Origin: Pseudomonadota bacterium
GTDB taxonomy: Bacteria > Pseudomonadota > Gammaproteobacteria > Burkholderiales > Ferrovaceae
Assembly: GCA_021850135.1 (NCBI GenBank)
Contig: JAJZRV010000005.1
Coordinates: 1 to 53,723 of the forward strand
Direction of reading: 5' to 3'
DNA: 53,723 nt
Shown: positions 1 to 53,723 of the stretch, one piece after another
Layout of the letters: each line of letters opens with the position of its first letter
How positions within the stretch are numbered: the first letter of the stretch is position 1
Notes under the pieces: generated by a model
What the model was told of the DNA's origin: nothing
The model's input: the letters and a program-made list of their open reading frames with translations, nothing else
Database searches by the model: none
Position numbers and translations under genes: made by a program

Positions 1-141
1 GAGCTTGTCTACAGCGCCGTAGGGGATGTCGAAAGGCATGTTTTCCGGAACGTTGTCCAGGGGGTTGGCGGCCTGTGCGGCCACCAGGGGCAGGGACAGC
101 AGCAGGGCGGTGAGGGCGGCGAAGCGACGGGTCGTGATCAT
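1..141 (-). CDS. secreted protein, possible GlcG/HbpS-family heme-binding protein (partial)
   Basis: Only the first 47 codons lie in the window; the gene runs off its left edge. It starts at ATG 141 behind a good Shine-Dalgarno (GGAGG). The protein opens with a typical Sec signal peptide (MITTRR followed by an Ala/Leu-rich core ending near AAQAA). The mature start, NPLDNVPENMPFDIPYGA, recalls the N-termini of exported GlcG/HbpS-type small heme-binding proteins, but this is from memory of the family and the diagnostic body of the protein is not visible. It lies 13 nt downstream of the sorbosone dehydrogenase gene on the same strand, so the two are probably co-transcribed and both exported. Confidence 0.55.
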   Translation of the reverse strand, partial: MITTRRFAALTALLLSLPLVAAQAANPLDNVPENMPFDIPYGAVDKL

Positions 142-154
142 GAAATACCTCCGT

Positions 155-1333
155 TCAGGGTTGGGTGGTGGACACGCGGAAAATTGCGCCGTTCCAGTCA
201 TCGGAAATCAACAGCGAACCATCCTTATACACTTCCACGTCGGCGGGGCGTCCCCAGAACGTGTTGTCGCCTTGCAGCCATCCCGTGACGAAGGGCACAA
301 ACTTCTGCACGTGCCCCTGATCGTCCAGGACCACCCGGGTCACGTCAAATCCGGTTTTCTGGGACCGGTTCCACGAGCCGTGATCGGCGATGAAGATGTT
401 GTTGCGATACTCAGCCGGAAACTGCTGCCCGGTATAGAAGCGCATGCCCAGGGAAGCCACGTGCGGCCCGAGATTGAGCACGGGCTGCGCATAATCAGCG
501 CAGTTGTGCCCCACGCCGAATTGGGGGTCGGGCAGGTTGCCCTGATGGCAGTAGGGAAATCCGAAGTCCTGGCCGTTTTTGGTCAGACGGTTGAGCGTGT
601 CGTTGGGCAGGTCGTCGCTCAGCCAGTCCCGTGCGAGGTGCGTAAACCAGAGTTCATGGGTGACGGGGTGGAAGGCCATGCCCACCGTGTTGCGCACGCC
701 GTGGGCCACCACTTCAAGCGTGTTGGTCTTGAGGTCCAGCCGGTTGATGGTGGCATGCGTGGGCGGGGGCAGCAGGATGTTGCCCGGCGAACCGATGCCG
801 AAGTAGAGGTAGCGGCCGTCCGGACTCACGGTCAGAAATTTCCAGCCGTGGGGCTCGTCCTTGGGCAGGGCATCGTACACCACGACGGGCGCGGGGGGGT
901 GATCGAGCTGCTCCTCGATGCGGTCGAAGCGCAGGATCCGAGATACCTCGGCCACATACAGGGTGCCGTCGTGAAAGGCCACGCCATTGGGGCGATGCAG
1001 GTCGCTCGCGATGACCTTGACTTCACGATGGTCGCCCCGATCCACCACGGCATACACTTTGCCGGCAAAGCGCGAACCCACGAACACGGTGCCCTTGGGG
1101 GAGAGGGTCATGGAGCGCCCGTTGGGCATGCCGCTCGCCCAGAGCTCGACCCGGAATCCCGCAGGGACCTTGAGAAGCGAGGCGGGAATCTTCTCGGCCG
1201 GCGTGGCCTCCTGCTTGGCGCCATGCGGGGTGAGCGTGTTGGACTGGGGCGGAAACGGGGGCGTGAGTTGGGGGTCAGCCAACGCATGCGTTGACCAGAG
1301 TGCAAAAAACAACATCGGCAACCAGCGGCGCAT
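155..1333 (-). CDS. PQQ-dependent sugar dehydrogenase, L-sorbosone dehydrogenase family
   Basis: This 392-residue exported protein belongs to the soluble glucose/sorbosone dehydrogenase beta-propeller family, which oxidises sugar aldehydes in the periplasm with PQQ as cofactor. The start at ATG 1333 gives a signal peptide (MRRWLPMLFFALWSTHALA) and follows a GAGGAG ribosome site; the frame is open further upstream but without a better start. Family-like stretches include HGWKFLTVSPDGRYLYF, GVRNTVGMAFHP, DFGFPYCHQ, IADHGSWNRS and, at the end, GRPADVEVYKDGSLLISDDW. The substrate cannot be read from sequence; many such proteins are annotated simply as sorbosone dehydrogenase. A sigma-70-like promoter lies just upstream and the partial exported protein follows. 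Confidence 0.85.
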   Translation of the reverse strand: MRRWLPMLFFALWSTHALADPQLTPPFPPQSNTLTPHGAKQEATPAEKIPASLLKVPAGFRVELWASGMPNGRSMTLSPKGTVFVGSRFAGKVYAVVDRGDHREVKVIASDLHRPNGVAFHDGTLYVAEVSRILRFDRIEEQLDHPPAPVVVYDALPKDEPHGWKFLTVSPDGRYLYFGIGSPGNILLPPPTHATINRLDLKTNTLEVVAHGVRNTVGMAFHPVTHELWFTHLARDWLSDDLPNDTLNRLTKNGQDFGFPYCHQGNLPDPQFGVGHNCADYAQPVLNLGPHVASLGMRFYTGQQFPAEYRNNIFIADHGSWNRSQKTGFDVTRVVLDDQGHVQKFVPFVTGWLQGDNTFWGRPADVEVYKDGSLLISDDWNGAIFRVSTTQP

Positions 1334-1362
1334 GGAAGGCTCCTCGCAGTGGGTAGACGGCC

Positions 1363-1390
1363 ATTCTACAAAACTTCGTCTGCACGTCAA
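1363..1390 (-). promoter_or_regulatory. sigma-70-like promoter for the sorbosone dehydrogenase gene
   Basis: On the minus strand TTGACG (1390-1385) and TAGAAT (1368-1363) are separated by 16 bp, each one base off consensus. Transcription would start near 1355, about 22 nt before the ATG at 1333. Confidence 0.55.
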
Positions 1391-1473
1391 CCAAGTGGTG
1401 CAGGCCTTCCGGGTTGGGCTATCATCTTTCCTGATTCGCCATAATAACCAACAGGATCCCGGGAGGATCACCC

Positions 1474-3114
1474 ATGCACGGCCATCCCTATGCTGCCGGC
1501 CTGGATCGGAACCAGGCCAACCATGTGCCCCTGTCTCCACTGACCTTCATGGAACGCGCGGCCACCGTCTTTCCCTACAAGCCTGCGGTGATCCATGGCG
1601 AACGCGTGCTGTCCTGGGCGCAGACCTACGCCCGATGCCGGTGCCTGGCCTCCGCCCTGATCGGGCGTGGCGTGCGCCGCGGCGATACGGTGGCGGCCAT
1701 GCTGCCGAACGTCCCTGCCCTTTTTGAAGCGCATTTCGGAGTGCCCATGATGGGGGGCGTCCTCAATACGCTCAATACCCGCCTGGATGCCGAGTCCATC
1801 GCCTTCATGCTGCGTCACGGCGAAGCGCGGGTCCTGCTGACCGATCGCGAATTCGCGCCGGTGGTCCGTCGCGTCAAGGCGTTGCTGGCGGACCAGGATC
1901 TGCTGGTCATTGATGTGGACGATCCTGCAGCGCCTCCCAACGAAACGCTGGGCAGCATCGAGTACGAACAGTTTTTGCTGGAAGGCGATCCAGGTTTTGC
2001 CTGGCAACTGCCCCCGGACGAGTGGGATGCCATCGCGCTCAACTACACCTCCGGCACCACCGGCAACCCCAAGGGGGTGGTCTATCACCATCGCGGCGCC
2101 TATCTCAACGCGCTGGCCAACATCCAGTGCTGGGGCATGCCCAATCACGCGGTCTATCTCTGGACCCTGCCCATGTTTCACTGCAACGGCTGGTGTTTTC
2201 CCTGGACCATGGCCGCGGTGAGCGGCGTCAATGTCTGTTTGCGACGGGTGGACCCCCAGGTGATCTTTGCGCTGATACAAAAGCATCGGGTCACCCATTT
2301 CTGTGGCGCCCCCATCGTTCACGGAATGCTGATCAATGCCGCCCACCTGATTCCGGAAGGACTGGGTCACCCCGTCTCGGCGCTGATTGCCGGGGCCGCT
2401 CCGCCCGCAGCCATCATCGAGGGCATGGAAAAGCTGGGTATCAGCATCACCCACGTTTACGGGCTGACCGAAACCTACGGGCCCGCAGCCGTGTGCGTCA
2501 AGCACGAGTCCTGGGATCAGTTGTCCCTGGCGGAGCGGGCGCAACGCAATGGGCGCCAGGGCGTGCCCAACCTCATGGAAGAGGCCATGATGGTGCTGGA
2601 TCCCGCAACGATGGCGCCGGTACCTGCCGATGGCGAGACCATGGGGGAGATCATGTTCCGCGGCAACATCGTCATGAAGGGGTACCTCAAAAACCCGGCC
2701 GCCACGGAAGAAGCTTTTGCCGGCGGCTGGTTCCACTCTGGCGATCTCGCCGTGGTCGAGCCGGATGGGTACGTCAAGATCAAGGATCGCAGCAAGGACA
2801 TCATCATCTCGGGCGGCGAAAACATTTCTTCCCTGGAGGTGGAAGACGTGCTCTACCGCCATCCCGACGTGCTCGTCGCCGCCATCATTGCCAAACCGGA
2901 TGAAAAGTGGGGCGAAGTGCCCTGTGCCTTTGTCGAGCTGAAGGAGGGCGCCACCCCGTCCACTGAAGGCATCCTGGAGCACTGCCGGTCCAGGCTTGCG
3001 CGCTACAAGGTGCCGCGCGAAGTGGTCTTCGGACCGATCCCGAAAACGGCCACCGGAAAAATCCAGAAGTTTGTGTTGCGTCAACAACTCAAATCCACGG
3101 ATGCGCTCAAATAG
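1474..3114 (+). CDS. acyl-CoA synthetase (AMP-binding, FadD-like)
   Basis: This 546-residue member of the ANL adenylating family activates a carboxylic acid to an acyl-AMP and then to acyl-CoA. The phosphate-binding loop YTSGTTGNPKG is at residues 191-201. The A5 motif (YGLTETYG), the FHSGDLAVVEPDGYVKIKDR hinge region, the ISGGENISSLEVE core and the C-terminal lysine motif PKTATGKIQK are all present, so the enzyme should be active. The start at ATG 1474 follows GGGAGGATCACCC. It resembles the medium/long-chain group that includes the methylmercaptopropionate-CoA ligases (DmdB), but the chain length preferred cannot be inferred. It stands alone, divergent from the dehydrogenase, with no other beta-oxidation gene nearby. 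Confidence 0.88.
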   Translation: MHGHPYAAGLDRNQANHVPLSPLTFMERAATVFPYKPAVIHGERVLSWAQTYARCRCLASALIGRGVRRGDTVAAMLPNVPALFEAHFGVPMMGGVLNTLNTRLDAESIAFMLRHGEARVLLTDREFAPVVRRVKALLADQDLLVIDVDDPAAPPNETLGSIEYEQFLLEGDPGFAWQLPPDEWDAIALNYTSGTTGNPKGVVYHHRGAYLNALANIQCWGMPNHAVYLWTLPMFHCNGWCFPWTMAAVSGVNVCLRRVDPQVIFALIQKHRVTHFCGAPIVHGMLINAAHLIPEGLGHPVSALIAGAAPPAAIIEGMEKLGISITHVYGLTETYGPAAVCVKHESWDQLSLAERAQRNGRQGVPNLMEEAMMVLDPATMAPVPADGETMGEIMFRGNIVMKGYLKNPAATEEAFAGGWFHSGDLAVVEPDGYVKIKDRSKDIIISGGENISSLEVEDVLYRHPDVLVAAIIAKPDEKWGEVPCAFVELKEGATPSTEGILEHCRSRLARYKVPREVVFGPIPKTATGKIQKFVLRQQLKSTDALK

Positions 3115-3220
3115 CCGTTTTGTAGGACTTTGTTACATATGGCGCTTGAAACCAACCCGGCTTCTTTGTTGTCATTAACTGCAGTCCCCACATCAACCCC
3201 TTGTTACCCAGGAGTTAAAG

Positions 3221-3820
3221 ATGCGTACAACCCCCATCAAACGGATGTTTCTGGTCGCCGGGAGCCTGTTGCTGCTGCAATCCGGCGTCCTTCTGGCCGC
3301 AGACAAGGCTGACCCCGCACCCACCCCGCCAGCGCATGAAGCCTGGACCGGGATGGCCCCCCTCAACTGGGTGCAGCATACGCAGCGCATGCTGGATGAA
3401 CTCAAGACCAAACTGAATTTGTCGGGGTCACAGAAGGCGGCCTGGGACACCTGGTCGGGCGCGGTTCTCAACAATGCCCGTGCCCAATCCGAAAAAATCA
3501 AGCTCTGGCGCGAGGCGCACCTCAAGCAGGGCTTTGTGGGCGATCCCGCGCATGCCAACATGACGACGCCCGAGCGGATGGCCCATGGCCTGGAACACAT
3601 GCGCACCGAAATCAAGCGGATGCAGGACCATGTGGCCCTGCTGGAAGCCGCGCAGGCCAGCACCAAAACCTTTTATGATGCCCTCGATCCCAACCAGAAA
3701 ACCATTTTCGATCTCTACTGGCAGCAGTCCTACCAGGAGGATGGCTGGGGCAGGCACGGCATGATGGGCCATGAGGGCTACGGTCCCATGGGGCATGGCG
3801 GACCCTGCACCAGCTATTGA
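3221..3820 (+). CDS. Spy/CpxP-family (LTXXQ motif) periplasmic protein
   Basis: The protein has 199 residues with a signal peptide (MRTTPIKRMFLVAGSLLLL, cleavage near LLAAD). The mature part is helical and contains two degenerate LTXXQ-type motifs, LNLSGSQKAAWDTW and LDPNQKTIFDLYW, as in Spy/CpxP periplasmic chaperones induced by envelope stress. The C-terminus is rich in His, Gly and Met (GRHGMMGHEGYGPMGHGG), which hints at metal binding, as seen in ZraP/CnrX-like relatives; this is inference. A ribosome site (CAGGAGTTAAAG) precedes the ATG. It is followed 29 nt later by a Gly-rich exported protein on the same strand, so the two may form an envelope-related pair. Confidence 0.72.
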   Translation: MRTTPIKRMFLVAGSLLLLQSGVLLAADKADPAPTPPAHEAWTGMAPLNWVQHTQRMLDELKTKLNLSGSQKAAWDTWSGAVLNNARAQSEKIKLWREAHLKQGFVGDPAHANMTTPERMAHGLEHMRTEIKRMQDHVALLEAAQASTKTFYDALDPNQKTIFDLYWQQSYQEDGWGRHGMMGHEGYGPMGHGGPCTSY

Positions 3821-3849
3821 GCAATGCCGACTATCCGGAGGCCGTCACG

Positions 3850-4437
3850 ATGAATGCACCGATCTCATACCGCAGCATCAGCCTGTCACTGCTCTTCGCC
3901 ATGGGCGTGGGCATTGCGCTTCCTGCGGGGGCGGATGGGGGGCATGGCGGTGGCGGGCACGCCGGCGGTGGACATGCCGGCGGCGCGCATATGGCGGGGG
4001 GTGGGCATTTTGCCGGATCCGGGCAATATCACGGATTCGTCGCCGGTGGCGGGGGACGCTACTGGAATGGCGGCCGCTACTACGGCGGGGGGTACTGGGG
4101 CGACCCGTGGTACCGCGGTGACTGGGGCTGGGGCGTCGGCCTGGGCCTGGGCCTGGGATACACCACCTGGGCCCTGGCGTCCGAGCCGCTGTACTACAAT
4201 CCGTACCCTTGGGGGGTGGGTTACAGCTACTACGCGCCATACCCCGCCACGGTGGTGGTGACACAGCCCGGGCCGCCCGTCTCGCCGCAAGACACCACTT
4301 ACATCGGTCCGGCCCAGCCCGCAGCCCAGAACTGGTTCTACTGCGATTCGGCCAAAGGGTACTACCCTTACGTCCCGCAGTGCCCCGAACCCTGGCGCGC
4401 GGTGCCTGCCCAGCCTCCGGGGGCGATCCAGCAGTAG
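3850..4437 (+). CDS. Gly/Tyr-rich exported protein of unknown function
   Basis: I chose ATG 3850 because it follows CCGGAGG and yields a signal peptide (MNAPISYRSISLSLLFAMG, cleavage near PAGADG); an earlier in-frame ATG at 3817 would overlap the preceding stop codon. The mature protein opens with Gly-Gly-His repeats, passes through Tyr/Trp/Gly-rich sequence and a short hydrophobic glycine stretch (GVGLGLGLGYTTWALA), and ends with a two-cysteine domain, NWFYCDSAKGYYPYVPQC, followed by PEPWRAVPA. That Cys/Tyr tail is a recurrent ending in small exported proteobacterial proteins of unknown role. The His-rich start could bind metal. About 195 residues; no function is assigned. Confidence 0.7.
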   Translation: MNAPISYRSISLSLLFAMGVGIALPAGADGGHGGGGHAGGGHAGGAHMAGGGHFAGSGQYHGFVAGGGGRYWNGGRYYGGGYWGDPWYRGDWGWGVGLGLGLGYTTWALASEPLYYNPYPWGVGYSYYAPYPATVVVTQPGPPVSPQDTTYIGPAQPAAQNWFYCDSAKGYYPYVPQCPEPWRAVPAQPPGAIQQ

Positions 4438-4446
4438 CTCAGTCGT

Positions 4447-4875
4447 TCAACGGTACACCAGCACTGGAATTTCAGAGTGGGTCAACACCTTCTGCGTTTC
4501 GCTGCCCAGCAACAGTCCGGCCAGGCCACGACGTCCATGGGAAGCCATCATGATCAGGTCGCAGCCTTTTTCCCGGGCGGTGTTGATGATGCCGGTATAG
4601 GGGGAGTACTCCGTGCTCTTGGCCGTATCGAAAACCACGCCAGCAGCTTTGGCATCCGCGGCGAACTGTTTTAAGTGCTGGTCCGCTTCGGCCTCGATCT
4701 GATCCATCACGCTCTGTGGCGTTTCCACCGCAAATTCCGTCATCGGCAGATATTCCACCACGCAGGTATAGGCGGTGACACGCGCCCCGAGGGCCTTGGC
4801 AATTTCCAGGCCGCCCGAGATGGCTTTGCGCGACAGTTCGGATCCGTCAGTGGGGATAAGGATATGCTTGAACAT
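4447..4875 (-). CDS. universal stress protein, UspA family
   Basis: This is a 142-residue single Usp domain, the normal length for a UspA-type protein. It starts MFKHILIPTDGSELS, with the nucleotide-contacting Asp after the first strand, and ends with the ATP-binding loop SHGRRGLAGLLLGS followed by IPVLVYR. The first Gly of the usual G-2X-G-9X-G-S/T motif is replaced by Ala. Such proteins are cytoplasmic, bind ATP and accumulate under stress or growth arrest. A strong AGGAGG site precedes the ATG. The gene converges on the Gly-rich protein gene with a 9-nt gap and is divergent from ccmF. Confidence 0.9.
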   Translation of the reverse strand: MFKHILIPTDGSELSRKAISGGLEIAKALGARVTAYTCVVEYLPMTEFAVETPQSVMDQIEAEADQHLKQFAADAKAAGVVFDTAKSTEYSPYTGIINTAREKGCDLIMMASHGRRGLAGLLLGSETQKVLTHSEIPVLVYR

Positions 4876-4919
4876 GACAACCTCCTGGGGTTCAAAAGGG
4901 CCGTTGACCTGAAAGGGCC

Positions 4920-4925
4920 ATTATA
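4920..4925 (-). promoter_or_regulatory. candidate -10 box upstream of the universal stress protein gene
   Basis: A perfect TATAAT on the minus strand lies 45 nt upstream of the usp start codon. No good -35 hexamer is seen at 16-18 bp spacing (CGTAAG at 17 bp), so an activator or extended contact would be needed. Confidence 0.35.
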
Positions 4926-4984
4926 TTCCCGGCTGAGGTACACTTACGGACTTTCCTGAAAATTGCGACGTTGAAGGCCACTGG

Positions 4985-6913
4985 ATGATTCCTGAACTCG
5001 GACACTTTGCACTGATTCTCGCGTTGGTTCTCTCCACAACCCTGGCATTCTTTTCTCTTGCCGGAGCACAGAAAGGCGTTGCAGTCTGGATTGGCCTGGC
5101 GCGTCCCACGGCGTTGATGCTGTTCCTCTCGGTGGCGGTCTCATTTGCCTGTCTGGCCTGGGCCTTTCTGCACAACGATTTTTCCGTGCTGTACGTCAGC
5201 GAGCATTCCAACTCCAAGCTCCCGGTGCAGTACCAGTTCTCGGCCGTATGGGGCGGCCACGAAGGCTCCCTGCTGTTGTGGGTATTGATGCTGACCGGCT
5301 GGACTGCCGCCGTGGCCCTGTTTTCGCGGCGTCTGCCCGACCCGATCGTGGCGCGTGTCCTGGGCGTACTGGGGCTCGTGGTGCTGGGGTTTCTCCTGTT
5401 CATCCTGCTCACGTCCAACCCCTTCGACCGGCTGTTCCCGGCGGCGCAGGAGGGGCGTGATCTCAATCCGTTGCTGCAGGACCCGGGCTTGGTCTACCAC
5501 CCGCCCATGCTCTACATGGGCTATGTGGGGTTTTCGGTGGCCTTTGCCTTTGCGCTCTCCGCCCTGATCTCGGGCAAGCTTGATGCGGCCTGGGCGCGCT
5601 GGTCCCGGCCCTGGACGCTGGCCGCCTGGATCTTCCTGACGCTGGGCATCTGCTTTGGATCGCGCTGGGCCTATTACGAACTGGGCTGGGGCGGCTGGTG
5701 GTTCTGGGATCCCGTGGAAAACGCCTCCTTCATGCCCTGGCTGGTGGGCACGGCCCTGATCCATTCGCTGGTGGTGACTGAAAAGCGGGGCGCGTTCAAG
5801 CGCTGGACGGTGTTGCTGGCCATCGGCGCATTTTCGTTGTCCCTGCTGGGCACATTCATCGTGCGTTCCGGGGTGCTCACCTCGGTCCATGCTTTTGCTT
5901 CCGATCCCCGCCGCGGTATTTTCGTGCTGGTATTTCTGGCGCTGGTCATCGGCGGCTCGCTCACCCTGTTTGCCTGGCGCGCACCCTCGGTCAGGGAAGG
6001 CGGTCAGTTCAAGCTGGTCTCGCGCGAGTCGTTCCTGTTATTCAACAACGTGCTGCTGGTGGCCGCGGCGGGGTCCGTGTTGCTGGGCACGATCTACCCG
6101 ATGGTGATCGATGCGCTCAACCTTGGAAAACTGTCGGTCGGTCCCCCGTATTTCAACGCCGTATTTGCCCCGATCATGATCCTGCTGCTGGTGCTCTTGC
6201 CCGTCGGTACCATAGCCCACTGGAAACGCTCGCAACTGAAGCAGGTGTTCAAGACCGTCCGGGTGGATCTCGTCATTGCGGTGCTGGTGGGCCTGCTGGT
6301 GCCGATCTTGATGGGCGGCTTTTCTCCGCTGTCGGCGCTGGGGATTGCCGTCGCTACCTGGGTGGCCCTCGGCGTGGTCCGCCAGGTCTGGTCCTGGCGC
6401 AAGGTGCCGACCATTCCCCTGTGGTTTTGGGGCATGCAGACGGCGCACCTGGGCCTTGCCGTATTCGTGATCGGCGTCACCCTCATCAAGGGGTACGAGC
6501 TGGAGCGCGATGTGCGCATGGGCCCGGGCGAGACCATTACCCTGGCGGGAACGACGTTCCGCCTGATCGGCGTGGAGCAGGTGCCGGGTCCCAACTACAC
6601 CGCGATGCGCGGTACGCTGACCTATAGCCGCAACGGCGAGATCCAGGGGCGCCTGGAACCGGAAAAACGCACCTACTTTTCCTCGCCGATGCCCATGACG
6701 GAAGCCGCCATTCATTCCAGCCTGGATCGCGACCTGTACGTGTCGCTGGGCGAGCCTCTGGACAATGGGGCATGGAGCGTGAGGGTCTATTACAAACCCT
6801 TCGTCAACTGGATCTGGGGCGGGTGCGTACTGATGGCCCTGGGCGGCTTGTTGGCGGCTTCGGATCGACGTTATCGCGTGCGTTCGCCGAAGCAGCGGGA
6901 GGGCGCCGCATGA
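4985..6913 (+). CDS. ccmF: cytochrome c heme lyase subunit CcmF
   Basis: This 642-residue polytopic membrane protein is the System I heme lyase core. With CcmH it joins heme, delivered by CcmE, to the CXXCH motifs of apocytochrome c on the periplasmic side. The tryptophan-rich heme-handling motif is clear (WGGWWFWDPVENASFMPW, near residues 235-252) and the hydrophobicity fits about 14-15 transmembrane helices. The N-terminus MIPELGHFALILALVLS is typical of CcmF. It heads a plus-strand operon ccmF-ccmG-ccmH-ccmI in which all junctions are ATGA overlaps. The rest of the pathway converges on it from the opposite strand. Confidence 0.96.
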   Translation: MIPELGHFALILALVLSTTLAFFSLAGAQKGVAVWIGLARPTALMLFLSVAVSFACLAWAFLHNDFSVLYVSEHSNSKLPVQYQFSAVWGGHEGSLLLWVLMLTGWTAAVALFSRRLPDPIVARVLGVLGLVVLGFLLFILLTSNPFDRLFPAAQEGRDLNPLLQDPGLVYHPPMLYMGYVGFSVAFAFALSALISGKLDAAWARWSRPWTLAAWIFLTLGICFGSRWAYYELGWGGWWFWDPVENASFMPWLVGTALIHSLVVTEKRGAFKRWTVLLAIGAFSLSLLGTFIVRSGVLTSVHAFASDPRRGIFVLVFLALVIGGSLTLFAWRAPSVREGGQFKLVSRESFLLFNNVLLVAAAGSVLLGTIYPMVIDALNLGKLSVGPPYFNAVFAPIMILLLVLLPVGTIAHWKRSQLKQVFKTVRVDLVIAVLVGLLVPILMGGFSPLSALGIAVATWVALGVVRQVWSWRKVPTIPLWFWGMQTAHLGLAVFVIGVTLIKGYELERDVRMGPGETITLAGTTFRLIGVEQVPGPNYTAMRGTLTYSRNGEIQGRLEPEKRTYFSSPMPMTEAAIHSSLDRDLYVSLGEPLDNGAWSVRVYYKPFVNWIWGGCVLMALGGLLAASDRRYRVRSPKQREGAA

Positions 6914-7446
6914 AGCGTTTCAACCCATGGTTTCTCGTTCCCCTGCTGGCCTTTGCGGGATTGGTGGCGTTCATGGCGGTGGGGTTGAATCGCGATCCGC
7001 ATCTCGTTCCGTCGCCGCTGATTGACCATCCGGCCCCCAATTTCCAGTTGCCCCAGTTGCAAGCCCAGGGCAAGACCTTCACGCCGGCGGCATTCAAGGG
7101 GCAGGTGTGGATGCTCAACGTGTGGGCTTCCTGGTGCGTTTCCTGCCGCGAGGAACATCCGGTCCTGCTCAGATTTTCGCGCACGCACACGGTGCCGCTC
7201 GTGGGTCTCGATTACAAGGACCAGCCCGCTGACGCCTTGAAATGGCTCAACGATTACGGCGATCCCTATACGCTCACCGCCGTGGATGCCGATGGCCGGG
7301 TCGGCATCGATTACGGCGTGTATGGCGTCCCGGAAACCTACGTCATCGACAAGAACGGCGTGATCCGTTACAAGCAGATCGGTCCGGTGACGCCCGAAGC
7401 CCTGCAACAGACCATTTTGCCGTTGATTGCGGAGTTGCAAAAATGA
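6910..7446 (+). CDS. ccmG: thiol:disulfide interchange protein CcmG (DsbE)
   Basis: CcmG is a membrane-anchored, periplasm-facing thioredoxin-like protein of 178 residues that keeps apocytochrome c cysteines reduced for heme ligation. One N-terminal membrane helix (residues 6-25) is followed by a thioredoxin fold with the redox pair C76-V-S-C79 in VWASWCVSCREEHP. The cis-proline region (YGVYGVPETYVIDKNG) is also present. The start at 6910 overlaps the ccmF stop (ATGA), and the spacing matches the family length, so longer in-frame extensions upstream were ignored. Confidence 0.95.
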   Translation: MKRFNPWFLVPLLAFAGLVAFMAVGLNRDPHLVPSPLIDHPAPNFQLPQLQAQGKTFTPAAFKGQVWMLNVWASWCVSCREEHPVLLRFSRTHTVPLVGLDYKDQPADALKWLNDYGDPYTLTAVDADGRVGIDYGVYGVPETYVIDKNGVIRYKQIGPVTPEALQQTILPLIAELQK

Positions 7447-7898
7447 AGCGATGGATGCTGCTGGTATTGTTGTGTCTGCCCCTCGCGCTGCACGCAACCG
7501 AAGCCAAGCCGCTGGCCGAGGATGAGGTGGTCGAACAGCGCCTGATCAAGATTGCAGAGGAAATGCGCTGTCTCGTGTGCCAGAACGAGTCCCTGGCCGG
7601 TTCACGTGCCGACCTTGCCGAAGATCTGCGACGCGAGATCCGCGCACAGATTCGTCAGGGCAAAACCGACCAGGAAGTGATGGAATTCATGGTGACGCGT
7701 TACGGCGATTTTGTGCGGTATCGTCCCCCGGTCAAACCCACCACCTGGTTGCTGTGGTTTGGTCCTTTCCTGTTCCTTGCCGTGGGCGTCGGGCTGCTGG
7801 CGCGCGTGCTGCGTCGGCGCAGTCAGTTGACCCCCGATGCGCCCCTCTCCCCTGAACAAAAACAACAAGCCGAAGCGCTCCTGCGCGACAAATCATGA
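7443..7898 (+). CDS. ccmH: cytochrome c maturation protein CcmH
   Basis: This 151-residue protein has an N-terminal signal/anchor (MKRWMLLVLLCLPLALHA), a three-helix periplasmic domain with the invariant LRCXXC-type motif (MRCLVCQNESLAGS, C43 and C46) and one C-terminal membrane helix (TWLLWFGPFLFLAVGVGLLA). It passes or holds apocytochrome thiols within the CcmFHI complex. It is the short form of CcmH; the TPR half is encoded separately by ccmI, as in many non-enteric proteobacteria. It overlaps ccmG and ccmI by 4 nt each. Confidence 0.95.
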   Translation: MKRWMLLVLLCLPLALHATEAKPLAEDEVVEQRLIKIAEEMRCLVCQNESLAGSRADLAEDLRREIRAQIRQGKTDQEVMEFMVTRYGDFVRYRPPVKPTTWLLWFGPFLFLAVGVGLLARVLRRRSQLTPDAPLSPEQKQQAEALLRDKS

Positions 7899-9124
7899 CT
7901 TCATTCCTCGTTGCCGCCGGGCTGCTGGTCGTCCTGGTCCTGATCGTCCTGTTCTTTTTTCTGTTGCGCCGCCGTGCGGGCGTCAGCGACAACCGCAAGG
8001 CGCTCAATGCCGCCGTGTATCGCGACCAACTGGTCGAACTGGATGCCGAGCATCGCGAAGGCAGTCTGGAGGATGCCGACTACGCCCAGGCCCGTGAAGA
8101 GGTGCAGCGCCGCCTGCTGGAAGATACCGCCGTGGCGCCCGAGGTGACCGACTACGCCCATGGCCGCAAGGTGGCCATCGGCATCCTGGTGGCCATTCCG
8201 CTGGTTGCAGGCGGCCTTTATGCCTGGCATGGCCAGCCCGAGGCCCTCAATCCGCAACAGCAGCCGCATGCCATGGAGCAGCAACTCGACGCCATGGTGG
8301 CCTCGCTTGCCGCCAAGCTCGCCAAGAATCCGGACAACCCGGAAGGCTGGGCCATGCTGGCGCGCTCCTACATGAATCTCGACCGCCCGAAAGAGGCGCT
8401 CGAAGCCTTTTCCCATCTGACCAAGCAGATCAATGACGACCCGCAGCTGATGGTGGACTATGCCGAAGCGCTGGCTTCGTCGGGGCAGGACCAGGGCATG
8501 GTCCAGGCGCGCACCTGGGTGGAAAAAGCGCTGGCGATGGAACCGGGCAACCCCAAGGGGCTCTTCCTTTCCGGAGGCTTTGCCTTTGCCGACAAGAACT
8601 ATCGCAAGGCGGCGGCCGTGTGGGAGAAACTGATGCCGCTCCTCGAACCCGGTTCGCAGGACGCCAACTTTGTGCTTGAAAATCTCAACAGGGCGCGGGC
8701 CCAGGCCAATCTGCCGCCCCTGTCTGCGGACAAGTTCCAGCAGGCCGCAGGGCCGGCCAAACCGCAAGCGGGCAACGCTTCCAGCGCGCTCGCAGGCAAG
8801 GTGGTGCTGGACCCCGCCCTCAAGGGCAAGGTGGCACCGACCGATACCGTGTATCTCTTTGCCCGTGCCGTTCAGGGGCCACGTATGCCGCTCGCCGTCC
8901 TGAAGACGACGGTCAGTCAGTTGCCCCTGGAGTTTGAGTTGACTGACGCCATGGCCATGAGCCCGCAATTCAATCTGTCTTCAGCGAGCCTGGTTCGGGT
9001 GGAGGTGCGGGTGTCGAAGTCGGGCAGTGCCACGCCCAGCAGCGGCGACCTGGTGGGGGCAAGCCTGCCCGTCAAGCCGGGAACGCGGGGTATCGAGGTC
9101 AGCATCAGCCAGGTTCAACCCTGA
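7895..9124 (+). CDS. ccmI: cytochrome c maturation protein CcmI (CycH), TPR protein
   Basis: CcmI is the apocytochrome c chaperone of System I. The 409-residue protein has two N-terminal membrane helices (residues about 5-26 and 91-110) separated by a cytoplasmic loop (NRKALNAAVYRDQLVELD...), then TPR units (PEGWAMLARSYMNLDRPKEA and following), and a beta-rich C-terminal domain beginning near ASSALAGKVVLDPALKGKV. This matches the CycH architecture. It is the last gene of the plus-strand ccm operon and ends 28 nt before the end of ccmE on the other strand. Confidence 0.93.
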   Translation: MTSFLVAAGLLVVLVLIVLFFFLLRRRAGVSDNRKALNAAVYRDQLVELDAEHREGSLEDADYAQAREEVQRRLLEDTAVAPEVTDYAHGRKVAIGILVAIPLVAGGLYAWHGQPEALNPQQQPHAMEQQLDAMVASLAAKLAKNPDNPEGWAMLARSYMNLDRPKEALEAFSHLTKQINDDPQLMVDYAEALASSGQDQGMVQARTWVEKALAMEPGNPKGLFLSGGFAFADKNYRKAAAVWEKLMPLLEPGSQDANFVLENLNRARAQANLPPLSADKFQQAAGPAKPQAGNASSALAGKVVLDPALKGKVAPTDTVYLFARAVQGPRMPLAVLKTTVSQLPLEFELTDAMAMSPQFNLSSASLVRVEVRVSKSGSATPSSGDLVGASLPVKPGTRGIEVSISQVQP

Positions 9125-9152
9125 GCGCAGGCGCCGCGCGCGCCTTGAAGGT

Positions 9153-9593
9153 TCAGGGTTTGAGGGTCCTGGCGGTCTGCTGCGCCTGGTCCACAGCGGA
9201 CTTGGCCTCAGGCGGCATGTAATTCTCGTCGTGTTTTGCCAGGACTTCGGTGGCCACGAACTGGCCGTCGTTGCCAATCTTGCCCTGGGCCACCATTCCG
9301 CGTCCTTCCTTGAACAAGTCCGGCAGGATGCCGCTGTAGGTGACGGGCACTTCCCTGGCAGTGTCTGTGACCACGAAGTGGGCCGTGATCCCGTCGCGGG
9401 TCAACGAGCCGGCCTTGACGAGGCCGCCAATGCGGAAGGCCTTGTTTTTGGGGACTTCGCCATTGGCAATCTGGGTGGGGGTGTAGAAGAACACCAGGTT
9501 GCTGCGGAACGCGTTGAGCACCAGGGCCGTTGCGATGCCCAGGACGCCCAGCGCACCGACGATCAGAATCATTCGTTTGTGACGTGGCTTCAT
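9153..9593 (-). CDS. ccmE: cytochrome c-type biogenesis heme chaperone CcmE
   Basis: CcmE is the periplasmic heme chaperone that binds heme covalently through a histidine and delivers it to CcmF. The start at ATG 9593 gives 146 residues: an N-terminal anchor ([22 protein letters not shown]), an OB-fold beta barrel, and the heme-binding sequence [13 protein letters not shown] with H121 as the covalent heme ligand and Y125 as the axial residue. The start overlaps the ccmD stop (ATGA). It is the last gene of the minus-strand operon ccmABCDE. Confidence 0.95.
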
Positions 9594-9757
9594 TGCGACA
9601 ACTCCTTGCGGGACAGTCGTGCCATGATGGCGCGCCGCCGTTGTTTCAGTATCACGATCTCGATCACCATGCCCAGCGCACAGGCCCCGAAGCTGCCCCA
9701 CACGTAGAAGGCGTAGCCGCCCATGGCCAGGAAATCACTGAGGCTATTCCATTGCAT
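9590..9757 (-). CDS. ccmD: heme exporter protein CcmD
   Basis: This small gene encodes 55 residues (starting [20 protein letters not shown]), with one membrane helix and a basic C-terminal tail ([19 protein letters not shown]), the standard CcmD layout. CcmD stabilises the CcmABC-CcmE complex and is needed for release of holo-CcmE. The start codon lies inside ccmC (14-nt overlap) and the stop overlaps the ccmE start (ATGA). The position between ccmC and ccmE is the conserved one. Confidence 0.9.
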
Positions 9758-10487
9758 TTTTCTTCACCCATTCGCTGGTCAGTTCGCGTTCCAGAATGAT
9801 GCATCGCACCCGCATCAGGGCCACCGCGATGGTGTAGGCCCAGAAGGCCAGCGCCATCAACAGCATGCCCAGCAGCATGGTGTGCGCCATGCTGGGGGCT
9901 TTGGTCATGGAGACGGAAGCGCCCTGGTGCAGGGTGTTCCACCATTGGACGGAAAAATAGATGATGGGCACATTGACGACGCCCACCAAGGCCAGGATGG
10001 CCCCGGCTTTGTCGGCACGGCGCGGATCGTCGATGGCGGCTTGCAGGGCGATGAACCCCAGGTACAGAAAGAACAGGATCAACTGCGATGTCAGGCGCGC
10101 GTCCCACACCCACCAGGCGCCCCACATGGGTTTGCCCCACAGGGCGCCGGTCCACAGGGACAGGAAGGCAAACAGGGCGCCGGTGGGCGCCAGTGCCGAG
10201 GTCATCATGCCCGAGAGGCGGGTGTTGAAGGACAGGCCCAACGCTGCCCAGAACGCCATCACGCAGTAAATGAACATGGACATCCAACTGGCCGGCACAT
10301 GCACGAAGATGATGCGGTAGCCTTCGCCCTGCTGCGCGTCGGTGGGCGCCACGAGCAGGCCGAGCCACAGGCCGGCGGCCAGTAGCAGGACCGCGGCAGC
10401 GGTAAAGAACGGGATCAGGCGGCCCGCCAGGGGGTAGAAGGAGGCGGGTGAGGCAAACTTGAACCAGTTGACCAGGGAATGATTCAT
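9744..10487 (-). CDS. ccmC: heme exporter/heme handling protein CcmC
   Basis: CcmC is a six-helix membrane protein that attaches heme to CcmE. This one has 247 residues from ATG 10487 (MNHSLVNWFKFASPASFYPL). The WWD motif is present (WGAWWVWDARLTS, residues 122-134). The two periplasmic heme-ligand histidines are in FVHVPASW (H63) and WWNTLHQGASV. The frame stays open upstream, but those residues lie in ccmB coding sequence. The gap to ccmB is 4 nt and ccmD starts within the 3' end. Confidence 0.95.
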   Translation of the reverse strand: MNHSLVNWFKFASPASFYPLAGRLIPFFTAAAVLLLAAGLWLGLLVAPTDAQQGEGYRIIFVHVPASWMSMFIYCVMAFWAALGLSFNTRLSGMMTSALAPTGALFAFLSLWTGALWGKPMWGAWWVWDARLTSQLILFFLYLGFIALQAAIDDPRRADKAGAILALVGVVNVPIIYFSVQWWNTLHQGASVSMTKAPSMAHTMLLGMLLMALAFWAYTIAVALMRVRCIILERELTSEWVKKNAME

Positions 10488-10491
10488 CCAT

Positions 10492-11169
10492 TTACTCCAG
10501 CGCGACGCGCAACGCCACCGTGGCGACCCACGGTGCAAAAAAGGCGCTGACCACCAGCAAAGCGGCCAGCAAGGACAGGTGTCCATCCGGGCCGAGCCCG
10601 GCAAGGTCCGCTTCCACGGCGCCTGCGCCAAAGATCAGTGCCGGAATGTACAGCGGCAGGATCAGCAGCGACAGGAGCGCGCCACTGCCGCGCACGCCCA
10701 GCGTCAACGCGGCGCCCACGGCGCCGATCAGCGAGAGGATGGGGGTGCCCAGCAGCAGGGACACGGTCAGGATCAAGAGACTGCGTCCGGAAAGATCGAA
10801 TTGCAACCCCAACACGGGGGCGATCAGGACCACGGGCAGCCCGGCCACGAGCCAGTGGGCCAGGATTTTTCCGGCCACCAGCAGCGTGAACGACTGGGGC
10901 GACAGGGCCATCTGCTCCAGCGTGCCATCGGCGTGGTCCGGCGCGAACAGGCGCTGCAATCCCAGCAGGGTTGCGAGGAGGGCACTGATCCACAGGGCAC
11001 CGGGTGCAATCTTGCGCAGCAGGTCGGGGTCCGGCCCGATGCCGAGCGGCAGGAGGTTGACCACGATGACGAAAAAGAACAGGGCCGTGACGATCTCGGT
11101 CTTGTGGCGCGCTGCCAGCAGCAGGTCGCGTCGGACCGACTGGATGAAAGGGGAGAGAAATCGGCTCAT
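10492..11169 (-). CDS. ccmB: heme exporter membrane protein CcmB
   Basis: CcmB is the membrane subunit of the CcmAB ABC transporter, which drives release of holo-CcmE from CcmC. This protein has 225 residues and about six hydrophobic helices, with the conserved stretch PGALWISALLATLLGLQRLF followed by DGTLEQMALSPQ. The start at ATG 11169 overlaps the ccmA stop (ATGA). Confidence 0.93.
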   Translation of the reverse strand: MSRFLSPFIQSVRRDLLLAARHKTEIVTALFFFVIVVNLLPLGIGPDPDLLRKIAPGALWISALLATLLGLQRLFAPDHADGTLEQMALSPQSFTLLVAGKILAHWLVAGLPVVLIAPVLGLQFDLSGRSLLILTVSLLLGTPILSLIGAVGAALTLGVRGSGALLSLLILPLYIPALIFGAGAVEADLAGLGPDGHLSLLAALLVVSAFFAPWVATVALRVALE

Positions 11170-11771
11170 AGGGTGACGCACAGGCCGGGGGGGAGGGTCA
11201 TGGACTGATGGCTGGTCAGCACGGCGCTTCCGCCTTCCCGCAGATGGGTTTCGATCAGGCGCGACAGAAAGCCGATGGCATGCACGTCCAGGGCGGTAAA
11301 GGGCTCGTCCAGAATCCACAGCCGGGCAGGGCGCAGCAGCAGGCGGCAGAGCAGCACGCGGCGGCGCTGGCCTGCTGAAAGAAAGCGTACAGGCAGATGT
11401 TCGCGTCCGTGCAGTCCGAACTGGTGCAGGGCCTGCATGGCGGCGTCTTCGGAGACGTTAAACCCTTCCATGCCCAGGCTCAGGGTGAGGTTTTCCAGCG
11501 GCGTGAGCTCTTCCTTGAGGGCCCCCTGATGGCCCAGGTAGAGCAGGTCGGCATGAAAGGCTTCGCGGTCCTCGCGCACCGGGCTGCCGTTCCAGGTGAT
11601 CCGGCCGTCCACGGGCTCCGAGAGGCCGGAGAGGATGCGCAACAGGCTGGTTTTTCCAGCACCGTTCGCTCCAGCAATCTGGAGCCATTGGCTTTCGGGC
11701 AGCTCAAAACTGAGGTCTTGAAACAGGACCCGCTCGCCCCTTTGACAGGTCAGGTGAGAGACGGACAGCAT
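11166..11771 (-). CDS. ccmA: heme exporter ATP-binding protein CcmA
   Basis: CcmA is the ABC ATPase of the CcmAB complex. It has 201 residues, short as is usual for CcmA. Walker A is GANGAGKT (residues 34-41), the signature is LSAGQRRR (131-138) and Walker B is LWILDEPFTALD (151-162). It is the first gene of the minus-strand operon ccmA-ccmB-ccmC-ccmD-ccmE and is divergent from copA across a 50-bp gap. A TAGAAT hexamer upstream (on the minus strand) could be a -10 box, but no matching -35 is clear. Confidence 0.95.
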   Translation of the reverse strand: MLSVSHLTCQRGERVLFQDLSFELPESQWLQIAGANGAGKTSLLRILSGLSEPVDGRITWNGSPVREDREAFHADLLYLGHQGALKEELTPLENLTLSLGMEGFNVSEDAAMQALHQFGLHGREHLPVRFLSAGQRRRVLLCRLLLRPARLWILDEPFTALDVHAIGFLSRLIETHLREGGSAVLTSHQSMTLPPGLCVTL

Positions 11772-11821
11772 ATTTGCGCTATTCTACAGGATTCATGACC
11801 TTGAACCCACGGTAACGCGCC

Positions 11822-14041
11822 ATGAAACAAACCCTGGCTATTTCCGGCATGACCTGCGCCTCCTGTGTGGCCCACGTGGAAGAGGCGTTGCGCAAGGTGC
11901 CTGGCGTGACGGAGGCGAGCGTCAATCTGGCCACGGAAAAGGCCGAAGTCACGCTGGATGCGCAGGCGGGCGCCGCCCCCGAGACGATCACCCAGCTCGT
12001 GCGTGCCGTGGTCGCGGCGGGTTACGGCGCGCGCGCCGTGACGGACGACGTCTTTGCCCGCGAGGATGCCCAGCAGCAGTCCCAGGACCGCCGCGAGGTC
12101 CGGGCCGTGGTTGCGGCAGCGCTGCTGACGGCGCCTTTGCTGCTTTCCATGCTGCTGGTGGGCGCGGGCATCCACTTCATGCTGCCGGTGTGGCTGCAAT
12201 GGGCCCTGGCCACCCCGGTCCAGTTTGTCCTGGGATGGCGTTTTTATCGCGCAGGCTTCATCGCCCTCAAAAACCGTTCCGGCAACATGGACCTGCTGGT
12301 GGCTCTGGGCACCAGCGCCGCGTACGGCCTCAGCACGGTTCAGGCCCTGCGCGGTGCAGGCGGCATGGATGCCCTCTATTACGAAGCCGGCAGCGTGGTG
12401 ATCACCCTGGTGTTGCTGGGCAAGCTGCTGGAGTCCCGTGCCCGGCGTCAGGCCGCTGATGCCATTCGTGCCCTCCAGTCCCTGCGTCCCGACACGGCCC
12501 GCCTGATCGACCCAGGTCGTCCGGCGCGTTTCAATCGCGCCATTCCGACCGAACACCTGCTGACAGGAGACCGGGTGCTGGTGATGCCCGGCGAGCGCAT
12601 TCCCTCCGATGGCGTGGTGGAGGAAGGCGAGAGCGACGTGGACGAATCCCTCCTCACCGGCGAGAGCGAAGCCATCACCAAGCGGGTGGGCAGTCGTGTC
12701 ACTGGTGGCACGGTCAACGGGCTGGGACGTCTGATCGTGTCCGTAACGGCAAGCGCGGCGGAGAGCACCCTGGCGCGCATCATCCGCCTGGTGGCCAGCG
12801 CCCAGGCCACCAAGCCACCCATCCAGCGGCAGGTGGACCGGGTCAGTGCGGTGTTCGTCCCCATCGTCCTTGTGATCGCGCTCCTGACTTTTCTGGGCAA
12901 CTTCTGGCTGCTGGGCGGCGCCGAGGCGGCGCTCATCAACGCCGTTTCTGTGCTGGTGATTGCCTGCCCGTGTGCGCTGGGGCTCGCCACGCCCGTTTCC
13001 ATCCTGGTGGGAACCGGGGTGGCGGCGCGGCAGGGCATCCTGATCAAGGATGCGACGGCCCTGGAACGGGCCCATGCCGTGACGGTCGTGGCATTTGACA
13101 AGACAGGCACCCTCACCGAAGGCAAGCCGGTGCTCCAGGATTTTCAGCCGGAAGGCCAGGAGACAGCGCAAACGGTGCTGGCGGCAGCGGCAGGGCTGCA
13201 GTCCGGCAGCGAACATCCGCTGGCGAAGGCGGTGCTCGCCCTCGCCCTGGAGCGGGGCGTGACCCCCGACACTGTGGGCGACGTCACGGCACAACCGGGC
13301 CTGGGCGTGGGGGGGACGGTCGCCTCGGGGCCCTGGGCCGGGCAGAAGCTCCTCCTGATCAGCCACAATGGCCTGAACGAACACCACCCGGACCTCGCAG
13401 CACGCCTGGCCCCGCGCGTGGCGCAGGCCATGCAGTCCGGCTGGAGCGTGTCCTGGCTCATGCAGCAACGGGAAGATGCGCTGGTTCCGCTTGCCTGGAT
13501 GGCCTTCGGTGACCCGGTGCGCCCGCAAGCCGCCAGCGCGATTGCCGGGCTGCATGCGCTGGGCATTCGCACCGTCCTGATTTCGGGAGATCACGAAGCG
13601 GCAGCACAGCGGGTGGCCGGTCCGCTGGGGATGGACCAGGTCTTTGCCAACGTCAGCCCCGGGCAGAAAGCGGAAATCGTGGCTGCACTGCGCAATGCCC
13701 ACACCGTGGTGGCCATGGTGGGGGACGGCGTCAACGATGCGCCCGCCCTGGCCGCGGCCGACGTCGGCATTGCCATGGGATCGGGCACCGATGTGGCCAT
13801 GCATGCTGCAGGCATCACGCTGCTGCGGGGCGACCTGACCCTGATCCCTGCGGCTTTGTCCATTTCACGAAGGACCTGGAAAAAAATCCGGCAGAACCTG
13901 TTCTGGGCCTTTTTTTACAACGTGGTCGGTATTCCTTTGGCAGCCATCGGCTGGCTGACGCCGGTGGTGGCCGGGAGCGCCATGGCGTTTTCAAGTTTTT
14001 CCGTGGTCACCAATGCCCTGCTGTTGCGCCGGAAAAAATAA
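11822..14041 (+). CDS. copA: copper-translocating P1B-type ATPase
   Basis: This 739-residue P-type ATPase has one N-terminal heavy-metal-associated domain (GMTCASC, C12 and C15), the transmembrane metal site CPC (383-385) in [12 protein letters not shown], the phosphorylation motif [10 protein letters not shown] (D427), the SEHPLAK nucleotide loop (464-470) and the hinge [20 protein letters not shown]. These features define Cu(I)-exporting CopA. The last helices contain [16 protein letters not shown] and [15 protein letters not shown], as in CopA. No CueR-type regulator or chaperone gene is adjacent. Its position beside the ccm operon may be chance or may reflect a shared need for respiratory oxidase maturation. 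Confidence 0.93.
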
Positions 14042-14078
14042 GTGTGGTTGCCCCAGCCCGCGTCCCCGGCCTTCTTTT

Positions 14079-14095
14079 TGCACTATATCAGTGCA
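14079..14095 (+). promoter_or_regulatory. putative NtrC (NR-I) enhancer site
   Basis: The 17-bp sequence TGCACTATATCAGTGCA is an inverted repeat that fits the NtrC consensus TGCAC-N7-GTGCA, and is very close to the enterobacterial glnA enhancer. Its centre is about 135 bp upstream of the start predicted for the -24/-12 promoter at 14196-14211, the normal distance for an enhancer. It should serve the OxlT-like transporter gene at 14303. Confidence 0.7.
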
Positions 14096-14195
14096 TAATC
14101 CTCCCCAGAGGGGTGCACCCATCGGTTTTCCCCCATGAGGCGCGTGGCTACCATAGCCCACGCCGAAGGCCCCCTGCGATGCGCGTTGTCGGATT

Positions 14196-14211
14196 TGGCA
14201 TAGTCGTTGCT
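14196..14211 (+). promoter_or_regulatory. sigma-54 (-24/-12) promoter of the OxlT-like/HpxW-like operon
   Basis: The sequence TGGCATAGTCGTTGCT matches the RpoN consensus TGGCAC-N5-TTGCW with one mismatch and has the obligatory GG (14197-14198) and GC (14209-14210) separated by exactly 10 bp. Transcription would begin near 14222, giving a leader of about 80 nt to the ATG at 14303. Together with the NtrC-like site upstream this predicts induction under nitrogen limitation. Confidence 0.72.
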
Positions 14212-14302
14212 TTGGATTAGGACAGTTCTCCCTTTTGGAAATGACGGATTTCACCCCGGGTTCCAGAAGGGGCAGCCACCATATTTTTATAAGGAGTGAT
14301 TC

Positions 14303-15544
14303 ATGGCTAGCACCCAAATGTCTTCTGCCCGTTGGGAACGGTGGGTACAACTGATCCTGGGCGTCGTCTGCATGATGGCGATTTCCAGTCCCCAGTACAC
14401 CTGGACCTTGTTCACCAAGCCCCTCATGGGCGCGTTGGCGGTCAAGCTTCCCGAAATTCAAGTGACTTTCTCCATCCTGATCGTGCTGCAAACGTTCCTG
14501 TCCCCGGCACAAGGGTTTCTGGTGGACCGGTTTGGCCCCCGCTTCCTGATCTCGGCAGGGATCCTGCTGACAGGGCTGAGCTGGGTCCTCGCCTCCAATG
14601 CCACTACTCTCACCCAGTTGTACCTGACCTATGGATTGTTTGGCGGGGTGGGCACTGGCATCGTCTACATCGGCATCGTGAGCCAGATGGTCAAGTGGTT
14701 CCCGGACCGGCGTGGCTTTGCCGTCGGCATGGTGGCGGCAGGCTACGGTTTCGGTGCCATCCTGACCACCATCCCCATCTCGTCCAGCATCGTGGATCAT
14801 GGCTACCAGTCCACCCTCTGGACGTTTGGCCTGATCTTTTCCGTGGTGGGACTGCTGGCTGCACAGGGTCTGAAGCGCCCGCCCCGTGAGCGTCACGCCA
14901 TCCTCACCGGCCATCTCGAGGAAGTGGCCGGCGCCTCTCCGGCGGTGATGCTGAAAACCCCGGTGTTCTGGCTGATGTTCATCATGATGACCATGCTGTC
15001 CACTTCGGGGCTGATGGTGATTTCGCAGACCGCGGCGTTTGCGCGGGATTTCGGCGTGGCCTCCATCATCGTCATGGGCATGGCGGCACTGCCGCTGGCG
15101 TTGACGGTGGATCGCATCACCAACGGCCTGACGCGGCCTTTCTTTGGCTGGATGTCTGACAGGATCGGGCGTGAAAACACCATGTTCATTGCTTTCATGC
15201 TGGAAGGGATCGCCATGTTTGCCTGGCTGCAATTCCGCAACGATCCCGTGTTGTTCGTCATGCTCTCGGGGGTGGTGTTTTTTGGTTGGGGGGAGATTTT
15301 TTCACTGTTTCCTTCTACACTCACGGATACGTTCGGTGAGCGTCATGCCACGGCCAACTACGGATTCCTGTACATGGCGCAAGGCGTGGGTTCGGTGCTG
15401 GGCGGCCCCATGGCGGCCCAGCTTCATGAAGCCACCGGCAGCTGGATTCCGGTCTTTGGTGTAGTGATCACCCTGGACATCCTGGCAGCAATCCTAGCCA
15501 TCGCCGTCCTGAAACCGCTGCGCAAGAAGCGCCAGTACTTCTAA
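14303..15544 (+). CDS. MFS transporter, oxalate/formate antiporter (OxlT) family
   Basis: This 413-residue transporter has about 12 membrane helices. The N-terminal part (LGVVCMMAISSPQYTWTLF, VDRFGPR, GVGTGIVYIGIV, KWFPDRRGFAVGMVAAGYGF) matches the oxalate:formate antiporter family of the major facilitator superfamily, which exchanges small mono- and dicarboxylates. The start at ATG 14303 follows AAGGAG. It is the first gene of an apparent two-gene operon with the GGT-superfamily gene 10 nt downstream, behind a sigma-54 promoter with an NtrC-type enhancer. The substrate is not fixed by sequence. Given the partner and the nitrogen-type promoter, an oxalate-like amide such as oxamate is a reasonable guess. 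Confidence 0.82.
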   Translation: MASTQMSSARWERWVQLILGVVCMMAISSPQYTWTLFTKPLMGALAVKLPEIQVTFSILIVLQTFLSPAQGFLVDRFGPRFLISAGILLTGLSWVLASNATTLTQLYLTYGLFGGVGTGIVYIGIVSQMVKWFPDRRGFAVGMVAAGYGFGAILTTIPISSSIVDHGYQSTLWTFGLIFSVVGLLAAQGLKRPPRERHAILTGHLEEVAGASPAVMLKTPVFWLMFIMMTMLSTSGLMVISQTAAFARDFGVASIIVMGMAALPLALTVDRITNGLTRPFFGWMSDRIGRENTMFIAFMLEGIAMFAWLQFRNDPVLFVMLSGVVFFGWGEIFSLFPSTLTDTFGERHATANYGFLYMAQGVGSVLGGPMAAQLHEATGSWIPVFGVVITLDILAAILAIAVLKPLRKKRQYF

Positions 15545-15554
15545 GGAAACATTC

Positions 15555-17150
15555 ATGTTGCAAGCTGCATTGGGTACACGGGGCATGGTCACGGCCCCAC
15601 ATGCCCTGGCCGCCCAGGCCGGACTCGACATCCTGCGCCAGGGGGGCAACGCCATCGAGGCCATGGTTGCGGCAGCCAGCACCATCGCCGTGGTCTATCC
15701 GCATATGAACAGCATCGGTGGCGATGGTTTCTGGGTGATCCTGCCGCCTGACGGTGAGCCGCTCGCCATCAGCGCTTGCGGTGGTGCCGCTGCCGCAGCT
15801 ACCATCGCGACTTATCGGGCGCAGGGCATGGACGCCATTCCCACGCGCGGCCCGTGGGCGGCCAACACCGTTGCCGGCACCGTGGGCGGCTGGCAGGCCG
15901 CGCTGGAAATCGCGCAACGGCTGGGCGGAAAAATACCGCTCGAGGCATTGCTTGCCGAAGCTATTCGTTATGCGGAAGACGGCATTCCGGTCACCCCCAG
16001 CCAGTCACTCCTGACCGCGAAGAAATTGGGCGAGCTGCAAGGGCAGCCGGGTTTTGAAGAAGCCTTCCTGCCCGGAGGGGCGGTGCCCCGTCCCGGGCAA
16101 CGCTTTCTTCAACCGCGCCTTGGGGCAACGCTCCGGCGCCTGGTCCGCGAGGGCCTGGACAGTTTCTACCGCGGTCCGCTGGCGGCGGATATTGCGGCGG
16201 ATCTGAAAACCATCGGTGCGCCGGTGAGCGCCGAAGACCTTGCGGGTTATCGTGCCGAAGTCGTCACGCCGCTGCATCTTGCGCACGACAGCGGAGACCT
16301 CTACAACATGACCTTGCCTACGCAAGGGGCCGTCTCGCTTGCGATCCTGGGGATTGCCGAGCGCGCCGGGCTTGCAGCCGTGGTCCCTGACAGCGCAGAC
16401 CATGTGCATCTGCTGGTGGAATCCACCAAGAAGGCGTTTCAGTTGCGCGACCAGTTTGTCACGGACCCCAGGGAATGTCCGGTCGCGCCCCAGTCGCTGC
16501 TGGACGGTGCGCGCCTGGACGCACTGGCGGCCCAGATACGCAAGGACCATGCTGCGCCGTGGGGCGCCGGCCGGGGGCCTGCGGACACCATCTGGATGGG
16601 GGCCATCGATGCCGATGGCCTGGCCGTGTCGTTCATCCAGAGCATCTACCATGAATACGGCAGCGGCTGCGTGTTGCCGCGCACGGGCATCAACTGGCAA
16701 AACCGGGGCGCCTCCTTCAGCTTGAAGCCCGAGGCCCTGCTGGCCCTGAAGCCGGGCAAGAAACCCTTTCATACGCTCAATCCGGCAGCGGCGCGCCTGA
16801 AGGATGGACGCGTCATGGTCTATGGCACCATGGGGGGGGATGGCCAGCCCCAGACCCAGGCGGCAGTGTTCACGCGCCACGTGGTTTTCGGCCAGCCGCT
16901 GCAACAGGCTGTCACTGCGCCACGCTGGCTGCTGGGGCGGACTTGGGGCCAGACCTCGGACACGCTCAAGCTCGAGGCACGTTTTCCCCAGGACGTTGTG
17001 GCCACACTGCGATCGCGGGGGCATGAAGTGGAGCTTCTGCAGGACTTCGACGAAACCGTGGGGCATGCCGGGGCGGTGGTGCGCCACCCTGACGGGTTTC
17101 TGGAAGGGGCGACGGATCCGCGTTCCAACGGCGGAGTGGCCGCGTACTGA
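15555..17150 (+). CDS. gamma-glutamyltranspeptidase-superfamily Ntn-hydrolase, HpxW (oxamate amidohydrolase)-like
   Basis: The protein has 531 residues, an Ntn-hydrolase precursor expected to cut itself at an internal threonine. The N-terminal half has the GGT fold signatures (HALAAQAGLDILRQGGNAIE, GGDGFW, WAANTVAGTVGGW). The predicted catalytic Thr is T345 in GPADTIWMGAIDADG, followed by SFIQSIYHEYGSG and GINWQNRGASFSL, and by the glycine pair MGGDGQPQTQ. No signal peptide is seen, unlike classical exported GGT. The bulky start and the IQSIYHE/GINWQNRG region fit the cytoplasmic HpxW branch, which in Klebsiella converts oxamate to oxalate and ammonia in urate breakdown. The assignment to HpxW rather than another GGT-like amidase is inference. 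It is co-transcribed with the OxlT-like carrier and preceded by AAGGAAAC. Confidence 0.72.
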   Translation: MLQAALGTRGMVTAPHALAAQAGLDILRQGGNAIEAMVAAASTIAVVYPHMNSIGGDGFWVILPPDGEPLAISACGGAAAAATIATYRAQGMDAIPTRGPWAANTVAGTVGGWQAALEIAQRLGGKIPLEALLAEAIRYAEDGIPVTPSQSLLTAKKLGELQGQPGFEEAFLPGGAVPRPGQRFLQPRLGATLRRLVREGLDSFYRGPLAADIAADLKTIGAPVSAEDLAGYRAEVVTPLHLAHDSGDLYNMTLPTQGAVSLAILGIAERAGLAAVVPDSADHVHLLVESTKKAFQLRDQFVTDPRECPVAPQSLLDGARLDALAAQIRKDHAAPWGAGRGPADTIWMGAIDADGLAVSFIQSIYHEYGSGCVLPRTGINWQNRGASFSLKPEALLALKPGKKPFHTLNPAAARLKDGRVMVYGTMGGDGQPQTQAAVFTRHVVFGQPLQQAVTAPRWLLGRTWGQTSDTLKLEARFPQDVVATLRSRGHEVELLQDFDETVGHAGAVVRHPDGFLEGATDPRSNGGVAAY

Positions 17151-17175
17151 GCGCGCCCACTCCGGTCGGCATCTT

Positions 17176-17943
17176 TCAGGCGCTCAACGCCCGATAGATG
17201 CCGATGAATGCCGGGCCCACCAGGACGACCAGCAACCCCGGGAAAATGCAGAACACCAGGGGGAACAACAGTTTCAGCCCCAGCGTTGCTGCGGCGCTTT
17301 CGACAGCCCGGTGACGCTGGCGGCGCAAATGCGCTGCCTGTACCCCCAGCGCGTCGCTCACCCGGGTGCCAAAGCGCTCTGCCTGGATCAGCAAGGACAC
17401 CAGCCCCTCTACGGATTCCAGCCCCACCCGTTGTGCCAGGTGGCGCAGGGCGCGCGTCCTGCTGCTGCCTGCTGCAAGCTCGAAGGAGAGTGCATGCAGC
17501 TCCTGGGCCAATGCCGGACACGCTCCGGCGAATTCGCGCCCGACCCGCGCCACCGCCTGTTCCAGGGACAACCCGGCTTCCACGCACAGCACCAGCAGGT
17601 CCAGCAGTTCCGGCAGTGCGCGCGCGATGGCCCGTTGGCGTTTTCGGATGCGCAGGCCAAGCCAGGCGTTGGGGGCGTAATAGCCTGCCGTGCTGGCGGC
17701 GATCAGGAAGGCACCTTGCAGGAGGAGCGCGCCCGTATGGAAGGCCAGGAGTCCTGCCAGCCCCGCCGGCAACAGCAGCGCAAGCCCCGCCTTGGCTGCG
17801 AAATACAGCAAGGGGGTGGTCGGCTGGCGGATCCCGGCGTTGAGAAAGCGAATGCGCTGGGGGCTGTGATGCCAGTCCTCACGGGGGCGGGCAAGGTGCC
17901 CCAGGGGTTCCAGCCAGCGCTGGATGCGTTGGCGTGTGGTCAT
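17176..17943 (-). CDS. tadC: tight adherence (Flp pilus) membrane protein TadC
   Basis: TadC is one of the two inner-membrane platform proteins of the Flp (tad) pilus machine, a GspF/PilC relative. The start at ATG 17943 (MTTRQRIQRWLEPLGHL) overlaps the tadB stop (ATGA) and gives 255 residues. A T2SSF-type domain covers the region from LRIRKRQRAIARALPELLDLLVLCVEAGLSLEQA onwards. Hydrophobic segments near residues 49-90 and at the C-terminus (FCIFPGLLVVLVGPAFIGIY) are membrane spans. It is the last gene of the tad operon. The 25-nt gap to the converging HpxW-like gene shows no clear terminator. Confidence 0.88.
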   Translation of the reverse strand: MTTRQRIQRWLEPLGHLARPREDWHHSPQRIRFLNAGIRQPTTPLLYFAAKAGLALLLPAGLAGLLAFHTGALLLQGAFLIAASTAGYYAPNAWLGLRIRKRQRAIARALPELLDLLVLCVEAGLSLEQAVARVGREFAGACPALAQELHALSFELAAGSSRTRALRHLAQRVGLESVEGLVSLLIQAERFGTRVSDALGVQAAHLRRQRHRAVESAAATLGLKLLFPLVFCIFPGLLVVLVGPAFIGIYRALSA

Positions 17944-18725
17944 GGTTCCAGGCGGGTCAATTGCTTCATGATGAAGAGCCCGCAGACCCACAGCAGGACC
18001 GCGCCTGCTGCCACCTGGCGTCCGAAGGGGTCCTCACCCAGCAGCGTCAGCAAGCCGGGATGGAGCGCTTGCGTCAGCAGCGCGCAGGCGACGGGCAGGA
18101 TGCTGAGGATCCAGGCAGACAGGCGCCCCTCCGCAGACAGGACCCTGATCTGGGCGCGCAGGGCAGCCCGCTCGCGAATGACCCGCGCCAGCTGATCGAA
18201 CATGCGCGTGATGTCGCCGCCCGTTTCGCGATGCAGACAGGTCGCTACGATGAAGGTTTGCAGGTCGGGCAGGGGGACGCGTGCGCCGAGGTGGTTCAGG
18301 GCCATCGGCAGTCCTGCCCCAAACCCGATTTCCTCCGTGGTGATGCGCAGTTCCCCGGCAAGCGGTTCACGCAATTCGACGCTGGCCAGTTCCAGGGCGC
18401 GGGGCAGATCATGCCCCGCGCGCAAGGCACGGCTGATGAAATCCAGGGCGTCAGGAAACTGGGTGCCGATGCGGCGCAGGCGCCTTTGTCCTGCCAGGCG
18501 TTTGAGCAAGGACAGGTGCATCGGCCAGGGTCCCGTTGGGGGCGGCATGCGCACCGGCGGCGGGATCGGGGCCAGCGGGACGGGCTCGTCATCCCATTGG
18601 GCCAACCGGGCGCGCCAGCGATGACCCGGCCCGAAACGGCCATCCCACCACCAGACCAGTGCCTCCAGCAGCAACAGCACCAGCACAAAGAGCGACAGCG
18701 AAAATACGGCCAGTGCCGGGCTCAT
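17940..18725 (-). CDS. tadB: tight adherence (Flp pilus) membrane protein TadB
   Basis: TadB is the second platform protein of the Flp pilus assembly machine. This protein has 261 residues, starting [20 protein letters not shown] (first membrane helix). A central T2SSF domain follows (QFPDALDFISRALRAGHDLPRALE, ELRITTEEIGFGAGLPMALNHLGARVPLPDL, REtGGDITRMFDQLARVIRER), then C-terminal helices. The start overlaps the tadA stop (ATGA) and the stop overlaps the tadC start. Confidence 0.9.
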   Translation of the reverse strand: MSPALAVFSLSLFVLVLLLLEALVWWWDGRFGPGHRWRARLAQWDDEPVPLAPIPPPVRMPPPTGPWPMHLSLLKRLAGQRRLRRIGTQFPDALDFISRALRAGHDLPRALELASVELREPLAGELRITTEEIGFGAGLPMALNHLGARVPLPDLQTFIVATCLHRETGGDITRMFDQLARVIRERAALRAQIRVLSAEGRLSAWILSILPVACALLTQALHPGLLTLLGEDPFGRQVAAGAVLLWVCGLFIMKQLTRLEP

Positions 18726-19972
18726 GAGGCGTGCTCCCAGGGTTCGCCAAACAGTTCGAGGCGTTCGGCAAACACCGAGGGCGCCTGGGCGGACACGAAG
18801 ACACCTTCGATGCGCCGGTCCCGATGGCGCTTGTGCGGCGTGAAGACATAACGCGGGTGCGTTTGCAGCCGCCCCTGCTTGCGGCCGCAGAGCTCCGTGA
18901 TGGAAGTGATTTTCCGGCTGCCATCGGGCAGGCGTGCCGTCTGGATGATGACCTGCAATGCGCTGGCGATCTGGGAGCGCACGTTGTTCTCCGACAGGCC
19001 TCCGTGGCCCAGGGCCACCATGTTTTCCAGGCGGGTCAGGGCGTCTTCGGGGGAGTTGGCATGCAGGGTGGTGAGCGACCCTTCGTGGCCGGTGTTCATC
19101 GCCTGCAGCATATCCAGGGCTTCGGCCCCCCGAACCTCTCCCACGATCAGGCGATCGGGGCGCATGCGCAGGGCGTTTCGCACCAGGTGGCGCGGCGTGA
19201 TTTCTCCCTGGCCCTCGAGATTGGCCGGGCGCGCTTCAAGACGGACCACATGCGTTTGGTGCAGGCGCAGTTCGGCGGCATCCTCGATGGTGATCAAACG
19301 TTCGTGGGGGGCGATGAATCCCGACAGGGCATTGAGCAGCGTGGTTTTTCCGCTGCCGGTGCCGCCCGAGATCAGGATGTTGAGCCGGGCCTGCACGTAG
19401 CGGGTCAGGAGGTCGCCCATTTCCTGGGTCAGGCTGCCGTGCTCGATCAGGCGCTGGAGCGTGAGCGGCGTCTGGCCGAAACGGCGAATCGAGAGGATCG
19501 GGCCATCGAGCGCCAGCGGCGGTATGATGGCGTTGACCCGCGAACCGTCCGGCAGCCGCGCATCCACCATGGGACTCGATTCGTCGATGCGGCGTCCCAC
19601 GCGCGAGACGATCTTGTCGATGGTCCGGATCAGGTGGTTGTCGTCCTCAAACGATCGCGCTTCGCGAATCAGCTGACCCTGCCGTTCCACATAGATCTGG
19701 TCCGGGCCGTTGACCAGGATGTCCGAGATGTCGGGATCCTGCAGCAGCGGCTCCAGCGGTCCGAGCCCCAGCATCTCATGCTGGATGTCCTCCACCAGCT
19801 GGCGATGCTCGAGGGCGTTGATGGCAGGCTTCTCCACCAACAGGCAGCCTTCGATCCATGCCTTCACTTCGTTGCGCTGGCGTTCCGGAGCCAGGGCCTG
19901 CAGGCGGGCAAGGTCGTACCGGTCCAGGAGATGGTGGTGAATTTTGGCGCGCAATGTGGACAGTGATTTCAT
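18722..19972 (-). CDS. tadA: Flp pilus assembly ATPase TadA (CpaF)
   Basis: TadA is the cytoplasmic secretion ATPase that powers Flp pilus assembly. It has 416 residues of the VirB11/CpaF type. Walker A is GGTGSGKT (203-210), the Asp box is [10 protein letters not shown] (226-235), Walker B is RLIVGEVRG (274-282), and the His box ([18 protein letters not shown]) follows. The N-terminal domain (residues 1-150) includes [17 protein letters not shown], a CpaF hallmark. It follows tadZ by 12 nt and overlaps tadB by 4 nt. Confidence 0.95.
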
Positions 19973-19984
19973 GAAAGGCCGTGT

Positions 19985-20818
19985 TCAGGAGTGTTGGGGA
20001 TTCCAGCGCCATTGCTTTTTCCACCAGCGTTGCAGCAGGCCCCGGGGGGCGGCGCTGCGTGGTTCGGGGGCGGGGATCAAGGTGCGGGCCAGCGTGATCA
20101 GGTTTTGGCAGAGGGGGTGAAACGGTGCCAGGGTCCAGAGCGCCTGTCCCCCGTGGATGCAGGCAGTGACGAGCGCGGTATCCTCGGGGATCCGGTGCAC
20201 GATGCGTGCGCCAAGCGCCTGCTCCATCGTTTTGGGTTGCGGGCTGCTCTGGGGCGTGACCCGGTTGAGCACGGGCACGAGGCGTGCCGGTTCGATGCCT
20301 TGCGCGATCAGCGCGCTGAGCAGGCGGCGCCCATCCCGGATCATGGGCAGCGTGGTTTGCAACACCGGCAGCAGCCGGTCGGCGCCGTTCAGGAGAGGCA
20401 TCATGGCGGGGTCCGCCATCCGTCCGCAGTCGAACAGGATGCAGTCGAAGCGTTTTCGGGCCGTCTCCAGAAAAATGCGCAGCCCCTCCGGCGGCAAGGT
20501 GCGCATCTGCAGCGGGTCGTCGTGTGCGGCGAGTACGCCCAACCCGGGCAGCGGCCACAGCAGCGCCGATTCCAGCAACGCCGGATCGAAGCGCTCGGGG
20601 TGGCGTAACAGGTCCTCGAGGGAAGCTCGGGGTTCGTGCTGGGACAGCATCAAGGCCGCGTCGCCAAAAGATTGCACGCCATCCACGAGCAACACCCTGA
20701 GTTGCCAGCGCAATGCCAGAAGGCTTGCCAGCTGTGTCGTGAGGAAAGTGGTGCCCACGCCGCCCTTGCAACTGAAGAGGGCGAGGACGGTGCCGGGGCT
20801 GGGGGAGGATGGGCTCAT
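19985..20818 (-). CDS. tadZ: TadZ/CpaE-like pilus assembly ATPase (MinD/ParA fold)
   Basis: This 277-residue protein begins almost at once with a deviant Walker A (CKGGVGTT, residues 17-24) and continues with LVDGVQSFGDAALMLSQHEP and ILFDCGRMADPAMMPLL, the MinD/ParA-type core. TadZ/CpaE proteins localise the Flp machine to a cell pole or site. Most family members carry an N-terminal atypical receiver domain; here it is absent. It sits between the tadE-like genes and tadA, the usual place. Confidence 0.85.
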   Translation of the reverse strand: MSPSSPSPGTVLALFSCKGGVGTTFLTTQLASLLALRWQLRVLLVDGVQSFGDAALMLSQHEPRASLEDLLRHPERFDPALLESALLWPLPGLGVLAAHDDPLQMRTLPPEGLRIFLETARKRFDCILFDCGRMADPAMMPLLNGADRLLPVLQTTLPMIRDGRRLLSALIAQGIEPARLVPVLNRVTPQSSPQPKTMEQALGARIVHRIPEDTALVTACIHGGQALWTLAPFHPLCQNLITLARTLIPAPEPRSAAPRGLLQRWWKKQWRWNPQHS

Positions 20819-20822
20819 GCGG

Positions 20823-21368
20823 CTAGCCCGAACCCGCCCCTGCGCCCTCGAGTGGCACGGTGACGGTGGCCATGGGCAGGAACAATTGAAAGCCCGTCCC
20901 GAAAATCCCGATCGGAAGATAGGCCACAGGCTGGCAGGGCGTGATGCCGGGGGCGCACAGGGAGGCCTGGACCGCCGTGACGCAAGGGCTCAGGCCCAGG
21001 GCGCAATTGGACTGATTGAGCGCAGCGCTGACGGGTGGCGCGCTGGTGGGGCTGAGCGCGCCGTATGCCCCGGTCATGAACTGGATGGCGACGGTCCCGT
21101 TGGTGATTTCTCCAATGCCTGGAAAAGCAATCGTGCCGGTACCCGCTCCGGGGTGCAACACGGCGTCGTATTGCGCGGCGGCGGTGAGGTCAAAGCCCCA
21201 GACGGCGGCATCGCGTGCGGCGCGGCGCGTCACCTCCTGCGCCGAATTCCAGACGAACAGGATGCGACCCAGCTCCATGACACCAAACAGCAAGGTCAGC
21301 AGCAAGGTGGCCACCAGCGCGAACTCCACGCTGGTGGCTCCCCGCTGCAAGGATCTAGTTGTTGGCAT
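20823..21368 (-). CDS. TadE-like pseudopilin (second copy, TadF position)
   Basis: The start at ATG 21368 gives 181 residues beginning MPTTRSLQRGATSVEFALVA. The Gly followed by ATSVE, with Glu at +5, is a class-IV prepilin-type cleavage site leading into a hydrophobic helix, as in TadE/TadF pseudopilins. The remainder is periplasmic, with four cysteines (SNCALGLSPC, ASLCAPGITPC) that could form disulfides. The start lies 14 nt inside the preceding tadE-like gene, suggesting translational coupling. The TadE/TadF distinction is by order only. Confidence 0.8.
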   Translation of the reverse strand: MPTTRSLQRGATSVEFALVATLLLTLLFGVMELGRILFVWNSAQEVTRRAARDAAVWGFDLTAAAQYDAVLHPGAGTGTIAFPGIGEITNGTVAIQFMTGAYGALSPTSAPPVSAALNQSNCALGLSPCVTAVQASLCAPGITPCQPVAYLPIGIFGTGFQLFLPMATVTVPLEGAGAGSG

Positions 21369-21903
21369 AACGGTAGAGTGCGCTGGCATGGAGCGTGATG
21401 CGGTAGCCGCTGTCCGTGTTGACGACGGTGGCTCCCGTCGTGCCCACCGCAGGAAAGTAGAAAGGCATCCATGACCCCAGATTGGCCAGCGGCAGGGTGA
21501 TGATCGCCTGCACGTAACCCAGCGAGGCGTCCACCGCAACGCTGGATCCTGGCACGCAATAGGCGGGCGGGGCGGCAAAGGGGTTGAAGGCGGCATCAAG
21601 GCACAACAGCGCGATGTTGGAGGCCTGGATGCCAAAGACGCCGCCGCTGCGGATGTCCTGGAGCAGTTGCGCCTCGATGCCGGGCATGCGTTGCCCAAGC
21701 GCGTTTGCCGGGGCCAGACTGAGCGCGCGAGCCCCTTCCTCCGCCGCATTTTGCAGCACGTTCTGGGTCCAGTACACGCGGCCGAACTCCACGATGAATG
21801 CGCACAGCGTGACCAGCAGCGGCAGCATCAATGCCAGTTCCACGGCTGCTGCGCCGCGTTGTCGTCGGTGCGGGGGCTGGGCGCGGATGGCGGCGACGGA
21901 CAA
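21355..21903 (-). CDS. tadE: TadE-like pseudopilin
   Basis: The protein has 182 residues. The only start that keeps the basic leader is TTG 21903, placed 7 nt after the tadG stop; TGAGG overlapping that stop can serve as ribosome site. The leader HRRQRG is followed by AAAVELALMLPLLVTLC, a TadE-type prepilin cleavage site with Glu at +5 and a hydrophobic helix. The periplasmic part has two cysteines. TadE pseudopilins are processed by the prepilin peptidase and are needed for Flp assembly. Confidence 0.8.
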   Translation of the reverse strand: MSVAAIRAQPPHRRQRGAAAVELALMLPLLVTLCAFIVEFGRVYWTQNVLQNAAEEGARALSLAPANALGQRMPGIEAQLLQDIRSGGVFGIQASNIALLCLDAAFNPFAAPPAYCVPGSSVAVDASLGYVQAIITLPLANLGSWMPFYFPAVGTTGATVVNTDSGYRITLHASALYRYANN

Positions 21904-21912
21904 GGGGGCGCC

Positions 21913-22503
21913 TCAGCGATAGAGCAACGGCGGGACGGGCGGCGCGTAACCGGCCACGGCATACCCGAAAGGGGTCAGGCCGGAGGAAGGCCCCATGCCC
22001 AATTGATCGAGGATCCGGGCAAAGTAGGGCGAGAGGGCAGGCTGCAGGCCGGTATCCACTTCCAGGTATCGCAGACCGGTGGCATCCATCACGCCGGTGC
22101 TGGCGCTGTTGCCGGTGGCGCCGACGAATGTGCAGGCCGGTGCCTGTGCGCTCCAGTGGGGGGCCGTGACGCTGCCGCCGTGCAGTGCGCTGGTGGCGCC
22201 ATTGGCGTTGGCGCAAACCCCCAGGCGAAAGGTGGCGAGCGCGGGGTCGAAGGCGGTGCTGGCTTCCAGGGGTAGGGGGTAGCGGATCAGCACGGCCTGG
22301 GCCTCCAGCACGGCATTGAGCGTGCCGGTCAGCGTGTTGTCGAGCTGACGCGCGCCGGCCAGGGCGGCGGCATCGGCGGCGGTCTGCAGCGTGCCGCGCG
22401 CCAGGTACAGGCGCGACAGGTCCAGTGCCATGGCCACAAAGGCCAGCAGCACCATCAGGACGGTGAGCAGGGTGAGGGTGACGCTGCCGACCTGTGCCCT
22501 CAT
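21913..22503 (-). CDS. TadG-like pilus assembly protein
   Basis: This 196-residue protein starts MRAQVGSVTLTLLTVLMVLL, one membrane helix after a short leader, then ALDLSRLYLARGTLQTAADAAALAGAR. That last stretch is the hallmark of the TadG N-terminal domain (a helix followed by Ala-rich LQxAADAAALAGA). It is far shorter than full TadG proteins, which often add a von Willebrand-type domain, so it represents only the TadG/TadE-like minimal form. The start overlaps the rcpA stop (ATGA). Confidence 0.78.
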   Translation of the reverse strand: MRAQVGSVTLTLLTVLMVLLAFVAMALDLSRLYLARGTLQTAADAAALAGARQLDNTLTGTLNAVLEAQAVLIRYPLPLEASTAFDPALATFRLGVCANANGATSALHGGSVTAPHWSAQAPACTFVGATGNSASTGVMDATGLRYLEVDTGLQPALSPYFARILDQLGMGPSSGLTPFGYAVAGYAPPVPPLLYR

Positions 22504-23903
22504 GGCCGGCCCTCCAGGCGTCCGCCCAGTACGCGTTCCGTCATGCTGGGTTCGCGATAGTGGTCCGTGGGCAGGTCCGGTTGCTCGTGGCTGGCGGCGA
22601 CGAGATGCGGGGTGACCACAAACACCAGTTCGGTTTTGTCCGTCTGGAAATTGGGGCTGCGAAACAGCGCCCCCAGCAGTGGAATCTCTCCCAGGAAAGG
22701 CATGGCATTGAGCGTGGCGTTCACGTTGTTGCGCACTAGCCCGCCAATGATGAAATGCTCGCCGTCCTTGAGCTGGACGGTGGTGCTGGCGCGCCGCGTG
22801 GTGAAGGACGGCAGGATGGTGGGTGCGAGGCCCGGCCCGCTACTGACATTGACGCCCTGCGGATTGAGCTCGGAGACCTCGGGGGTGACCGTCAGCCAGA
22901 TCTGCCCCTCCTCCAGGGCCTTGGGCAGGAAATGCAGTGAGACGCCGTATTCCTGCTCGGTCAGCGTGACCATGTTGCCGCCCATGCCATTGGGCGTGCT
23001 GGTGGGAATGAGGACTTTTCCCCCGGCGAGGAAATGGGCTTCCTGGCCGCTCAGGGCCATGAGCGTGGGTTGGGCCAGGATCTTGATCAGCCCGTCGCTG
23101 TGCTGGCCATCCAGCGTGACGGAGAGGGCGCGATTGAAGGTGACTTCGGCGGGCCCCTGCGTGAGGAGATTGGAGAGGACGCCAAACGACCAGGTGCCAT
23201 TCGTTTTGCGGTACTGGATCGAGGCGCCCAATTCATCCATCAGCAGGCGCGAGACTTCGGCCACCTTGACCTCCAGCAGGATCTGGGCGGGTTGCGCCAC
23301 GGTCAGCAGGTTGATGAGATGCGGGGCGGCCCAGGCGGCCGGTGTGGTGACGCCGGGCACCGTGCGGGCCCCCGGGGCGCCACCGGCGGGGGCCGCCGGT
23401 GGCAGCGAGGGCGTGGGCAAGGCGCCGGTTCCGCCCACCCCTGCGGGGGTTGCAGGGGCGTGCGTGAGGAAGGCCTGGGCGATGGCCACAGCCTGCTCGG
23501 CGCGAATGACGTCGGAAACCTTGCCCAGCAGCACGACGGACTCGCCGCTGGAGGACACCTGGATCTGCCCCTCCCCGGGCAGCAACAGGCGCAACCGGGC
23601 CAGCAGGGGGGCGACATCGCGCTCCACGTTCAGATTGAAGACCTGCGGGCGCCCGTGTTCCTGCCACAGCAGCACATTGGTGGTGCCAGCCGATTTTCCC
23701 ACCAGGTACAGCTCGCGTCGGCCCAGCAGCATCACATCGGCCACCTGCGGTTGCCCGACGGACAGGCGGGTGACGCGATGGTCCAGCGGAATCACGGCGG
23801 ATTTGCCCTCCAGCAGGGTGAGGGTGTGTTCCTCCGGCGGGACCTGGGCCGAGGCGCCGCAACAGGCCAGGGCCAGCAGTACCAGTGCAGCGCGTCGGAT
23901 CAT
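22500..23903 (-). CDS. rcpA: Flp pilus outer-membrane secretin RcpA (CpaC)
   Basis: This is the outer-membrane channel of the Flp pilus, 467 residues with a signal peptide (MIRRAALVLLALACCGASAQ). The N-terminal pilus-secretin domain (LTLLEGKSAVIPLDHRVTRL, VGKSAGTTNVLLWQ) is followed by a BON-like stretch, a Pro/Gly/Ala-rich linker near residues 150-190 and the C-terminal secretin domain (QPAQILLEVKVAEVSRLLMD, KDGEHFIIGGLVRNNV, FLGEIPLLGALFRS, TELVFVVTPHLV). It overlaps its neighbours on both sides by ATGA junctions. Confidence 0.93.
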   Translation of the reverse strand: MIRRAALVLLALACCGASAQVPPEEHTLTLLEGKSAVIPLDHRVTRLSVGQPQVADVMLLGRRELYLVGKSAGTTNVLLWQEHGRPQVFNLNVERDVAPLLARLRLLLPGEGQIQVSSSGESVVLLGKVSDVIRAEQAVAIAQAFLTHAPATPAGVGGTGALPTPSLPPAAPAGGAPGARTVPGVTTPAAWAAPHLINLLTVAQPAQILLEVKVAEVSRLLMDELGASIQYRKTNGTWSFGVLSNLLTQGPAEVTFNRALSVTLDGQHSDGLIKILAQPTLMALSGQEAHFLAGGKVLIPTSTPNGMGGNMVTLTEQEYGVSLHFLPKALEEGQIWLTVTPEVSELNPQGVNVSSGPGLAPTILPSFTTRRASTTVQLKDGEHFIIGGLVRNNVNATLNAMPFLGEIPLLGALFRSPNFQTDKTELVFVVTPHLVAASHEQPDLPTDHYREPSMTERVLGGRLEGRP

Positions 23904-24676
23904 CGTTGCAGGCTCCGCTCCATGCCGCGGATCACTTCAGTGGCCGTCGCCGTTGCGGCAGGCCCGGCACTGAAACGGCCCAGCAGGGTCTGGCGGGTGG
24001 CACCCGTCGTGGGGGTGATCTGGGGGTCCACCTGGTTGCGCAAGACCAGCGACAGGGTGCCGATGCTGCGCGCCAGGTCCAGTTGTTCCGCCTCGGCAGG
24101 CGTTACCTCCAGCGTGACCGCATTGACCACGTGCGGTCGGGTTTCGTCGGGGTTGGCCTCCTGGGCCACGGCCAATACGGGCACATGTTCCAGCACGATT
24201 TTCGAGATGCTGCTGCCGGCATGGCCGGGCGTGCCTTCATGCAGGCTGTTGACCACCACGTCCACATAATTCCCGGGCAGGGCAAATCCCGCCACGCCGA
24301 CCACTTCGTTGACGCGCACGGTCATGGCCCGCCGGCCGCGTGCGATGATGGCGGACAGGCCGCCCCGGGTGCCTTCCGGCGCCAGGGCGCTCTCCAGGAT
24401 GGGGGTGCCTTGCGGCAAGGTCATGCGCACGTAGCGTCCTTCCAGGCGCGACGCATCGGCGGCGAAGCCCGGCGGGAGCAGATGGTCGGGCCAGGCCTGC
24501 AGGGTGACGTTTGCGGACGTCAGGCGCGTGCCCTGCGGCAGCGTCGCGGCGGCCACGGCCACCGGCACGGCGGTCCCGCGGGCCGCATGCATCAGCCAGC
24601 GTGCCGACAGGGCCGTCACCCCCAGGGCCAGCGCGATGCCGCCCGCAATCCACCAGGGTTTGTGCGGCAGGTTCAT
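23900..24676 (-). CDS. rcpC: Flp pilus assembly protein RcpC (CpaB)
   Basis: From ATG 24676 the protein has 258 residues: a membrane anchor (WWIAGGIALALGVTALSARWLM), a SAF-like domain (VAVAAATLPQGTRLTSANVTLQAWP, GRYVRMTLPQGTPILESALA) and the RcpC/CpaB domain (MTVRVNEVVGVAGFALPGNYVDVVV, EVTPAEAEQLDLARSIGTLSLVLR). CpaB proteins sit in the periplasm near the secretin. Upstream open frame belongs to the tadV-like gene. ATGA overlaps join it to both neighbours. Confidence 0.9.
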   Translation of the reverse strand: MNLPHKPWWIAGGIALALGVTALSARWLMHAARGTAVPVAVAAATLPQGTRLTSANVTLQAWPDHLLPPGFAADASRLEGRYVRMTLPQGTPILESALAPEGTRGGLSAIIARGRRAMTVRVNEVVGVAGFALPGNYVDVVVNSLHEGTPGHAGSSISKIVLEHVPVLAVAQEANPDETRPHVVNAVTLEVTPAEAEQLDLARSIGTLSLVLRNQVDPQITPTTGATRQTLLGRFSAGPAATATATEVIRGMERSLQR

Positions 24677-25023
24677 GCCCAGGGCTCCAGCAACGCGATG
24701 GCCGAGCCCACGCCCAGGGCGATGGCATAGGGCAGGGTTTCCAGCGAGGCGCGCGCCTGCAGCGGCGGGAGGCGCAGGCTGCGCAGCCGGTGCCACAGCC
24801 TGCGCGCCGGCGGCGCATATGGCAGGGTACAGAGCGCGAGGGCGAGCCCCGAGAGCGCCCCCGGGGTGCAGAGTCCCCGGCCGGTGCCCGGCCGGACCGA
24901 GATCCAGGCGGCGCCCAGGCAAAGCCCGGTGAGGAGCCCATCCTGGGGCAGGTGCCGGAGCCGCGCGGCGAGGGCCGCCGCCAGCGCCCACAGGGAGAGG
25001 AACAGGCCGTGGACCCAGATCAT
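24673..25023 (-). CDS. small TadV-like (prepilin-peptidase-position) membrane protein, catalytic Asp residues not seen
   Basis: This 116-residue protein lies where tadV/cpaA (the A24 prepilin peptidase) normally lies, between flp and rcpC, and is clearly translated (ATGA overlap with rcpC, 5-nt gap after flp). It has four hydrophobic segments. The last, ETLPYAIALGVGSAIALLEPW, resembles the final helix of A24 peptidases. The first catalytic Asp region (usually D-x-R-x-x-x-IPN) reads AARLRHLPQDG, and the GxGD motif is missing. The protein is some 40-50 residues shorter than typical TadV. No alternative frame restores a GxGD motif. It may be a degenerate peptidase, with prepilins processed by a PilD elsewhere, or a divergent one. 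Confidence 0.6.
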   Translation of the reverse strand: MIWVHGLFLSLWALAAALAARLRHLPQDGLLTGLCLGAAWISVRPGTGRGLCTPGALSGLALALCTLPYAPPARRLWHRLRSLRLPPLQARASLETLPYAIALGVGSAIALLEPWA

Positions 25024-25028
25024 GGCGT

Positions 25029-25211
25029 TCAGCCCGCAGTGCCTATGGTGCTGGCGATGCTGTTGAACTTGGTCTCGAGGTTTGTGCCCAGGGCAGTAAC
25101 GCCCCCGATCACCACCATTCCGATGAGGGCGGCGATCAGGCCGTACTCGATGGCGGTGACGCCGTCATCGCGCGTCAGGAATCGTTTGATGCAGGCAATG
25201 CGGATTTTCAT
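25029..25211 (-). CDS. flp: Flp-family type IVb pilin
   Basis: This is the structural subunit of the Flp pilus, 60 residues from ATG 25211. The leader MKIRIACIKRFLTRDDG ends at G17, and the mature pilin begins VTAIEYGLIAALIGMVVIGG with Glu at +5 and Tyr at +6, the class signature. The ribosome site is CGAGGGACC. It is the first gene of the tad operon and the product expected in largest amount; a strong stem-loop lies just upstream. Confidence 0.93.
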   Translation of the reverse strand: MKIRIACIKRFLTRDDGVTAIEYGLIAALIGMVVIGGVTALGTNLETKFNSIASTIGTAG

Positions 25212-25230
25212 GGCTGGTCCCTCGGAGGTT

Positions 25231-25261
25231 GGATTCACATCGCCGTGTGCGATGAGAATCC
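25231..25261 (-). other. stem-loop in the leader of flp
   Basis: Two 13-nt arms (25231-25243 and 25249-25261) pair with a single internal T-T mismatch around a 5-nt loop, ending 19 nt before the flp start codon. There is no U-tract, so it is not a standard terminator. A 5' hairpin directly ahead of the pilin gene could stabilise the message or block read-through translation from the upstream gene; the role is inferred. Confidence 0.55.
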
Positions 25262-25363
25262 AGCATAGCGGGGGCATTTTTGGCGCGATAGTCACGAATG
25301 CATTGCGGGCCCGGATGAATATTCAAGGCGCGGGCCATGACATTCATCCCGCGCTGCGGCGGA

Positions 25364-26017
25364 TCAGAAGAGGCCCGGCAGGAGTCGCCAGCGCACGCGG
25401 GCCCGATAGGCGCGGTAGGCATCATGCCGCGCCAGCCAGCGCTCCTCGCGCGCCATCCGCACCCCCTGGAGGAGGTACAGCCCGGCATAGACCAGCAGGT
25501 TGTGCAGGCTGGCCCGTCCGACCAGAAAACCGCAGTGGCTGATGAGGTAGCCCAGGTAGATGGGGTGGCGCACCATGCGGTAGGCCCCGCGGGTGACGAT
25601 GTGGCGATCCGCAGGCAGCAGCCCGAACGCGCGTCCCAGGGAGAGCTTGGCAAAAATCTGCCAGAGCGCGCCGCACAGGATCAGTCCCGCCGGGAAGGGG
25701 TCGGGCAGCAGGCTCTGTCCCGCGTCCAGATCCAGCGCCAGAAAATAAAAGGTGGCAGGCAGGCTGGTGGCCAGTGCCGCCGGGTGCCAGTCGCGGGTGA
25801 CCGGGGTGCGGTTGGCCAGGACGAGGAGGACACTCAACGTTTCCGTCAGCAGCAGCGACAGCAGCGTCAGGTGGGCAGGATGCTGCACCCAGGCCGCGTG
25901 GACCCGGGTCCAGAACTGCAGCAGCAGGGCTGCCGCGGCGAGACGCAACCCCCACTCGAAAAGGCGGGAGGGGGTTCCGGCGTGTTGCAGGTCAGGCAAG
26001 GTGGTGCCGGTTGGCAA
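25364..26017 (-). CDS. isoprenylcysteine carboxyl methyltransferase-like integral membrane protein
   Basis: This polytopic membrane protein of about 217 residues has the C-terminal signature of the ICMT/phospholipid methyltransferase-like family: RGAYRMVRHPIYLGYLISHC followed by MAREERWLARHDAYRAYRARV. These proteins bind S-adenosylmethionine near the HPxYLG motif, but bacterial substrates are mostly unknown. The start is uncertain: TTG 26017 lies inside the preceding regulator gene and a second in-frame TTG lies at 25999; no ATG is near. It is between the regulator and flp on the same strand and could be part of the adherence locus, though such a gene is not a standard tad component. Confidence 0.72.
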   Translation of the reverse strand: MPTGTTLPDLQHAGTPSRLFEWGLRLAAAALLLQFWTRVHAAWVQHPAHLTLLSLLLTETLSVLLVLANRTPVTRDWHPAALATSLPATFYFLALDLDAGQSLLPDPFPAGLILCGALWQIFAKLSLGRAFGLLPADRHIVTRGAYRMVRHPIYLGYLISHCGFLVGRASLHNLLVYAGLYLLQGVRMAREERWLARHDAYRAYRARVRWRLLPGLF

Positions 26018-26657
26018 ACATCACCAGGGCGGCGCGTCCGCGGATTTCCAGTTTTCGGTAGATCATGGAGAGGTGGTTGCGCACGGTGCATTCGCTGATT
26101 TCCAGCAGCGTGCCCAGGGTGAAGGCTTTGGCCTCCGGGTTGCGGGCCAGGGCGGAGATGATATGACGCTCGCGCGCCGTCAGTTGTCCGATGCGCAGCT
26201 CCTCGGGCGAGACCTTGGGGGCCAGCGGGCCGCCGATGGCCTTGCACAGCATGCGGTCGGACAGTTCGTGGGGCAGCCAGAAACACGATTTGGCCACCTG
26301 TTCGATGGCGCCCAGCAGGGTGCCCACCGGTTCGCCCATGTGGACGACACCGCGGGCGCCAGCGCGAATCAGGGTTTCCAGTTCGGTGAGGTCGCGCGTC
26401 GCGCTCAAAATCAGCAGCCCGATGTCCTGGGCCACCAGCTGTGCCGGCAGGTCGAAGGCCTTGCCGATCATCCCGGCATCCGAGATGACGATATTGGGTT
26501 TGCGGCGCTGGATTTCCGTCAGCAACCCGGAATCCACCGGGTGGCTGCCCACCCACTGCATGGGCCTGGCGGAGGACTCCAGCAGGGCCTTGAGGCCCCA
26601 GATGGTGACCTGGTTATGGGTTGCTGCAAAGACACGAATGGGCGTTGTGCTGTTCAT
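25992..26657 (-). CDS. NarL/LuxR-family response-regulator-like transcription factor with degenerate receiver
   Basis: The protein has 221 residues with a receiver-like N-terminal domain and a LuxR-type helix-turn-helix at about 159-218 (QLTARERHIISALARNPEAK, LLEISECTVRNHLSMIYRKL). An Asp is in the phosphoacceptor position (D60 in IVISDAGM). The acidic residues normally following the first strand are replaced by AATHN, and the conserved Lys is replaced by Met (VVHMGEP, M107). Phosphorylation by a usual kinase is therefore doubtful. No histidine kinase gene is adjacent. It lies upstream of flp on the same strand and may control the tad operon; that is inference. Confidence 0.82.
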   Translation of the reverse strand: MNSTTPIRVFAATHNQVTIWGLKALLESSARPMQWVGSHPVDSGLLTEIQRRKPNIVISDAGMIGKAFDLPAQLVAQDIGLLILSATRDLTELETLIRAGARGVVHMGEPVGTLLGAIEQVAKSCFWLPHELSDRMLCKAIGGPLAPKVSPEELRIGQLTARERHIISALARNPEAKAFTLGTLLEISECTVRNHLSMIYRKLEIRGRAALVMFANRHHLA

Positions 26658-26753
26658 GGTTGTCCTGGCTGGGCATTGAGAAAGGGGTCATCAATGCCGC
26701 CAGAATACAAAACCCTGCCCGCGTGCTGTGCAAGGAAATGTCTGAAATGTAAG

Positions 26754-27818
26754 TTACCGGGCGCGCACGTACTGCGGAACGATGGCGACGGCATCGCCCA
26801 GCGCGTCCGCCGCGTGCCAGGCCCAGTGGGGGTTGCGCAGGGCCGCCCGGGCAATGGCGATGAGGTCGGCCTGGCCTTTCGCCAGGATGTCCTCGGCCTG
26901 ATGGGGATCGGTGATCAGTCCTACCGCCATGGTGGTGGCCGCGGTTTCCTTGCGGACCCGCTCGGCAAAAGGCACCTGATAGCCGGGGCCCACCGTGATT
27001 TTTTGATGGGCCACGAGGCCGCCGCTGGAGACGTCGATCCAGTCCGCGCCGGCGGCTTTGAATGCCTTCGAAAAGTGAACGGTATCTTCCACGGTCAGGC
27101 CACCCTCTGCCCAATCCACCGCAGACAGCCGGATGCCCAGCGGGCGATCGTCCGGCCAGACAGCGCGCACGGCCCGGAAAACTTCCAGCGGGTAGCGCAG
27201 CCGGTTTTCCAGGCTGCCGCCGTAGGCGTCTGTGCGGGTATTGGTCAGCGGGGAGAGGAATTCGTGCAGCAGGTAGCCGTGCGCCGCGTGCACTTCGACA
27301 GCATCGAAGCCCAGGCGCTTGGCGCGCTGGGTCGAAGCCACGAACGCGGCCTTGACGTGTTCGAGATCTGCTTCGGTCATGGCATGAGGCGTTTCACCCT
27401 GGTCGCTGTAGGGCAGGGCCGAAGGGGCCTCGGGACGCCAGCCGCCGTTGGCGACGGTGAGGGGCGGGCCCGCATCCCAGGGGCGTCGCGCCGAACCTTT
27501 GCGTCCTGCATGGCTCAACTGGATGGCCATCTGGGTCTGGCTGTGCGCGCGACAGAACTGCAGCACCCGGGCCAGCGCGGCTTCCTGGGCATCGTTGCAC
27601 AGGGCGAGGCAATGGGGGGTGATCCGGCCTTCCATCGTCACCCCGGTGGCTTCGACAATCACCATGGCCGCACCGGAAATGGCGAACTTGCCCAGATGCA
27701 TCAGATGCCAGTCGTTGGCGATGCCGTCGATGGCCGAGTACTGGCACATGGGGGAAATGACGATTCGGTTGGACAGGGTGATGCCGCGTAACGACAGGGG
27801 GCTGAAAAGAAGGCTCAT
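26754..27818 (-). CDS. NADH:flavin oxidoreductase, Old Yellow Enzyme family (YqjM/NamA-like)
   Basis: This 354-residue FMN-dependent ene-reductase has a TIM-barrel fold and reduces activated C=C bonds with NAD(P)H. Residues typical of the thermophilic-like/YqjM class are present: SPMCQYSA with C25 and Y27, the substrate-binding pair HAAH (177-180) in VEVHAAHGYLLHEFLSP, LSHAGRKGS and the FMN phosphate region (AVGLITDP, ADLIAIARAALRNPHW). The physiological substrate of such enzymes is rarely known. The gene is monocistronic and lies between the regulator and tRNA-Leu. Confidence 0.92.
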   Translation of the reverse strand: MSLLFSPLSLRGITLSNRIVISPMCQYSAIDGIANDWHLMHLGKFAISGAAMVIVEATGVTMEGRITPHCLALCNDAQEAALARVLQFCRAHSQTQMAIQLSHAGRKGSARRPWDAGPPLTVANGGWRPEAPSALPYSDQGETPHAMTEADLEHVKAAFVASTQRAKRLGFDAVEVHAAHGYLLHEFLSPLTNTRTDAYGGSLENRLRYPLEVFRAVRAVWPDDRPLGIRLSAVDWAEGGLTVEDTVHFSKAFKAAGADWIDVSSGGLVAHQKITVGPGYQVPFAERVRKETAATTMAVGLITDPHQAEDILAKGQADLIAIARAALRNPHWAWHAADALGDAVAIVPQYVRAR

Positions 27819-27850
27819 GGCGGGTTGGATTCAGGTCGTTTCTGGGAAGG

Positions 27851-27937
27851 TGGTGCCCGGGGCCGGACTCGAACCGGCACACTGTCGCCAGCGTCAGATT
27901 TTGAGTCTGATGCGTCTACCAATTTCGCCACCCGGGC
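27851..27937 (-). tRNA. tRNA-Leu (anticodon CAA)
   Basis: An 87-nt class II tRNA with an encoded CCA end. The acceptor stem is GCCCGGG (5') with CCCGGGC-A-CCA (3'). The D-arm contains TGGTAGACGC, the anticodon loop CTCAAAA gives anticodon CAA (reads UUG), there is a long variable arm (GCTGGCGACAGTGT) and the T-arm is GCCGGTTCGAGTCCGGC. All are leucine-tRNA features. Confidence 0.97.
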
Positions 27938-27948
27938 TGTAACCGGTT

Positions 27949-27954
27949 ATTATA
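27949..27954 (-). promoter_or_regulatory. -10 box of the tRNA-Leu promoter
   Basis: A consensus TATAAT on the minus strand puts the transcription start about 5 nt before the mature tRNA 5' end. The -35 region is poor (GTGCGC at 17 bp). It overlaps the sequence just upstream of queA on the other strand. Confidence 0.45.
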
Positions 27955-27966
27955 GCCAGTTTGATC

Positions 27967-30104
<2,138 letters not shown>

Positions 30105-30134
30105 AATCCCGCAGCTTGATTTTTGGAGGTTTCC

Positions 30135-30449
30135 ATGGGAATTGAAAACGCTTTCGCCGATGCCGGCGCCGCTGGCGCCCCTGATCTGGGAATGAACCTG
30201 GTATTTATCGTCATCATGTTTGGGGTGTTGTACTTCATGATGATCCGCCCCCAGATGAAGCGCCAGAAAGAGCAGAAGGCCATGCTCGAAGCCTTGAGTC
30301 GCGGCGACGAAGTGGTTGCCGCCGGTGTCCTGGGCAAGATCGTTGATCTCGATGCCAACTACGTCAAGCTGGAAGTGGCCAAGGGCGTCGTGATCCAGGT
30401 ACAGCGGGGCGCCATCGGCACGCTGCTGCCCAAAGGCACCATCCAGTAA
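30135..30449 (+). CDS. yajC: preprotein translocase accessory subunit YajC
   Basis: YajC is a small inner-membrane partner of SecDF. It has 104 residues with one helix (NLVFIVIMFGVLYFMMIRP) followed by QMKRQKEQKAMLEALSRGDEVVAAGVLGKI, the family core. ATG 30135 follows TGGAGG. It stands in the conserved tgt-yajC-secD-secF order. Confidence 0.95.
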   Translation: MGIENAFADAGAAGAPDLGMNLVFIVIMFGVLYFMMIRPQMKRQKEQKAMLEALSRGDEVVAAGVLGKIVDLDANYVKLEVAKGVVIQVQRGAIGTLLPKGTIQ

Positions 30450-30455
30450 TTCTTC

Positions 30456-32312
30456 ATGAACAAGTTCCCCCTCTGGAAAAACGGCCTCATCCTGCTGGCC
30501 CTGGTGTTGGGCACGCTCTACACCCTGCCTAACTTCTACGGCCAGTCGCCGGCGGTCCAGATATCGGCTCAGGGCGCCACGGCCAAAGTGGACAGCAGCG
30601 TCGCGGCACGGGTCGAACAGGTGCTGCACGACGCGTCCATTCCCTATACGCGCAGCAGCCTGGACGAGAGCGGCATCAAGGTCCGTTTTGCCGACCCCGA
30701 CACGCAGCTCAAGGCGCGCGACGTGGTGGACCGTGCACTCAATCCGGAGGGGCAACAGCCAGGCTACGTCGTCGCACTCAACCTGGTTCCCAATTCGCCG
30801 CGCTGGCTGTCGGACATCGGGGCGCTGCCGATGTATCTCGGCCTTGATCTTTCGGGTGGCGTGCACTTCCTGCTGCAGGTGGACATGAAGGCAGCCGTGA
30901 CCAAGCGGCTGGATGGCTATGCCTCGGAGATGCGTGGCGCGCTGCGCGACAAGCGTGTGTACTACGATGGCATCAGCCGCGAAGGCAACCGCGTCGCATT
31001 GCATTTTCGCGACGAGGCCGCCCGTGCTGCGGCACATCAGGCCCTGGACAATGAGTACCGCGACCTGATCTTCAAGGATGAGGGCTCAGGAACCGATCTC
31101 TCCATCGTGGCCACCCTCAAGCAGGAGGCGCTCACCACGATTCAGGACCAGGCGCTCAAACAGAACATCCTGGCCTTGCGCAACCGCGTCAACGAGCTGG
31201 GGGCCAAGGAGCCCATCATCCAGCAGCAGGGCTCGGACCGCATCATCGTCCAGTTGCCCGGCGTTCAGGACACGGCCAAGGCCAAGGACATCATTGGCCG
31301 TACGGCCACTCTTGAAATCCGCCTGGTGGACGAGGATCACCCCGCGCCCACCTCCGTCACCGAGCCGCCGCCTTTCGGCTCCGAACTGGTGCTGGAGCGC
31401 GGCGGTGCTCCCGTCTTCGTCAAGAAGCAGGTGGTCCTGACGGGCGAAGTGATCACGGATGCGGGAGCAGGCTTTGACTCGCAGTCCAACCGACCCTCGG
31501 TCAACATTAGCATGGACAGCAAGGGCGCACGGATCATCCGTCAGGTCTCCCGCGAAAACCTGAAAAAGCGCATGGCCATCCTGCTCATCGAAAAGGGCAA
31601 GACCGAAGCCATCAGCGTGGCCACCATCCAGGATGAACTGGGTGCCCGCTTCCAGATCACCGGATTGCGCAGCCCCAAGGAAGCCAACGATCTCGCGCTC
31701 TTGTTGCGCGCTGGTGCCCTGGCCGCCCCGATGGAGTTTCTCGAGGAGCGCACGGTGGGGCCGAGCCTCGGTGCCGAAAATATTGCGCGCGGCTTCCACT
31801 CCACCTGGATCGGCTTTGCGGCCATCTCCGTGTTCATGGTGGTCTACTACCTCCTGTTCGGCGTGATTTCGGTCGCTTCGCTGGGCATCAACGTGTTGCT
31901 GCTGGTGGGGCTGCTGTCCCTGCTGCAGGCCACCCTGACCTTGCCGGGCATGGCGGGGATCGCGTTGACGGTGGGGATGGCCATTGACGCCAACGTGCTC
32001 ATCAACGAACGCATCCGCGAAGAGCTGCGCAACGGCAATTCGCCCGGGGCATCCATCCATGCCGGCTACGACCGGGCCTTCGGCACCATCCTCGATTCCA
32101 ACGTGACCACGGGCATTGCCGGCATTGCGCTGTTTGCCTTTGGTTCGGGGCCGGTCAAGGGGTTTGCCGTGGTGCTGGTGCTGGGGATACTGACCTCCAT
32201 GTTCAGCGCCGTGATCATCTCCCGAGGACTGGTCAACCTGGTTTACGGCAGCCGCCGCAAGATCGACAAGCTGTCCATCGGCAACGTGGACTGGCTACAC
32301 AAGGGCCGCTGA
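30456..32312 (+). CDS. secD: protein translocase subunit SecD
   Basis: SecD, with SecF, uses the proton gradient to pull preproteins through SecYEG at the late stage of export. The 618-residue protein has the N-terminal helix, the periplasmic P1 domain (LGLDLSGGVHFLLQVD, LRNRVNELGAKEPIIQQQGSDRI) and the C-terminal membrane bundle with the conserved GMAIDANVLINERIREELR. It starts 6 nt after yajC. Confidence 0.97.
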   Translation: MNKFPLWKNGLILLALVLGTLYTLPNFYGQSPAVQISAQGATAKVDSSVAARVEQVLHDASIPYTRSSLDESGIKVRFADPDTQLKARDVVDRALNPEGQQPGYVVALNLVPNSPRWLSDIGALPMYLGLDLSGGVHFLLQVDMKAAVTKRLDGYASEMRGALRDKRVYYDGISREGNRVALHFRDEAARAAAHQALDNEYRDLIFKDEGSGTDLSIVATLKQEALTTIQDQALKQNILALRNRVNELGAKEPIIQQQGSDRIIVQLPGVQDTAKAKDIIGRTATLEIRLVDEDHPAPTSVTEPPPFGSELVLERGGAPVFVKKQVVLTGEVITDAGAGFDSQSNRPSVNISMDSKGARIIRQVSRENLKKRMAILLIEKGKTEAISVATIQDELGARFQITGLRSPKEANDLALLLRAGALAAPMEFLEERTVGPSLGAENIARGFHSTWIGFAAISVFMVVYYLLFGVISVASLGINVLLLVGLLSLLQATLTLPGMAGIALTVGMAIDANVLINERIREELRNGNSPGASIHAGYDRAFGTILDSNVTTGIAGIALFAFGSGPVKGFAVVLVLGILTSMFSAVIISRGLVNLVYGSRRKIDKLSIGNVDWLHKGR

Positions 32313-32335
32313 GCGCGTCCTGAGAGAGACTATCC

Positions 32336-33271
32336 ATGGAATTTTTCCGGATTCGCACCGACATTCCCTTCATGAGCTGGGGTCGCTACACCACGGCGAT
32401 CTCTCTCATCACCTTTCTGCTGGCCATATTCTTCCTGTTCAGCCGGGGGCTGAATTTTTCGGTGGATTTCACCGGCGGCACGGTGATGGAGGTCAGCTAC
32501 GGCAATGCGGCCGACGTGGGCAGGATTCGTGAAGCGCTCAACGGCCTGGGCTTCAATGATGCCAACGTCCAGAATTTCGGGACGTCCCGCGACGTACTGA
32601 TCCGCCTGCCGCTCAAGGCGGGGGTGACCAGTGCGCGCCTGTCGGACCAGGTCATGGCCTCCCTCAAGACGGCGGATGCCACGGCGCAGATGCGGCGGGT
32701 GGAATTCGTGGGGCCCCAGGTGGGGGATGAACTGGTCAAGGACGGTTCGGCCGCCCTGCTGTTCGTTTCACTGGGTATCGTGATCTATCTGTCCCTGCGC
32801 TTCAAGTGGCGGCCTGCGGTGGCGACCATCGTGGCCAACCTGCATGACGTGGTCATCATCCTGGGGTTCTTTGCGTTCTTCCAGTGGGAGTTTTCCCTGT
32901 CCGTGCTGGCGGCCGTCCTGGCCATTCTGGGGTATTCTGTCAACGAATCCGTGGTGGTGTTCGACCGCGTGCGTGAAAACTTTCGCAAGATGCGCGGCGC
33001 CTCTGTCGCACGTGTCATTGACAATGCCATTACCCGGACTATGAGCCGCACCATCATCACGCACGGCTGTACGCAGCTGATGGTCACGTCCATGCTGTTT
33101 TTCGGGGGCGAGGCCCTGCATTACTTTGCCCTGGCCCTGACCATCGGCATCATTTTCGGCATTTACTCGTCCGTGCTGGTGGCCAGCCCGATTGCCATGT
33201 GGCTGGGAATGACGCGCGACGACTTCGTGGCCACCGAGAAAAAGCCCGCACCAGAAACGGAAGGCGCTTAA
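32336..33271 (+). CDS. secF: protein translocase subunit SecF
   Basis: SecF has 311 residues with six expected helices. Conserved parts are FSVDFTGGTVMEVSY, FVGPQVGDEL, ILGYSVNESVVVFDRVREN and TIGIIFGIYSSVLVASPIAMW. It lies 23 nt after secD in the same operon. Confidence 0.97.
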   Translation: MEFFRIRTDIPFMSWGRYTTAISLITFLLAIFFLFSRGLNFSVDFTGGTVMEVSYGNAADVGRIREALNGLGFNDANVQNFGTSRDVLIRLPLKAGVTSARLSDQVMASLKTADATAQMRRVEFVGPQVGDELVKDGSAALLFVSLGIVIYLSLRFKWRPAVATIVANLHDVVIILGFFAFFQWEFSLSVLAAVLAILGYSVNESVVVFDRVRENFRKMRGASVARVIDNAITRTMSRTIITHGCTQLMVTSMLFFGGEALHYFALALTIGIIFGIYSSVLVASPIAMWLGMTRDDFVATEKKPAPETEGA

Positions 33272-33285
33272 GCCGGATCTGCCTG

Positions 33286-33933
33286 GTGGAAATTCTCCAA
33301 TACCTGGGACACCTCGATGATCACCTGATGGTGCTGAGCCAGCAGTACGGCTACGTGGCCTACGTCATCCTGTTCCTCATCATCTTCAGCGAAACCGGCC
33401 TTGTCGTGGCGCCGTTCCTGCCCGGCGATTCGCTCCTGTTCGTGGCAGGCGCCGTGGCGGCCCTGGACGTCTCGCAGCATGCGGTTTTCAACCTGCCCAT
33501 GCTGATGGTGACGCTTAGCGCGGCTGCATTTCTGGGAAACCAGCTCAACTTTCAGATAGGTCGCTGGCTGGGACCCAAGGTGTTCCACTGGGAACGTTCC
33601 CGCCTGTTCAATCCCCGCCATTTGACAGAGGCCCATGCGTTTTACGAACGGCATGGCGGCAAGACCATCGTGATTTCGCGTTTCCTGCCCATCATCCGGA
33701 CCTATGCGCCCTTCGTGGCGGGGGTGGGCGACATGTCGCATTCCCGTTTCATGGCCTTCAATGCCCTGGGGGCAGTGCTGTGGGTGTCGTCCCTGCTGCT
33801 GGCTGGTTACTTCTTCGGCAATGTGCCCTACATCAAGGGCAACCTGGGGGCCATGATCGGTGCCATCGTCGGCGTGACCCTGCTGCCCCTGGTGTGGGCC
33901 GGGCTGCGAGCCCGCTTCAGAAAAAAATCCTGA
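33286..33933 (+). CDS. DedA-family membrane protein
   Basis: The protein has about 215 residues with multiple helices and the DedA/SNARE-associated signature FSETGLVVAPFLPGDSLLF, plus ISRFLPIIRTYAPFVAGVG and the conserved GRWLGPKVFH region. DedA proteins act in lipid (undecaprenyl phosphate or phosphatidylglycerol) flipping and membrane homeostasis. No ATG is available; GTG 33286, 14 nt after secF, gives the usual N-terminus MEILQYLGHLDDHL. The stop codon abuts the purB stop with no gap. Confidence 0.9.
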   Translation: MEILQYLGHLDDHLMVLSQQYGYVAYVILFLIIFSETGLVVAPFLPGDSLLFVAGAVAALDVSQHAVFNLPMLMVTLSAAAFLGNQLNFQIGRWLGPKVFHWERSRLFNPRHLTEAHAFYERHGGKTIVISRFLPIIRTYAPFVAGVGDMSHSRFMAFNALGAVLWVSSLLLAGYFFGNVPYIKGNLGAMIGAIVGVTLLPLVWAGLRARFRKKS

Positions 33934-35415
<1,482 letters not shown>

Positions 35416-35416
35416 T

Positions 35417-35422
35417 TATAAT
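35417..35422 (+). promoter_or_regulatory. -10 box upstream of the GST-like gene
   Basis: A perfect TATAAT lies 20-38 nt before the candidate start codons. No convincing -35 is present at standard spacing. On the opposite strand TAGAAT (35357-35352) could be the purB -10. Confidence 0.4.
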
Positions 35423-35459
35423 CGACCCCCTTCATCATCCTATGGGATACCTGTTGCTC

Positions 35460-36068
35460 ATGAAACTTCTTGGCTCAGTCACCAGCCCCTTCGTTCGCAA
35501 AGTACGGGTGGTCCTGCTGGAAAAGCGCATCGATTTCGAGTTGATCACGGACTGCATGACCGGTACCGATCCATTGATCGAGCAGTACAACCCGCTCGGG
35601 AAAGTTCCGGCGCTGGTGCTGGATGACGGCGTCTGCCTGTTCGATTCGCAGGTCATCACCGAGTACCTCGATGCCATCAGCCCGGTAGCGCATCTCATTC
35701 CCGAACCCACGCGCGAGCGTACCCTGGTCAAACGCTGGGAAGCCTTGGCGGACGGCATCCTCGATGCCGGTGTTGCGATCGTGCTGGAGTTGCGGCGTCC
35801 GGAAAACGAACGCAGTCCTGCCTGGATGGCGCGTCAACGGGGAAAGATGGAGCGCGGTCTTGCTGCGATGTCCCGCGAACTCGGGCAGCGGCAGTGGTGC
35901 ACGGCCGATGCCATGAACCTGGCGGACATCGCCACAGGCTGTGCCCTGCTGTGGCTGGATTTTCGTTTTCCCGATCTCGACTGGCGGCAGCAGTACCCCA
36001 ACCTGGACGCCCTGGCCAAGAAGCTGGCACAGCGCAAGTCGTTCAAGGAAACCCCGCCAAACCCCTAG
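35460..36068 (+). CDS. glutathione S-transferase family protein
   Basis: The protein has 202 residues from ATG 35460 ([20 protein letters not shown]); ATG 35442 would add six residues and cannot be excluded. The N-terminal thioredoxin fold shows [23 protein letters not shown] (cis-Pro) and the glutathione-binding [10 protein letters not shown]. The helical C-terminal domain has the usual [18 protein letters not shown]. The role could be detoxification or a stress-linked GST; the substrate is unknown. It is unrelated in context to its neighbours. Its TAG stop overlaps the mnmA stop on the other strand, with CTAG shared by both. Confidence 0.9.
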
Positions 36069-37126
36069 GCGGTGATGATGCCGCCCCCGAGGCAGATGTC
36101 GCCCTCGTAAAGGACGGCGGACTGTCCCGGGGTGATCGCCCATTGGGGCGTCTCGAATTGGAGTGTCATGCGGTCGTCGTCCAGGGACAGCGTGCAGGGC
36201 GCGTCCACTTGCCGGTAGCGGTTTTTGGCGCCGTAATGCCCACCGCCCTCCGGTGCGCTCCCCGAGATCCAGCTCAGTTGACCGGCGTCTAGCCAGTTTT
36301 TTTGCAGGGCAGGGTGGTCATGTCCCTGCACCACGGTCAGCACGTTGCTGTCCATGTCCTTGCCCACCACAAACCACGCGTCGCCCGGACCGCCGATGCC
36401 CAGTCCCTGGCGCTGTCCGATGGTGTAGTACATCAAGCCCTGGTGTTGTCCCACGATCCGTCCTTCCGGGGTCTTCATGGGGCCAGGAGCGATGGGGAGA
36501 TAGCGCTGCAAAAACTCGCGGAACGGGCGCTCTCCGATAAAGCAGATTCCCGTGCTGTCCTTTTTTTCGGCCGTGGGCAATCCGGCGCGCCGTGCCAGTG
36601 CACGGACCTCGGTCTTGCGCAGTTCGCCCACGGGAAAGAGGGTGCGGCTCAACTGGGCCTGATTGAGGCGGTAGAGAAAATAACTTTGGTCCTTGGCGGG
36701 ATCGAGGCCGCGCAGAAGCTCGTAGCGTGTCCCTACCTGACGCACGCGGGCGTAATGGCCGGTGGCAATCTTCTCCGCACCCAGCGCCATGGCATGCTCT
36801 AGAAACGCCTTGAACTTGATTTCCGAGTTGCACAGGACATCGGGATTGGGGGTTCGGCCGGCCTGATACTCCGACAGAAAGTTCTGAAAGACGCGTTCAC
36901 GGTATTCCGCCGAAAAATTGACGGCTTCCATTTCGATGTCCAACAGGTCCGCCACGGACACGGCATCCACCAGGTCGTCCCGGGCGCTGCAGTATTCGTC
37001 CTGTTCGTCTTCCCAGTTTTTCATGAAAAGGCCGATGACCTCGAAGCCCTGCTCCTTGAGCAGCAAGGCAGAGACGGAAGAATCTACGCCGCCGGAGAGC
37101 CCGACGACAACGCGGGGTTTGGACAT
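36065..37126 (-). CDS. mnmA: tRNA-specific 2-thiouridylase MnmA
   Basis: MnmA thiolates U34 of tRNAs for Lys, Glu and Gln. The protein has 353 residues with the PP-loop GLSGGVDSS (residues 9-17), the catalytic Cys pair C99 ([12 protein letters not shown]) and C195 ([10 protein letters not shown]), and the family signature [13 protein letters not shown]. The N-terminus [16 protein letters not shown] fits the family start. It converges on the GST-like gene and is followed upstream by a terminator for the next minus-strand gene. Confidence 0.96.
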
Positions 37127-37149
37127 GGTTCAGGAATGCAACGCGGGTT

Positions 37150-37188
37150 CAGGAAAGAAAAAAGGCAGGGACACGAACCCCTGCCTTT
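37150..37188 (-). terminator. rho-independent terminator of the small Ala/Lys-rich gene
   Basis: A 10-bp perfect stem (37161-37170 with 37179-37188) around an 8-nt loop is followed on the minus strand by a T-rich run (37160 downwards, TTTTTTCTTT counting the stem end). It is 23 nt beyond the stop of the gene at 37211 and insulates mnmA. Confidence 0.8.
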
Positions 37189-37210
37189 GACAAAAGCTGT
37201 CGGACTGAAA

Positions 37211-37441
37211 TCAGTTGGCAGCAGGAGCAGCAGCTTTCTTGGCTTTCTTCTTCTTGCCTTTTTTCTTGGTCGCTTTTGCGGCAGGGGCCTTGTCGGCAGC
37301 AGGCGCGGCGGCAGGAGCCGGGGCAGCCATCGGGGCGGCGGCGGGCTTTGCGGGCGCAGGAGCCGGTGCATCGGCTGCAACAGCGGACAGGGTGACAGCG
37401 GCAAAAACGGTCGCGATCAGGGCAGACAACAATTTGGACAT
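37211..37441 (-). CDS. small Ala/Pro/Lys-rich exported protein, unknown function
   Basis: The start at ATG 37441 gives 76 residues: a signal peptide (MSKLLSALIATVFAAVTLSA, cleavage AVA-AD), an Ala/Pro-rich segment (APAPAPAKPAAAPMAAPAPA) and a Lys-rich tail (KATKKKGKKKKAKKAAAPAA). Low-complexity, cationic, exported proteins of this kind recur in betaproteobacteria. They resemble acid-shock or histone-like Ala/Lys repeats in composition only. It has its own promoter and terminator, so it is a real, separately expressed gene. No function is assigned. Confidence 0.72.
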   Translation of the reverse strand: MSKLLSALIATVFAAVTLSAVAADAPAPAPAKPAAAPMAAPAPAAAPAADKAPAAKATKKKGKKKKAKKAAAPAAN

Positions 37442-37497
37442 GGTCAATTCCTCGGAGGATCGTCAATAATAAAAAATGAAGCGTGCAGTACGCGGCA

Positions 37498-37526
37498 ATT
37501 CTAGTCGCCGTGGAACACTAACGCAA
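37498..37526 (-). promoter_or_regulatory. sigma-70-like promoter of the small Ala/Lys-rich gene
   Basis: On the minus strand TTGCGT (37526-37521) and TAGAAT (37503-37498) are spaced by 17 bp. Transcription would begin near 37491, giving a leader of about 50 nt with a GAGGAA ribosome site. Confidence 0.55.
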
Positions 37527-37552
37527 ACCCTGTCCCACGGGTTGACCCGGGA

Positions 37553-39154
37553 TCACGGAATATATTCGTAGCCAGGCAACGTCAGAAATTCGACAAAATC
37601 CTCCGATGTCGTCAATTGGTCGAACATGGCCGCTGCGGCCTCGTATTCGCCTGCCGCAAACTGGGCCTCGCCCAGCTCTTCACGGATTTTTTGCATTTCC
37701 GAGGGGACGAGCGACCGGAACAGCGCCACCGTGACCTTGCGTCCGTCCTCCAGGATGCCGTGGGGGCTGCGAATCCACTGCCAGATCTGGGCGCGGGAAA
37801 TTTCGGCTGTGGCGGCATCTTCCATCAGGTGATGGATGGGGACGCAGCCCGTGCCGGCCAGCCAGGCGCCGAGGTATTGCAGGCCGATGTTGATGTTCAT
37901 GCGCAGGCCCGCCTCGGTGATCGGACCGCGCGGGGAAAAATGGAGCAGGTCCGCGGCGGTGCTTTCCACATCGTTGCGTTGCCGGCTGATCTGGTTGGGT
38001 GCCGGCATCAGCCGGTCGAAGATCTCCCGTGCCACCGGCACGAGGCCCGGGTGGGCCACCCAGGTCCCGTCGTAGCCGTCCGTGGCTTCGCGGGTTTTGT
38101 CCTCGCGCACCTTGGCCAAGGCGATTTCATTGGCGACCGGATCACTCTTGATGGGAATCTGGGCGGCCATGCCGCCCATGGCGAAGGCGCCGCGACGATG
38201 GCACGTTTTCACCAGCAGGAGGGCATAGGCGCGCATGAAAGGCGAGGTCATGGTCACCAGGTTGCGGTCTGCCAGAATGAAATCGGGGTCCTTGCGGAAC
38301 TTCTTGATGCAACTGAAGATGTAGTCCCAGCGTCCGGAATTGAGCCCCGCGCTGTGGTCGCGCAATTCGTACAGGATTTCGTCCATCTCGAAGGTGGCAA
38401 GAACCGTTTCCACCAGGACCGTCGCCTTGACGGTCCCCACGGGCAGCCCCAGGGCCTGCTGAGCGGCTACGAAAATATCGTTCCACAGACGTGCCTCCAG
38501 ATAACCCTCCAGCTTGGGCAGGTAGAAATAGGGACCGCTGCCTTGCGCCAGGAGGTTTTTGGCGTTGTGAAAGAAATACAGGGCAAAGTCGAAAATGCCC
38601 CCGGAAATGGGTTGGCCATCCACCTGGACGTGCTTTTCATTGAGGTGCCAGCCGCGCGGGCGGACCATCAGGACGGCAGGTTTGTCCTTGAGCTGATAGG
38701 TCTTGCCTTCGGGACTGGTGTACCGGATCGTCCGCTGGACGGCATCGCGGATGTTGATCTGGCCCTGCACCGAGTTTTCCCAGGTGGGGGTGGTGGAGTC
38801 TTCAAAATCAGCCATGAAGACGCTGGCGCCGGAGTTGAGGGCGTTGATGACCATTTTGCGGTCGGTGGGGCCGGTGATTTCAACCCGGCGGTCCTGCAAG
38901 TCGGCCGGGCAGGGGGCGACTGTCCAGGCGCCCTGGCGGATGGCCGCAGTCTCGGCACGAAAATCCGGTCGAATTCCCCGGTCAAACTCGGCCTGGCGAA
39001 GTTCACGTTGTTGGAGCAGCGCCTGGCGACGGGGTTCGAAGGTGCGGCACAGCATCGCCAGGAAATCCAGGGCCTCAGGGCTCAGGATCTGGTCAAAACC
39101 CGCATGCAATGGGGCGGTAATGGTGAGGCCAGCGGGCCGGTAAGGTGCAGTCAT
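37553..39154 (-). CDS. aceB: malate synthase A
   Basis: AceB condenses glyoxylate and acetyl-CoA to malate, the second step of the glyoxylate bypass. The start at ATG 39154 (MTAPYRPAGLTITAPL) follows GAGGA and gives 533 residues, the size of the A-type enzyme. Family stretches are FMADFEDSTTPTWEN, MVRPRGWHLNEKHV, KATVLVETVLATFEMDEILY, GRWDYIFSCIKKF and DGTWVAHPGLVPVA, with the C-terminal catalytic Asp region LMEDAATAEISRAQIWQW. It lies downstream of aceA but has a separate promoter, since a terminator stands between them. Confidence 0.96.
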   Translation of the reverse strand: MTAPYRPAGLTITAPLHAGFDQILSPEALDFLAMLCRTFEPRRQALLQQRELRQAEFDRGIRPDFRAETAAIRQGAWTVAPCPADLQDRRVEITGPTDRKMVINALNSGASVFMADFEDSTTPTWENSVQGQINIRDAVQRTIRYTSPEGKTYQLKDKPAVLMVRPRGWHLNEKHVQVDGQPISGGIFDFALYFFHNAKNLLAQGSGPYFYLPKLEGYLEARLWNDIFVAAQQALGLPVGTVKATVLVETVLATFEMDEILYELRDHSAGLNSGRWDYIFSCIKKFRKDPDFILADRNLVTMTSPFMRAYALLLVKTCHRRGAFAMGGMAAQIPIKSDPVANEIALAKVREDKTREATDGYDGTWVAHPGLVPVAREIFDRLMPAPNQISRQRNDVESTAADLLHFSPRGPITEAGLRMNINIGLQYLGAWLAGTGCVPIHHLMEDAATAEISRAQIWQWIRSPHGILEDGRKVTVALFRSLVPSEMQKIREELGEAQFAAGEYEAAAAMFDQLTTSEDFVEFLTLPGYEYIP

Positions 39155-39172
39155 GGAGTCCTCATCAGGTTC

Positions 39173-39195
39173 GTAATGTTGCAGTGCAATATTAC
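39173..39195. promoter_or_regulatory. 23-bp palindromic operator candidate upstream of aceB
   Basis: The sequence consists of two 11-nt arms around one central base with a single mismatched pair (left arm GTAATGTTGCA, right arm TGCAATATTAC). It starts 19 nt before the aceB start codon and covers the end of the predicted -10 box and transcription start. This is the usual place for a repressor; the protein that binds it is unknown. Confidence 0.6.
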
Positions 39196-39217
39196 AGGAC
39201 ATGCTGTATTTAGACAA
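39189..39217 (-). promoter_or_regulatory. candidate aceB promoter
   Basis: On the minus strand TTGTCT (39217-39212) and TAATAT (39194-39189) are 17 bp apart, each four of six to consensus. The -10 lies within the 23-bp palindrome. Confidence 0.4.
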
Positions 39218-39229
39218 AGAGTAAAAGAT

Positions 39230-39260
39230 AAAAAATCCCGTCCCGGTCAACGGGACGGGA
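39230..39260 (-). terminator. rho-independent terminator of aceA
   Basis: A perfect 10-bp GC-rich stem (39236-39245 with 39251-39260) and 5-nt loop is followed on the minus strand by TTTTTATCTTTT. It lies 30 nt after the aceA stop and separates aceA from aceB. Confidence 0.85.
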
Positions 39261-39289
39261 GGCCACCGGGATCACCGATGGATGGGGGG

Positions 39290-40567
<1,278 letters not shown>

Positions 40568-40598
40568 GGAGATCTCCTAAAAGTGATGACTGCCTGAA

Positions 40599-41090
40599 TT
40601 AGTGTGAAGCGTGATCGATGCGGCCGGTCGTCACGACCAGACCGTCATCATCCGCATAAAGCCAGGCGCCGGGCTTGAAGGTGATTCCGGCAAAAGTCAC
40701 CGGAATATCCGCAGCGCCTTCGCCCTTCTTGATGGACCTTCGGGGGTGGGTTCCCAGGGCCTGCACGCCTATGGGCATGCCGCCGATGGCCTGCGAGTCG
40801 CGAATGCAGCCATAGACGATGATGCCAGCCCAGCCATGTTTGACGCCCAGGGAGGCAAGTTGATCGCCTACCAGGGCACAACGGAAGGATCCGCCTCCGT
40901 CAACGACGAGTACGCGGCTATAGCCTGGGGTTTCCAGGGCGGCCCGTACGAGGGTGTTGTCCTCAAAGACTTTCAGTGTTGCGATTTGCCCGCCAAAGAC
41001 CGTCATGCCACCATAATTGCCCAGCATGGGCTCGGCCACGAGAGCGGCATCGCCGAGCCGATCGCAAAGATCAGAGGTATTCAGGGCCAT
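40599..41090 (-). CDS. rraA: RraA family protein (RNase E activity regulator / HMG aldolase-like)
   Basis: The protein has 163 residues with the RraA core: GGQIATLKVFEDNTLVRAAL, LVVDGGGSFRCALVGDQLAS and the aldolase-type active-site stretch GIIVYGCIRDSQAI. The family covers RNase E inhibitors and class II HMG/oxaloacetate-type aldolases; sequence alone does not separate them. Its place directly upstream of aceA and divergent from icd makes a carbon-metabolic role conceivable, but that is inference. Confidence 0.88.
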   Translation of the reverse strand: MALNTSDLCDRLGDAALVAEPMLGNYGGMTVFGGQIATLKVFEDNTLVRAALETPGYSRVLVVDGGGSFRCALVGDQLASLGVKHGWAGIIVYGCIRDSQAIGGMPIGVQALGTHPRRSIKKGEGAADIPVTFAGITFKPGAWLYADDDGLVVTTGRIDHASH

Positions 41091-41138
41091 GACGGGCTCC
41101 TTGGGTGAAAGGGGGTAAAAAAACAGTTTCCCGCTCGT

Positions 41139-41175
41139 ATGGGTATTGATATATCATATATAAGACATAGGACAC
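41139..41175. promoter_or_regulatory. AT-rich divergent promoter region between rraA-aceA and icd
   Basis: The only AT-rich patch of the 117-bp divergent gap contains TGATATATCA (a 10-bp palindrome, 41147-41156) and overlapping TATA-like hexamers on both strands. On the minus strand TTGTGT can pair with TATATC at 18 bp. The exact start sites cannot be fixed. Confidence 0.35.
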
Positions 41176-41207
41176 AAGTGGTTTTTTAATGGGAGGCATC
41201 GGCCATC

Positions 41208-42446
41208 ATGTATCAGCACATCAAGGTCCCCACGGTCGGGGAGAAGATTCGCGTCAAATCGGACTATTCCCTCGAGGTCCCGGATCAGCCCATCATTTCC
41301 TTCCTGGAAGGAGACGGGACCGGCGTGGACATCACGCCGGTGATGAAGACGGTGGTGGATGCCGCGGTGGCAAGGGTCTACGGTGGGCGTAGAAAGATTT
41401 CCTGGATGGAAGTCTATGCGGGCGAAAAATCGGTACGTGTTTATGGCGATAACGTCTGGTTGCCCGAAGAGACGCTGCACGCCGTGCGGGACTATGTGGT
41501 GTCCATCAAGGGCCCGCTGACCACTCCGGTGGGCGGCGGCATCCGCTCCATCAACGTGGCGTTGCGCCAGCAGCTCGACTTATACGTCTGCCTGCGACCC
41601 GTACGCTGGTTTACCGGCGTGCCCAGCCCGGTCCGCGAACCTCACAAGACGGACATGGTGATCTTCCGCGAAAACTCGGAAGACATCTATGCCGGGATCG
41701 AATGGGAGGCCGAATCCCCCGAGGCGCGCAAATTGATCGAGTTCCTTCAGAAGGAAATGAAGGTGACGGCCATCCGCTTTCCCGCCACGTCAGGGATCGG
41801 CATCAAGCCCGTATCGCGCGAGGGCACGGAGCGGCTGATGCGTCAGGCCGTGAAGTACGCCATCGATAACCAGCGTAAATCGGTGACCATCGTCCACAAG
41901 GGCAACATCATGAAGTACACCGAAGGGGCCTTCAAAAACTGGGCTTACGCGCTGTGCCAGCGAGAGTTCGGTGCCGAGTTGCTGGACGGCGGACCCTGGA
42001 TGAAGCTGCCCAACGGGATCGTGATCAAGGACGTGATTGCGGATGCCTTCCTGCAGCAAATCCTCCTGCGTCCGGACGAATACGACGTCATCGCCACCAT
42101 GAATCTCAACGGGGATTTCATTTCGGACGCGCTGGCGGCGCAGGTGGGCGGGATTGGCATCGCTCCGGGTGCCAACCTGTCGGATACCGTGGCCATGTTT
42201 GAAGCCACGCACGGCACGGCGCCCAAATATGCCGGGAAGGACTACGTCAATCCGGGTTCGATGATCCTGTCGGCCGAGATGATGTTGCGCCACATGGGCT
42301 GGACGGAAGCGGCCGATGCCATCATTGAGGCCATGAAGAAGGCAATTACTGCAAAAACAGTGACTTACGATTTTGCGCGGCTGATGCCCGGCGCCACGCA
42401 GGTGTCCTGTTCGGGGTTTGGCCAGGAACTGATCAAGCATCTTTGA
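41208..42446 (+). CDS. icd: isocitrate dehydrogenase (NADP+)
   Basis: Icd oxidises isocitrate to 2-oxoglutarate in the TCA cycle and competes with AceA at the branch point. The protein has 412 residues of the E. coli type. S114 in [14 protein letters not shown] matches the Ser phosphorylated by AceK in E. coli. Also present are [13 protein letters not shown], the NADP region [16 protein letters not shown] and the metal/substrate stretch [18 protein letters not shown]. The gene is divergent from rraA-aceA and ends at a bidirectional terminator shared with the cold-shock gene. Confidence 0.97.
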
Positions 42447-42464
42447 GCCCCGGACGCTGCGCAT

Positions 42465-42496
42465 AAAAAAGCCCCTGCCGAAGCAGGGGCTTTTTT
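42465..42496. terminator. bidirectional rho-independent terminator (icd / cold-shock gene)
   Basis: A stem GCCCCTGC (42471-42478) with GCAGGGGC (42483-42490) and a CGAA tetraloop is flanked by AAAAAA on the left and TTTTTT on the right. It can end transcription from icd (+) and from the cold-shock gene (-). Confidence 0.92.
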
Positions 42497-42530
42497 GCCG
42501 TTCCACCCGGGTGGGTAGAAACGGCAGGAA

Positions 42531-42734
42531 TTACGCAGCCTGGATGTTCGAGGCTTGTTTGCCTTTGGGTCCTTGCGTGACCTCAAAAGAGACCTTTTGG
42601 CCTTCCTTCAGGGTTTTGAAGCCGCCCATCTGGATTGCCGAGAAATGAGCGAAAAGATCTTCGCTGCCGTCATCGGGGGTAATGAAGCCATAACCCTTGG
42701 AATCATTGAACCACTTCACTGTGCCTGTTGCCAT
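42531..42734 (-). CDS. csp: cold-shock domain protein (CspA family)
   Basis: The start at ATG 42734 gives 67 residues, [20 protein letters not shown], a single cold-shock domain with both RNA-binding motifs (KGYGFI and DLFAHF). These small cytoplasmic proteins bind single-stranded nucleic acid and act as RNA chaperones. A leader of about 107 nt is predicted. Position beside clpS-clpA and icd is conserved in betaproteobacteria. Confidence 0.96.
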
Positions 42735-42847
42735 TGTTTGCTTCCCTATCATTGAAAATGGGCCTAAAACCCGGAATGGTTTGAGTTTCAAGGCCAGCAA
42801 ACGGTGAAACCGGTGATGCAGACATCTTGAACCAAACGCCAGACAAT

Positions 42848-42877
42848 CTTTTACGCGACTTTTACCGTGTAAGTCAA
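42848..42877 (-). promoter_or_regulatory. cold-shock gene promoter with long leader
   Basis: On the minus strand TTGACT (42877-42872) and TAAAAG (42853-42848) are 18 bp apart. A start near 42841 leaves an untranslated leader of about 107 nt (42735-42841), the arrangement seen in temperature-controlled csp genes. Confidence 0.5.
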
Positions 42878-42936
42878 GTAGTTAACCCCAATTTGTGATG
42901 ACTCGCCAGGAAAGCCTGTAAAGGCCACCACAGCCC

Positions 42937-42964
42937 TTGCGAAAAACCCAGAATTGTTTAGACT
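42937..42964 (+). promoter_or_regulatory. candidate clpS-clpA promoter
   Basis: TTGCGA and TAGACT are spaced by 16 bp, about 65 nt before clpS. Both hexamers match four of six positions. Confidence 0.35.
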
Positions 42965-43028
42965 GAAGCCATTGTGAAGCCATTCTGGTCGCAGGAAACT
43001 GCGGGCAACAAAGCAAGCACCTTTACAC

Positions 43029-43343
43029 ATGGCAACCCGAAATCCGGCAGACCCCGTTCTTGAAAAACAGCGTACCCGGGCGAAACCACCTTCGCTTTTC
43101 AATGTCGTACTGCTGAATGACGATTTTACGCCCATGGAATTTGTGGTTCAGATACTGCAAATGTTTTTTTCCCTGGATCGTGAGGCTGCAACCCGGGTCA
43201 TGTTGAAGGTGCATACTGAGGGTCGCGGTGTGTGCGGTGTCTATCCCCGCGACATTGCAGCCACCAAAGTTGAACGTGTGACCGGGTACGCCCGGCAACA
43301 TCAGCATCCGCTGCAATGCGTGATGGAGGAAAACGGAACATGA
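43029..43343 (+). CDS. clpS: ATP-dependent Clp protease adaptor ClpS
   Basis: ClpS delivers N-degron substrates to ClpAP. It has 104 residues: a flexible N-terminal extension (residues 1-23) and the core ([20 protein letters not shown], then [20 protein letters not shown]) with the N-degron pocket NDD-TPMEFV. The start is ATG 43029. Its stop overlaps the clpA start (ATGA), so the two are translationally coupled. Confidence 0.96.
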
Positions 43344-45601
43344 TCGCTCAAGAACTGGAAGTCAGCCTGCACATGGCCTTTGTCGATGCCCGGCAAAAGC
43401 GCCACGAATTCATCACCGTGGAGCACCTGCTGCTGGCATTGATGGACAACCCGTCCGCAGTGGACGTGCTGCGTGCCTGTGGCGCGGACATCGAAGCCCT
43501 GCGCAAGGACCTGGCTGAATTCGTGCGGGAGCACACACCCATGGTTCCCGGTGACGGCGACGTGGATACCCAACCCACCCTGGGATTCCAGCGCGTCATT
43601 CAACGGGCCATCCTGCACGTGCAGTCTTCCGGCAAGAAGGAAGTGACGGGGGCCAATGTCCTGGTCGCCATTTTTGGCGAAAAGGATTCTCACGCCGTGT
43701 ACTTTCTCAACCAGCAGGGCATCAGCCGGCTTGACATGGTGAATTACATTGCCCACGGCATCACCAAGGTGCCGCAGGGTACCCCGCGCGAAGAGGGCGG
43801 GCAGCAGGACAATGAGGCGGACAGCCAGGCTGGCGGCGCCTTGCAGAGCTTTACCCTCAATCTCAATGCCCAGGTCGCTGCGGGCAAGATTGACCCGCTC
43901 ATCGGTCGCGATCGCGAGGTGGAGCGGGTCATCCAGATCCTGTGCCGGCGCCGTAAAAACAACCCGCTGCTGGTGGGCGAAGCCGGGGTGGGCAAGACGG
44001 CCATCGCCGAAGGCCTGGCCTGCCGCATCGTGGCGGGAAACATTCCCGACATTCTGGCGCATGCCACGGTGTACTCACTCGACATGGGCGCGCTTCTCGC
44101 GGGCACCAAGTATCGCGGCGATTTCGAACAGCGCCTCAAGGCGGTTCTGAAGCAACTGCAGGAGGATCCCAACAGCATCCTGTTCATTGACGAAATTCAC
44201 ACCCTGATCGGAGCCGGTGCGGCCTCCGGAGGCACCCTGGACGCGTCCAACCTGCTCAAGCCCGCACTTTCCAAAGGCACGTTGCGCTGCATCGGCGCGA
44301 CGACCTATACCGAGTATCGCGGCATTTTCGAGAAGGACCACGCGCTCTCCCGCCGCTTCCAGAAAATCGACGTGGTGGAGCCCACCATTGATGAAACCGT
44401 GCAGATCCTGCGCGGGCTGAAGTCGCGCTTTGAGAGCCACCACGGGGTGCGCTACAGCGAAACGGCCTTGACCAGTGCAGCGGAGCTGTCGGCACGCTTC
44501 ATCAACGACCGTCATCTGCCCGACAAGGCCATTGACGTCATCGACGAGGCAGGCGCCGCACAGCGCATCCTGCCCAAGTCGCGGCAACGCAAGGTCATCG
44601 GCAAAGGCGACATCGAGGACATCGTGGCCAAGATTGCGCGCATTCCGGCGCGAAACGTCTCCAACACCGATCGCAATGCGTTGAAGACGCTCGATCGCGA
44701 CCTGAAGGCCGTGGTGTTTGGCCAGGACAAGGCCATTGATGCGCTGGCCTCTGCTATCAAAATGGCGCGCAGTGGCCTGGGCAATCCGCAAAAACCCATC
44801 GGCTCCTTTTTGTTTTCCGGACCCACGGGTGTGGGCAAGACGGAAGTGGCACGACAGCTGGCCTACACGCTGGGGGTCGAGCTGATTCGTTTTGACATGT
44901 CCGAGTACATGGAGCCTCACGCCGTCTCGCGCCTGATCGGCGCGCCGCCGGGATACGTGGGTTTCGACCAGGGCGGCCTGCTGACCGAGGCCATCACCAA
45001 ACATCCTTACTCGGTGCTGCTGCTGGATGAAATCGAGAAGGCCCACCCGGACATTTTCAACATCCTGCTGCAGGTCATGGATCACGGCACGTTGACGGAC
45101 AACAATGGCCGCAAGGCGGACTTCCGCAACACGGTCATCATCATGACCACCAACGCCGGCGCCGAATCCCTCACCAAGACGGGCATTGGCTTCCTGCCGG
45201 GGGAGCGCAAGGGCGACGAACTGATGGACATCAAGCGCATGTTCACGCCGGAGTTCCGCAATCGCCTGGATGCCATCATCTCCTTTGGCACGCTGGGCCA
45301 GGACGTGATCCTGCGGGTGGTGGACAAGTTCCTGATGCAACTGGAGTCGCAGTTGCACGAAAAACGCGTGGAGGCCACCTTCACCGATGCGCTGCGCAGC
45401 TACCTGGCGCGTGAGGGTTTCGATCCACTCATGGGCGCGCGGCCCATGGCCCGCCTGATCCAGGACACCATCCGGCGTGCCTTGGCCGACGAGCTCCTGT
45501 TCGGGCGCCTGGCCTCAGGGGGCAAGGTGACAGTGGACGTGGATGCGGACGAAAAGATTTCGCTCGGCTTCGACGAGGCCAAGGCCGAAGCGCTTCACTG
45601 A
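43340..45601 (+). CDS. clpA: ATP-dependent Clp protease ATPase subunit ClpA
   Basis: ClpA is the AAA+ unfoldase that feeds ClpP. From ATG 43340 ([20 protein letters not shown]) it has 753 residues: an N-terminal repeat domain, the first AAA module (Walker [15 protein letters not shown] near residue 213, Walker [16 protein letters not shown]) and the second ([14 protein letters not shown] near 494, Walker [14 protein letters not shown]). The long in-frame extension upstream is ignored because ATG 43340 overlaps the clpS stop and follows GGAGG. Confidence 0.97.
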
Positions 45602-45616
45602 AGAGGATCGTTGCAG

Positions 45617-46411
45617 CTAGACGGCCACGCGCATGGGAATATGCGGGTGCGCCTGATAGCCTTCGATGCGGATATCATCAAAATGGTAGTCGAAGAGCGA
45701 GTCCGGCCGGCGCAGGAGGACCAGCTTGGGCAGCGGCAGCGGGGCACGCGTCAGTTGCTGGCGCAGCGCCTCCACGTGGTTGAGATAGACGTGGCAGTCG
45801 CCCCCGGTCCAGACGAAGTCTCCCACTTCAAGATCGCACTGTTGCGCCATGAGATGCGTGAGCAGGGCGTAGGAGGCGATGTTGAACGGCACGCCGAGCC
45901 CAGCGTCACAGGAACGCTGGTAGAGTTGGCAGGACAGGCGGCCTTCGGCCACGTAAAACTGAAACAGCAAATGGCATGGCGGAAGCGCCATCTGCGCCAC
46001 TTCACCCACATTCCAGGCAGATACGATCAGGCGGCGTGAATCCGGGTTGGTCCGGATCTGCTGCAGGACTTCGGACATCTGGTCAATGATGCGCCCGTCG
46101 CTGGTTTCCCAGCGACGCCACTGTTTGCCGTAGACAGGACCCAGGCTGCCCTCGGCATCGGCCCATTCGTCCCAGATGCTGACCCCATTGCGCTTGAGGT
46201 AGGCGATATTGGTATCGCCGGAGAGAAACCAGATCAGTTCGTGGATGATGGACTGCAGGTGCAGTTTTTTGGTGGTGACGAGGGGAAACCCGGCACGCAG
46301 ATCAAAACGCATCTGGTAGCCAAAGATACTGCGCGTGCCCACCCCGGTCCGGTCGGTTTTGATGACCCCGCGCTCGAGGATGTCGCTGATGAACTGGAGA
46401 TACTGTTGCAT
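45617..46411 (-). CDS. thyA: thymidylate synthase
   Basis: ThyA methylates dUMP to dTMP with methylene-tetrahydrofolate. The start at ATG 46411 ([12 protein letters not shown]) gives 264 residues and places the catalytic Cys at 146 ([13 protein letters not shown]), as in E. coli; ATG 46420 would add three residues and has the better-placed [51 protein letters not shown] and [11 protein letters not shown] are all conserved. No folA gene is adjacent. The 3' end is 15 nt from clpA. Confidence 0.96.
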
Positions 46412-46455
46412 GGGGGGCATGATACCATCGCCTCGTTACGATATTGCACGCGATC

Positions 46456-47970
46456 ATGATGGCAACGACCCGGCCGCATCTCTCCCTGAACTCCAGACAG
46501 CAGCAACTCGCGCAGCTGAAACCGCTTGCGGGACCCGACTCCGGCTGGCGCCGGCAGGGCATCCGTCACGCGCTCGTGGTTTTGACGGAGGCTCCCGTTG
46601 CGGGCCAGGCGGTGCCTGGTCTGGACACGCTGCTTGCGACGTTGCGACGCCGCGGAGAGGCCCCGGCGTCGCTGCAGACCGGCCCGGTGGTCGGGGTGTC
46701 GGCCGAAGGCTTGCTGCTATCGTGGGTCTGGGTGAACCCCTCCCGTACCCGTTTTGAACAGCAGTCCGCCTTGTGCAAGGCGCTCAAGCCCTTGCTGGAG
46801 GAGCATCCCCAGACCCTCGCGCTGGTGTTGACGGGAGCTGCGGCTGCCCGTGCCGCCGTGGCGGGGCCGGCACTGCATGCTGCCTGGCTGAACGGGGTGG
46901 CCTTGCCGACCAGGAAAAGTGCGGGCAAAGCGGGGATCCAGACCATTTTCCTGCAGGGGGCGGCCCCGGGCGACGCACGCTTCGAAGCCGCTCGTGCGGT
47001 GGCTGAGGGCAATACCCTGGCCCGCACCCTGACCCTGTTCCCTCCCAATGAATTGACGCCGGGGCGTTACCGCCAGCAGATTCGCTTGCTGGCCCGGGAG
47101 CGCGGCTGGCGGCTTGCGGAGTATCCCCTGGCCCGGCTCAAATCCATGGGAGCGGGGGCTTTTGTGGCGGTGGCTCAAGGCAGCGATCCGGCGGATGCGG
47201 CAATCGTGCACTTGCAGTACCGCGGCGCACGGGCCCGCAAACGGGTGGCCCTGGTGGGAAAAGGCATTTGCTTTGACACCGGAGGGCATAACCTCAAGCC
47301 GGCCAAGTACATGTATGGCATGCACGAGGACATGAACGGTTCTGCCGTGGCGCTCGGAATCCTGTCTGCGGCAAGCCGGCTGCGTTTGCCGCTGGTGGTG
47401 GATTGCTGGCTGGCGCTGGCCCAGAACCACATCAGTCCGCAGGCCTACAAGCAGAACGACGTGGTCACCGCCCTGAACGGGACTACCATCGAAGTGGTTC
47501 ATACGGATGCCGAGGGCCGCATGGTTCTGGCGGATACGCTGACCCTGGCCGCGCGGCAACAACCGGACCTGATGGTGGATTTCGCCACATTGACGGGGAG
47601 CATGCATACCGCGCTGGGCAGCCGCTTCAGCGGCATCTTTGCCAGCAGCACGCCGCTGGCCCAATTGGCGGTGGCGGTGGGCGATGCGGTGGGTGAGCGG
47701 GTCGTGGCCTTTCCGTCGCCCGCCGATTATGACCCCCAGCTCGACAGCAAGGTGGCCGACGTCAAACAATGCACGCCAGACGGGACGGCCGACCACATCC
47801 TGGCCGCGCGCTTCCTGTCCCGTTTCACGGCGGAGCGCCCCTGGGTTCATATGGATCTGTCAGCCTCCAGCAACGAGGGCGGTTTGGGGGCGGTGGGGTC
47901 GGATGTCACCGGCTTCGGGGTGAATTGGGGCGTGCATTTTCTGGACAGTTGGTTAGAAAATAAGCTATAA
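46456..47970 (+). CDS. M17 leucyl aminopeptidase family protein
   Basis: This 504-residue member of the PepA/leucyl aminopeptidase family is a cytoplasmic exopeptidase with two metal ions. Metal-ligand motifs are in VGKGICFDTGGHNLKP, MHEDMNGSA and VVHTDAEGRMVLADTL, where the usual NTDAEGR reads HTDAEGR. The N-terminal half is divergent from E. coli PepA. Two adjacent ATGs, 46456 and 46459, are possible starts. The gene is divergent from thyA. Its last codons hold the rimP promoter. Confidence 0.88.
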   Translation: MMATTRPHLSLNSRQQQLAQLKPLAGPDSGWRRQGIRHALVVLTEAPVAGQAVPGLDTLLATLRRRGEAPASLQTGPVVGVSAEGLLLSWVWVNPSRTRFEQQSALCKALKPLLEEHPQTLALVLTGAAAARAAVAGPALHAAWLNGVALPTRKSAGKAGIQTIFLQGAAPGDARFEAARAVAEGNTLARTLTLFPPNELTPGRYRQQIRLLARERGWRLAEYPLARLKSMGAGAFVAVAQGSDPADAAIVHLQYRGARARKRVALVGKGICFDTGGHNLKPAKYMYGMHEDMNGSAVALGILSAASRLRLPLVVDCWLALAQNHISPQAYKQNDVVTALNGTTIEVVHTDAEGRMVLADTLTLAARQQPDLMVDFATLTGSMHTALGSRFSGIFASSTPLAQLAVAVGDAVGERVVAFPSPADYDPQLDSKVADVKQCTPDGTADHILAARFLSRFTAERPWVHMDLSASSNEGGLGAVGSDVTGFGVNWGVHFLDSWLENKL

Positions 47971-47971
47971 T
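47942..47971 (+). promoter_or_regulatory. promoter of the rimP-nusA-infB operon
   Basis: TGGACA (47942-47947) and a perfect TATAAT (47966-47971) are spaced by 18 bp, lying across the last codons and the TAA of the upstream aminopeptidase gene. Transcription would start near 47978. Confidence 0.6.
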
Positions 47972-47996
47972 TCACGGCTTGGTAGAAAAGTTTTTG

Positions 47997-48024
47997 AAAA
48001 AAGTGGGCCTCGAGCCCATTTTTT
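47997..48024 (+). terminator. rimP leader hairpin (terminator-like)
   Basis: TGGGC (48004-48008) pairs with GCCCA (48014-48018) around a 5-nt loop, extended by A-run/T-run pairing and followed by six T residues. It lies just after the predicted start of the operon, 36 nt before rimP. A similar hairpin leader is conserved upstream of rimP in proteobacteria and may act as an attenuator or ending point for upstream transcripts. Confidence 0.65.
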
Positions 48025-48059
48025 ATTTGCTGACAGGGTTCAGCGGGAGTGGAGTCCAG

Positions 48060-48485
48060 ATGGAAGCGTCGGCCCTGATTGAAAAAACCGTGACCGGCTT
48101 GGGCTACGAATTTGTGGATCTGGAGCGCGCCGGGCGCGGCCTGTTGCGCGTCTACATTGATAAACCGAACGGCATCGGCGTCGAGGATTGCGCCACGGTC
48201 AGCAACCAGCTGACGCGGTTGTTTGCCGTGGAAGGCATTGATTACGACCGGTTGGAGGTTTCCTCGCCCGGGCTGGATCGGCCGCTCAAGCGGGTTGCCG
48301 ATTTTGCTCGGTTTGCGGGGCGCGACGTCAAGCTGCGCTTGCGTGTGCCGCGAGCGGGTCAGCGCAATTTCGTCGGACGCATTGTTTCGGTTTCGGACAC
48401 CGTATTGGTACTGGACGTAGATGGCGTTGCCATTGAAATAGAGGTGGCGGGTATTGACCGTGCCAACCTCGTTCCTGAGATTTGA
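48060..48485 (+). CDS. rimP: ribosome maturation factor RimP
   Basis: RimP aids 30S subunit assembly. The start at ATG 48060 ([20 protein letters not shown]) gives 141 residues, the usual size. Conserved parts are [33 protein letters not shown] and the C-terminal SH3-like half. It heads the rimP-nusA-infB-rbfA-truB operon. Confidence 0.95.
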
Positions 48486-48496
48486 CTGGAGGCCTT

Positions 48497-49972
48497 ATGA
48501 GCAAGGAAGTGCTGATGCTGGTGGATGCCCTGGCCCGCGAGAAGAGTGTCGATCCCGACATCGTCTTCATCGCGCTGGAAATGGCGTTGGCCTCGGCAAC
48601 CCGAAAAAAACATGGTGAGGAAGACATTGACGTGCGCGTCGAAATCGATCGCGAAACGGGTGACTTCAAGTCTTTCCGGGTATGGCGGGTCGTCAATGAT
48701 GCCGACTGGTTGTCCGAATTCCAGGAACTTCCACTGTCGCAGGCGGTGCTGCGCAACCCCGACGCGCAGCCCGGCGACGTGATCGAAGAGCCGCTCGAGC
48801 CAATTGATTTCGGGCGAATTGGCGCACAGGCGGCCAAGCAGGTGATTTTCCAGAAAATTCGCGACGCTGAACGCGAGCAGATTCTCAACGATTTTCTGGA
48901 GCGCAAAGAAAGCCTCGTGACCGGCACCGTCAAGCGGCTGGATCGGGGCAATGCCATCATCGAATCGGGGCGGATCGAGGCGTTGCTGCCGCGTGACCAG
49001 ATGATCCAGCGCGAAAACCTGCGCATCGGCGATCGCGTCCGCGGCTATCTGTCGCGCGTGGAGCGTGGCGGTCGTGGACCGCAGTTGATTCTGTCGCGTC
49101 TCGCGCCCGAATTCATCATCAAGCTGTTCGAGCTGGAAGTCCCCGAAATCGAGGAAGGGCTGCTGGAGATCAAATCCGCTGCGCGCGATCCTGGCATTCG
49201 GGCCAAGATCGCCGTCAAATCCAACGACCGCCGCCTCGATCCCATCGGCACCTGCGTGGGCATGCGGGGCTCCCGGGTCCAGGCGGTGACAGCGGAACTG
49301 GGCGGCGAGAGGGTGGACATCATCCTCTGGTCGGAAGACCCCGCGCAGTTCGTCATCAATGCGCTGGCTCCGGCAGAGGTCAACTCCATCCGCGTGGACG
49401 AAGACAGCCACAGCATGGATGTGGTGGTGGACGAGGATCAGTTGGCCCAGGCCATCGGGCGGAGCGGACAGAACGTGCGCCTTGCATCCGAGTTGACGGG
49501 CTGGACGCTCAACATCATGACCGAAGACCAGGCCCATGAAAAGGATGCGGCGGAATCCTCAAAAATCCGCGACCTGTTCGTGAAGCGTCTCGATGTGGAC
49601 GAAGAAGTGGCAGACATCCTGATTCAGGAAGGTTTCAGCTCGCTGGAAGAGGTGGCCTACGTTCCGATCAACGAAATGCTGGCTATCGAGGCTTTCGACG
49701 AGGACACCGTCAACGAGTTGCGCAGTCGGGCACGCAACGCCCTGCTCACCGAAGCCATCGCTTCGGAAGAACAGGTCGAACATGCGGCAGAAGACTTGCA
49801 GAGCATGGCAGGAATGGATCCGGATACAGCACTGCTCTTTGCTTCCAAGGGGATCAAGACGATCCAGGATCTGGCAGACTTGGCAGTGGACGAATTGTCC
49901 GAGCTGACGGGAATCGACGCGGAACGCGCCAAGGAACTCATCATGACGGCGCGCGCGCCGATGTTTGAGTGA
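48497..49972 (+). CDS. nusA: transcription termination/antitermination factor NusA
   Basis: NusA binds RNA polymerase and nascent RNA, controlling pausing, termination and antitermination. From ATG 48497 ([19 protein letters not shown], behind TGGAGG) it has 491 residues: an N-terminal RNA polymerase-binding domain, S1 domain (about 135-200, [14 protein letters not shown]), two KH domains ([17 protein letters not shown] and [18 protein letters not shown]) and two acidic helix-hairpin-helix repeats at the C-terminus. It starts 11 nt after rimP. Confidence 0.97.
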
Positions 49973-49989
49973 GGTATCGGAGAATTTGA

Positions 49990-52686
49990 ATGGCAAAAGC
50001 AACGGTGGCTGATCTGGCTGTTGAATTGAAAGTCACCCCGGAAACGCTGCTGGTACAACTCAAGGCGGCAGGGGTGAACAAGTCGACTGCGGCCGATAGT
50101 ATCAGCGAAAAAGACAAAACACAGCTGCTCGACCATTTGCGGGAGCAGCACGGACGTTCTGAGCCAAAAACCCGCATTACGCTGACGCGCAAGCAGACCA
50201 GCGAAATCAAGAAAGCAGACAGTGCAACGGGCAAGGCCCGGACCATCCAGGTAGAAGTGCGCAAGAAGCGCGTCCTGGTCAAGCGGGACAGCACGGAAGC
50301 TTTGGTGCCGGGCGAAGAAGAGGCCCAGGGGCTTGCCGTGGTGCCAGCCCCCGAGCCGGAAGTGCAGCCCGCACCGGAGCCTGAAGTGGAGGTAGTTGCG
50401 GAAGTCGTCGTTCCCGAACCCGAAGTGCCGGTGGCCGTTGAACCCGAGCCGCCTGTCGTGGTTGCAGAGGTACCGGCCGCTCCCCCCAGCCCCATTGATG
50501 AGGCGCAGCGTGCGCTGCGCAGCCAGGAAGCCCGTCGCCAGGCCGAACTGAGGGCGCGCCAGACGGCGGACGCCATGGACAAGATCGCCCGTGCCAAGGC
50601 CAAGAAAGAGGCTGAAGAAAAGGCGCTCGCCGAAGCGCAGGCGGCCGCCGCACGTGCCCAGGCAGAGAAGGCAGCAGTCAAGCCGGATGAAAAGACGGGG
50701 ACGTTGCATCGCCCGGCAGCCAAACCTGCCGAGAAGGCAGCGCCCAAGAAAAGCGGCAAGAAGGCTGAAAAGCCTACGACCTGGATGGACGATGGAAACA
50801 AGCGCCGCGGTCTGAAGACCCGGGGAGACGCCGCCAGCAGCACGGCCTGGCGCGACCCCAAGGCGCGCCACAAGGGCCATAAGGCCGAGGATGGGCTGCA
50901 TGCCTTCTCGGCACCCACCGAGCCCATCGTGCACGAAGTGCTGGTGCCCGAAACCATTACTGTCGCAGCGCTGGCCCAGAAAATGGCCGTCAAGGCCGCC
51001 GAGGTCATCAAAACCCTGATGAAGATGGGGATGATGGTCACGATCAACCAGGTGCTGGACCAGGAAACCGCCATGATCGTGGTGGAAGAACTGGGTCACG
51101 TGGCGAAGCCGGCGAAGCTCGACGATCCGGAGGCCTTGCTGGCCGAAACCGGCGGCGAGCACGAAGACGCCATTCCGGAACCGCGCGCACCGGTGGTCAC
51201 CGTGATGGGCCACGTGGACCACGGCAAGACCTCGTTGCTCGATTACATCCGGCGTACCCGGGTGGCCAGCGGCGAAGCGGGGGGCATTACCCAGCATATC
51301 GGCGCCTACCACGTGGAAACGGCACGCGGCATGGTGACGTTTCTCGACACGCCGGGACACGAGGCGTTTACCGCCATGCGTGCACGCGGTGCCAAGGTCA
51401 CGGACATCGTGATTCTGGTGGTGGCTGCCGATGACGGCGTCATGCCCCAAACCATCGAGGCCATCCACCATACCAAGGCGGCTCAGGTCCCCGTAGTCGT
51501 GGCAGTGAACAAAATCGACAAGCCCGAAGCCAATTTCGAGCGCATCAAGAGCGAACTGGTGGCGCAAGGCGTGCTGCCGGAAGAGTATGGCGGTGAAGCC
51601 CAGTTCGTCCAGGTTTCTGCAAAGACGGGTCAGGGCATCGACGACCTGCTGGAATCCGTGCTGCTGCAGGCCGAGGTGCTGGAACTCAAGGCGCCCAGAA
51701 ACACCCCCGCCAAAGGCATCGTCATTGAGGCGCGCCTGGATAAGGGCCGCGGTCCCGTGGCGACGATCCTGGTGCAATCGGGCACCTTGCGACGCGGCGA
51801 CATGGTCCTCGCGGGAGCCTCCTATGGCCGCGTTCGTGCCATGCTGGATGAAGCGGGACATCCCGTTGATGAAGCGGGCCCCTCCATTCCGGTGGAGATC
51901 CAGGGCTTGACCGAAGTGCCTGTCGCTGGCGAGGACGTGATGGTCCTCAACGACGAACGCAAGGCCCGCGAAATTGCGTTGTTCCGTCAAGGCAAGTTCC
52001 GCGACGTCAAACTTGCCAAGCAGCAGGCTGCCAAGCTTGAAAACATGTTCGACCAGATGGCCGAGGGTGGCGTCAAGACGCTGTCGCTCATCATCAAGGC
52101 CGATGTGCAGGGTTCCTACGAGGCACTGACCCAATCGCTGCAAAAGCTGTCCACGGACGAAGTCCGGGTCAACATCGTGCATGCGGCAGTGGGCGGCATC
52201 ACCGAATCGGACGTGAACCTAGCGCTCGCCTCCAAGGCAGTGATCATCGGCTTCAACACCCGTGCCGATGCTACCGCGCGCAAGCTGATTTCCAGCAGCG
52301 GCGTGGACGTCCGCTACTACGACATCATCTATAACGCCGTGGATGAGGTGAAGGCCGCTCTCTCTGGCATGCTCTCGCCTGATCGCAAGGAAAACATCAC
52401 GGGGCTGGTGGAAATCCGTGAAGTGTTCCGCATCTCCAAGGTGGGGGCCGTGGCGGGCTGCTACGTGCTGGAAGGCTCGATCAAGCGCGGTGCCGGCGTG
52501 CGCTTGCTGCGCGACAACGTGGTGATCCATACCGGCGAGCTCGATTCCCTGAAGCGGTTCAAGGACGACGTGCGTGAAGTGAAAGCCGGATTCGAATGCG
52601 GCCTGTCCCTCAAAAACTACAACGATATCCAGGTGGGCGACAAGCTCGAAACCTTCGAAGTGGTTGAAGTGGCGCGTACGCTCTGA
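49990..52686 (+). CDS. infB: translation initiation factor IF-2
   Basis: IF-2 is the GTPase that brings initiator tRNA to the 30S subunit. It has 898 residues: an IF2-N domain at the start ([19 protein letters not shown]), a long Ala/Glu/Pro/Lys-rich linker, a second IF2-N repeat near 320-375, the G domain (GHVDHGKTS near 407-415, [16 protein letters not shown]) and the C-terminal beta-barrel and fMet-tRNA-binding domains. It starts 17 nt after nusA. Confidence 0.98.
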
Positions 52687-52700
52687 CCGGGAGATCTGCC

Positions 52701-53072
52701 TTGAACGCCTTTCCGCGCAGCCGGCGCATCGGAGACCAGATCCAGAAGGATCTGTCCGACCTGATCCGGCGCGAGCTCAAGGATCCGCGGGTGGGCATGG
52801 TGACCGTCACTGCGGTGGAAGTGTCCGCCGACTATTCGCACGCCAAGGTTTACGTCAGTTCCCTGCAGGGGCAGGAATCGTTGCACCGAACCCTCGAGGC
52901 GCTGCAGGAGGGAGCCGGTTTTCTGCGCCGCCAGCTGGGCCGACGCATGACGTTGCGCACTATGCCGCAACTGCACTTTCTCGAAGATCAGACCCTGGAT
53001 CGCGCAGTGGCTTTGTCCAGTTTGATTGATGAGGCGGTGGCTTCGGATGCCCAACACCACGAAAAGTCCTGA
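52701..53072 (+). CDS. rbfA: ribosome-binding factor A
   Basis: RbfA is a 30S maturation and cold-adaptation factor with a KH-like fold. It has 123 residues from TTG 52701, which follows CGGGAG at normal spacing and gives the correct N-terminus (NAFPRSRRIGDQIQKDL). Conserved segments are LSDLIRRELKDPRVGMVTVT and YSHAKVYVSSL. The 3' end overlaps truB by 26 nt. Confidence 0.95.
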   Translation: MNAFPRSRRIGDQIQKDLSDLIRRELKDPRVGMVTVTAVEVSADYSHAKVYVSSLQGQESLHRTLEALQEGAGFLRRQLGRRMTLRTMPQLHFLEDQTLDRAVALSSLIDEAVASDAQHHEKS

Positions 53073-53723
53073 GCAATTTAGCGTTCGCGCCGAACGGACG
53101 CCGCTTCGCGACATCACTGGCGTTCTGCTGCTCGACAAACCCTTCGGGCTGTCTTCGAATACGGCATTGCAACGCGCGCGCCACCTCCTGGCCGCGCGCA
53201 AGGCAGGCCACACCGGCACGCTTGATCCACATGCCACCGGCCTTCTGACCCTTTGCCTGGGGGAGGCCACCAAGTTTTCCGGATGGCTGCTGGACGCTCC
53301 CAAGGCGTACCAGGCGCGCATTCGTTTGGGCTACAGCAGTTCCACTGGCGATGGCGAAGGCGAGATTACGCCGGTACACCCCTTTGCGGGGTCGCTTGCC
53401 GCGATCGAGTCGGTCCTGCAGCAGTTCCTTGGCGTGCAGACGCAGTATCCGCCCATGCATTCCGCGCTCAAGGTGGCGGGGCGGCCGCTGTACCAGTATG
53501 CTCGCGCCGGCCTGGATGTTGTCCGCACCGCGCGGCAGATTGAAGTGTTGGCGCAGAAGGTCGAGGACTGGGATGGCGAGACCCTGACGCTCTCCGTCAA
53601 GGTCAGCAAGGGAACCTACATTCGCGTCCTGGCCGCCGACATCGGGGCGGCGCTGGGTTGCGGAGGCTACCTCAGCGGGTTGCGCCGCACCGAGACCGGA
53701 CCGTTTGCGTTGTCAGAGGCTGT
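53047..53723 (+). CDS. truB: tRNA pseudouridine(55) synthase TruB (partial, 3' end outside window)
   Basis: TruB makes pseudouridine-55 in the T-loop of tRNAs. The first 225 codons are present from ATG 53047. A variable N-terminal stretch (residues 1-24) leads into the family start GVLLLDKPFGLSSNTALQRA. The catalytic Asp is D60 in GHTGTLDPHATGLL, followed by YQARIRLGYSSSTGDGEGEI, the YPPMHSALKV motif and VKVSKGTYIRVLAADIG. It overlaps rbfA by 26 nt, so translation is coupled. The C-terminal PUA-like part is not in the window. Confidence 0.96.
   Translation, partial: MPNTTKSPEQFSVRAERTPLRDITGVLLLDKPFGLSSNTALQRARHLLAARKAGHTGTLDPHATGLLTLCLGEATKFSGWLLDAPKAYQARIRLGYSSSTGDGEGEITPVHPFAGSLAAIESVLQQFLGVQTQYPPMHSALKVAGRPLYQYARAGLDVVRTARQIEVLAQKVEDWDGETLTLSVKVSKGTYIRVLAADIGAALGCGGYLSGLRRTETGPFALSEA

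Follow-up and report, generated by a model that had tools for sequence, protein, structure and literature searches.

The hpxWXYZ operon of Klebsiella oxytoca is induced by nitrogen starvation, and control by NtrC and sigma54 has been suggested for it (PMC8381380). HpxW is reported to convert oxamate to oxalate and ammonium (PMC5270733, with reference to Hicks and Ealick 2016), and annotation of hpxW as ggt is a known error (PMC3560190). A gene named gamma-glutamyltranspeptidase (BCAS0751) is listed, with a value of -4.8, in a table of the Burkholderia cenocepacia NtrC regulon (PMC5491218), and papers on the NtrC regulons of Pseudomonas stutzeri and B. cenocepacia make no mention of an oxalate carrier. 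In OxlT, the OFA-family carrier of Oxalobacter, Arg272 and Lys355 are both essential and are described as conserved in the family, and the K355Q substitution abolishes oxalate transport (PMC10070484). Literature searches for an oxamate transporter or for oxamate degradation returned no relevant paper, the only match being an unrelated animal monocarboxylate carrier.

The operon and its promoter region

The operon compared with these systems here consists of two genes of an iron-oxidizing Ferrovum-type bacterium, a gene for an OFA-family MFS carrier followed by hpxW. It lies in the window (the whole stretch of 53,723 nucleotides that was analyzed, contig C108), which belongs to a metagenome-assembled Ferrovaceae genome of 1.78 Mb with an estimated completeness of 87.5%. 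The features of the region are as follows.

11822..14041, + strand: copA-like copper P-type ATPase gene (context only), the upstream neighbor, absent at this position in congeners L054 and L055
14079..14095, no strand assigned: NtrC-type palindrome TGCACTATATCAGTGCA, a predicted upstream activating site and a perfect TGCAC-N7-GTGCA
14195..14211, + strand: sigma54 -24/-12 promoter TTGGCAT-AGTCG-TTGCT, with only one other perfect match genome-wide
14221..14222, + strand: predicted transcription start, placed about 12 nt past the -12 GC
14231..14272, + strand: leader stem-loop CUCCCUUUUGGAA...UUCCAGAAGGGG, 12 pairs, -24.6 kcal/mol, z of -1.8
14303..15544, + strand: OFA-family MFS carrier gene, predicted oxamate carrier, with OxlT Arg272 kept and Lys355 replaced by Gln
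15555..17150, + strand: hpxW, predicted oxamate amidohydrolase, an Ntn-hydrolase of the GGT fold with N-terminal Thr345 after self-cleavage

The original prediction for this region had placed a 17-bp inverted repeat of the NtrC consensus about 135 bp upstream of the start of a GG-N10-GC sigma54 promoter, itself 80 nt from the gene. Both elements were confirmed, the repeat as a perfect match, and the distances agree: from the palindrome center (14087) it is 110 bp downstream to the -24 GG and about 134 bp to the predicted start (about 14221), and the predicted leader runs for about 81 nt to the carrier ATG at 14303, which stands behind AAGGAG. An NtrC palindrome centered within about 80 to 150 bp upstream of the start, a feature taken to mark members of such operons, is therefore present (center at about -134). 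The palindrome was also considered as a copA terminator and rejected, having no T-run and not being called as a terminator. Between the NtrC site and the promoter, positions 14111 to 14120 carry GGGTGCACCC, a perfect 10-bp palindrome with an inverted GTGCAC core.

The leader stem-loop was considered as a conserved riboregulator and likewise rejected, since upstream sequences of the family relatives, compared by eye, differ and do not conserve it, and since the z value of the window stem is only -1.8. In its place, the L054 and L055 leaders have a GGGGTC-type hairpin with six T behind it, resembling a terminator; attenuation by these hairpins and that of the window, not conserved in sequence, is possible. 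Gene neighborhoods upstream vary as well, with copA 5' of the operon in L052, L053, L061, and L063 to L066, ccmA in L054 and L055, and another gene in L056 to L059. On the other side, a minus-strand cluster convergent with hpxW (17176-22503) resembles Tad/Flp pilus assembly genes (TadB/TadC-like, CpaF-like ATPase, TadE/TadG-like), as judged by eye.

Promoter conservation and the choice of activator

The core promoter is well conserved: of the 18 orthologous carriers of the family, 17 have a -24/-12 element in the 200 bp ahead of the gene, a perfect match in 15, compared with 0.14 expected from dinucleotide shuffles. A sigma54 element also precedes the same carrier-hpxW pair in Pseudomonas, Herminiimonas, and others, and sigma54-like elements ahead of hpxW or of the pair are found in many proteobacteria. 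The palindrome behaves differently, being strong in L052, intermediate or weaker in L053, L063 to L067, and L069, and weak or absent in L054 to L062 and L068; in L054 to L060, the 250 bp ahead of the promoter contain no credible NtrC site. Even in the congeners L054 and L055, whose carriers are 92% identical, it is undetectable near the promoter. The original prediction had looked to conservation of both motifs in relatives and had counted the loss of both against itself; the sigma54 half held, and the loss concerns only the palindrome, in part of the family. Since the palindrome is lost in L054 to L060 while the -24/-12 element stays, the enhancer appears to turn over around a stable core promoter. 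A conserved palindrome is not a strict defining feature of an Ntr operon, but its absence lowers confidence. In L056 to L058, which have no proximal NtrC site, a CGCAC-N7-GTGCR palindrome lies some 495 bp ahead of the sigma54 element, apparently inside the upstream gene; this could be a distant enhancer, and coding constraint could equally keep it.

Both regulators that the original prediction had proposed to look for, rpoN and ntrC, are present in the genome. Its NtrC scores 714 bits with TIGR01818 (cutoff, 558.6), its NtrB is also above the curated cutoff, and ntrBC are encoded beside glnA. The glnA promoter itself combines a -24/-12 element with two one-mismatch palindromes, the distal site being at -104 from the GG versus -110 in the operon. 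In the 13 family glnA promoters compared, NtrC sites come in tandem, about 110 and 80 bp ahead of the -24 element, individual sites being degenerate in a few. Scoring of the palindrome, another proposed check, was done with a matrix derived from 26 glnA sites of the family, on which it reaches 23.3 bits, the top of the glnA range.

Enhancer-binding activators were surveyed as full PF00158 proteins in 15 genomes that bear the operon, a motif filter leaving out activators from five fetched regions. Three multimember clusters resulted: that of NtrC, found in 15/15 genomes, and two others, each found in 9/15. Because NtrC is the only cluster common to all 15 genomes, it is the likely activator if a single one serves the conserved promoter everywhere. 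The prediction of an NtrC/sigma54 promoter is thus supported by rpoN, ntrBC, the glnA architecture, the conserved -24/-12 element, and the presence of NtrC throughout. It is unlikely that the sigma54 promoter is real and its main activator is another protein, such as the response-regulator-type C48 activator, with the palindrome fortuitous or minor. Such an activator would suit the retention of the sigma54 core without a palindrome in L054 to L060, and a second activator is indeed encoded in the genome, where further ones could be missing from a survey of an assembly about 87.5% complete. Yet G028 to G031, whose operons keep the sigma54 promoter, yielded only NtrC and the third type and no C48 type; G023 to G025 yielded only NtrC and the C48 type; and the third type was found neither there nor in G000. 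A nitrogen-releasing enzyme and the agreement of palindrome score and spacing with glnA also fit NtrC better.

Enzyme and carrier

The product of the second gene, termed GGT-like in the original prediction, has 5hft as its best solved relative, which we take to be the HpxW structure of Hicks and Ealick 2016. Its Thr345, unchanged throughout the family alignment, aligns with residue 1 of chain B in 5hft, marking the position of the self-cleaving Ntn nucleophile. The protein is 61% identical to HpxW of Klebsiella pneumoniae, the closest characterized homologue by locus, and there an amidase gene and an NTF2-like gene adjoin hpxW, matching the published hpxWXYZ (PMC3560190). With E. coli GGT (2e0w), it shares the self-cleaving Ntn-hydrolase fold and the N-terminal Thr position, but the NNQMDDF and SSMSPT segments of that enzyme are QNRGASF and HTLNPA here. 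We therefore assign the gene to hpxW, with predicted oxamate amidohydrolase activity, and not to GGT.

The carrier aligns with OxlT (8HPJ/8HPK) and keeps Gln34, Tyr35, Gln56, Tyr124, Tyr150, Asn268, Arg272, and Trp324, but has Gln for Lys355, Phe for Tyr328, and Tyr for Trp352. With Arg272 kept and Lys355 replaced, it does not appear to be an ordinary OxlT, and oxalate export by it is not assumed, since K355Q loses oxalate transport. The same Gln is present in all orthologues, among them every carrier found next to hpxW in Pseudomonas, Herminiimonas, Pseudaminobacter, and Paraburkholderia. OFA paralogues in Ferrovaceae keep Lys355, as does the genome's own (C7:6417), and in some relatives lie near oxalyl-CoA decarboxylase; the one in G029 adjoins genes for formate dehydrogenase and oxalyl-CoA decarboxylase. 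A binding site that pairs one Arg with one Gln would suit a monocarboxylate with an amide, and the replacement of Lys355 beside a retained Arg272 thus points to a mono-anion amide such as oxamate as the probable substrate.

A carrier-anchored sample, drawn order-wide because a class-wide one gave only one further genome, contained eight Gln carriers, four of them with hpxW within about 1.5 kb, and 5 Ala and 11 Lys carriers (including the genome's own paralogue), none beside hpxW. Because Gln355 carriers without hpxW nearby exist (L242 to L245), their substrate range may be broader than oxamate. The Ala carriers form an OFA branch of their own (L247 to L251, e.g., L247:1456-2751 and L249), and in L247 and L249 the neighboring gene is amidase-like, which suggests a different amide as substrate.

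We regard it as distinctly unlikely that the pair is a true oxalate/formate-type antiporter and a true gamma-glutamyltransferase, serving oxalate or glutathione and controlled by nitrogen only secondarily. The carrier does pass the TIGR04259 oxalate/formate MFS antiporter cutoff (432 versus 335) and the enzyme matches Pfam G_glu_transpept, but the Lys essential in OxlT is Gln here, and the enzyme, far closer to HpxW, falls below the GGT equivalog cutoff (TIGR00066, 314 versus 357.85 bits). The genome, moreover, encodes a separate GGT-like paralogue (C48:13760) as well as the Lys355 carrier, and GGT-like paralogues of the family are only about 28 to 33% identical to the window enzyme.

Motif frequency, proposed function, and known counterparts

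Motif counts in the window alone are no higher than expected, with 2 one-mismatch palindromes (3.4 expected) and 1 one-mismatch sigma54 element (1.0 expected). Perfect matches are rare even in the whole genome of 1.78 Mb, with 5 palindromes and 2 TTGGCAY-N5-TTGCW sites; thus, chance would place the two within 120 bp of each other far less than once, simple arithmetic giving an expectation of about 0.002. When an NtrC-like site with at most one mismatch was sought within 300 bp upstream of 30 sigma54-like sites examined in the genome (at most one mismatch), only 3 had one: glnA (two sites), a porin gene, and this operon. That a sigma70 promoter reads the operon and both motifs are fortuitous is hardly credible, for although one-mismatch matches to each are expected in a window of this size, the -24/-12 element is kept in nearly all orthologues against the shuffled expectation, a glnA-grade NtrC site co-occurs with it, and no sigma70-like site was found in the intergenic region ahead of the carrier gene.

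The porin-like gene (L046, G000:C84:6547-6651), with its glnA-type NtrC site and sigma54 element, is itself predicted to be nitrogen regulated. Among the other four perfect palindromes, two precede ureA and an Amt-type ammonium transporter gene, respectively (L008 and L009; G000:C25:373 and G000:C87:4032), both without an obvious sigma54 element, and one of the last two reaches only 4.3 bits on the glnA matrix.

From the motifs, the genes, the conserved core promoter, the identity of the regulators, and the Lys355-to-Gln replacement, all read from sequence, we consider it probable that this operon is activated by NtrC with sigma54 and serves nitrogen scavenging through the uptake and hydrolysis of oxamate; from these we infer NtrC binding and the nitrogen response, oxamate as the transported substrate, and the fate of oxalate. 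When fixed nitrogen is scarce, NtrB would phosphorylate NtrC, which would bind the palindrome at 14079-14095 and, by DNA looping, open the RNA polymerase-sigma54 complex at 14195-14211. The transcript from about 14221 would encode the OFA carrier and HpxW; the carrier, with its carboxylate-binding Arg kept and Gln for Lys355, would import oxamate, which HpxW would hydrolyze to oxalate and ammonia. Ammonia would then pass to GlnA, itself predicted to be NtrC controlled through the same site architecture. Oxalate would be a by-product, possibly exported or, in relatives with oxalyl-CoA decarboxylase, broken down to formate; no oxalyl-CoA decarboxylase was found above the cutoff in the window genome, which may reflect incompleteness.

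The original prediction had called nitrogen control unexpected for an oxalate/formate carrier. Because the partner enzyme is predicted to release ammonia from oxamate and the carrier lacks OxlT Lys355, such regulation is no longer surprising, and the apparent oddity of nitrogen control over an "oxalate" carrier is resolved. Two likely wrong automatic names, GGT and oxalate/formate antiporter, give way to a testable function, and iron oxidizers of acid mines gain a predicted organic nitrogen source. A one-residue hypothesis also follows for how an oxalate carrier could turn into an oxamate carrier. We are evenly divided on its wider form, in which the Gln355 branch beside hpxW (Ferrovaceae, Pseudomonas, Oxalobacteraceae, and Paraburkholderia) would be a dedicated oxamate transporter, Lys355 to Gln would retune the site from di-anion to mono-amide, and the carrier-hpxW pair would be a sigma54-controlled module for oxamate as a nitrogen source.

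Among known systems, the promoter of glnA in this genome also combines a -24/-12 element with similarly spaced palindromes of this sequence type; its palindromes, however, are two in tandem and are kept in nearly all 13 family promoters compared, whereas the operon has one that is not conserved. Klebsiella hpxWXYZ resembles the operon in the sequence of HpxW and in the sigma54-like TGGAAC-N5-TTGCA ahead of hpxW, seen in Klebsiella and Raoultella; there, hpxW stands with hpxX, hpxY, and hpxZ, whereas here its partner is an OFA carrier and those three genes are absent from the operon. Given the published induction of Klebsiella hpxWXYZ and the widespread sigma54-like elements, the promoter found here is a further predicted case of a switch already known in kind from the suggested NtrC control of Klebsiella hpxW, and the newer part is the proposed oxamate specificity of the carrier.
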